Positions 1 through 31,357 of a stretch of DNA of 31,357 nt are shown here, one piece after another. The position numbers and the translations under genes were made by a program. Each line of letters starts with the position of its first letter. Position 1 is the stretch's first letter. The stretch spans positions 1-31,357 of IMG/VR virus record IMGVR_UViG_3300037119_006377. One strand, written 5' to 3'. This stretch comes from a virus. The notes under the pieces are model-generated. The model did no database searches, was not told the origin of the DNA, and worked only from the letters and a program-made list of their open reading frames with translations.

Positions 1-1
1 G

Positions 2-1396
2 GCGCGCCTGCTGAACTGCTTTTTCGAGCAGGCGCCCCAGAACGCGAAAAGCCAAGTCATTCTGCGGCGCTGCGCCGGCATTCGTCCGTTCACTGACGTG
101 CTAGGCGGTAGCGGACGGACGCGCGGGCAGTTGGTTATGGGCGGAGTGCTTTACGCCGTCATCGGCGCGGAGCTTTTCCAAATAGACGCCGATGGCAGTG
201 AAACGTCTCTGGGGGATATTCCAGGCAGCCAGTTGGTATCGATGTCGTGCAATCCTGAGGGGACGCTCGTAATCGTGACGCCAGAAGATGGCTTTGCGTA
301 TCACTGGAGCGATCAGGCGCCGATGACCGATGTCACGCAAATCGTCGATGCGACATTTCTTGCATTCGGGGGCGTTGGCGATGTGGTGTTCATTGACGGC
401 TTCTTCATTTTTCGCGTCCTTGAGTCGGCTCGTTTTTTCCATAGCGGACCAAATGCACTGACATTCAATGCTCTCGATGTGGCAACCGCAGAAGGGGCTC
501 CTGACAATCTAGTTGGCATGATAGCCGACCATCGTGATTTGATCTTGCCTGGAACCGACTCGATGGAGATTTGGTACAACGCAGACAATGAAACTGGGTC
601 GGTTTTCTCAAGATCGCCAGATGGGTTTCTTGAGCAAGGGTGCGCCGCGAGTCGCTCGTTGCTCAAGCAGGACAACTCAGTGTTTTGGCTTTGCAACGAT
701 CTTACTTTCAGGAGACTGAAAGGTATCGTCGGCGAGAAGATTTCCAACTATGGCATCGATGGCATCGTCCAGACGATCGCGAAGTCCATGGGCGGTGTGT
801 CAGACTGTTTTGGATTCAGCTACACCCAAGAAGGCCATTTGATGGCAGCATGGACATTCCCAAGCGCCGGCCGCACGGTGGTTTACGACTGCTCCACTGG
901 AGAATGGCACGAGCGTGACTCGCAATCGCAAATCGGGGGCGCCGGCATCTGGCGACCGTCATGCGTTGCAATCGCTTACGGCAAACAGACTGTCGGAGAC
1001 TACATCAGCGGGCAGATTGGTTTCTTCGATGCCGACCATTTCACAGAGTTTGACGATGAGCAGCCGCAGAGAGTTTCCTGGACGTACCAAACGGTCTACG
1101 CTGAAGCACAGCGGGTCAATCATCGTCGCTTCCAGCTCGTCACCAATGTCGGCTCTGGCGTCATCAGCGGGCAGGGCGAGAACCCGCTGGCCACCCTGAA
1201 GATATCCGATGACGGTGGCAACACCTACCGCACGCTTCCGCTGCGCTCCCTGGGACGCCGCGGTAACTACAAAGCTCGAGCGGTCTGGTGGAACCTAGGA
1301 TCTGCGGCGGATCGCGGCTACCGCGTTGAGGTTACAGACCCCATTCCCCTGTTCACGATGACTACTCTTCTTGAGGCTACTGGCGCACGGCCATGA
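2..1396 (+). CDS. Packaged-DNA stabilization / tail hub protein, P22 gp10-like (5' partial)
   Basis: The reading frame is open from base 2, so the true start lies left of the window; a GTG at 98 is only an internal codon. The visible 464 residues begin with a pattern typical of gp10-type proteins (LLNCFFEQAP, then AKSQVILRRCAGIRPF). They continue as a repetitive, beta-rich, propeller-like chain with many Gly, Asp and Trp (for example WSDQAP, WYNADNE, WHERDSQ). In P22, gp10 sits below the portal, closes the channel after packaging and anchors the tail needle. The stop overlaps the tail fibre start (ATGA at 1393), so the two are translationally coupled. The family call rests on remembered pattern, not a search. 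Confidence 0.75.
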   Translation, partial: ARLLNCFFEQAPQNAKSQVILRRCAGIRPFTDVLGGSGRTRGQLVMGGVLYAVIGAELFQIDADGSETSLGDIPGSQLVSMSCNPEGTLVIVTPEDGFAYHWSDQAPMTDVTQIVDATFLAFGGVGDVVFIDGFFIFRVLESARFFHSGPNALTFNALDVATAEGAPDNLVGMIADHRDLILPGTDSMEIWYNADNETGSVFSRSPDGFLEQGCAASRSLLKQDNSVFWLCNDLTFRRLKGIVGEKISNYGIDGIVQTIAKSMGGVSDCFGFSYTQEGHLMAAWTFPSAGRTVVYDCSTGEWHERDSQSQIGGAGIWRPSCVAIAYGKQTVGDYISGQIGFFDADHFTEFDDEQPQRVSWTYQTVYAEAQRVNHRRFQLVTNVGSGVISGQGENPLATLKISDDGGNTYRTLPLRSLGRRGNYKARAVWWNLGSAADRGYRVEVTDPIPLFTMTTLLEATGARP

Positions 1397-3477
1397 GCAG
1401 CAAGGGAGTCAACACGATTTCTCTGAGGATTCCTGAGCAGTGGAGCGCCGCTTGGTTTTCAAGATTCATTCGCGATGTGCTAGCTAAAGCGGATACGCGC
1501 AATCAGATTGCTGGCGCTGGTATAAGCATTACTTCGTCATCATCAGATGAGCCGCCCACTTTGAGTGCTAGCGACGATTTGCAGAATCTTCTCAATCAAT
1601 CTTATGTGCTAGTAACTCCATCTGGTTTCCTACCTCAGGAAAGAATATTAGCTGGAGAATCAGGAGTCATCAGCATCACTGATGGTGGCGCTGATGCAGA
1701 TATTGTCGTAGGTATAGAAAACAATGGAATAAATATTTCCAAGATACAGGAATTAGTCCCGCTATCTGTTATTGGTAATCCGTTTGACGACGACTATTCA
1801 TCTGTGCAGATTTTCGGCTCTGCGCAATATGATGTTCTTCATGTCGAAGATGTGGCCGGCGACCTTACCGTTGCCTTCTCTGCAATTGATCACAACTACA
1901 TTTCTGATTTCAATGAAGCGGCTCAGGATGCTGTTGGTGCAATTCTAGTTGACAGCACGACTATTGATTTTACTTACAGCGACAGCACGCCGTCGATTAC
2001 GGCCGACGTCAATGTAGGATTCAATTATGTTTGGACGAATGTGCACACATGGTCTTTGGCTGAGCCGCGCCTTATCTTCAACGAGACAGATGCTGGCACG
2101 AATCTTAAGCTTTGGGATATCGATGTCAATTCCAGCGTTATGAAAATACGCTCGCGCACAGATGCTGATGGCGCTGGATCTGATTTCTTGTCTTTGGTGA
2201 GGGGGGCGACAACGACTTTCGACTCTATGCGTGTTGGCGCGACCGGGCTAACGCTTGGGACAAATGATGCAAACATTCTTTATGCAAACAATGGTGAGGC
2301 TACGTTCGATGCGCATGCACTTGATACAAACGCGCGTTTCAGGCTTCGTCGCTACAACGGCTCAATGACTGGTAGTCCTACCGAGATACTCAACAATAAT
2401 GTTATTGGTCAACATATTTTCCAAGCATACTCATCGAGCGCAGCAGTAGTAAGGTCGCCCGTTGTCTTCCAAGCTACTGCAACTGAAAACTGGTCAGTAG
2501 GGGCAACTGGAACAAAGTGGACCGTTACTACAACAGCTAATGGTGCATCCTCAGCAAGCCTATCTCTAACCTTGCAAGGAAATCAGCTACAAAGTGAAGA
2601 TGGTATTGTTACGTTGCCAGCTTGGACTTTTAGAAATGATCTTGACTCTGGACGCTATCGTATTGGCGCAAACAACATTGGTGACGCGGTAAATGGCGCT
2701 AAGGTTTTAGATATAAGCACTACAGGTCTCGGAGTTACAGGTACATTGGTTGCAAGTGGAGCCATTAGCGGAAGCAATCTTTCTTCATCAGGCGGGGCTA
2801 ATCCTAGCGTTAGCATTGGGCTTACTGCTGTCAACGGTTCTGCAATAACTTTCATGCGGTCTGACGCAGCGCCAGCGTTAGACCAAAGCATAGCCCCAAC
2901 CTGGTCTGATCTTCATATTTTCAGCAGGGCATCCAGTTCTCAACTAAATAGATTCAATAGTGATGCTGCCAATGGACCTTTTGTAAGCTTCAGTCGGAGT
3001 GGTACGACAAAGGCAGATATTGGTAACGCTGCTGCGATCGTGAACAGTGGTACTGTTGACGATCTTGCTATCAACACACGCGCGACGACTTCAGGAGCCA
3101 TCGTTTTGGCTCCTAAAGAAGATATCCGTGTGAAAATAACCGCAGCTGGTGAGACACTAATTAGTGATGGATCAGTTTCCCTGCCTGGGATGTCTTGGCT
3201 ATTGGATACCAACTCTGGACGCTATCGTATTGGCGCAGATAATATGGGGGATGCCGTTGGTGGTTCACTCATCGTTGATTATTCGGCTGCTAGAGTTTCA
3301 TTCCAAATACCTGTCCGTCTGAAGGGGTATACGGTCGCGACGTTGCCGGCCGGTGTTGCAGGTGATACTGCCTATGTAACAGATGCATTAGCGCCTGTTT
3401 TTTTGGGAGCTGTCGCAGGTGGTGGTGCAGTAACATGTACGGTCTTCTATAACGGAGCGAATTGGGTAGTTCAATAG
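1393..3477 (+). CDS. Tail fibre / receptor-binding protein
   Basis: This 694-residue protein is rich in Ser, Thr, Asn, Ala and Gly, with short beta-type strands and no catalytic motif visible. An internal module, SGRYRIGA(N/D)N followed by GDAV, occurs twice, near residues 419 and 608, as expected for repeats in a fibrous trimer. The C-terminus (residues about 637-694) has the motif YTVATLPAGVAGDTAYVTDA, then a Gly-rich stretch and NGANWVVQ. That ending is common in phage fibre and virion-surface proteins and probably forms a knob. It starts in an ATGA overlap with the gp10-like gene. Base composition is clearly more AT-rich than the flanking genes, consistent with separate acquisition of a host-range gene. 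The receptor is unknown. Confidence 0.75.
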   Translation: MSSKGVNTISLRIPEQWSAAWFSRFIRDVLAKADTRNQIAGAGISITSSSSDEPPTLSASDDLQNLLNQSYVLVTPSGFLPQERILAGESGVISITDGGADADIVVGIENNGINISKIQELVPLSVIGNPFDDDYSSVQIFGSAQYDVLHVEDVAGDLTVAFSAIDHNYISDFNEAAQDAVGAILVDSTTIDFTYSDSTPSITADVNVGFNYVWTNVHTWSLAEPRLIFNETDAGTNLKLWDIDVNSSVMKIRSRTDADGAGSDFLSLVRGATTTFDSMRVGATGLTLGTNDANILYANNGEATFDAHALDTNARFRLRRYNGSMTGSPTEILNNNVIGQHIFQAYSSSAAVVRSPVVFQATATENWSVGATGTKWTVTTTANGASSASLSLTLQGNQLQSEDGIVTLPAWTFRNDLDSGRYRIGANNIGDAVNGAKVLDISTTGLGVTGTLVASGAISGSNLSSSGGANPSVSIGLTAVNGSAITFMRSDAAPALDQSIAPTWSDLHIFSRASSSQLNRFNSDAANGPFVSFSRSGTTKADIGNAAAIVNSGTVDDLAINTRATTSGAIVLAPKEDIRVKITAAGETLISDGSVSLPGMSWLLDTNSGRYRIGADNMGDAVGGSLIVDYSAARVSFQIPVRLKGYTVATLPAGVAGDTAYVTDALAPVFLGAVAGGGAVTCTVFYNGANWVVQ
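2647..3240 (+). repeat. Direct repeat inside the tail fibre gene (two copies, ends given)
   Basis: The sequence TCTGGACGCTATCGTATTGG, with the following CGCA, occurs identically at about 2647-2670 and 3217-3240, in the same reading frame. It encodes SGRYRIGA both times and is followed by diverged but related codons. This points to a duplicated structural module rather than a mobile element. Confidence 0.8.
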
Positions 3478-3484
3478 GTGATCT

Positions 3485-3790
3485 ATGTCAACTCAACTTA
3501 CAGTCCCTATAACCGCATCACTAACACATGCGACGATCGATGGATGGGAACTCTCAATCAAGAGAAATCCTGATTTGACCGTAAACAATTCTCTCTCATC
3601 TTTCGCAGCTGAGATTTCTTTCAGAAACGGTGGAGGTGTAGTGAATAGAGTTCAAAGATTTGTTCGCACTGGACCAGAATTGCCTGCCGCAGTAAGAAAC
3701 GCAATTGCAAACTTGCAGTCAGTATTGATAACTTATGCGCGCAATCAAGGTGTATTGCCTAATGGTACTGACACGAGTGATTTTCCATGA
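3485..3790 (+). CDS. Conserved-looking phage protein, unknown function
   Basis: The 101-residue product has no motif I recognise. It starts 7 bases after the fibre stop with a good ribosome site (AGGTGATCT before ATG). The chain is soluble and beta-like at the N-terminus (LTVPITASLTHATIDGWELS), and the C-terminal half has a short helix-like stretch (AVRNAIANLQSVLITYA). Its stop overlaps the next start (ATGA at 3787). Sitting directly after the fibre it could be a fibre chaperone or accessory protein, but nothing in the sequence proves this. Confidence 0.6.
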   Translation: MSTQLTVPITASLTHATIDGWELSIKRNPDLTVNNSLSSFAAEISFRNGGGVVNRVQRFVRTGPELPAAVRNAIANLQSVLITYARNQGVLPNGTDTSDFP

Positions 3791-3975
3791 ATCAACAAGA
3801 AATTTCCGCCATCATCAAGCATGCCCGCAGCGCGCCATTGCCAAACATGGACTATGCCGCTGGCATTGATATGCTATTGAGGAAACTCGAACAACACTTT
3901 AGCCCAGTGAAACTCGAACAACAGTTCACCCCAGTGCCACCGCAGAAAGTCGATGAGGCTGGAAACATAAAGTGA
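3787..3975 (+). CDS. Small hypothetical protein (62 aa)
   Basis: It starts in an ATGA overlap with the preceding gene and ends 3 bases before the next ATG, so its place in the coupled operon is well supported. It contains a near-repeat at the C-terminus (KLEQHFSPVKLEQQFTPV), a tandem duplication of about 9 codons (VKLEQ/F-PV). No membrane segment or known motif is seen. Function is unknown. Confidence 0.55.
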   Translation: MNQQEISAIIKHARSAPLPNMDYAAGIDMLLRKLEQHFSPVKLEQQFTPVPPQKVDEAGNIK

Positions 3976-3978
3976 ATC

Positions 3979-4257
3979 ATGAACAACTTCACGAGGCCAT
4001 CGTCTCTGACCAGCGCCGACATCGAGAAGATCGTTGCTGCCATATCGAAGACCGGCGGCGCGAGCGTGCGCATTCAAGATCCTCGAGTGTCGCAGTTTCA
4101 GAATTGGCTGATCGGAATATTCGGTGCAGGCATGGTAGGGTCTGCATTGTGGCTGGCAAATTCTGTGAGTGATCTCAAGATTTTGGCAGAACGTCAAACT
4201 GTTCAATTCGAACAACTCGATAGGCGAGTCAGCCGATTAGAAGGCGCGCGGCCATGA
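3979..4257 (+). CDS. Small single-pass membrane protein with C-terminal coiled coil
   Basis: The 92 residues comprise a polar N-terminus (about 1-45), one hydrophobic segment (about 46-65, WLIGIFGAGMVGSALWLA) and a heptad-like tail (KILAERQTVQFEQLDRRVSR). This N-polar, TM, coiled-coil layout recurs in the next genes (4254 and 4617). The ATG at 3979 directly follows the previous stop, and the gene overlaps the next one at ATGA (4254-4257). It lies upstream of the endolysin, so a holin, antiholin or other lysis-accessory role is possible but unproven. Confidence 0.6.
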   Translation: MNNFTRPSSLTSADIEKIVAAISKTGGASVRIQDPRVSQFQNWLIGIFGAGMVGSALWLANSVSDLKILAERQTVQFEQLDRRVSRLEGARP

Positions 4258-4538
4258 AGGAACTAGATCCATACTCCATCGAAGCCAGCAGTTATGGCGG
4301 CGGCGCAACCGTCGTACAAATCGATATTGGCAAGCACTTCTTTGCCATCATTGTAATGTCGATAATTTGCGGAGTCAGTGCTGCGGTGGCTGTTGGAACC
4401 GTTTGGCATAGCAAAGATCGCGAGGTTGCCACCGAAGCTCAATATCGCAAGACCCAAAACCATGTTGACGAGATGACCAACGAACTCAAACGCCTGAAAG
4501 ACAGATTAGAGGATTACGAAAATGCCACTCGACGATGA
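4254..4538 (+). CDS. Small single-pass membrane protein with coiled coil
   Basis: The 94-residue product has a hydrophobic segment at about residues 28-49 (FFAIIVMSIICGVSAAVAVG), followed by a charged heptad-rich helix (about 62-90, including VDEMTNELKRLKDRLEDYE). It is coupled to the previous gene by ATGA. The shape resembles phage proteins sometimes annotated as lysis-associated or i-spanin-like, but a clear Rz/Rz1 pair is present further on at 6541-7014, so I leave the function open. The gene's 3' end overlaps the 32-codon ORF that follows. Confidence 0.6.
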   Translation: MKELDPYSIEASSYGGGATVVQIDIGKHFFAIIVMSIICGVSAAVAVGTVWHSKDREVATEAQYRKTQNHVDEMTNELKRLKDRLEDYENATRR

Positions 4539-4620
4539 TGATGTGACGACTTTGAGATCAACGAAGAAGCAAAAAGAAAAATGCTGGTGGAAAAGGTTTT
4601 TCGACTGGTTCTTTAAATGA
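4522..4620 (+). CDS. 32-residue basic/aromatic peptide
   Basis: This tiny ORF starts at ATG 4522 with a good ribosome site (AGAGGA about 9 bases upstream). It overlaps the end of the gene before it, and its TGA overlaps the next start (ATGA at 4617-4620). The gap would otherwise be the only uncoupled stretch in the operon, which supports it as a real gene. The peptide has an acidic N-terminus (PLDDDD), a Lys-rich middle (KKQKEK) and an aromatic, amphipathic end (CWWKRFFDWFFK). Such an end should bind a membrane interface. I know of no named family. Confidence 0.6.
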   Translation: MPLDDDDVTTLRSTKKQKEKCWWKRFFDWFFK

Positions 4621-4871
4621 ATGAAACACAGCTATGGGCCTTCGGCTTGGTTTCTCTAGCCCTGGTTGGGCTAGGAGGGATCCTTTGGAGGCACATGGTT
4701 TCTTGCAGCAAGGATGTGTCAGTCCCACTTGCTGAGATGAAAGTTGAGATGGTGCAAATAAAAATATTCATCGATGAGCTTCGCAACATGAAGCACATGC
4801 GTGTAGATCCATATTTACCTCACGAGTTCAATCGTCTCAGCGAGCGCGTTGAGAAGCTGGAAAATAAGTGA
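4617..4871 (+). CDS. Small membrane protein, possible holin or lysis accessory
   Basis: The 84 residues begin with a short outside segment and one strong transmembrane helix (about residues 6-24, LWAFGLVSLALVGLGGILW). A coiled-coil-like amphipathic region follows (EMKVEMVQIKIFIDELRNM and a C-terminal LSERVEKLENK). It immediately precedes the endolysin, with overlapping stop and start (GTGA at 4868). One TM helix plus a cytoplasmic tail would fit a class III-type holin or an accessory protein. The 66-residue protein at 6344 is an equally good holin candidate, so the assignment is tentative. Confidence 0.6.
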   Translation: MNETQLWAFGLVSLALVGLGGILWRHMVSCSKDVSVPLAEMKVEMVQIKIFIDELRNMKHMRVDPYLPHEFNRLSERVEKLENK

Positions 4872-5242
4872 GCTTCAGGTACTTCAAGATTTCAGAATTC
4901 GCTTGCCGCCATTGCGGCGAGAATCTCATTGACCACATCTTCGTCGAAGAACTTGACCAGTTGCGTCACGAGCTTGGCTTTCCGCTAATCGTGTCTTCTG
5001 GCTACCGCTGCCCTGAATACAACAAGCAGGTGGCTCACACCGGAGAAAAAGGACCGCACACTACGGGTCGCGCTGTCGATCTCTCGGTGGCTCGCGAGCA
5101 AGCCTACAAGGTGATTCGATTGGCAACTGAAAAAGGCTTCACCGGAATCGGTGTTTCGCAGAAAGGAGAGTCTCGGTTCCTGCACTTGGACAACTTGCCT
5201 AATGCTCCTGGCCAGCCTCGGCCGACTATATGGTCGTACTGA
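4868..5242 (+). CDS. Endolysin, peptidase M15A (D-Ala-D-Ala carboxypeptidase-like)
   Basis: The 124-residue product is a zinc peptidase of the M15A type, predicted to cut peptide cross-links in the periplasmic cell wall at lysis. Visible motifs are SGYRCPEYN at residues 44-52, the zinc ligands in HTTGRAVDLS (H64 and D71), and FLHLDN with the third ligand H106. N-terminal C13 and C16 form a small Cys pair also usual in this family. Length matches single-domain phage M15 lysins. There is no signal peptide, so release needs a holin. The start is GTG, overlapping the upstream stop, with no nearer ATG. Confidence 0.92.
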   Translation: MSFRYFKISEFACRHCGENLIDHIFVEELDQLRHELGFPLIVSSGYRCPEYNKQVAHTGEKGPHTTGRAVDLSVAREQAYKVIRLATEKGFTGIGVSQKGESRFLHLDNLPNAPGQPRPTIWSY

Positions 5243-6000
5243 TGAAGAAAACATATCTGTACCTTTCGGCGATGACCTTTGTGTTTTTAATGGTGCTCGC
5301 CTATAACGCGCGCGCCGACGTCTTGACCTGCGCTATCGCTGGCTGCGCATCGCCTGCGCCGAAGCCAAAGCCTGATGTCGTCGCCGCCGACCTCGTATTA
5401 TTTTGTGCTGGTGATGTCAGCGATGGAAAATGCTCAGATCAACGCTGGATTCCATGGGGCACGACGCAGAGTTATTCGCAAGTGCTAACCGATACTGGCT
5501 GGTATAGAGTTGAATACATCCCAGTGGTCTACGTGCCTCCGAAATATGCGTGCTATCCAAAAAGTATTGGCGAGTATCGAGTCGCTCACGAAGGCGATGC
5601 CGGCGTTATCCTTTGGTACTGCGACACGCCGACGCGGATCAGGCTGCATTACTTTTGCGGGGCTCCATCGAAGCTGCCTGCGGCGTTGCTCACGCTGGCA
5701 CTCGACAAGCTCGGTATCGCCATGCAAGCCAGCATGACGCGTCGGTGCACCGACGAAGAGAATGCGCTGATCGACAAGCTGCATGCTAGCGAGGGCGTCA
5801 AGCTCGTCGTAGCGCCTAGTAGCACAAGCAACACACGACCTATCTACGCCTCGCTGGGCGTTCCCAGCGGCAAGCGCGCGACGGTAGGAGACCCTTGCGG
5901 CTTCGATCGCCTCAAGAATCTAGATGGGACCGGTAGCAACTATTTTTCCGTTCCTGGCGGGTACACTTTCTGCAAAGTGATGGGGGTGGTGAGCAAGTGA
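5242..6000 (+). CDS. Secreted Cys-rich protein, unknown function
   Basis: I chose ATG 5242, overlapping the endolysin stop (TGATG), over the in-frame ATG at 5230, because it gives a clean signal peptide: MKK, a hydrophobic core (YLSAMTFVFLMVLAY) and a cleavage site after NARA. The mature part, about 227 residues, contains around ten cysteines (for example LTCAIAGC, LFCAGD, YACYPK, LHYFCG, RRCTDE, DPCGFD), suggesting disulphides in the periplasm. No enzyme motif is recognised. A phage protein exported through Sec from within a lysis region might act on the envelope, superinfection or receptors. This is inference only. Confidence 0.65.
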   Translation: MKKTYLYLSAMTFVFLMVLAYNARADVLTCAIAGCASPAPKPKPDVVAADLVLFCAGDVSDGKCSDQRWIPWGTTQSYSQVLTDTGWYRVEYIPVVYVPPKYACYPKSIGEYRVAHEGDAGVILWYCDTPTRIRLHYFCGAPSKLPAALLTLALDKLGIAMQASMTRRCTDEENALIDKLHASEGVKLVVAPSSTSNTRPIYASLGVPSGKRATVGDPCGFDRLKNLDGTGSNYFSVPGGYTFCKVMGVVSK

Positions 6001-6176
6001 TCACTAAAAAGCGTTGCGGGCACTGTCGATCGGTGAAGCCACTTTCTGAGTTTCACAGCAACATTTCGAGAAATGCCGCGGTCCAGGGTTACTGTAAGTC
6101 GTGCCACATTGAGGCAGTGATGCGCAGTCAACGGAAACGGCGTCTTGAGATTAATGAGATGCGCTGTGAGTCCTGA
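5997..6176 (+). CDS. Small zinc-ribbon protein (59 aa)
   Basis: The start is GTG 5997, overlapping the previous stop (GTGA). The pattern RCGHCRSVKPLSEFH followed by GYCKSCH gives two CxxC knuckles about 22 residues apart. This is the treble-clef/zinc-ribbon shape common in short phage proteins related to HNH-nuclease N-termini. The C-terminal third is basic (MRSQRKRRLE). There is no HNH core, so it is probably a nucleic-acid-binding protein or a remnant. It lies within the late operon between lysis genes, an unusual place for such a protein. Confidence 0.7.
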   Translation: MITKKRCGHCRSVKPLSEFHSNISRNAAVQGYCKSCHIEAVMRSQRKRRLEINEMRCES

Positions 6177-6360
6177 AGACAGGAAGTTCATTTCCACAGC
6201 ATTGCTTTCTTTGGCAAATCGCTGCGAGAAGAAGCTTACGAAATCAATTGTTGCCAAGAAGATTGGGGACGCACTGTGTCACAAGATAAATTCTGATGTC
6301 AAGAAATTGCGGTTCCTGGCACGTCAAATATTGGAGATTGATTATGGCAGACGAAATTAA
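6154..6360 (+). CDS. Small basic hypothetical protein (68 aa)
   Basis: It overlaps the end of the zinc-ribbon gene by 23 bases. ATG 6154 is chosen; TTG 6145 and GTG 6166 are alternatives in the same frame. The chain is helical and Lys/Arg-rich with no membrane segment (for example ANRCEKKLTKSIVAKKIGDA). I recognise no family. Its end overlaps the start of the holin-like gene by 17 bases, keeping the operon coupled. Confidence 0.5.
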   Translation: MRCAVSPEDRKFISTALLSLANRCEKKLTKSIVAKKIGDALCHKINSDVKKLRFLARQILEIDYGRRN

Positions 6361-6544
6361 CAAAAAACCAACCGCCAAGAGCATCATCGAAGGGACGATC
6401 GCGCAAGTCCTTGGTGGTTCTCTGGCATCTACGATCGTTCTTGGGATGGCATCATTCGATCACTACATGGCAGCTGGCTTTGAATCTGCTTTTGGGTCAC
6501 TGCTTGGTGTTCTTTGCTACATCGTGTGGAAGAAGATGCGATGA
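6344..6544 (+). CDS. Holin-like membrane protein (66 aa)
   Basis: The true start is ATG 6344, preceded by TTGGAGATTG as ribosome site. Two hydrophobic stretches are seen: about residues 20-36 (VLGGSLASTIVLGMASF) and 43-61 (AAGFESAFGSLLGVLCYIV), ending in a basic tail KKMR. Small size, two TM segments, a charged tail and position directly before the spanins are the features of class II holins, which form holes in the inner membrane to release endolysin. Its stop overlaps the i-spanin start (ATGA). There is no sequence-specific holin motif, so the evidence is topology and context. Confidence 0.6.
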   Translation: MADEINKKPTAKSIIEGTIAQVLGGSLASTIVLGMASFDHYMAAGFESAFGSLLGVLCYIVWKKMR

Positions 6545-7014
6545 ACTTCCTACCACTGATGCTCACCCACTGGCGAGAGTGCCTAATAGCGATCCTTGCT
6601 GGCACTTGTTTCTTTGCCGTTCGATCGTGTGAAGTAGCTAAAGAAAAATTGATAGAGATAAAGGCAGAGGATCGCGCACTCGCACAAGATGCGCAAACAA
6701 AGGCCGCCGAGCAGCAGAGGAAAGACAAAGAGGAATACGAAAATGCGCAGCAAGATTTTAAGAACCAGCTTGATAAGCTTAGTGCCGATCATAGGGTTGC
6801 TACTATTAAGTGCGTGCGGAACAACGAGAGCGGTCGCAGTGAAGTGCCCAGAGCGGCCGCTGCCACCGACGGAGCTTCTCCAGAAGCACGAGCCGACGTT
6901 CCACGAGAGGCTACTTTCGATCCTGGGCCAGCACTAGACGAATTGGCCAGAGAGTGCGATAAACTTGCTGTCGAGCACAATAATTTATCAGATTGGGTCA
7001 TTTCGACTCGCTGA
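6541..7014 (+). CDS. Rz: Inner-membrane spanin subunit (Rz-like)
   Basis: The 157-residue protein has an N-terminal transmembrane anchor (about residues 13-28, CLIAILAGTCFFAV). A long polar, Glu/Lys/Gln-rich helix follows (about 33-83), which is the periplasmic coiled coil of i-spanins. The ORF fully contains the lipoprotein gene at 6743 in another frame, which is the classical Rz/Rz1 layout. Together they fuse inner and outer membrane in the last lysis step. It starts in an ATGA overlap with the holin-like gene. The 3' end overlaps the convergent minus-strand gene by 17 bases, with no visible terminator between them. Confidence 0.82.
   Translation: MNFLPLMLTHWRECLIAILAGTCFFAVRSCEVAKEKLIEIKAEDRALAQDAQTKAAEQQRKDKEEYENAQQDFKNQLDKLSADHRVATIKCVRNNESGRSEVPRAAAATDGASPEARADVPREATFDPGPALDELARECDKLAVEHNNLSDWVISTR
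6743..6937 (+). CDS. Rz1: Outer-membrane spanin lipoprotein (Rz1-like), embedded in Rz
   Basis: ATG 6743 is chosen because AGAGGA precedes it and because it gives a lipoprotein signal: MRSKILRTSLIS, hydrophobic LVPIIGLLLL, and the lipobox LLSAC. The mature part is short and Pro-rich (CPERPLPPTELLQ), as in Rz1 proteins. It lies wholly inside the Rz-like gene in a different frame, the usual nested arrangement. Lipidation at the Cys would anchor it in the outer membrane to pair with the inner spanin. The product is 64 residues. Confidence 0.85.
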   Translation: MRSKILRTSLISLVPIIGLLLLSACGTTRAVAVKCPERPLPPTELLQKHEPTFHERLLSILGQH

Positions 7015-7195
7015 CAGTGCAAGAGGCGCTGACTGATTGTGCAAACTGCATTATATCCCAATGCGTCATTGCCTTGTTGACCTGATCATGCGTCAAGACA
7101 GCGATGGTCTTGCCAGCAGCCACGATGCAAAAACCAATTGGCCTTGGCGGATTCGTAGGAGACCACTCCACACCTATAAAAGCCTCTTCAGTCAC
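6998..7195 (-). CDS. Small hypothetical early protein (65 aa), last gene of the leftward operon
   Basis: It starts at GTG 7195 with a strong ribosome site (AGGAGA, 9 bases upstream) and ends inside the Rz-like gene on the opposite strand. The chain is beta-like at the N-terminus (FIGVEWSPTNPPRPIGFCIV) with no motif I recognise. Good translation signals and position at the end of a continuous leftward operon support it as real. The convergent overlap of 17 bases means early and late transcription meet here. Confidence 0.6.
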   Translation of the reverse strand: MTEEAFIGVEWSPTNPPRPIGFCIVAAGKTIAVLTHDQVNKAMTHWDIMQFAQSVSASCTVSESK

Positions 7196-7216
7196 TAGCG
7201 CTGCTCTCCTGAACTG

Positions 7217-7480
7217 TCAGGGACTCTGCCCAAGGAATGTGGGTATAGTCATCGTGCCGCGCTCATCAAATTTTAGCTTTATCTCACCTGCACCAAACTT
7301 GCTAACCCACGAAGACGGTGGGAATTCCTCTCCAAAAACCTCTGATTCAGCCGCTTTCATACGAAGCCAAGCGAATAGCTTGCTATCAACCCACCAAGTA
7401 CGACTAACTGGGTCAAATAAGCAATCCCGGCCACCTTGTACGCGGCCAATGATCTTTAGATCAACGTGTGGTTCGCTCAT
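7217..7480 (-). CDS. Hypothetical early protein (87 aa)
   Basis: It starts at ATG 7480 (MSEPHVD), preceded by GTTGGTGAAAT as a moderate ribosome site, three bases after the preceding 48-residue ORF. It is Trp/Lys-rich with the segment RTWWVDSKLFAWLRMKAAES and a beta-like end. I do not recognise a family. Being in the coupled early cluster, it is probably a host-interaction or regulatory protein. Confidence 0.6.
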   Translation of the reverse strand: MSEPHVDLKIIGRVQGGRDCLFDPVSRTWWVDSKLFAWLRMKAAESEVFGEEFPPSSWVSKFGAGEIKLKFDERGTMTIPTFLGQSP

Positions 7481-7483
7481 ATT

Positions 7484-7630
7484 TCACCAACGCCTATTTA
7501 ATTTATCGATAGATGAGCACGGCCATTTTCTCTTTCTTCCTTTAGACCAATGTAAGAGCAGATGTCTAAAGGTAGGCCAAACCGTTCCGCAAGTGCAGGC
7601 AAGTCTAAACGGCCTAATATCAAGTTTCAC
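7484..7630 (-). CDS. Small Cys-containing basic peptide (48 aa)
   Basis: The start is GTG 7630, in a GTGA overlap with the upstream frameshifted gene; the stop lies 3 bases before the next ATG. The peptide has LACTCG near residue 10, a Lys/Arg block (SKGRKRKWPCSS) and several aromatic residues. Three cysteines could bind a metal. It is supported only by its open frame and by coupling at both ends. Confidence 0.5.
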   Translation of the reverse strand: MKLDIRPFRLACTCGTVWPTFRHLLLHWSKGRKRKWPCSSIDKLNRRW

Positions 7631-7751
7631 TTCGCTTCTCCGTCAGCGCTTGTAGCGTGACTGCTTTCGTACCATGTCCCATGTTGCGCGCCGCGTTCGC
7701 ATTTGGAGTCATATCTCTGAAATCAGAATCACCCACGTTATGCCCAGTCAC
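7627..7751 (-). pseudogene. Small early gene apparently broken by a one-base loss
   Basis: From GTG 7751, coupled to the previous stop by GTGA, one frame reads MTGHNVGDSDFRDMTP and then continues as unlikely sequence to a stop at about 7623. The frame two bases over reads KCERGAQHGTWYESSHATS, then ADGEAK, and stops exactly at the next GTG start (7630), like every neighbouring junction. Adding one base to the AAA run at about 7702-7704 joins the two into one protein of about 43 residues. Either the gene is decayed or the sequence lacks a base. Confidence 0.5.
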
Positions 7752-7981
7752 TTCCGCTCTCCGTCAGAGCTTACCCAATGAATGCAGCCAAATTTAGCGC
7801 CTGTTACAGCCCCCCAGCCCTCATCGTCTTCTACTATAACGTTGTCTGGCTCAATATCTTTTGAATTATAATGATACCCCTTCAGCCATTTCTTGCTAAG
7901 GCAATCCCCCATAAGCCATTCGCTTCCGCGATAATCCGTCTTTGTTTTTTTCCAATACTTGCATGAGTCGCAGGTGTTCAC
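7748..7981 (-). CDS. Small Cys-motif early protein (77 aa), paralogue of the next gene
   Basis: The start is GTG 7981, overlapping the stop of the preceding gene. The N-terminus is MNTCDSCKYW, a CxxC knuckle, and the C-terminus is KFGCIHW, then SDGERK. The other cysteine-bearing gene at 7978-8241 has the same head and tail, so the two are paralogues with a diverged middle. The Cys placement suggests one zinc site formed by head and tail. Such short proteins are common in phage early regions, but their function is not known to me. Confidence 0.65.
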   Translation of the reverse strand: MNTCDSCKYWKKTKTDYRGSEWLMGDCLSKKWLKGYHYNSKDIEPDNVIVEDDEGWGAVTGAKFGCIHWVSSDGERK

Positions 7982-8241
7982 TTCCGCTCTCCGTCAGCTG
8001 CTTTCCACTGATTGCATCCGAATTCCTCGCTAACACAAAACGCCGCATAGTATCCGCTTGCATCAATGACGCCAGCTGGATCAAGTATTGATGCTTTAAT
8101 ATTTTCTTCGATAGAATTTAACTGCCTCAATAATCGGCAAACATGCAAGCGTTTGTTTTCTACAGTTTCATCTTTTGCTTCATCGAAATAGCTCAGATAA
8201 ACTAGTTCGCCGAAATGTTTGCAGGTTCCGCAAGTGTTCAC
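7978..8241 (-). CDS. Small Cys-motif early protein (87 aa), paralogue of the previous gene
   Basis: GTG 8241 starts it, within a GTGA overlap. The head MNTCGTCKHF and the tail FGCNQW, then ADGERK match the neighbour at 7748-7981, while the middle (LLRQLNSIEENIKASILD) does not. The shared ends are encoded by a 19-base repeat that also forms the gene junctions. A zinc-binding fold from the CxxC head plus the tail Cys is plausible. No function is assigned. Confidence 0.65.
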   Translation of the reverse strand: MNTCGTCKHFGELVYLSYFDEAKDETVENKRLHVCRLLRQLNSIEENIKASILDPAGVIDASGYYAAFCVSEEFGCNQWKAADGERK

Positions 8242-8381
8242 TCCAGTTCTCCGTCAGACCTCAAGTTGTCGGAAATTGATTCACGCACTTCCCGCACATC
8301 AAGCCAAACAGACCGGCCACCTGTAGTGAGAAACCCTTGCTGCAACTCCGCCCGTAACCGGATAGTCGGCGCACTTCCTAC
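8238..8381 (-). other. Open frame without a clear start, possible remnant of a small gene
   Basis: This frame reads TIRLRAELQQGFLTTGGRSV, then WLDVREVRESISDN, and ends SDGELE at the GTGA junction with the next gene. It looks protein-like, and its end carries the shared junction repeat. It is closed upstream by TAG at 8382-8384 and contains no ATG or GTG; only TTG 8345 is available. It overlaps the ORF at 8299-8436 in another frame. It may be a gene that lost its start or a frameshifted 3' half. Confidence 0.4.
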
Positions 8382-8436
8382 CTATCTCGCTTCTTAGCCA
8401 TTGATCGAAATATACGTAACGCATTGTCATTGTCAT
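8299..8436 (-). CDS. Small ORF (45 aa), uncertain
   Basis: It begins MTMTMRYVYF in an ATGA overlap with the coiled-coil gene at 8433; three in-frame ATGs at 8436, 8430 and 8424 follow AAAGGGGA. It reads DQWLRSEIGRKC and stops inside the next frame. The start signals are good. The rest lacks recognisable features, and the overlapping frame at 8238-8381 looks equally coding. One of the two, or a fusion of both through a frameshift, is probably the real gene. Confidence 0.45.
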   Translation of the reverse strand: MTMTMRYVYFDQWLRSEIGRKCADYPVTGGVAARVSHYRWPVCLA

Positions 8437-8630
8437 TCCCCTTTGGCTTTAGCTGCGATTTTCATTTCGCGCACAATCGTTGTCAGAGCCGCCACTTGCT
8501 GCTCAAGATGATGGATTCTATCTTCGCTGCTACGCATTCGCGGCGCTACCTGCATGTTGTACAAATCAACCGACGCACGATCTCTATTTTGCAATGATCC
8601 AGGCGTTGGTCCAAGGAGCCAATCAAACAT
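8433..8630 (-). CDS. Small coiled-coil early protein (65 aa)
   Basis: ATG 8630 is preceded by AGGAGA at 6 bases. After a short N-terminus (MFDWLLGPTPGSL) the chain forms a heptad-like helix (residues about 35-60, RIHHLEQQVAALTTIVREMK), suggesting a dimer. There is no TM segment. It overlaps its downstream neighbour by ATGA. Function is unknown. Confidence 0.6.
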   Translation of the reverse strand: MFDWLLGPTPGSLQNRDRASVDLYNMQVAPRMRSSEDRIHHLEQQVAALTTIVREMKIAAKAKGE

Positions 8631-8631
8631 G

Positions 8632-9006
8632 TCATTCTCCTGCTGCTTTAGTAGATGGCATATCGCAAGTCAAAACATCACTCACGCCAGTCTCCGGATT
8701 TATGGGGTTTGATTGACTTTCGATTATGTCCTTTAGCTGCCCGGTAAAGTAGCTGCGTTTCGCCAAAGCTTCTGGCGTAGTCTGTTCCGGGTCCCATTGG
8801 CCCTCAAGACCGTAGCAGGAACAATGTCCGCCGCTGACTTCGTATAGGGTGCCATCTTTCCTATATAGGACGAACGCATTTCCCTCGTAGTCAGCATACG
8901 TGTACTCTGCAAAGAGAACTTCAGCACCGTCGAGCGCATCCTTTGGAGCGTCGAACTCGCTAATGATGTCTTCGTTGTTCGTGAAGCCGTCGAGATAAAC
9001 ATTCAT
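8632..9006 (-). CDS. Conserved phage early protein (124 aa), unknown function
   Basis: It starts at ATG 9006 (MNVYLDGFTNNEDII). The centre, FVLYRKDGTLYEVSGGHCSC followed by YGLEGQWDPE, matches a pattern I remember from small hypothetical proteins in many phages of Gram-negatives: an acidic beta-type protein with a CxC motif. It is acidic overall. It is the first gene after the palindrome at 9034-9050, so it may start a sub-operon. No biochemical role is known to me. Confidence 0.7.
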   Translation of the reverse strand: MNVYLDGFTNNEDIISEFDAPKDALDGAEVLFAEYTYADYEGNAFVLYRKDGTLYEVSGGHCSCYGLEGQWDPEQTTPEALAKRSYFTGQLKDIIESQSNPINPETGVSDVLTCDMPSTKAAGE

Positions 9007-9033
9007 TTTTGCACCACTTCGGATTTTAACTGT

Positions 9034-9050
9034 TGTCGATTAAATCGACA
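9034..9050. promoter_or_regulatory. 17-base perfect palindrome, operator candidate
   Basis: TGTCGATTAAATCGACA is perfectly symmetric around base 9042. It sits in the only intergenic gap of about 50 bases in this part of the early cluster. On the minus strand a TAAAAT box (9028-9023) lies just downstream, so the palindrome would overlap the spacer or -35 of an internal leftward promoter. The -35 hexamer is poor. It is more like a repressor site than a terminator, since no T-run follows. Confidence 0.5.
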
Positions 9051-9056
9051 CATCCG

Positions 9057-9350
9057 TCACGCCGATCGCCTAGAACTTGAATCTCTCAAAACATCTTCCT
9101 CAGTTCGCCAAACAAGCACCTTTCCGCCGCGCGCTTTCACATCTGCGTGGAAGATAACCTGCTTCCCAGTAAACTCGTCAGCATGGCCTTCGCAGTCTGG
9201 ATTCTTTATTTCCAAAACGTACCAAACACCACGGCGCAGAGCTAGCCAGTCGGCTGGATCATTCATTTGCCAGAAGGTCCATCCGAGTCTTTTCGCCAGT
9301 TCGATGAGCGGCTCTTCGTTGTTGTCTCGTCTGTTGGCATGCTTTGGCAT
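9057..9350 (-). CDS. PD-(D/E)XK-like nuclease (97 aa)
   Basis: ATG 9350 has a strong ribosome site (AAGGAGCTGCA). The sequence runs RRDNNEEPLIELAKRLGW, then DPADWLALRRG, VWYVLEIKNP, and later ADEFTGKQVIFH. A conserved Glu near the N-terminus (E12/E13), Asp in PADW, the E-x-K of LEIK and the T-x-x-Q helix are the pattern of small VRR-NUC or Holliday-resolvase-like PD-(D/E)XK enzymes. It probably cleaves branched DNA during replication or recombination alongside the Sak4-like ATPase. The call rests on motif pattern only. Confidence 0.65.
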   Translation of the reverse strand: MPKHANRRDNNEEPLIELAKRLGWTFWQMNDPADWLALRRGVWYVLEIKNPDCEGHADEFTGKQVIFHADVKARGGKVLVWRTEEDVLRDSSSRRSA

Positions 9351-9448
9351 TGCAGCTCCTTAAATTTTGAGTAGTCAATATCGCCTCCCATCTTCTTCTG
9401 TTTTACGCGGAAGTGGCGCGCACGCTTGCTAAAGTAGCTTTTGCTCAT
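9263..9448 (-). CDS. Doubtful basic ORF (61 aa)
   Basis: ATG 9448 begins MSKSYFSKRARHFRVKQKKM. It fills the 109-base gap between the zinc peptide gene and the nuclease gene, but overlaps the nuclease by 88 bases and has no clear ribosome site. The last third is low-complexity Ser/Lys/Arg sequence read out of frame with the nuclease. The first 33 codons could be a real basic peptide. Confidence 0.35.
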   Translation of the reverse strand: MSKSYFSKRARHFRVKQKKMGGDIDYSKFKELQCQSMPTDETTTKSRSSNWRKDSDGPSGK

Positions 9449-9458
9449 GATGTGTGAA

Positions 9459-9575
9459 TCATGCCTTGAGGACAAGCGTTCGGCAACCGTTGCAGAAAAA
9501 TCTTCTCACACCACCGCTGCTGCCGCAGTAGAGCATATGGCCGCATCGGTACGGACAGAGCACGGTAATCTTCAT
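9459..9575 (-). CDS. 38-residue zinc-ribbon peptide, Com-like
   Basis: It starts in an ATGA overlap (9572-9575) with the preceding gene. The peptide is almost only a zinc ribbon: CPYRCGHMLYC, then FFCNGCRTLVL, giving C-x3-C and C-x2-C knuckles about 17 residues apart. This resembles Com of phage Mu, an RNA-binding zinc peptide that activates translation of a DNA-modification gene. The phage also carries a DNA methyltransferase, but it is not adjacent, so a Com-like role is inference. Confidence 0.65.
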   Translation of the reverse strand: MKITVLCPYRCGHMLYCGSSGGVRRFFCNGCRTLVLKA

Positions 9576-9787
9576 AACAACTCAAGCGCTTTGTTATAAC
9601 AGAAATGGACCGCATCACGCTCATCTCTAGCATTTAACGGAACACAGCAAGCGTCATATATCTCATGCAATGCCTTCTCCAACTCACATATGCGCGCATC
9701 GCGACTGGCGATCTCTGCATCGAAATCGTCAGCAAAATAATAGTCGCCGTCTGCGTCAGCTGACATTTGTGGTGAGTACTTATTCAT
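9572..9787 (-). CDS. Hypothetical acidic early protein (71 aa)
   Basis: ATG 9787 is preferred (GGCAGGTTACAGAC upstream); GTG 9805 directly after the previous stop is the alternative. The N-terminal half is acidic and aromatic (ADGDYYFADDFDAEIA), followed by a helix with heptads (RICELEKALHEIYDACC). No family is recognised. It couples to the zinc peptide gene by ATGA. Confidence 0.6.
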   Translation of the reverse strand: MNKYSPQMSADADGDYYFADDFDAEIASRDARICELEKALHEIYDACCVPLNARDERDAVHFCYNKALELL

Positions 9788-9805
9788 GTCTGTAACCTGC
9801 CACAC

Positions 9806-10147
9806 TCATTTAAATTCACAGAAGTCCAAGGATGGATCAAACCAGTCGTCCTTGACGATGTGGCCAACAGCTTTAATGAGCCCGTTTTCGACACGCACTC
9901 TAATAGTCTTTCCTTTCAATCGGTCCCAGTCTTCTACGCCAGCTATTTCGCAAACTCGATAAATGAAATGTCCTGCCGGGCTTTTGAGAGAGTGGTTGCT
10001 GAATTTCTTTGGCAGATAAAGCGTATAGCCGCCGAACGCTTGGCCAGTGCCGCCATAATCAAGCTTGAGCCATGCGTCGAGAAAAGCACGATCTGCAAAA
10101 GACAGGTGCGCCGACTCAATCACGGCATTTTTTATTTCTATTGGCAT
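9806..10147 (-). CDS. Conserved phage protein (113 aa), unknown function
   Basis: ATG 10147 follows AGGGAAAGCC. The pattern LDYGGTGQAFGGYTLYLP, then FIYRVCEIAGVEDWDRLKGK, then HIVKDDWFDP recurs, as far as I remember, in hypothetical proteins of many phages and prophages, always about 110 residues long. It is therefore likely a genuine conserved early gene. No catalytic residues stand out. Its role is not known to me. Confidence 0.72.
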   Translation of the reverse strand: MPIEIKNAVIESAHLSFADRAFLDAWLKLDYGGTGQAFGGYTLYLPKKFSNHSLKSPAGHFIYRVCEIAGVEDWDRLKGKTIRVRVENGLIKAVGHIVKDDWFDPSLDFCEFK

Positions 10148-10156
10148 GGCTTTCCC

Positions 10157-10621
10157 TCACGACTTCCGCCCCTCGTTATCAACTGACGTGGGACACAGGC
10201 TCGCCTCATCGGTGTGCAAGTGCTTGCTGTAAGATTGGCCGCAGTTTTGGCATACATGTCGATCGACGGATCCGCGCCAGAAGTGTCCTTTGGGGACTGA
10301 GTGCGCCTCAACCGGCGCGGTCTTCTCTTGATAAACTGCGGTAGCGAGAAGTTTCTCCGCAGCTCCCAGCACGAGTTCTATGCCTTCGTCGGAAGGCGAA
10401 AATTCATTGTCGCGAATAGCTTGGTATATCTGTTCACGGAAATTTTTGTCAAAACGCCACCCAAGCGCCGCGTATTCTTTAGTCGCACGAGGGAATTGCA
10501 AACCTTTGGTCTCAAGAGAAGTGCACGACATGGCGCTACTCAGCTCAATCAATTGCTTGCGATGTTCATGGCAGAGAGGGCGGTCATTCTGGTACATATT
10601 ATATTTGGTTAGGTCACTCAT
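10157..10621 (-). CDS. Hypothetical early protein with C-terminal Cys cluster (154 aa)
   Basis: ATG 10621 overlaps the preceding gene (ATGA region at 10618). The N-terminus resembles a short hook (MSDLTKYNMYQNDRPLCHEH), the middle is helical, and the C-terminus has RHVCQNCGQSYSKHLH followed by SLCPT. This His/Cys set could bind zinc. The first residues (MSDL) echo the MSD starts of three genes upstream. Function is unknown. Confidence 0.6.
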   Translation of the reverse strand: MSDLTKYNMYQNDRPLCHEHRKQLIELSSAMSCTSLETKGLQFPRATKEYAALGWRFDKNFREQIYQAIRDNEFSPSDEGIELVLGAAEKLLATAVYQEKTAPVEAHSVPKGHFWRGSVDRHVCQNCGQSYSKHLHTDEASLCPTSVDNEGRKS

Positions 10622-10848
10622 TGTGACTCCTTCAGATCTTTGTAAGCGCGCATCATTGCCACGATGTCTCCGGACGCCATTGCCTTTGCCGCGTTATCCA
10701 GTGAAGCACGCAACATCAATAGACCCCAGGCGCCAGATGGGCCGATTGACCGGTAGGCAGGTATCAGCTCATCGCGAACGCGCGCCATCTCAAGAGGCAA
10801 TGCGTCGCCTAGAGTCATCATCTCTTTGGTTATGGTGTCTGATGTCAT
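10618..10848 (-). CDS. Hypothetical helical early protein (76 aa)
   Basis: ATG 10848 lies in an ATGA overlap with the preceding gene. The chain reads as amphipathic helices around a Gly/Pro turn (VRDELIPAYRSIGPSGAWGL, then LRASLDNAAKAMASGD). This looks like short early proteins found in several phages, but I cannot name a family. The coupling at both ends supports expression. Confidence 0.62.
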   Translation of the reverse strand: MTSDTITKEMMTLGDALPLEMARVRDELIPAYRSIGPSGAWGLLMLRASLDNAAKAMASGDIVAMMRAYKDLKESQ

Positions 10849-11054
10849 TCAAAAAACTCCTTCAGCAATTCCCTAGCGAGACTCGCTCGACCATCAGCGC
10901 TTCCGCCATAATATGCATCGTCGTAATTACCTCCGCTAAAATCACATGGATTGAAATCCCTAGAATCTATCCAGCACTCGTGTTGCGCTACTTCTTTTTC
11001 AAGGCGCTCTTTTAATAGACTGATCTTCTTCTCAGTAGTGAGGTCGTCGCTCAT
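10845..11054 (-). CDS. Hypothetical acidic early protein (69 aa)
   Basis: ATG 11054 is chosen because it overlaps the stop of the preceding membrane-protein gene (ATGA) and matches the duplicated GCGCCATGAGCGACGAC start module; an in-frame ATG at 11069 lies inside that gene. The N-terminus is a charged helix (TEKKISLLKERLEKEVAQHE), followed by an acidic Gly/Tyr loop (GGNYDDAYYGGSADG) and a short helix. No family is recognised. Confidence 0.6.
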   Translation of the reverse strand: MSDDLTTEKKISLLKERLEKEVAQHECWIDSRDFNPCDFSGGNYDDAYYGGSADGRASLARELLKEFFE

Positions 11055-11221
11055 GGCGCATTCACACATGTTAAATCATATGCACTGTCTAGCATGATAA
11101 GAAAACATAGAACCCACAGCACCACGACAACAGCATAGAACCTCGGTCCGCTAAAGCAATCAAACCGGCTCCTTCTACATGCATTGCAATATTTGCAATT
11201 GTTATTTGAGTCGTCGCTCAT
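11051..11221 (-). CDS. Small membrane protein with Cys cluster (56 aa)
   Basis: This ORF fills what would otherwise be a 150-base gap and is coupled to both neighbours by ATGA (11221 and 11054). After MSDDSNNN comes a Cys cluster (CKYCNAC, then a fourth Cys at FDCF), then one transmembrane segment (about residues 29-44, YAVVVVLWVLCFLIML) and a short tail. The layout suggests an inner-membrane peptide with an N-terminal metal site. Such peptides in early regions often target host membrane proteins, but that is inference. Confidence 0.6.
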   Translation of the reverse strand: MSDDSNNNCKYCNACRRSRFDCFSGPRFYAVVVVLWVLCFLIMLDSAYDLTCVNAP

Positions 11222-11502
11222 GGCGCCTCACCAGAAATTACTTGGATCGCAAAAGCTAGCGCAGCGGCTTCCTGGCGATACCTCATCCATTCGTTTTCAT
11301 TGCTCATACTGAACCCGCCAGGAGTGCGCTCGCCGTTATACGTTTTGTCGTACCAGTCTTTCTCCTGGCCGTTGTAGAACTCAAAAAGACGCTTTAACCA
11401 GCGAACGGCGCCAGCTATGTCTTGCGTTACGTCCTCTCCAGAGCCAAGCTTGAATGTAAGACGTGCTGGAATCTTCTCCGCATGAATGCTTTCGTCGCTC
11501 AT
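11054..11502 (-). repeat. Repeated start-codon module ATGAGCGACGA (three genes)
   Basis: Three consecutive genes begin with the same bases on the minus strand: ATGAGCGACGA at 11502, 11221 and 11054. For the last two the identity extends upstream to GCGCCATGAGCGACGAC (17 bases). All encode MSD(D/E). The repeat covers stop, start and first codons, suggesting duplication or recombination at gene borders. Confidence 0.75.
11218..11502 (-). CDS. Hypothetical early protein (94 aa)
   Basis: ATG 11502 starts MSDESIHAEKIPARLTFKLG. The chain contains QDIAGAVRWLKRLFEFYNGQ and ends in a helix (MRYRQEAAALAFAIQVISG). Its stop overlaps the next start by ATGA. The ribosome site is weak, so it may depend on coupling with an upstream ORF. 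No family is recognised. Confidence 0.6.
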   Translation of the reverse strand: MSDESIHAEKIPARLTFKLGSGEDVTQDIAGAVRWLKRLFEFYNGQEKDWYDKTYNGERTPGGFSMSNENEWMRYRQEAAALAFAIQVISGEAP

Positions 11503-11638
11503 GATCAGCCCAGCCCAGCCCTGATATTTTCTTTGGACGCCTAGGGGTTCGCGATTTCACGTACGATCGCAGCCTCATAGCATAGCGGTCGAGCCGCTTG
11601 GCCAGCGCGAGTAAACGTTTTCTGTTAGCTAGAGTCAT
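11381..11638 (-). CDS. Doubtful basic ORF (85 aa)
   Basis: ATG 11638 follows the ATPase stop by about 10 bases and begins MTLANRKRLLALAKRLDRYA, a strongly basic helix. It fills the 146-base gap between the ATPase gene and the gene starting at 11502. It then overlaps that gene by 120 bases with Ser/Arg-rich sequence of unnatural look. A shorter functional product, or simple read-through, cannot be excluded. Confidence 0.38.
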   Translation of the reverse strand: MTLANRKRLLALAKRLDRYAMRLRSYVKSRTPRRPKKISGLGWADHERRKHSCGEDSSTSYIQAWLWRGRNARHSWRRSLVKASF

Positions 11639-11648
11639 TACGGTAATC

Positions 11649-12653
11649 TCATATTGTAGCTTTTGAATCTTTAGGAATCTCAACTTCTCGCGATTGATAG
11701 GCTTCACGTAACTCAGCAACATCAGCTGTGAGCATCTTCGCCTTCACTTGCGGAGTAATGCTGTTGCCTATCTCCTTGAGCGCATCCGTTGTTTCAGCGA
11801 GAGCTATCTTAGCCTTCAGCTGAGTCAGGAGTTTCTGAGATTCAGTGATGCGAGCCTTCTCATCATCAGCGATACGTTCAGCGTCAGCAGACGCAGTCTC
11901 ATCATTGGTGGCAATCTGAGCCTGCGTGTCGCCGAGCAAGCCGAGTAGGGGCTTTACAAGCGTATCGAACGTTGGATTAGCAAACGACCGGCCAGCAAGA
12001 ACGCCTGTTCTGTCTTTCTCTGCATAGGCGATAATCGTTGCGATTTCATTGGTCTTGCGAGGCTTCAGTGCTTCCATACGGATCAAGATATGTGGCTCGT
12101 ATGCCGTCTCACCCTCTGCTTTCATCTTTAGTCCAACGGCCTTGAGTTCTTCGGTTTCCTCGTCTGTCGAATACTCCGTTCCTTGGCGACCACAGATCAC
12201 AACGTGCATGGGAGATGACAGCAGAATGGCCATCAGCTCTTTGTACGGACGCTTGATCTTCCCCCATGCGTGCATCGGGATCGTGCCGGCTCTTGTCTGA
12301 TTGCCGCCATAGGCAGCTATCGCTGCCTCCCATAGATGAGTAACAGAATCAAGAATGATAACCCCATATTCTGATGGATTCAACGCCTTCACGCTGGACA
12401 GAACCTCTGTCAGGGATCGCGTGTATAGCGCGTCAAAGTCGAATGCCTCTGGATGCACCGAGCGACTAGGAACAGCCTTGCAATAAAAGTCTGTGCCGCG
12501 TTCTGTATCGACGTACGCCACGCGCTTGCCAGTGATACTCGCCAATCCTTCTGCCAGCAGCAGTGATGTGAATGTCTTACCGCTACCTGGCGGTCCATAC
12601 ATTCCGATTTTCAACGCAGCTTGTTGTGCCTTTGCCTTTCTGAAACCAGCCAT
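11649..12653 (-). CDS. RecA-like ATPase, AAA_24 / Sak4-like recombination protein
   Basis: ATG 12653 is preferred over GTG 12662 because AGAGGTGA lies 7 bases before it. The 334-residue protein has Walker A GPPGSGKT (residues 20-27) and Walker B YGVIILDS (about 97-103), and an R-x-G-type strand VVICGRQG. This is the compact RecA-core NTPase set annotated AAA_24 or Sak4 in phages. Sak4-type proteins bind ssDNA and promote annealing with an SSB. The C-terminal 90 residues are a helical, charged extension (LTQLKAKIALAETTDALKEI). It fits a replication/recombination role with the nearby nuclease. Confidence 0.78.
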   Translation of the reverse strand: MAGFRKAKAQQAALKIGMYGPPGSGKTFTSLLLAEGLASITGKRVAYVDTERGTDFYCKAVPSRSVHPEAFDFDALYTRSLTEVLSSVKALNPSEYGVIILDSVTHLWEAAIAAYGGNQTRAGTIPMHAWGKIKRPYKELMAILLSSPMHVVICGRQGTEYSTDEETEELKAVGLKMKAEGETAYEPHILIRMEALKPRKTNEIATIIAYAEKDRTGVLAGRSFANPTFDTLVKPLLGLLGDTQAQIATNDETASADAERIADDEKARITESQKLLTQLKAKIALAETTDALKEIGNSITPQVKAKMLTADVAELREAYQSREVEIPKDSKATI

Positions 12654-12673
12654 AGCAATCACCTCTGTTTTAG

Positions 12674-12934
12674 CTAGCTGTTCCGGGTGCCGCCCGGATC
12701 GGTTTGTAAACCAAGAATACTTATCTCGCTCGAATTAAAAACCTTCAACTTCTCTTCCAGCTGCGTGTTGCCAATCCGCATACACGTCGGCTTGTCGTAA
12801 AACTTGATGTCTATCGGCTCAGATGTGTTATCGATTACCAGATAAGCCTCATTCTTTGCCGGCGCCTCAATCAACGCCGGCAGCCGCACCGTTCTAACTT
12901 GCGTGCGAAGATGCTTTCTAACGCTCGCCGTCAT
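12674..12934 (-). CDS. Hypothetical early protein (86 aa)
   Basis: ATG 12934 overlaps the 34-residue membrane ORF by 17 bases. The sequence is beta-like and basic at the start (VRKHLRTQVRTVRLPALIEA), with IDNTSEPIDIKFYDKPTCMR in the middle. It lies directly upstream of the ATPase gene and could be its partner, for example a small ssDNA-binding protein, but no OB-fold signature is visible. Function is unknown. Confidence 0.6.
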   Translation of the reverse strand: MTASVRKHLRTQVRTVRLPALIEAPAKNEAYLVIDNTSEPIDIKFYDKPTCMRIGNTQLEEKLKVFNSSEISILGLQTDPGGTRNS

Positions 12935-13022
12935 CCTTGTATTGCTCTCGAACCCATAGAGAAAAAATCAGCGCGAAGAAAGCTAGCACGCACATTCCAT
13001 AGATAACAAAAAAGCAACTCAT
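12918..13022 (-). CDS. 34-residue single-pass membrane peptide
   Basis: It starts in an ATGA overlap with the upstream gene (13019-13022) and its end overlaps the next gene by 17 bases. The peptide is mostly one transmembrane helix (MSCFFVIYGMCVLAFFALIF) followed by SLWVREQYKDDGER, with a charged cytoplasmic-type tail. It is too short for many gene finders. Coupling on both sides and the clean hydrophobic profile support it. Function is unknown. Confidence 0.55.
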   Translation of the reverse strand: MSCFFVIYGMCVLAFFALIFSLWVREQYKDDGER

Positions 13023-13291
13023 TGTCGCACCAGTATGCGCGCGCGGTCGAGAAATTTTTTCTCGAAACGAGTCAACAAGCCTGATCTCATATCTCCTTCT
13101 ATCTGCTCAAGTTCGTGTAATGCTTGATAGACAAGCTCCACCATCTTGACCTCGCGATCAAGATCGGCTGCGGCTTGTCCAATCGCCCGGCTGATGATGT
13201 CTACGTTGGCATGACTCTGGTCACTTTCATGGTTCATGATTTGCATCTCGTTGAGGAATGGAATTTGATCAGTCAAGTTGCAAAGGCACAT
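13019..13291 (-). CDS. Hypothetical helical early protein (90 aa)
   Basis: ATG 13291 follows AAGGAATAGCC, a good ribosome site; an in-frame internal ATG (MNHESDQ) is possible. The chain is almost all helix (AIGQAAADLDREVKMVELVY, QALHELEQIEGDMRSGL) and ends RFEKKFLDRARILVRQ. A short all-helical phage protein like this may dimerise or bind a host factor. No family is recognised. Confidence 0.6.
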   Translation of the reverse strand: MCLCNLTDQIPFLNEMQIMNHESDQSHANVDIISRAIGQAAADLDREVKMVELVYQALHELEQIEGDMRSGLLTRFEKKFLDRARILVRQ

Positions 13292-13293
13292 GG

Positions 13294-13572
13294 CTATTCC
13301 TTATGAGTTAGCGCTCGAAGCTCGCCTCTCATATTGTTCAATTCATCAAGTTTGCTCTGGAATTCATTTCTGATTCGTGCTTCTTCTTGGTCGATAGCAG
13401 CAAGCTGTTTTCCTACAAGTACAGAAGCAGGTAGTGGTTTGAATTCAACCTCTAAATAATCAGTTATTCTTACATAGTTATCGCTATTCTCCATCCAGTC
13501 TTTCATTTCGAAAATTACTTCATATTGCTGACATTGTTCAATGCCAATACGTCTGTATGTTGCAATCTTCAT
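13294..13572 (-). CDS. Early protein of a three-member local family (92 aa)
   Basis: ATG 13572 overlaps the previous stop (ATGA). The N-terminal half, MKIATYRRIG, then NYVRITDYLEVEFKPLP, aligns with the proteins at 13569-13769 and 14997-15341 through (I/L)A(I/T)Y and Y-x-x-(I/M/L)T-x-x-(V/L)-x-V-(D/E)-F-x-x-L. A charged helix follows (DQEEARIRNEFQSKLDELNN). The three are likely duplicates of one beta-type domain with different tails. Function is unknown. Confidence 0.65.
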   Translation of the reverse strand: MKIATYRRIGIEQCQQYEVIFEMKDWMENSDNYVRITDYLEVEFKPLPASVLVGKQLAAIDQEEARIRNEFQSKLDELNNMRGELRALTHKE

Positions 13573-13769
13573 AGAATACCTGCTTTGCCATTTAGCTTTT
13601 CACGACGCGCCTTCGCCGCAGAATCTGATAGCGGCACGAACTCCACAGTTACGACTTCAGTCATCATTTCGTAATCTCGATTGTTGTTCATCCAATAAGT
13701 CGCCGGGAAGACAGACTCCGTACCGTCTGCGCTTTTGTAGATGGCAAGACTGATCTTCTTGGATTTCAT
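13569..13769 (-). CDS. Early protein of a three-member local family (66 aa)
   Basis: ATG 13769 (MKSKKISLAIYKSADG) is chosen; GTG 13781 in frame is the alternative. It shares with its paralogues the AIY strand and the segment YEMMTEVVTVEFVPLSD, then ends in a short basic helix. It is the shortest member, essentially the common domain alone. It overlaps the next paralogue by ATGA, which suggests tandem duplication. Confidence 0.6.
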   Translation of the reverse strand: MKSKKISLAIYKSADGTESVFPATYWMNNNRDYEMMTEVVTVEFVPLSDSAAKARREKLNGKAGIL

Positions 13770-13806
13770 GTTTTGCACCAATTGGTTCTATTGAAACTCA
13801 CAGCAC

Positions 13807-14490
13807 TCAAAGGCACTCGCCGATTATTTCTCGCTCGAGGCAGCCATACTTTTCGTCGTCACCCACAACTTCGCCTTTTAGCGCGACAATCCATACTCGC
13901 TCGCCTTTCCATTTTGATGGGATCAGTGTCGCGTGCAGCGTTCCTTTTTTGCAGGTTTCAAGTGGCCCAATTGACTTGTGAATGACGCCAGGAGCAGCAG
14001 CTTCTATCTTTCCTCCGCCGTTGCTGGGCAATCCTTTTTGGTTAGACCGCCAGTAACAAATTTTTGCGCCGCTCTTCTCTAGAGCATTGAGTCGCACACG
14101 TTGTGCCTGACTCCATTTTTTTGCGAAATACTTTATGCAAGTGCACCAATAAATCCCGTCCCCGTCCCCGTACCCGTACCCGTCCCCGGACCCGTCCCAG
14201 GACCCGTACCCGGACCCGTCCCCGTACCCGTACCCGGACCCGGACCCGGACCCGTACCCGGACCCGGACCCGGACCCGTCCCCGTACCCGTACCCGGACC
14301 CGGACCCGGACCCGTACCCGTACCCGTACCCGTACCCGTACCCGGACCCGTACCCGTCCCCGTACCCGTCCCAGGACCCGGACCCGGACCCGTCCCAGGA
14401 CCCGGACCCGTACCCGGACCCGTCCCCGTACCCGTACCCGGACCCGTATTCCAATGGTACTGCCCCACGAAGAACTGTTACCGGCTCCAC
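13807..14490 (-). CDS. Gly/Tyr/Ser/Asp dipeptide-repeat protein with conserved C-terminal domain
   Basis: GTG 14490 is chosen because GGGAGG lies 8 bases upstream; TTG 14505 is longer. The 227-residue product starts EPVTVLRGAVPLEY. Forty-nine dipeptides of the G-Y, G-S, G-D type follow (with a few S-W), then a Cys/Trp-containing domain of about 110 residues. That domain includes KICYWRSNQKGLPSNGGG, GTLHATLIPSKWKGERVWIV and DDEKYGCLEREIIG. I recall this C-terminal pattern (possibly DUF7666) and the GSGYG repeat from other phage proteins. The repeat should be flexible and repeat-length variable. The role is unknown. Confidence 0.7.
   Translation of the reverse strand: MEPVTVLRGAVPLEYGSGYGYGDGSGYGSGSWDGSGSGSWDGYGDGYGSGYGYGYGYGYGSGSGSGYGYGDGSGSGSGYGSGSGSGYGYGDGSGYGSWDGSGDGYGYGDGDGIYWCTCIKYFAKKWSQAQRVRLNALEKSGAKICYWRSNQKGLPSNGGGKIEAAAPGVIHKSIGPLETCKKGTLHATLIPSKWKGERVWIVALKGEVVGDDEKYGCLEREIIGECL
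14155..14448. repeat. Hexanucleotide tandem repeat, 49 units
   Basis: On the plus strand 49 in-phase units of CCCGTA, CCCGTC, CCCGGA and the variant CCAGGA run without interruption from 14155 to 14448. A higher-order repeat of 60 bases is visible: 14221-14264 and 14281-14324 are identical. On the minus strand the units encode Gly-Tyr, Gly-Asp, Gly-Ser and Ser-Trp. All six frames are open through it. Confidence 0.95.
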
Positions 14491-14765
14491 GGAGCAGCCT
14501 CCCAAGCAGATACAGACTCAGGAGTGCAACTCATTACGCTTGTGATGTCTCGCAACTCGATGTCAGCTGCCGGACCGACCCTGCAATCACTGGTCGGGCC
14601 AGTTGATGCAAGCCCCATAAAACCCTTGACCTTCTCTGACCATCTCAAGCAGTTACGTGCTGCACGCAATTTGATAATTGCGCCATCAGTATCAGATGCG
14701 TAACCAAAAAACACGCCTCGATGCGAGGTCGTTACGATTACTGGACGCTCTTTTTTCGTTGCCAT
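14478..14765 (-). CDS. Conserved phage protein (95 aa), DUF6948-like
   Basis: ATG 14765 has AGAGGA 7 bases upstream. The pattern RPVIVTTSHRGVFFGYASD, then LRAARNCLRWS, FMGLASTGPTSDCRVGPAAD and SAWEAAPW matches a family of about 95-residue proteins I remember from many Gram-negative phages (DUF6948, from memory). Its start lies 2 bases after the previous stop, and its end overlaps the repeat-protein gene, whose ribosome site is formed by the codons for WEAA. The biochemical role is unknown. Confidence 0.72.
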   Translation of the reverse strand: MATKKERPVIVTTSHRGVFFGYASDTDGAIIKLRAARNCLRWSEKVKGFMGLASTGPTSDCRVGPAADIELRDITSVMSCTPESVSAWEAAPWSR

Positions 14766-14766
14766 T

Positions 14767-15000
14767 TCATTTCCTCTTTGGTGGATAAACTTTGCTCAGT
14801 GCTGACACAAACTCGTCTATTGGATTTTTTTCATCTATGCCATCGAAGTAATCATTCATTTCTCTCAGCAGCTTGTTTCTGTTCCGTATCTCTGTCCAGG
14901 CTTCGACGGCGAGCTCGGAGTTGGGATTGTTGTAAATAACAGATCGGAGTTCGACGCTGCTCAGCCTTTGTAGAGTTACTTCCATGGTTCCAGTACTCAC
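14767..15000 (-). CDS. Hypothetical helical early protein (77 aa)
   Basis: GTG 15000 overlaps the stop of the preceding gene (GTGA); ATG 14985 in frame is an alternative. It is helical and polar (RLSSVELRSVIYNNPNSELA, EAWTEIRNRNKLLREMNDYF) with a basic end (VYPPKRK). The last codons (AAGAGGAAA) supply the next gene's ribosome site. No family is recognised. Confidence 0.6.
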   Translation of the reverse strand: MSTGTMEVTLQRLSSVELRSVIYNNPNSELAVEAWTEIRNRNKLLREMNDYFDGIDEKNPIDEFVSALSKVYPPKRK

Positions 15001-15341
15001 TCACAGCCAGATAAAATATATTTACCGCAATCACCAGCAACCGATTGAGCCAGCTCATATGGCTTGATGGAAGCCTTTATCTCGTCTATCCTATCCTTTG
15101 ATTCTTTTAGATCAGTACCAAAATTACTTCTGTACATCTTGATAGCAGAGATATAGTTTTTTCTCCCGCCAAGACAAAGCAATGCGCGAATAGAAGATAG
15201 AGCTTTTTCTTTTGGCAATAGCGGGAAATCAACATCAACTATTCCAGTCAATCTCATATAGCGTTTGTCATTCTCAACAGCTTCTGTTACTTCAAGAAGT
15301 GCATTGCCTTCCGACAAGAAGGTGTATATGGCTATATTCAT
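14997..15341 (-). CDS. Three-member family protein fused to an L7/L12-like segment (114 aa)
   Basis: ATG 15341 is chosen (MNIAIYTFLSEG), preceded by GGTGAGACGAATC. Residues about 1-55 align with the small paralogues at 13294-13769 (AIY, then RYMRLTGIVDVDFPLLP). The C-terminal half contains ISAIKMYRSNFGTDLKESKD, closely like the helix pair of the ribosomal protein L7/L12 C-terminal domain (I-x-x-I-K-x-(V/Y)-R-...-G-L-x-L-K-E-A-K). Short L7/L12-like domains occur outside ribosomes. In a phage it could mimic the stalk or be a chance resemblance. Confidence 0.62.
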   Translation of the reverse strand: MNIAIYTFLSEGNALLEVTEAVENDKRYMRLTGIVDVDFPLLPKEKALSSIRALLCLGGRKNYISAIKMYRSNFGTDLKESKDRIDEIKASIKPYELAQSVAGDCGKYILSGCE

Positions 15342-15349
15342 GATTCGTC

Positions 15350-15670
15350 TCACCAGCTGCCGGTCGCCACAGATTGAGCCCACTCATCGCGCTCGCGACG
15401 CTCTTGCTCTTCGGCGTATTCGCGCGCAGAATTTTTGTAGGCACCCACCAAAGAAGCGAAAAGCATTTCCGCGATCCCCTTGTTGTTGCCTGTCTTCAGA
15501 TACTCGAAAATCTGCGCAGCTTGTCTTGGAGAAATACTGTCGAACAATCCATCGCTGATGTAATGCTCATAGCCGTACTTGCCGTTCAGCGTGGTACTGG
15601 CCTCATGCCTGCAGTAGTTCTCGATGTCTTCGAGTTGAGCTAGGCGTTCATGATGACTGTAATTACTCAT
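15350..15670 (-). CDS. Hypothetical early protein (106 aa)
   Basis: ATG 15670 (MSNYSHHERLAQLEDIENYC) overlaps the stop of the first leftward gene by 8 bases. The central part reads YISDGLFDSISPRQAAQIFE and the end is a charged helix (REYAEEQERRERDEWAQ). A His/Cys pair near the N-terminus (YCRHE) is visible but no full metal site. I know similar-looking early phage proteins but no function. Confidence 0.62.
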   Translation of the reverse strand: MSNYSHHERLAQLEDIENYCRHEASTTLNGKYGYEHYISDGLFDSISPRQAAQIFEYLKTGNNKGIAEMLFASLVGAYKNSAREYAEEQERRERDEWAQSVATGSW

Positions 15671-15821
15671 GCTTAGTCTCCTCATGGGCCTTGAGTGCCT
15701 CAAGACTATACAAAATGGACTCTCTGTCAGATGACACGTGATACTTACCATCGATGACCAGAGTGTAAATATAGCCGTTGAGGCTGCGGTAACGGCGATC
15801 GCGATGGATGATGGTACGCAT
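15663..15821 (-). CDS. First gene of the leftward operon (52 aa), unknown function
   Basis: ATG 15821 follows AAGAGCG with 8-base spacing and lies about 35 bases after the predicted leftward promoter. The basic start (MRTIIHRDRRYRSLNGYIYT) leads to a beta-like segment (LVIDGKYHVSSDRE) and a helix. Immediate-early position suggests a host-takeover or regulatory role. No family is recognised. Confidence 0.6.
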   Translation of the reverse strand: MRTIIHRDRRYRSLNGYIYTLVIDGKYHVSSDRESILYSLEALKAHEETKHE

Positions 15822-15832
15822 TTGTTTCGCTC

Positions 15833-15885
15833 TTGCCGTTTTACCTAAGTTTTGCTATGGTATCTATGTCGTTTACTATTTGCAA
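15833..15885. promoter_or_regulatory. Divergent promoter region of early operon and regulator
   Basis: Rightward: TTGCCG (15833-15838), 17-base spacer, TATGGT (15856-15861). Leftward: TTGCAA (15885-15880 on minus), 17-base spacer, TACCAT (15862-15857). The two -10 boxes overlap, so the promoters would exclude each other. The inverted repeat TTTGC-AACA-GCAAA and the half-sites GTTTTGCT (15849-15856) and AGCAAAAAAC (15887-15896) are operator candidates for the regulator next door. Hexamers are moderate, so this is tentative. Confidence 0.45.
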
Positions 15886-15896
15886 CAGCAAAAAAC

Positions 15897-16160
15897 ATGA
15901 CAATCAAAACATCCAGTCCACGCAGCAACCGTAAGCTTTCCCCGGTCGATCTTGTAGTCTCGCGCTTCGCAGAGTCAGGGATCGGCATCAGGCATCTGTC
16001 GAGATTGCTAGGCGGCAGCGACTTCCTAGTCCCATTATGGAAATACCGAGGCGACGCCGTGCCATCCTGCCGCCAGATGCATACCCGCCTCATCAAATTG
16101 GCAGGACAAAAAGGCGTGAAACTCAGCTATCAAGAAATCAACGAAGGCGGCTTTCTGTAA
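15897..16160 (+). CDS. Small Cro/YdaS-like transcriptional regulator (87 aa)
   Basis: ATG 15897 is chosen from position next to the divergent promoters; the frame extends upstream to 15852 but that start would lie in the promoter. The core SPVDLVVSRFAESGIGIRHL, then SRLLGGS, followed by VPLWKYRGDAVPSCRQM, has the helix-turn-helix layout of short Cro/YdaS-like phage regulators: a recognition helix, then W-K-x-R-G-x-(I/V)-P-x-x. The tail (RLIKLAGQKGVKLSYQEI) matches the closing helices. It is the obvious candidate for the switch controlling the leftward early operon. No separate CI-like repressor is seen. Confidence 0.65.
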   Translation: MTIKTSSPRSNRKLSPVDLVVSRFAESGIGIRHLSRLLGGSDFLVPLWKYRGDAVPSCRQMHTRLIKLAGQKGVKLSYQEINEGGFL

Positions 16161-16321
16161 TCCTCTGCAGACAAATCATCCTGAGTGCTCACCACCACGA
16201 TCAAGTGATCTCCGCCGATCGGCGTCGGCTTTAAAACCTCGAGCACATAACAACCGCGATTCGTGTAGTACCGGCGCACCGCGACACGCGGCTCTCTGGT
16301 CTCTTTTGATGCACTGCTCAT
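16130..16321 (-). CDS. Small hypothetical protein (63 aa), convergent with the regulator
   Basis: ATG 16321 has a strong ribosome site (TAGGAGACGCAGCC). The gene runs into the regulator's end with a 31-base convergent overlap. The sequence is basic then beta-like (TREPRVAVRRYYTNRGCYVL, then GGDHLIVVVSTQDD). No known motif. Its own promoter would have to lie in 16322-16450. Antisense transcription into the regulator gene is a possible side effect. Confidence 0.55.
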   Translation of the reverse strand: MSSASKETREPRVAVRRYYTNRGCYVLEVLKPTPIGGDHLIVVVSTQDDLSAEDYRKPPSLIS

Positions 16322-16380
16322 GGCTGCGTCTCCTAGCTAGATGATTCATCCTGACAGGATATTTATCATTTGTAAACGCC

Positions 16381-16401
16381 GATCTTCTACCACAAAAGAT
16401 C
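16381..16401. promoter_or_regulatory. Inverted repeat, operator candidate
   Basis: GATCTT, 9 bases, AAGATC: an inverted repeat 20-45 bases upstream of the candidate rightward promoter at 16425 and downstream of the leftward gene start at 16321. It could be a binding site shared by both directions. There is no T-run, so it is not a terminator. Confidence 0.35.
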
Positions 16402-16424
16402 AGCCAGCATAAGGTAAACTCCAC

Positions 16425-16453
16425 TTTACTTAGCGTGGGAGCAGTCCTACACT
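16425..16453 (+). promoter_or_regulatory. Candidate promoter of the methyltransferase-primase operon
   Basis: TTTACT (16425-16430), spacer of 17 bases, TACACT (16448-16453), each matching 4 of 6 consensus bases. Transcription would begin near 16460 and run through 16543-19466. The rest of 16322-16542 holds no gene. Confidence 0.4.
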
Positions 16454-16493
16454 CGATTTGGGCTACCCCAGCACTAACCTGGCGGGAAAACGA

Positions 16494-16535
16494 CACCTAG
16501 CGTTGCCCAAGTCCCCCTAGGCCAACGACTAGGTG
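16494..16535 (+). promoter_or_regulatory. Hairpin in the leader of the methyltransferase operon
   Basis: CACCTAGCGTTG (16494-16505) pairs with CAACGACTAGGTG (16523-16535), 12 base pairs with one bulged A. The stem ends 7 bases before the ATG at 16543, and no Shine-Dalgarno sequence is visible outside it. It could control translation of the operon's first gene or be a protein-binding site. It is followed by A's, not T's, so it is not a rightward terminator. Confidence 0.5.
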
Positions 16536-16542
16536 CAAAAAA

Positions 16543-16731
16543 ATGAAGCGACCGCTGCTCTGTCTCTCGCCCTCTCAAAAAGCCGCTCGCTCGAGCCGCA
16601 GAGCGCGCAACCAGTTCCGCGCCTGGGTCGTGTCAGAACTCAACAAGCGCGGCGCCAACCTTGAGCACTGTCCAAAATATGTCGAAATACGCGATGCGAT
16701 CGAGAAGTTCGGCATCGGGCCAACGCGATGA
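16543..16731 (+). CDS. Small basic hypothetical protein (62 aa)
   Basis: The start is ATG 16543, directly after GCAAAAAA. It is very basic at the N-terminus (KKAARSSRRARNQFRAW-like, residues about 12-28), followed by VSELNKRGANLEHCPKYVEI. Its stop overlaps the methyltransferase start (ATGA at 16728). A DNA-binding or methyltransferase accessory role is possible from the context only. Confidence 0.55.
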   Translation: MKRPLLCLSPSQKAARSSRRARNQFRAWVVSELNKRGANLEHCPKYVEIRDAIEKFGIGPTR

Positions 16732-17528
16732 AGCCTCTGGCGATTGATCTATTCTGTGGTCTGGGAGGCTGGACAGAAGGTCTGCTTGCTGAGGGCTACT
16801 ACGTCGTCGGCTTTGACATTGAGCGCCATCAGTACGGTGAGCATCAATACCCATCTCAACTCGTACTGCAAGACGTCCTAACGCTACACGGGAAACAATT
16901 CAAGGAGGCCGCGCTGATCGTGGCCAGTCCGCCATGCCAAGCCTACAGCTACCGCGCGATGCCATGGAAACGTGCCAAAGCATTACCGCCCCCAGATAAC
17001 TCGCTATTCGACGCCTGCTTTCGAATTCAGCGCGAAGCCTGTGAGGCCGCCTGCCACCACATTCCGCTGGTCGTAGAGAACGTACGTGGCGCGCAGAAAT
17101 GGGTCGGGCGAGCTCGGTGGAACTTTGGCAGTTTTTACTTGTGGGGCGACGTGCCGGCGCTGATGCCGATCTCTCGGCGCGTAGCCAAGGTACCTGGGTT
17201 GGACTGGAACCGATACAAGAATGGCGACCCAAACTATCGCGGTCAGTCCTTCAACACGCATGCGCAGCGATTGACTGTCGGCACTAAGAACACCGGCGGA
17301 TCATGGTTCAACGTCGCTCATAATACGACTAGCGGCAAGGGCAATAATCCAGTTAATCGCTGTGATGATACTGGAGTAAAACAAGGCGGCACCTGGTTCC
17401 ATGATTCACGGCCAGGCGCACTACGCTCTACTTCCTCCAAATCTTCGGCTCGCAAAGCCGCCTCCGCGATGATCGCCAAAATCCCTCTTCTGCTTTCGCG
17501 GCACATCGCGAGGGTTTATTTCCCATGA
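16728..17528 (+). CDS. DNA (cytosine-5-)methyltransferase
   Basis: The 266-residue product transfers methyl from S-adenosylmethionine to C5 of cytosine in DNA. Seen directly: motif I DLFCGLGGW (residues 7-15), motif IV ASPPCQ with catalytic C70, motif VI VVENVR (115-120, catalytic Glu), and a motif X-like end (SSARKAASAMIAKIPLLLSR). The target-recognition part (about 130-225) is short. Phage solitary methyltransferases of this size usually protect phage DNA from host restriction. No restriction enzyme gene is nearby. Start and stop overlap both neighbours. Confidence 0.9.
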   Translation: MKPLAIDLFCGLGGWTEGLLAEGYYVVGFDIERHQYGEHQYPSQLVLQDVLTLHGKQFKEAALIVASPPCQAYSYRAMPWKRAKALPPPDNSLFDACFRIQREACEAACHHIPLVVENVRGAQKWVGRARWNFGSFYLWGDVPALMPISRRVAKVPGLDWNRYKNGDPNYRGQSFNTHAQRLTVGTKNTGGSWFNVAHNTTSGKGNNPVNRCDDTGVKQGGTWFHDSRPGALRSTSSKSSARKAASAMIAKIPLLLSRHIARVYFP

Positions 17529-17695
17529 GCACTACAGAAACAATCGATTGGCCGCCGGTCGTCGGCGTGCTCACCATCCAAGAACACAACGATCTCATCA
17601 AGCGCGGCATCCTGAGTCCGGATCTCGTCGCGCAAGGCTGGGGCGAAAACTGGCCGGCGACGACCGCCGCCGAGCCCGGGGAGACCAATGAGTGA
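17525..17695 (+). CDS. Small hypothetical protein (56 aa) between methyltransferase and primase
   Basis: ATG 17525 overlaps the methyltransferase stop (ATGA) and its TGA at 17693-17695 overlaps the primase gene start at 17688. The sequence (WPPVVGVLTIQEHNDLIKRG, then PDLVAQGWGENWP) is not recognised. Coupling at both ends supports it as real. Confidence 0.6.
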   Translation: MSTTETIDWPPVVGVLTIQEHNDLIKRGILSPDLVAQGWGENWPATTAAEPGETNE

Positions 17696-19466
17696 CCTAC
17701 TGCCGTCTTCTGACGACCTCGCAGCCCGCCCCGACGCGCCCATCCTGCTGGTCTGCGGCCCATCGGCGATGCGCGGCGCCAAGCAGCTCCTCGATGCCTA
17801 CATCGTCGGCTCTTGGACCACCGCCGACTATTTCGACGACACGGGCGCCGGCGAGCCGATCACCAACGGCGCCCTGAAACCGCTGGCCGGCCGCAAGGTC
17901 GATTTGTGGACCTCGCCAAGCGCGCACGAAGGCCGCTGGCCGCACGGCGCCGTCGTCGCCGAGCTGCACCGGCTTGGCTGCACGCTGCGCCTCATCGAAA
18001 ACGAGCCCGGCGAGCGCATGGACCCGAATACTGCGGTGCTCATCGGCTGGACGCAGCAGCAGCTGCTCGAGTTCGCGCGCGCGCGGGTGCGCGAGATTCC
18101 GCCCACACGACCGCCGACCATTCGCGAACTCGAGGACGAGCTTCCCGTCGAATTGAGCCGCGGCAAACCGCGCACGAAGGCAAACGGCCAACCGCCAGAC
18201 GGTATCGAATTCGACGCAGCCTGCAAGCCAACTCGATTCATTCCCTGGGCAGAACTCGGACTTGATTGCGATAGCCGCGGCATGCCGCATCCTAATATCG
18301 CCAATGTCAAAAAGGTCCTAGCAGCGCACCCGGAAATCATCTCGCGGGTGTGGTACGACGAATTCCACCATCGAGTCTATTCGACCTTTTTCACCGAAGA
18401 GCCGGCCGAATGGACCGATCGGGACGACACAAATTTATGCGCATGGATGCAATCGGCGCTACGCATCCCAAAAATCTCCATCGACGTCATCAAGCGATCG
18501 GTAGAAGCCATCGCGCACGCCAATCCGCGCCACGAATTGAGGGAATGGCTCACTAGCCTTCAGTGGGATGGAACCCCGCGCCTCGAAACACTGCTAGCCG
18601 ATGCCTATGGTGCAGAACAGAACGCCTATACAGCAGCGGTGGGACGGTGCTGGATGGTAAGCCTGATTGCGCGCGCGTTTTTACCAGGGTGCCAGGTCGA
18701 TACGATCGTGGTGTTCGAAGGCGCGCAAGGAATCCGCAAGTCATCCTCACTCTCTGTGCTCGGCGGGAAATGGTACGCGAGCCTCCCAGATCCGTTCGGT
18801 AGCAAGGATTTTCTGCAGTCCATTGACGGTGTCTGGCTCGCCGAGATACCCGATATGTCCAGCTTCCGTGGCCGTGACATCCAACACGTCAAGGCGATCA
18901 TCACGACACGCGTCGACCGCTACCGGCGCAGCTACGGATACCGCGCCGAAAGCTACCCACGCCAATGCGTATTCGTCGCAACAGCCAATGGCTCCGACTG
19001 GAATCAAGACCCGACCGGTGCCCGCCGTTTTTGGCCAGTCGCCTGCACCTCAGTCAACATCGATTACCTCACGCGGCAGCGGCAACAGATTTTGGCCGAA
19101 GCGCTCGAACTCTATCGCTCCGGAGCATCCTGGTGGGATGTACCAGATGAGCTCGCTATGGCAGAACAAGAGCTTCGCCAGGAAATGGATTCTTGGGGAG
19201 AAACTTTGGAAAACTGGTGCTCGTTTGTGGGCAAAGATTCGCTCACATTGAACGACATTTTTGAGGGTCCAATACTCATTCCAATCGAGCGCCGGGACAT
19301 GCGTGCGCAAAAAAGAGTGGGAACACTTTTGAGACGTTTGGGCTATGGGAGAACACGTCGGAGAGTCGACGGAAAGTTAACTTATGTGTTTTTGCGGCAG
19401 TGCAGCAAAGATGACGAGGTCGATAGGGGGAACAGGGGAACAAAAAGTGAAGAAAAACTTGTTTAA
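17688..19466 (+). CDS. Virulence-associated E (VirE)-type helicase-primase
   Basis: The 592-residue protein carries the VirE/SF3-like ATPase module found in phage and island replication proteins. Seen: Walker A EGAQGIRKSSS (344-354), Walker B VWLAEIPDM (382-390), sensor VFVATANG (about 428-435) and an arginine finger region PTGARRFWPV (442-451). Residue R350 replaces the usual Gly or Cys before Lys. The region LREWLTSLQWDGTPRLETLL (285-303) is also typical of VirE proteins. The first 140 residues may be a degenerate TOPRIM or regulatory domain. The C-terminus is a basic winged-helix-like tail. It likely starts phage replication at the adjacent iteron region. Confidence 0.85.
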   Translation: MSDLLPSSDDLAARPDAPILLVCGPSAMRGAKQLLDAYIVGSWTTADYFDDTGAGEPITNGALKPLAGRKVDLWTSPSAHEGRWPHGAVVAELHRLGCTLRLIENEPGERMDPNTAVLIGWTQQQLLEFARARVREIPPTRPPTIRELEDELPVELSRGKPRTKANGQPPDGIEFDAACKPTRFIPWAELGLDCDSRGMPHPNIANVKKVLAAHPEIISRVWYDEFHHRVYSTFFTEEPAEWTDRDDTNLCAWMQSALRIPKISIDVIKRSVEAIAHANPRHELREWLTSLQWDGTPRLETLLADAYGAEQNAYTAAVGRCWMVSLIARAFLPGCQVDTIVVFEGAQGIRKSSSLSVLGGKWYASLPDPFGSKDFLQSIDGVWLAEIPDMSSFRGRDIQHVKAIITTRVDRYRRSYGYRAESYPRQCVFVATANGSDWNQDPTGARRFWPVACTSVNIDYLTRQRQQILAEALELYRSGASWWDVPDELAMAEQELRQEMDSWGETLENWCSFVGKDSLTLNDIFEGPILIPIERRDMRAQKRVGTLLRRLGYGRTRRRVDGKLTYVFLRQCSKDDEVDRGNRGTKSEEKLV

Positions 19467-19609
19467 AATCAGTGTGTGTTCCCTGTTCCCCTTGTTCCCC
19501 CTATATTTTGTAATCACACTATATAGGTGATGCAGGGACAGGGTATGTATTGTGGGGGTACGCTGTAGGACCTATAGAGAACATAGGGGGAACAGAGGAA
19601 CAGGGAACA
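19423..19609. other. Iteron cluster, candidate replication origin
   Basis: The unit GGGGAACA(G/A) recurs about eight times in three blocks: 19423-19442 (forward, inside the 3' end of the primase gene), 19478-19504 (reverse) and 19583-19609 (forward). Blocks two and three form an inverted repeat of about 26 bases with two mismatches, separated by 78 bases containing ACTATATAGG and a G-run. The P4 type I iteron, GGTGAACAG(A/T), bound by the P4 alpha helicase-primase, is strikingly similar (recalled from literature). Origin function is inference. Confidence 0.6.
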
Positions 19610-19610
19610 G

Positions 19611-19633
19611 TTGTTGAGAATTGTTCTCAACAA
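19611..19633. promoter_or_regulatory. 23-base palindrome, operator or hairpin
   Basis: TTGTTGAGAA, TTG, TTCTCAACAA: two perfect 10-base arms with a 3-base centre, lying directly after the third iteron block and about 22 bases upstream of TATAAT (19655-19660). Its centre falls near -45 of that promoter, a typical activator or repressor position. It could also be a cruciform at an origin. No T-run follows. Confidence 0.6.
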
Positions 19634-19654
19634 GCAAATTCAGGTTTGGCCTAA

Positions 19655-19660
19655 TATAAT
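19655..19660 (+). promoter_or_regulatory. Consensus -10 box of the packaging operon
   Basis: A perfect TATAAT lies 49 bases before the first start codon of the rightward gene block at 19709. No good -35 hexamer is found 16-18 bases upstream (AAGCAA), which fits an activator-dependent promoter using the palindrome at 19611-19633. The rest of 19467-19708 holds no gene. Confidence 0.5.
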
Positions 19661-19708
19661 GCTCAAGCTGATTGTGGTTTAATAGCTCCCTCAACTGAGG
19701 AGACGGCC

Positions 19709-19870
19709 ATGCACTTCGAAACCATCAAACAAGCTCGGGATTACCTGCTCGCCAACGGCTACAAATCCTGTGGGTATGGTGCGATGACCAAAGCCGAAGG
19801 GTATGTGAAAGGCACCAGCACCCTTTTCATCCGCCGCGCGCGCGGCATCAGCGGCGTAGTTGTCCGCTAA
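19709..19870 (+). CDS. Small hypothetical protein (53 aa)
   Basis: ATG 19709 follows TGAGGAGACGGCC, a strong ribosome site. The peptide begins with a helix (MHFETIKQARDYLLANGYKS) and continues to a basic, beta-like end (STLFIRRARGISGVVVR). It is the first gene after the origin-like region. No family is recognised. Confidence 0.6.
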   Translation: MHFETIKQARDYLLANGYKSCGYGAMTKAEGYVKGTSTLFIRRARGISGVVVR

Positions 19871-19886
19871 CAATTTAGGAAGCCCC

Positions 19887-20045
19887 ATGACCACCCTCCC
19901 AGAATCCGTCCGCGCCTACCTTGCGCGCCTCGGCCGCAAAGGCGGCTCCACCACCGGCCCCACCAAGGCGCGCGATCCTGACAAGATGCGCGCCGCAGCA
20001 AAGAAGCGCTGGGCGGCCGCCAAACCTGTTCGCGGAGAAAACTAA
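19887..20045 (+). CDS. Small basic phage protein (52 aa)
   Basis: ATG 19887 is preceded by TTAGGAAGCCCC. The sequence LARLGRKGGSTTGPTKARDP, then DKMRAAAKKRWAAAKP, is a Gly/Lys/Ala-rich basic peptide. Its type, with the A-R-L-G-x-K-G-G and K-A-R signatures, occurs in many phages (recalled). It may bind nucleic acid. Its stop overlaps the next start (TAATG at 20043-20047). Confidence 0.65.
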   Translation: MTTLPESVRAYLARLGRKGGSTTGPTKARDPDKMRAAAKKRWAAAKPVRGEN

Positions 20046-20287
20046 TGGCCAAGGTAATCAACTATCGCGCCCGCGTGCGTCGCCTTCACGAGCTATGCGA
20101 GCGCATCGACGATTGGGCCTTCGCGGTCAACATTGCGACTGACGAGGCTTTCCGCTCCGCTGCGGCCCAGCAGCTCACACGCTGCGTTTGCGCGCTCGAG
20201 AACGCAGCGATCGACCTGAGCCGTAGGCATCGTGGCAAGCACCTACCGGATGACCTGCCGGAGCTGTTGCGGCCGCAAGCGCATTGA
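20045..20287 (+). CDS. Hypothetical helical protein (80 aa)
   Basis: ATG 20045 overlaps the previous stop. The chain is helical and Arg/Ala-rich (RRLHELCERIDDWAFAVNIA, then QLTRCVCALENAAIDLSRRH). It precedes the packaging genes but resembles no small terminase I know. Function is unknown. Confidence 0.6.
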   Translation: MAKVINYRARVRRLHELCERIDDWAFAVNIATDEAFRSAAAQQLTRCVCALENAAIDLSRRHRGKHLPDDLPELLRPQAH

Positions 20288-20303
20288 GGCAGGATGTGCA
20301 CTC

Positions 20304-20363
20304 ATGCGCATCATCGCCAAACTTAAGACGCCGATTCGGATCATTGCGAGGCTGAAGCCGTGA
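20304..20363 (+). CDS. 19-residue peptide ORF, internally duplicated
   Basis: ATG 20304 follows GAGGCAGGATG as a possible ribosome site. The peptide MRIIAKLKTPIRIIARLKP is two copies of RIIA(K/R)LK-P and is cationic and amphipathic. Its stop overlaps the GTG start of the next gene (GTGA at 20360). It may simply be a leader that couples translation, or a real mini-protein. Confidence 0.4.
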   Translation: MRIIAKLKTPIRIIARLKP

Positions 20364-20722
20364 GAGCTTTTGCAGCACAGCCAGTCCTGCCCTATACGCT
20401 CGGCTACATCAACGCCGGCAGCGACTCATCATTCGAGGTCACCACCCTCGACGCCGACGACGCGCCCTTTGCAGCGACCGAGATGCAGTACCGGGTAGAT
20501 GACCTCCAGAGCGGTACCAATATCGTCCCCTGGACCACCATAAGCAGCCCTGAGGCCATCCAAGCCATCGACATCACGCCGGCGCAGAACGCTCTCGTGA
20601 ACACCTGGAATGACACCGAGCTGCGGCGCGTGACCATCAAGGTCACAGACGACGATGGCAAGATAGGTCAGCAGATCTTTTTGTACTCACTGGTCAACAT
20701 TTCCACGCCGGGGCTGTCATGA
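20360..20722 (+). CDS. Small phage structural-type protein (120 aa), unknown role
   Basis: The start is GTG 20360, coupled to the 19-residue ORF. The sequence is beta-rich and acidic: LGYINAGSDSSFEVTTLDAD, then MQYRVDDLQSGTNIVPWTTI, then ELRRVTIKVTDDDGKIGQQI. This looks like an Ig- or jelly-roll-like fold, and I remember similar short proteins next to packaging genes in podoviruses. A head decoration or head-tail role is possible. The stop overlaps the next start (ATGA at 20719). Confidence 0.6.
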   Translation: MRAFAAQPVLPYTLGYINAGSDSSFEVTTLDADDAPFAATEMQYRVDDLQSGTNIVPWTTISSPEAIQAIDITPAQNALVNTWNDTELRRVTIKVTDDDGKIGQQIFLYSLVNISTPGLS

Positions 20723-20831
20723 AAGCTTTGCGGACTTTCTTGGCGCTCGCGATGTCGCAACTGTCGCGTTCGCTGCGCTGTGGGTTGTCGGCTTAATCAT
20801 CGGCACGATTGTGCGCTGGGTTGAAACATGA
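20719..20831 (+). pseudogene. Small membrane protein gene broken by a frameshift
   Basis: ATG 20719 (coupled by ATGA) reads only MKALRT and then unlikely sequence to a stop at 20794-20796. The frame two bases over reads FADFLGARDVATVAFAALWV, then VGLIIGTIVRWVET, a clean transmembrane helix, and its TGA overlaps the next start at 20828. That frame has no start codon of its own. One extra T in the TTT at 20727-20729 would join MKA to the membrane segment, giving a protein of about 37 residues. Confidence 0.5.
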
Positions 20832-21076
20832 TCCAAGATAGGCTTTCACCAGATTTATTTTACGTGGCTGGTGGTGATATGCAAAAGTGCTGTGCTCCAA
20901 ATTGCACTTCAGCAAGATCATACCTCTCAAAGTCAGACTGGGCACCATATTGCAGCCATGCATGCTATTTAGCTGTCGATGCTTTAGTTAAAGCCAGCTA
21001 TGCCGCATCCTCTGGCCTATCCGACTGTCACAGGCTCAACGATCGATCGAGGTCCACACCAAATGCTCGGCGCTAA
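20828..21076 (+). CDS. Small Cys-rich hypothetical protein (82 aa)
   Basis: ATG 20828 overlaps the membrane ORF stop. Cysteines are grouped as KCCAPNC, then YCSHACY, about 20 residues apart, indicating a zinc knuckle. The region after residue 58 overlaps the next gene and is Ser/Arg-rich, so the natural protein may be shorter. No family is recognised. Confidence 0.5.
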   Translation: MIQDRLSPDLFYVAGGDMQKCCAPNCTSARSYLSKSDWAPYCSHACYLAVDALVKASYAASSGLSDCHRLNDRSRSTPNARR

Positions 21077-21404
21077 ACGTCTCCCGCTGGATCACTACTT
21101 CGTCGAAGGCATGCGCCAGCGCATCGAGGTCGCATCGATCATCGACAAGCTGCAAAGCCATATCGATGACCCGGCAGCGTATCCGCTCAAGCAAACGCAG
21201 CTTGCCGCGGCGCGCCTGTTGCTCGAGCGCACCGTGCCCGTGCTACAGTCGATTGAACACAAAGATGTCAGCGACCGCCCGCCAACTCGCGAGGAACTGA
21301 TTGAGCGCATTACCGGAATTCACCGCAGAGCAACTGCAAAGCCTGTCGACACCGGAGCTAATGGAACTGACCCGCTTGCAGGATCAACTGCAACGCAGCA
21401 TTGA
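21063..21404 (+). CDS. Terminase small subunit candidate (113 aa)
   Basis: ATG 21063 is preferred (GAGGT about 9 bases upstream); ATG 21000 in frame has no ribosome site. The chain is mostly helix: KRLPLDHYFVEGMRQRIEVA, then IIDKLQSHID, then LKQTQLAAARLLLERTVPVL. The Q-x-x-A-A-R-x-L-L-E segment after a DNA-binding-like helix and the location just before the large subunit suggest the DNA-recognition subunit that starts packaging. It overlaps the large subunit by 104 bases in another frame, and the last 30 residues look less natural. Confidence 0.6.
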   Translation: MLGAKRLPLDHYFVEGMRQRIEVASIIDKLQSHIDDPAAYPLKQTQLAAARLLLERTVPVLQSIEHKDVSDRPPTREELIERITGIHRRATAKPVDTGANGTDPLAGSTATQH

Positions 21405-22035
21405 TACGAACAAGATCGACTCGTATTACCCGGATGAGGGACCGCTGCGGCGGGAGTTGTATCCGAAGCATTTGGAGTTCTTCAAGCTCGGATCAACATG
21501 CAATGAGCGTGCTTTTATTGCAGGTAACCGCACTGGGAAATCAATTGCCGGAGCTTATGAGGTATCTACTCATTTGTCCGGCAAATACCCACCATGGTGG
21601 GTAGGTAAGCGCTTCAACAGACCAATCAAAGCAGTGATCGCCGGCGATACAGCAAAGACATCGCGCGACATATTGCAGTTCAAAATGCTCGGTGATCCAA
21701 GTGACTTTGGGACTGGCATGATCCCTCAACACCTGATAGTTAAGACGACGCCAAAGCCTGGCATTCCAGATGCAATAGAGTCAATCTATGTGCAGCATGT
21801 TTCGGGTGGACAGTCGGTGTGTCAGATAAAATCTTTTGATCAAGGACGCGAAGCATTCCAAGGAACAGAACAGGATGTAATCCTCCTTGACGAAGAGGTT
21901 GACGAAAACATCTACACTGAGTGCTTACTAAGAACTATGACTCGGGATGGTTTGGTCCTGCTAACCTTCACCCCGTTGCGAGGACTCACAAATGTCGTGT
22001 TGTCTTTCTTGCCAGAAATGAAGCCGAGTGAATAA
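21301..22035 (+). CDS. Terminase large subunit, ATPase part
   Basis: TTG 21301 follows GAGGAACTGA; ATG 21361 is an in-frame alternative. This half carries the packaging motor: YYPDEGPLRRELYPKHLEFF, Walker A AGNRTGKS (residues 74-81), Walker B DVILLDEE (192-199) and coupling motif TFTPLRG (222-228). The ORF stops at 22033-22035, directly at the start of the nuclease part (TAATG). In related phages these are one protein, and the text of both ORFs joins smoothly, so either a single base is missing near 22032 or the two parts are made separately by reinitiation. Confidence 0.88.
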   Translation: MSALPEFTAEQLQSLSTPELMELTRLQDQLQRSIDTNKIDSYYPDEGPLRRELYPKHLEFFKLGSTCNERAFIAGNRTGKSIAGAYEVSTHLSGKYPPWWVGKRFNRPIKAVIAGDTAKTSRDILQFKMLGDPSDFGTGMIPQHLIVKTTPKPGIPDAIESIYVQHVSGGQSVCQIKSFDQGREAFQGTEQDVILLDEEVDENIYTECLLRTMTRDGLVLLTFTPLRGLTNVVLSFLPEMKPSE

Positions 22036-23573
22036 TGACTAAGGGCGTTGTCATGGCGTCATGGGATGATGCCGCACATCTCACGAGCGAGCAGAAGGAA
22101 AAAATGCTTGCGTCAATCCCTCCTTTCCAGCGCAAGGCACGCTCTCAGGGTATTCCGCAGATGGGAGCCGGGCTGATTTATCCTGTGGATGAAACGGACA
22201 TCATTGTTGATCCCTTCCCTATCCCTGACTTCTGGCCGCGTGTTTACTCCATGGATGTCGGCTGGAAAAGAACAGCCGCATTGTGGGGAGCCTACGATCG
22301 AGAATCAGAAACCTGGTATCTGTATTCTGAACACTATCGTGGCGAGGCTGAACCAAGTGTGCACGCAGCTGCGATACGTAGTCGCGGCGAATGGATTAAA
22401 GGGATTATTGATCCAGCCGCGCGCGGCCGAGGACAAGTTGACGGTAGGCAATTAATGCAGCTCTACAAGGATCTGGGACTAAACTTGACAGACGCAGACA
22501 ACACCGTTGGAAATTCGAGCGGCGAAGGCGGCCTTTATTCCGTCTATGAGCGCCTCTCCGGGGGCAAAATAAAAGTTTTCCGCACGTTGCAGAGCTTCTT
22601 GGGAGAGTATAGGCTCTATCGTCGAGACGAAAAGGGGCGAATAGTCAAGGTGAATGACCATTTGATGGATTGTATTTCTGGGGATTCGCAAATAATCACA
22701 AGAACTGGCGTCAAAATGATTAGAGATCTAGTCGGTACGTCAGGCGAAGTAATTGGGTTGGACGGCAAGTGGAAAAAGTACTACGACTGCGGGGTGCGGC
22801 GCGTCAATTCGCCGGTAATAGCACTAACTTTTAGCGATGGTTCGACAGTGAAATGTACTAGTGATCATTTATTTCTGACACCACGTGGATGGGAGAGAGC
22901 CCAATCCTTGATGGATGCATATCGATACGATATCATTGATCCGTGCGCGTCACCGTCATTTCGAATACAAAACAAGAATTCCTCGGCCTCACGTATTGGC
23001 TATGCGGAAAATATTTTCAGCGCTATGGCCTTCGCCTGCACCGGATTGTTTGGGAGCATGCGAATAGGCGTAAAATTCCTGATGGATATCACGTCCATCA
23101 TGTCGATGGCAATCGGTCGAACAATCAGCCTGACAATCTCGCATGCATTACGAATGCAGAACATATGTCTGGTCACCACAAAGGAATCGCAAGAAAGCTG
23201 GCGCCACTTGCGTTGGTCAAAGCAGCCGAATGGCATAGGAGTGAAGTCGGAAAAGAATGGCATGCAGTCCATGCAAAGGACAGTTGGGAGAAAGGCCACC
23301 CATGGATCGATAGAAACTGTGATCAATGTGGAAAGCAATTTAGAACTAGAATGCGTCACGGACGCTTCTGTCATCCAAATTGCAAGCAGGCAGAATTGCG
23401 AGCCAGAAGACGTTTACTGTCTATCAGTTCCTGACGGACATGCGTTCGTGATGGCTAATGGGTTGCTGTCACATAATTGCCTTCGCTATCTGATCGCCTC
23501 CGGCCTGAAGCGCGCGATTGTCAAGCCTGTGAAGGTCGAAGAGCCAGCCTTCTTTCCAACGGAATTCAGTTGA
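22035..23573 (+). CDS. Terminase large subunit, nuclease part, interrupted by an intein
   Basis: The 512-residue ORF starts at ATG 22035 overlapping the ATPase ORF stop. The N-extein (1-212) is the RNase H-like nuclease: MDVGWKRTAALWGAYDRE with catalytic-type D74, then IIDPAARGRGQVDGRQL with D127, and finally VNDHLMD. Residues 213-481 are the intein (separate entry). The C-extein (31 residues) continues CLRYLIASGLKRAIVK, so splicing restores NDHLMD-CLRY, the usual H-x-x-D-x-x-R-Y metal-binding motif. Without splicing the nuclease would be inactive. The enzyme cuts concatemers during headful packaging. Confidence 0.88.
   Translation: MTKGVVMASWDDAAHLTSEQKEKMLASIPPFQRKARSQGIPQMGAGLIYPVDETDIIVDPFPIPDFWPRVYSMDVGWKRTAALWGAYDRESETWYLYSEHYRGEAEPSVHAAAIRSRGEWIKGIIDPAARGRGQVDGRQLMQLYKDLGLNLTDADNTVGNSSGEGGLYSVYERLSGGKIKVFRTLQSFLGEYRLYRRDEKGRIVKVNDHLMDCISGDSQIITRTGVKMIRDLVGTSGEVIGLDGKWKKYYDCGVRRVNSPVIALTFSDGSTVKCTSDHLFLTPRGWERAQSLMDAYRYDIIDPCASPSFRIQNKNSSASRIGYAENIFSAMAFACTGLFGSMRIGVKFLMDITSIMSMAIGRTISLTISHALRMQNICLVTTKESQESWRHLRWSKQPNGIGVKSEKNGMQSMQRTVGRKATHGSIETVINVESNLELECVTDASVIQIASRQNCEPEDVYCLSVPDGHAFVMANGLLSHNCLRYLIASGLKRAIVKPVKVEEPAFFPTEFS
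22671..23477 (+). other. Intein in the terminase nuclease motif (269 aa)
   Basis: Splice block A is CISGDSQIITRTGVKMIRDL with Cys1 at 22671. Block B is VKCTSDHLFLTPRGW with the T-x-x-H signature. Blocks F and G are EDVYCLSVPDGHAFVMANG and LLSHN, followed by Cys+1 at 23478. All class 1 splicing residues (Cys1, B-block Thr/His, penultimate His, Asn, Cys+1) are present. Between about residues 90 and 235 of the intein the frame is open but has no endonuclease motif; instead an HNH nuclease is encoded there in another frame (22943-23434). Confidence 0.9.
22943..23434 (+). CDS. HNH homing endonuclease, out of frame inside the intein
   Basis: This 163-residue ORF begins at GTG 22943, just after an in-frame TGA (22937-22939), and lies two bases out of phase with the intein. 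It has the full family layout: FLGLTYWLCGKYFQRYG, LHRIVWEHA, then the HNH core IPDGYHVHHVDGNRSNNQPD with NL and AEHMSGHH (H52, H53, N65, H74), a helical linker, and a zinc ribbon NCDQCGKQF...RFCHPNC (C126, C129, C143, C147) ending in RARRR. Normally this domain is fused in frame in terminase inteins. There is no clear ribosome site, so expression is uncertain. It would cut intein-free terminase genes. Confidence 0.85.
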   Translation: MRVTVISNTKQEFLGLTYWLCGKYFQRYGLRLHRIVWEHANRRKIPDGYHVHHVDGNRSNNQPDNLACITNAEHMSGHHKGIARKLAPLALVKAAEWHRSEVGKEWHAVHAKDSWEKGHPWIDRNCDQCGKQFRTRMRHGRFCHPNCKQAELRARRRLLSISS

Positions 23574-23785
23574 GCGAACAAACAATCTTCGGCCTCACCC
23601 TCTCAACCTGGGCAGACATATGGCCAGCAATGGTCAAACGCTTGGGCCGCGAACCTGAAGTGATTGACCTGCATCGATTGAAATACAAGACAAAACCAGA
23701 TGGTTCGCGCATCACAGAAGCCGAGGCAGAAACTCGCCTAGCTAACATATTCAGGGGATTGTTTGCACATGGCCCGCAAATCTAA
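23570..23785 (+). CDS. Small hypothetical protein between terminase and portal (71 aa)
   Basis: TTG 23570 overlaps the terminase stop (TTGA), giving SEQTIFGLTLSTWADIWPAM, VKRLGREPEVIDLHRLKYKT and a short helical end. The frame runs further upstream to 23477 but only inside the terminase end. Its last 17 bases overlap the portal start. No motif is recognised. Confidence 0.55.
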   Translation: MSEQTIFGLTLSTWADIWPAMVKRLGREPEVIDLHRLKYKTKPDGSRITEAEAETRLANIFRGLFAHGPQI

Positions 23786-25802
23786 TTCAACGCTCGAAGC
23801 CGAGCTGCTCTCTGAGGTAAAGGAGTGTTACGAGAACTCTACCGGTGCGGAAAACGAGAACACCAGCCGCTGGGTAGAGGACATGAACTTCGCGTTCGTG
23901 CCTGGTGCGCAGTGGGATCAGAATGCGCTCAACAATAGACAGGGGCGTCCGTGTTACTCGTACAACCGCGTGGTGGGCGCGATTAACCAGGTCATTGGTG
24001 ACCAGCGCCAAGCGCGGCCAATGGCGAAGGTGCGGCCGGCAAGCAAGCAGGCCAGTCTTGAGACCGCAGAGATTTATGGCGGAATGATACGAAACATCGA
24101 GAGTTGCTCCGGCGCCGACGCGATCTATGACCAGCAGTACAAGTATGCAGTTGCCGGCGGATTCGGCGCGTGGCGCATCATCTCCAAGTACAAGGACTAT
24201 GATTCGTTTGACCAAGAACTTGAACTGGTTTCAGTCAGTAACCCTTTGAACGTGAGCTGGGACCCGTCTTGCCAAGATCCGTTCAAGCGCGATTCCATGT
24301 ACTGCGTAGTCGCAGAGCGCCTTTCGAGAAAGCAATACAAGAGCCAATTTTCAGGCTTTGAGCCGCAATCCTTCGACGTCTCGCGCGACAACAAAGGTTG
24401 GTGCACCAAGGATGAGGTGCGCGTTGCCGAGTATTTCAAGCGCGTCTGCAAGAAGAAAAAGATAGCGCTGCTCAGTGATGGCCGAGTGGTCGATGACGAT
24501 GCTGAATTCAGAGTCGTCGAAGAAGAACTCGCGCGCGCCGCTGCGCTTGGCGAAGAAGTCGTCAGTGTCATCGATCGGCGCGAGGCGGAAGAGTGGACGG
24601 TGAAATGGTGGAAGGTGGATGGCGCGCAGATCCTCGAAGGCCCCATTGAGTACAAGTGGAAGCGCATCCCGGTGATTCGACTCCCTGGGCGCTATGTGAA
24701 CATTGAAGGCAAGCAGATCCTTTCGAGCTTGATCCGCTTCACGAAAGACTCTCAGCGCTCGTATAACTACAACCGATCGACGATGATCGAACTCGTATCG
24801 TTGACGCCGCGCGCGCCGTACATCGGCACGGCGAAGATGTTCGAGGGGTATGAACAGCAGTGGAACAATGCCAACAAGGCGAACAGACCATGGCTTGCCT
24901 ATAATCCGGATACGGATGCGCCAGGTGCGCGGCCGACGCGCGAGCCGCCGCCAGATGTGCCTCAAGCACTGATCGCTCTAGCGACGCAGGACGCCGAGGA
25001 CATAAAGCAGACCACTGGGTACTACAACCCGGCAATGATGGAGGGCGAGGGCGGCGTCGATCAAAGCGGGCGCGCACTGATCCAGCAATCCCGCGTCGGC
25101 GACTCTGGAACCTACGAATTCATCGACAACCTAGCCAAGGCGATCCAGTACACCGCCGAGTGCATGATCGACATGATCCCGACCGTCTATGTCGGGCCTC
25201 AGGTGGTGCGCATCCTTGGTCAAGACGGCGTCGAAGACTACGCAGAGATCAACCAGGTCGGCCAGGACGGGCTGATGAACTCGCTGGCTGAGGGCAAGTA
25301 CGATGTGACCGTGACCATGGGCCCGGCGTTCGCGACCGCGCGGCAGGACGCGCTGCGCACGCTGATGGAGACGATTACCGCTATGCCGATCTTCGGCGAG
25401 ATCGCGCCGGACTTGATTGCGAAGAACCTGGACGTCGACGGCGGCGACGAGCTCTACAAGCGCATGCGCAAGATGCTTATCGGGAAAGGCATCGTTGAGC
25501 CTGACGAGCAAGAACTCAAAGAGATGGGTCCGCCGCAGGAGCCGCCGCCTGATCCGGTGCAGGTCGCGATGGTCGAACGTCTTAAAGGGCAGACGGCGCG
25601 TGACGCTGCGGCGACCGCCAAGACACAGGCCGAGACGGTATCGGCAGCGATCGATGCGCATCTAAAACCGATCGAAATCGAGAAAATGATTGGCGAGATC
25701 GTTAACCAGCAATTGCAGAATTTACTTGCGGCGCGCGATCTCTCGATGCCACATGCATCTGTCGTTGCATTAACCAAGAAAGCGGAGGCTGCTATCCCAT
25801 GA
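23769..25802 (+). CDS. Portal protein, P22-type
   Basis: ATG 23769 (MARKSNSTLEAELLSEVKEC) is chosen over the ATG two codons upstream. The 677-residue chain has features of P22-like portals: an N-terminal helix with WVEDMNFAFVPGAQWDQNAL, RQGRPCYSYNRVVGAINQVI, the conserved PLNVSWDP and FKRDSMYCVV region, FTKDSQRSYNYNRSTMIELV, and a C-terminal helical barrel with a Gln/Ala-rich end. Twelve copies would form the ring through which DNA enters and leaves the head. Length fits P22 gp1 (725 residues). It follows terminase in the usual packaging order. Confidence 0.88.
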   Translation: MARKSNSTLEAELLSEVKECYENSTGAENENTSRWVEDMNFAFVPGAQWDQNALNNRQGRPCYSYNRVVGAINQVIGDQRQARPMAKVRPASKQASLETAEIYGGMIRNIESCSGADAIYDQQYKYAVAGGFGAWRIISKYKDYDSFDQELELVSVSNPLNVSWDPSCQDPFKRDSMYCVVAERLSRKQYKSQFSGFEPQSFDVSRDNKGWCTKDEVRVAEYFKRVCKKKKIALLSDGRVVDDDAEFRVVEEELARAAALGEEVVSVIDRREAEEWTVKWWKVDGAQILEGPIEYKWKRIPVIRLPGRYVNIEGKQILSSLIRFTKDSQRSYNYNRSTMIELVSLTPRAPYIGTAKMFEGYEQQWNNANKANRPWLAYNPDTDAPGARPTREPPPDVPQALIALATQDAEDIKQTTGYYNPAMMEGEGGVDQSGRALIQQSRVGDSGTYEFIDNLAKAIQYTAECMIDMIPTVYVGPQVVRILGQDGVEDYAEINQVGQDGLMNSLAEGKYDVTVTMGPAFATARQDALRTLMETITAMPIFGEIAPDLIAKNLDVDGGDELYKRMRKMLIGKGIVEPDEQELKEMGPPQEPPPDPVQVAMVERLKGQTARDAAATAKTQAETVSAAIDAHLKPIEIEKMIGEIVNQQLQNLLAARDLSMPHASVVALTKKAEAAIP

Positions 25803-26782
25803 TCCTCTTCGCATCCGCAGGATCGTGGGGCGAGGTTCAGCCACTGCTAGCGCTCGCTAAGCATTTCGATGGCGCGTTTGCCTGCGATGAGAAGTGGGTG
25901 CCGCATGCGAACAAATACCTGGCGACCTACAGCCTGTGCGCTGCGCCAGCCCACGACTACAGCATCGCCGGATTCCTCGAGGGGCTGCCATTCGAAGAGA
26001 TATTCAGATCCCTGCTTGACTTGTCGATCGCCTGTAAAGCCACCGCGATCGTCTCGCCTTTTTACCTTCTGCCAGCCAAGATCGTGGCGGAGATGCGCGG
26101 CATTCCGTGGATAGCTACGACCACGTCACCAATTTACTTTCGCGAAATCGGTGCGGTATCCAATGCACGAATGATGGCGGTCGAGAAGAAGCTCAATATG
26201 ATACGCAAAGCCGCTGGCTTGCCTCATAGCGACTCGACTTTGATGCCTGAGCGTGTCGTTGGGCTCTATCCTGCGTTCCTTGGTGAGTCACCATTCCCGG
26301 TGCTCGGGTATCCGCGTCTGCCGCCATGTGAGCCGGTGCTATCAGTGGCTCCGGTTTACCCATATTGCGTGATCTCGCAGGGTTCTATCGCAAACCACGA
26401 GGCGATGTACTCAGTGCTGGCGGCGTGCCGAGATATGCACCTTTCAGCCGTCTATCTCGGGAACGGCTTCAGCGACTCGGCGCGCTGCTTTGGCCTTCCG
26501 TTCAGTGTCCATCTCGATCATGTCACGCTACTCCGCGGCGCGAACGCGGCGATCATCCACGGCGGTATCGGGACGCTCTGCGATGCGATCGAGGCCGACG
26601 TGCCGATCATCGTGCGTCCGCTCTACTTCGACAATTTCCACAACGCGTCCGAGCTGGTTAAGCGTGGCGCAAAGCTATGGCCTGCGCTGCAAGGCGGTCG
26701 CGTCGATGTAAAGCTTGAGACCAATCGGTCTATCTTCTCGAGATTTGAAGAATTCCTGCTGGAGCGGAGGAACGCGGCATGA
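25799..26782 (+). CDS. GT-B glycosyltransferase (UGT/MGT-like)
   Basis: The 327-residue enzyme begins MILFASAGSWGEVQPLLALA, the N-terminal GT-B strand-loop. Its C-terminal half has the donor-binding signature HGGIGTLCDAIEADVPIIVR, then PLYFDNFHNASEL (about residues 254-287), corresponding to the HGG-x-GT...P...D-x-x-x-NA motif of GT1/GT28-type enzymes that use nucleotide sugars. It starts in an ATGA overlap with the portal and ends in an ATGA overlap with the acetyltransferase. A glycosyltransferase inside a head module is unusual. Targets could be virion proteins, DNA or host surface sugars. Confidence 0.82.
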   Translation: MILFASAGSWGEVQPLLALAKHFDGAFACDEKWVPHANKYLATYSLCAAPAHDYSIAGFLEGLPFEEIFRSLLDLSIACKATAIVSPFYLLPAKIVAEMRGIPWIATTTSPIYFREIGAVSNARMMAVEKKLNMIRKAAGLPHSDSTLMPERVVGLYPAFLGESPFPVLGYPRLPPCEPVLSVAPVYPYCVISQGSIANHEAMYSVLAACRDMHLSAVYLGNGFSDSARCFGLPFSVHLDHVTLLRGANAAIIHGGIGTLCDAIEADVPIIVRPLYFDNFHNASELVKRGAKLWPALQGGRVDVKLETNRSIFSRFEEFLLERRNAA

Positions 26783-27237
26783 GTGCTTTCAAGATCCGCG
26801 AGGCGACAGAAGAAGACATCCCTCAAATGCTGGTCAACGGAGAGGCGTTTCTGAAAGAGATCGGAGCCAATAGCGTCTATTTTGACCCGACATCGGTTAG
26901 AGCGGTTCTGCTTGATTGCATGGCTTCCAGGCTTTGTTTTATCGCTGTGGACGAAGCTGGCCTGCATCTAGGCGGCATTGGCGCCGTCGTCGCACAAATG
27001 CCGTTTAACGAGAGCATCTTGCTGTCGATCGAGCGTTTTTGGTGGATGGTCCCAGGCGATCGCGCTCGCGGCGTCGGTCAGCAGCTCCTTACCGCGCTGA
27101 AAGAGCGTTCCAAGGAACTTGATTGCGACCGCTTGATTATGATAGCGCTCGTCAATGATACTCTGCCATACGTCGAGAAAGCTTACGAAAAATTTGGGCT
27201 CACGCCGATTGAGCGAACTTACATGCTGAGGTTGTAA
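26779..27237 (+). CDS. GNAT-family N-acetyltransferase
   Basis: The 152-residue product fits the GNAT fold: IREATEEDIPQMLVNGEAFL at the N-terminus, strand FIAVDEAGLHLGGIGAVVA, then motif A FWWMVPGDRARGVGQQLLTA (about residues 88-106) with the acetyl-CoA pyrophosphate loop R-x-R-G-x-G, and a C-terminal Tyr (VEKAYEKFGLTPIERTY). GNAT genes are frequently found in the structural region of podoviruses. The substrate is not known. It overlaps the glycosyltransferase by ATGA, suggesting the two act on a common target. Confidence 0.85.
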   Translation: MSAFKIREATEEDIPQMLVNGEAFLKEIGANSVYFDPTSVRAVLLDCMASRLCFIAVDEAGLHLGGIGAVVAQMPFNESILLSIERFWWMVPGDRARGVGQQLLTALKERSKELDCDRLIMIALVNDTLPYVEKAYEKFGLTPIERTYMLRL

Positions 27238-27239
27238 CG

Positions 27240-27926
27240 ATGGGTATTGCCAGTGCTGTTTTGGCTTCGCGCTCCGCGAAGGATGCCGCGAGAACACAAG
27301 CGGCTGGCGCAGATCGGGCCACTGAAGAATCGCGCCGGCAGTTCGATTTATCGCGACAGGATCAATTGCCTTGGCTGCAGACCGGAGGCCAAGCACTCAA
27401 CCAGTTGGCAAGGTTGTATGGCCTGGGCGGCGGGAGCGGGGGCGCCGGTCAGGCCATCGACCCAAACACGGGTCAGCCGATTGGCATACCAGGCGCCTCG
27501 AATGCGCCAGATTATTCGGCGTTCTATAACTCGCCAGACTACATGTTCGCGCGCGATATGGGTGAGCAGGCGATTGAGCGCTCGGCTGCGGCGCGAGGCG
27601 GGTTGCTATCTGGCAATACGCTAGCTGCGGCGTCCAGATTCAACAGCGGGCTCGCGACCCAAAATTTCGGGAACTACGTCAACCGGCTGCAATCTTTGGC
27701 CGGTGTCGGTCAATCTACGGCGCAAAACCTAGGCCAACTAGGATCAGAAGCAGCTGGTCAAATAGGTGCCAATGAGCGCTATGCCGGTGACGCGCGGGCT
27801 TCTGGTTTGTTGGGCTCGGCGGCTGCATATCGGCAGGGAGAGAGTAATACTATCGGCATCATTGGCCAGTTTGGCGGCTTCGGTGGTGGTAAGAAGTATG
27901 GATCTGGATGGAGCGGGCCGAGGTAG
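27240..27926 (+). CDS. DNA ejection / internal virion protein (228 aa)
   Basis: ATG 27240 lies two bases after the acetyltransferase stop. The N-terminus is helical and polar, followed by a Gly-rich loop and a helical core: YSAFYNSPDYMFARDMGEQA, IERSAAARGGLLSGNTLAAA, YVNRLQSLAGVGQSTAQNLG. I remember this pattern from podovirus proteins annotated DNA transfer or injection protein. In P22 three ejection proteins (gp7, gp16, gp20) leave the head to make a channel through the envelope. This would be the smallest of three here. Confidence 0.7.
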   Translation: MGIASAVLASRSAKDAARTQAAGADRATEESRRQFDLSRQDQLPWLQTGGQALNQLARLYGLGGGSGGAGQAIDPNTGQPIGIPGASNAPDYSAFYNSPDYMFARDMGEQAIERSAAARGGLLSGNTLAAASRFNSGLATQNFGNYVNRLQSLAGVGQSTAQNLGQLGSEAAGQIGANERYAGDARASGLLGSAAAYRQGESNTIGIIGQFGGFGGGKKYGSGWSGPR

Positions 27927-27928
27927 CC

Positions 27929-29362
27929 ATGGCAGTTGATTACGACATCCTTCGCCGCAGCAGCAATACTGCCGAACAACTCGCGCAAGGCATGGCGAGC
28001 TTTCGCCAAAATCAACTCTTGCGCATGCAGCAGGATGAGCAAGCGCGCGCGCTCGAGCAGCAGAACAGAGACGCAGCGTATCGCGATCAACTAGGCCAGT
28101 TTCTCGGACAAAACACCGTCAACACGCTGCTGCCAGTGGCAGAGCAAGAACAGCAAGCTGCCGTAATGCAGCAACAGCAGAATGAACTGCTACACCTGAA
28201 CCCTCAGGTGACTTTGCAGGCGTTGCAGCAACAAGCACAGGTTCAGGAGACTCAGCGCAAAGCACAGTTTGCGCAACAACAACAGCAAGCCGTGACGATC
28301 GTGCAGCATGCGCAATCTGTCCAGCAATCTGCCGCGCCTGCGACCTATGTGAAAGTCCGCTATCCGGATATCTATCAGCAGGTCGTGAAGGACAATCCTG
28401 ATGCTGACAAATGGGGTCATGAAGAATGGCGCACGGCTGCTGCCAGCATCGAAGCAGAGTACTCTCCACAAGCTGGCATCGATCCATATCAAGGTGCGTT
28501 CACTGTCGGTGAGACGCGCTACACGGCTTCTGGAAAGCCGATCGTAACCGTTGTGGATGAGCTTGAGCGTAAGAGATTATCGCTACGTGATAAGGAACTA
28601 TCACAGCGGGAAAAGCGCGAGCAAGCTGATGAGAATCCAACCGTAAACGAAAGGACGGCACAGATGATCGCGAATTATCAGATGCCGCCCATCAGTCCTT
28701 TCGCGATGGTGAAGCCAGCTGGACAGGCGCTGATGTCAAGGGTTTCTGAACTAAATCCGGCATACAACGGCGCTGAATTCCCTACCAGGATGAAAGCCTA
28801 CAAGGATTTCTCGACAGGCACTCAGGGTAAGGCCGTCAAGTCATTCAACGTGGCCATTGCTCATTTGGATACCTTGTCGAAGCTGAGTGATGCGCTCGAA
28901 AACGGAGACATGAAGGCGATTAATCGCGTGTCTAATTTCTTCAAAGAGCAGACAGGCAAAGCTGCGCCAACTAATTTCGAGGCCGGGAAGAAGATAGTTG
29001 CAGACGAATTGGTCAAAGCAATTGTGGGTAGTGGTGGTGCGCTAGCGGATCGCGAAGAGACGGCCAAAACCGTGAATGCTGCCAATTCTCCGGCGCAGCT
29101 CAAAGGCGTGATTGATACCTATCAGGAATTAATGGCTGGTCAACTTGGTGGACTCGGCAAGCAGTACAGCGAGACGACCGGACGTAGTGACTTTGATAGA
29201 TATCTTTCTGAAGAAGCTAAGTCGGTATTAGAGAGAATCAACTCAAAACCAAAAGAATCTGGCGGTGTTGCGTCCTTCGCCACAGAGGCTGAGGCCGAAG
29301 CTGCTGGCATTGCGCCCGGAACCAAAGTCATCATTGGCGGCGTCTCAGGAACTTGGCAGTAA
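27929..29362 (+). CDS. DNA ejection / internal virion protein, Gln-rich (477 aa)
   Basis: ATG 27929 (MAVDYDILRRSSNTAEQLAQ) is chosen two bases after the previous stop. Residues about 30-140 are strongly Gln/Ala-rich and predicted coiled coil (QQQQNELLHLNPQVTLQALQ). The C-terminal half is helical (KSFNVAIAHLDTLSKLSDAL, then EETAKTVNAANSPAQLKGVI). This shape, coupled to the smaller ejection protein and followed by a larger one, fits gp20-like ejection proteins. No enzymatic motif is visible. The stop overlaps the next start (TAATG at 29360). Confidence 0.7.
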   Translation: MAVDYDILRRSSNTAEQLAQGMASFRQNQLLRMQQDEQARALEQQNRDAAYRDQLGQFLGQNTVNTLLPVAEQEQQAAVMQQQQNELLHLNPQVTLQALQQQAQVQETQRKAQFAQQQQQAVTIVQHAQSVQQSAAPATYVKVRYPDIYQQVVKDNPDADKWGHEEWRTAAASIEAEYSPQAGIDPYQGAFTVGETRYTASGKPIVTVVDELERKRLSLRDKELSQREKREQADENPTVNERTAQMIANYQMPPISPFAMVKPAGQALMSRVSELNPAYNGAEFPTRMKAYKDFSTGTQGKAVKSFNVAIAHLDTLSKLSDALENGDMKAINRVSNFFKEQTGKAAPTNFEAGKKIVADELVKAIVGSGGALADREETAKTVNAANSPAQLKGVIDTYQELMAGQLGGLGKQYSETTGRSDFDRYLSEEAKSVLERINSKPKESGGVASFATEAEAEAAGIAPGTKVIIGGVSGTWQ

Positions 29363-31357
29363 TGCCTTTCGTTGCTGACAAACCCTCAAGGTTCAGGCCG
29401 GATGCGCCTACTGCACCTCCGCAAGCGCCCCCACAATCTTTTGCACAACTGCTCAGCGGTGCTGGCGATGCCGGGCGGCAGTATGTCAGCGACTTCGCCA
29501 GCGGCATTGCTGACGCTGCGCAAAACTGGGGCCGATCGGTCTCGTTGAATCCAGTGACCAACGCCAAGACGACGCTTAAGGGCGTCGCCAATATCGGCGC
29601 CGGCATGCTGCAAGCGCCGATCAACCTGGTCAGTCCGGATGCCAGCAATCCGGTGCTGCGCATCCCGACCTTCGGTAGCAATCCAGTATCGGACATTGCT
29701 GGAGCTGTCATGAAGCCGGTTGGCGATGTAGTAGGAGGCGTCAGTAGGGGTGTAGGTGCGGCTACTGGCATCAATCCAGATCGCATCGAAGCCGGCGTGA
29801 ACACTTTGCTGATGGCGACTCCGTACATCAAGGGCCGCGGTGCGGCGGCGCCTGCCGTCACCAAGCCGGCCACGAACATTACCGAAGTCGCGCGCGCGCT
29901 GAATCTCAAGGTCAATCCGTCTGACGTTAAGGGCGCTCCGATCGGTAGCCTGATAGAGGGCGGTAGCGGTTCTGCGAAGCTCAAGACACGCCTCTCGCAA
30001 GAGAATCAGCCTGTGATCACGAGTCACGTGCGCGAAGATTTGGGGCTGCCGCCTGGACCGAAGTTGACCGTGAAAGAATTGGAGGCTGCTCAAGCGCCTC
30101 ACAACGCGAAATACAAGGCTGTTGCCGATACCTTGAAGACGGTTGAGCCTGATGCCGCGTTCAATCGCGCCCTGAATGACGCAGGCTCAAAGTGGAAGGC
30201 TATCATCCAGTTACCTGGTGTTGCGAAACTGAAGAAGCAATTTTCTGATCTCGGCATGCTAGAAGCAGAGCAGGTGATGAAGCAGATAGCGATTCTGCGC
30301 GAGAGCGGCTACAACGATCTGACTTCGGCGTCCATCAAGACTACTCCGAATCGCACGAGCTTAAAGGCGCGTGGTAGCGCACAAGTTGACATTGCGAATG
30401 CGTTCGAGGAATTGATCGATCGCAACGCGATAGCCAAAGGCCACGCCAACTTGGTTCCTGAATTGCGTGATGCGCGGAAATCTTTGGCTAAGATATCCAC
30501 TGCGAAACGCGCATTGGTGAATGATGATATTTCTGCTACGGCGCTAAAGAAGGCAGACGATCGCGGTACACCTTTAGAAGGACGGATGAAGGCCATTGCC
30601 GATGTGGCGCGCGCTCATCCTGATGTCGTTAAAGACATCTCCAAGGTAAAGAACAAGTCGCCTATCGGTGTGCTAGATGTCGTGGCGCCTACATCTCTTG
30701 CGGTCGCAACAGGCCAACCGTTGGTTGCGGCCGGCATCTTGGCTCGTCCTGCTGGACGATCTTTTGTTGCGTCCGAGCGATATCAAAACAAGCTCGGCAA
30801 GCCGGCCACGGATTTGAAAAATTCATTGCCGCAATATTTCAAAGAGCGTCAGCCACGTGCGGTACAGTCCACGTTCAAAGCCAATGTAAAAAAATCTCCA
30901 GAAGTGCAGTTGCCGGTAGAATTATTTGACCAAATTGGAGAAATCGTTCCTGGTCAAGTCGGGCGATTGCCTCGCAGAGCAATCCCCAATAATCAGGTAT
31001 CACTAGAACTTGAGAGACCATTACTTGAACCTCCTCCAGGCGAAGTTGGTAAACCGAAATCGCGCGTAAATGAACCGCGCATCATTCCCGGTACTCGGCC
31101 AGGATATTTCTCAATTGAAACACCAGGAGAGAAGTCTTCTGTTCAGGTTCAAGGTCGTGCGGCTGCCGAAAAGCTGCTTAGAGAAGTCTCATCTAATGTC
31201 ACGCCCATCAATCGCCACAAGGTAAGTGTGAAGGCCGACGCCGACTCTGGAGAGTTCACCGCCACTTCACTAAACGGCGAAACTCTGGCGCAAGAGAGTG
31301 GCCCCTACATCATTGCTAAGCGCAACGACACCTCAGCGGCTGCGCGCGGCAAAGGCT
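29362..31357 (+). CDS. Large ejection / internal virion protein (3' partial)
   Basis: The frame from ATG 29362 is open to the window end, giving at least 665 residues. It starts MPFVADKPSRFRPDAPTAPP, then amphipathic, Gly/Ala-rich segments (GVANIGAGMLQAPINLVSPD, DIAGAVMKPVGDVVGGVSRG) that could insert in membranes during ejection. Helical stretches follow (VMKQIAILRESGYNDLTSAS) and a Pro-rich region (about 540-590). Position after two ejection-type genes suggests the largest ejection protein. The missing C-terminus may hold a lytic or other enzymatic domain. No such motif is seen in the visible part. Confidence 0.7.
   Translation, partial: MPFVADKPSRFRPDAPTAPPQAPPQSFAQLLSGAGDAGRQYVSDFASGIADAAQNWGRSVSLNPVTNAKTTLKGVANIGAGMLQAPINLVSPDASNPVLRIPTFGSNPVSDIAGAVMKPVGDVVGGVSRGVGAATGINPDRIEAGVNTLLMATPYIKGRGAAAPAVTKPATNITEVARALNLKVNPSDVKGAPIGSLIEGGSGSAKLKTRLSQENQPVITSHVREDLGLPPGPKLTVKELEAAQAPHNAKYKAVADTLKTVEPDAAFNRALNDAGSKWKAIIQLPGVAKLKKQFSDLGMLEAEQVMKQIAILRESGYNDLTSASIKTTPNRTSLKARGSAQVDIANAFEELIDRNAIAKGHANLVPELRDARKSLAKISTAKRALVNDDISATALKKADDRGTPLEGRMKAIADVARAHPDVVKDISKVKNKSPIGVLDVVAPTSLAVATGQPLVAAGILARPAGRSFVASERYQNKLGKPATDLKNSLPQYFKERQPRAVQSTFKANVKKSPEVQLPVELFDQIGEIVPGQVGRLPRRAIPNNQVSLELERPLLEPPPGEVGKPKSRVNEPRIIPGTRPGYFSIETPGEKSSVQVQGRAAAEKLLREVSSNVTPINRHKVSVKADADSGEFTATSLNGETLAQESGPYIIAKRNDTSAAARGKG

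Follow-up and report, generated by a model that had tools for sequence, protein, structure and literature searches.

The terminase gene of the virus analysed here very probably carries a mobile intein in which a separate gene for an HNH zinc-ribbon homing endonuclease, read in a different frame, occupies the loop between splicing blocks B and F; splicing, the internal start of the nuclease and its homing are inferred. In textbook inteins, the endonuclease (LAGLIDADG or HNH) is an in-frame domain between blocks B and F. The intein described here shares with these the fold and the insertion site, and their endonuclease drives homing, but theirs is fused in the same frame and the same polypeptide, whereas none of the 57 loci of the present family has its HNH in frame. 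This out-of-frame nesting is a genuine variant of endonuclease-bearing inteins, widespread and maintained by selection, in which two genes share one DNA stretch.

The window, by which we mean the whole stretch of 31,357 bases from an IMG/VR record, includes genes for terminase, portal, head-closure and helicase/primase proteins, and all features given below are on its plus strand. The ATPase half of the terminase large subunit is a separate ORF (21301-22035; Terminase_6N, 1.5e-13), and the ORF that follows (22035-23573, 512 aa) encodes the RNaseH-like nuclease sequence with the intein inside. The two ORFs meet at TAATG, the stop of the first overlapping the start of the second. This split looks natural rather than the result of a frameshift error, since the same two halves are separate in a relative, L011, where the division falls at the same interdomain point and the halves are separated by some 850 bp that hold two small ORFs. 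The N-extein (22035-22670), ending in NDHLMD, matches the terminase family phrog_5653 (6.2e-19) and, by tblastn, the TerL of MW202478 (L028), while the nuclease half matches Pfam Terminase_6C at 6.4e-4, slightly under the gathering cut-off. The C-extein (23478-23573), starting with CLRYLIASGL, aligns with the C-terminal part of TerL in MW202478 and L011. The insertion point of the intein is the nuclease active-site motif of the terminase large subunit, and in MW202478 the same region of the terminase holds a mini-intein that lacks the HNH.

An earlier sequence-only reading had placed an intein at 22671-23477, in the terminase nuclease motif, with its splicing blocks in one frame, and this is borne out by domain searches of ORF 22035-23573, which returned Pfam Intein_splicing (1.4e-9, residues 229-481), TIGR01445 for the intein N-terminus (1.5e-6) and TIGR01443 for the intein C-terminus (3.3e-8), all above cut-off. 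The N part (22671-22910) holds blocks A and B, with Cys1 and the motif T63-x-x-H66, and the C part (23400-23477) holds blocks F and G; they were also detected by purpose-built HMMs at 1e-24 and 1e-12, respectively. The end proposed at 23477 is exact, being the Asn of SHN that precedes the Cys of the C-extein. The residues of a class 1 intein are in place, namely C1, T63-S-D-H66 in block B, and N269 followed by C+1; C1 and H66 are invariant in the intein alignment and T63 is kept in at least 90%. In the AF2 model both ends of the intein reach pLDDT 92-98 in a Hint fold, with a middle of 41-53 that is predicted to be disordered, and the model matched the NpuDnaE and SspDnaB inteins in Foldseek at E of about 1e-6. 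By sequence and predicted Hint fold, the window ORF is thus a class 1 intein, its splicing activity being inferred. The middle (22911-23399) is a stop-free, unconserved spacer that would be excised with the intein, and no Pfam or PHROG family match was found for it in the intein frame.

The HNH ORF (22943-23434) begins with GTG, encodes 163 aa and matches Pfam HNH_3 (4e-16; 58.8 bits against a cut-off of 24.8) and the HNH endonuclease family phrog_15471 (1.8e-30). Its AF2 model has a mean pLDDT of 94, and in an alignment of 47 sequences the catalytic residues H52, H53, N61 and H74 are invariant and the four zinc-binding cysteines near-invariant. Relative to the intein codons, the HNH start is offset by 2 mod 3; the two frames therefore differ, and the nuclease lies in the -1/+2 frame instead of being fused in frame. 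Two codons ahead of the GTG, a TGA (22937-22939) closes the HNH frame. ORF frames and domain matches together confirm the proposal of the earlier reading that an out-of-frame HNH lies inside its host intein. That reading had also judged both frames to look genuine towards the 3' end. This stands for the last 35 nt or so (23400-23434), where the HNH tail LRARRRLLSISS overlies the block F sequence EPEDVYCLSVP and the Pro-Asp codons in block F spell out the HNH stop (TGA, 23432-23434), but not for the remaining intein-frame segment, which is unconserved spacer. In 53 of 55 relatives, the HNH ORF likewise reaches block F and conserved block F codons supply its stop.

Relatives were collected by tblastn with the HNH, by further scans and by purpose-built profiles for intein N, intein C and HNH. 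A contiguous intein with an out-of-frame HNH of the window's family was found in 57 distinct loci, 55 of them at -1/+2 and two at +1. The first 55, drawn from IMG/VR, phage and MAG sequences and all with distinct HNHs, comprise 53 in the window's relation and two in the opposite one (L004 and L008/L009); the other two come from phage and plasmid records, a human faecal phage (L151) and a plasmid of Halobacterium sp. GSL-19 (L153). The last of these is archaeal (plasmid or provirus) and has a terminase-position intein with the same out-of-frame HNH (L153:2702-3673) in an ORF annotated only as a Hint domain-containing protein and adjoining a phage portal. The layout is also present in the named phages Tetrasphaera phage TJE1, Acinetobacter phage Highwayman and a Rhodobacteraceae phage, in which terminase is the sole annotation at the nested HNH site. 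Pfam confirmed terminase together with Intein_splicing in several relatives. Clustering at 50% identity divides the nested HNHs into 39 groups, and the window HNH has a best identity of 46% to any relative. The scan of genome contigs gave one locus (L034), and a protein-level pattern scan of viral contigs with the intein query was empty, the conserved blocks being too short for such a scan. A (2/3)^n figure for never being in frame would be no strict probability, as the frame is inherited.

As separate observations, at L107:3129-4208 an intein in a very large ORF contains a distant relative of the HNH as an in-frame fusion, the sole in-frame case seen, and L120:1087-4239 is a single terminase ORF apparently with two inteins, one Hint domain spanning roughly residues 154-240 and the other beginning near residue 710.

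HNH and both intein halves occur non-contiguously in just four loci, L011, L142, L146 and L154. Three of these are probable split terminase inteins, found in Vibrio phage 1.238.A (L142:2229-3389), Lactobacillus phage CL2 (L146:1670-2774) and a Fructilactobacillus plasmid (L154:2544-3733), each with an HNH gene that lies between the intein halves and overlaps one or both of them. Brochothrix phage BL3 (L143:1936-2604) has a probable split intein with a mere HNH remnant. For these four elements no annotation as split inteins was found. Fractured genes, attributed to Dassa et al. (2009), are said to be split inteins whose halves flank a free endonuclease gene. The window resembles such genes, as the three split loci do, in having between the intein halves an endonuclease gene that is probably translated separately, but its intein is one continuous frame (ORF 22035-23573) that could splice in cis. 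Free-standing members of the same HNH family lie beside terL in Brevundimonas phage Poludnitsa, Acinetobacter phage BP10 and Exiguobacterium phage EauM-23, and further in Salmonella phages Shemara and PhiSTP1, Pseudomonas phage PAE1 and Sphaerotilus phage SN1. In a tree built by a quick method only, nested and free forms intermingle, and the starred branches force at least four changes. As far as sequence comparison goes, this suggests repeated moves between nested, free and split states, and we infer that the split forms look like nested forms after loss of openness.

The HNH is probably a homing enzyme that spreads the intein, although its family and position are the only grounds for inferring that it homes and where it cuts. 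The alternative that survives best, improbable but not negligible, is that it serves chiefly as a DNA-packaging partner of terminase, like HNH proteins encoded near terminases; the family does adjoin terL in the several phages named above, and a packaging association has been suggested for brucellaphages (PMC4422536). Against this, the nested gene occupies the canonical site of intein endonucleases, the nested, split and free forms are patchily mixed on the tree, and the nearest solved structure, although a weak match, is the intron homing HNH I-HmuI (1u3e; best Foldseek match E 0.12, profile search E 0.0027).

How the HNH is expressed is best explained by internal initiation, which is favoured because the HNH starts of relatives are enriched in Shine-Dalgarno sites and the window GTG aligns with the ATG of relatives (L117, L004, L045 and L049). 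Across relatives the start positions are conserved, and Shine-Dalgarno pairing is stronger than at matched out-of-frame starts (p 7e-5); L014, for instance, has AGGAGG 7 nt ahead of its ATG, and further examples are L117, L120, L126 and L133. The window site itself is weak and unexplained, no Shine-Dalgarno site being found at GTG 22943 and the local RNA structure not being unusual, and there are no expression data. The separate translation of the nuclease that the sequence-only reading envisaged is well supported by the relatives but not demonstrated. Programmed ribosomal frameshifting would instead give a fusion of intein-N and HNH with no independent HNH start. Most loci have the -1 relation, and in nine of 55 an X-XXY-YYZ heptamer occurs close to the junction, but 46 of the 55, including the window, lack a slippery heptamer, two loci have the opposite +1 relation, the same nuclease occurs free-standing and unfused, and the conserved, Shine-Dalgarno-enriched starts also argue for a start of its own; we regard frameshifting as quite unlikely.

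Openness of the intein frame was compared with a null in which the HNH protein and codon usage were kept and synonymous codons were permuted. The frame is open in all 55 loci against 6.4 expected, and for the window alone it stayed open in 1.1% of permutations. The null is calibrated, since the control of 39 HNH genes outside inteins matched expectation, with a mean of 4.79 stops observed in the same frame against 4.91 expected. Because the 55 contiguous loci had been picked for sharing one ORF, the fair count of openness is 57 of the 61 loci with HNH and both intein halves. The openness of the intein frame over the HNH is selected. Expected stops number about 2 in the -1 relation and about 15 in the third frame, and the bias to the -1 relation arises because the genetic code gives fewer expected stops in that frame.

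Codon-substitution rates in both frames, a check that the earlier reading had proposed, were obtained from six ungapped pairs of close relatives, the window itself having no close relative. The HNH is under purifying selection in the overlap (dN/dS 0.14-0.32), as is the intein outside it (0.04-0.25), whereas the intein frame inside the overlap is unconstrained (0.97-6.3). From this contrast, with which the AF2 model agrees, we conclude that the HNH is a coded product and the overlapping intein frame a spacer only: the overlap is a real gene on the HNH side and a passive stop-free spacer on the intein side, the exception being the last stretch in which the HNH tail overlies block F. The lack of constraint on the intein-frame protein in the overlap might also fit an HNH that is a relic in a working intein, with the overlap an insertion left open by happenstance. 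This is very improbable given the low dN/dS of the HNH, its near-invariant catalytic and zinc residues, and an openness that far exceeds expectation.

The contig is a metagenomic virus record and single indels do occur, as near 4226 in L011 (4001-4662), although there one apparent indel disrupts the HNH and intein frames together, as expected if both are coded, but the idea that two compensating sequencing or assembly errors near 22940 and 23400 had shifted an in-frame intein-HNH can be rejected with near certainty, because the homologues in 57 distinct loci from unrelated samples, the named phages (L031, L032 and L033) among them, carry the same out-of-frame layout. The layout is thus not a sequencing error, since dozens of phages unrelated to one another share it, as does at least one archaeal element. 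The preference of the earlier reading for overlapping coding over compensating frameshifts is decisively upheld, the intein frame being open in these loci, and the finding that would have refuted it, homologues that all carry an in-frame HNH, was looked for and not met. A group I intron with an HNH ORF was also considered and rejected; neither this region of the window nor nine relatives gave an Rfam match, and the host frame is open instead.

We propose that an HNH gene settled, in a different frame, at the usual endonuclease site of an intein, the loop that links block B to block F. Ribosomes starting upstream would read the entire terminase-intein precursor, although no expression data bear on this. 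The intein ends would then fold together while the disordered spacer is looped out and spliced away, presumably leaving a functional terminase; splicing data are likewise lacking. Other ribosomes may initiate internally, at the start codon of the HNH, and yield the nuclease as a separate, unfused protein, which could cut intein-less terminase genes, whereupon repair would copy the entire cassette. Because they are spliced away, the intein and the wrong-frame gene would be concealed from the host protein, much as an intron conceals its ORF.

The claim of the sequence-only reading that no intein with this layout had been described has to be withdrawn, because an out-of-frame zinc-ribbon HNH, putatively intein-encoded, is mentioned in one passage on the terminase large subunit of brucellaphages (PMC4422536, 2015). 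That case resembles the window in having a zinc-ribbon HNH out of frame in the terminase large subunit, but it is a passing mention concerning a near-identical phage group, without splicing-block analysis, selection test or survey. Brucellaphages were absent among the matches listed for tblastn with HNH queries, and the likeness rests on the published layout alone. Out-of-frame HNHs are also reported in the non-intein insertions of actinobacteriophage methylases known as the ShiLan domain (PMC11855218, 2025), which share with the window an out-of-frame HNH ORF with a GTG start, zinc fingers, an open host gene and no Shine-Dalgarno site. These insertions have no detectable splicing domains and are thought to be retained in the protein, whereas the window HNH lies inside a canonical intein with splicing domains. 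A preprint by Gosselin et al. (bioRxiv 10.1101/2025.01.02.630785), cited by PMC11855218 for overlapping frames in actinobacteriophages, concerns actinobacteriophage inteins of non-canonical architecture. In the literature searched, which did not extend to this preprint, there was no report of wide distribution, selection tests or a link to split inteins. The layout itself had already been noticed; the wide survey, the selection tests and the split-intein link appear new.

The family, with its 57 loci, spans bacterial and archaeal viruses or plasmids, and annotation of phage terminases misses the nested nucleases, as in TJE1, Highwayman and the Rhodobacteraceae phage. It provides a natural case of overlapping genes in which one frame is selected for its sequence and the other for its lack of stops, so that the two roles are separable, and it indicates that protein splicing can shelter a second gene in an intron-like manner. 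The nested layout also offers a simple route to split inteins. We tentatively suggest, at somewhat less than even confidence, that the nested out-of-frame layout is the standing form of this homing nuclease in phage terminases and the evolutionary bridge to naturally split inteins, loss of openness leading to split forms such as those of 1.238.A, CL2 and the Fructilactobacillus plasmid and then to the eroded form of BL3. If this is true, with the nuclease translated alone, only the absence of stops over the nuclease would hold the intein together.
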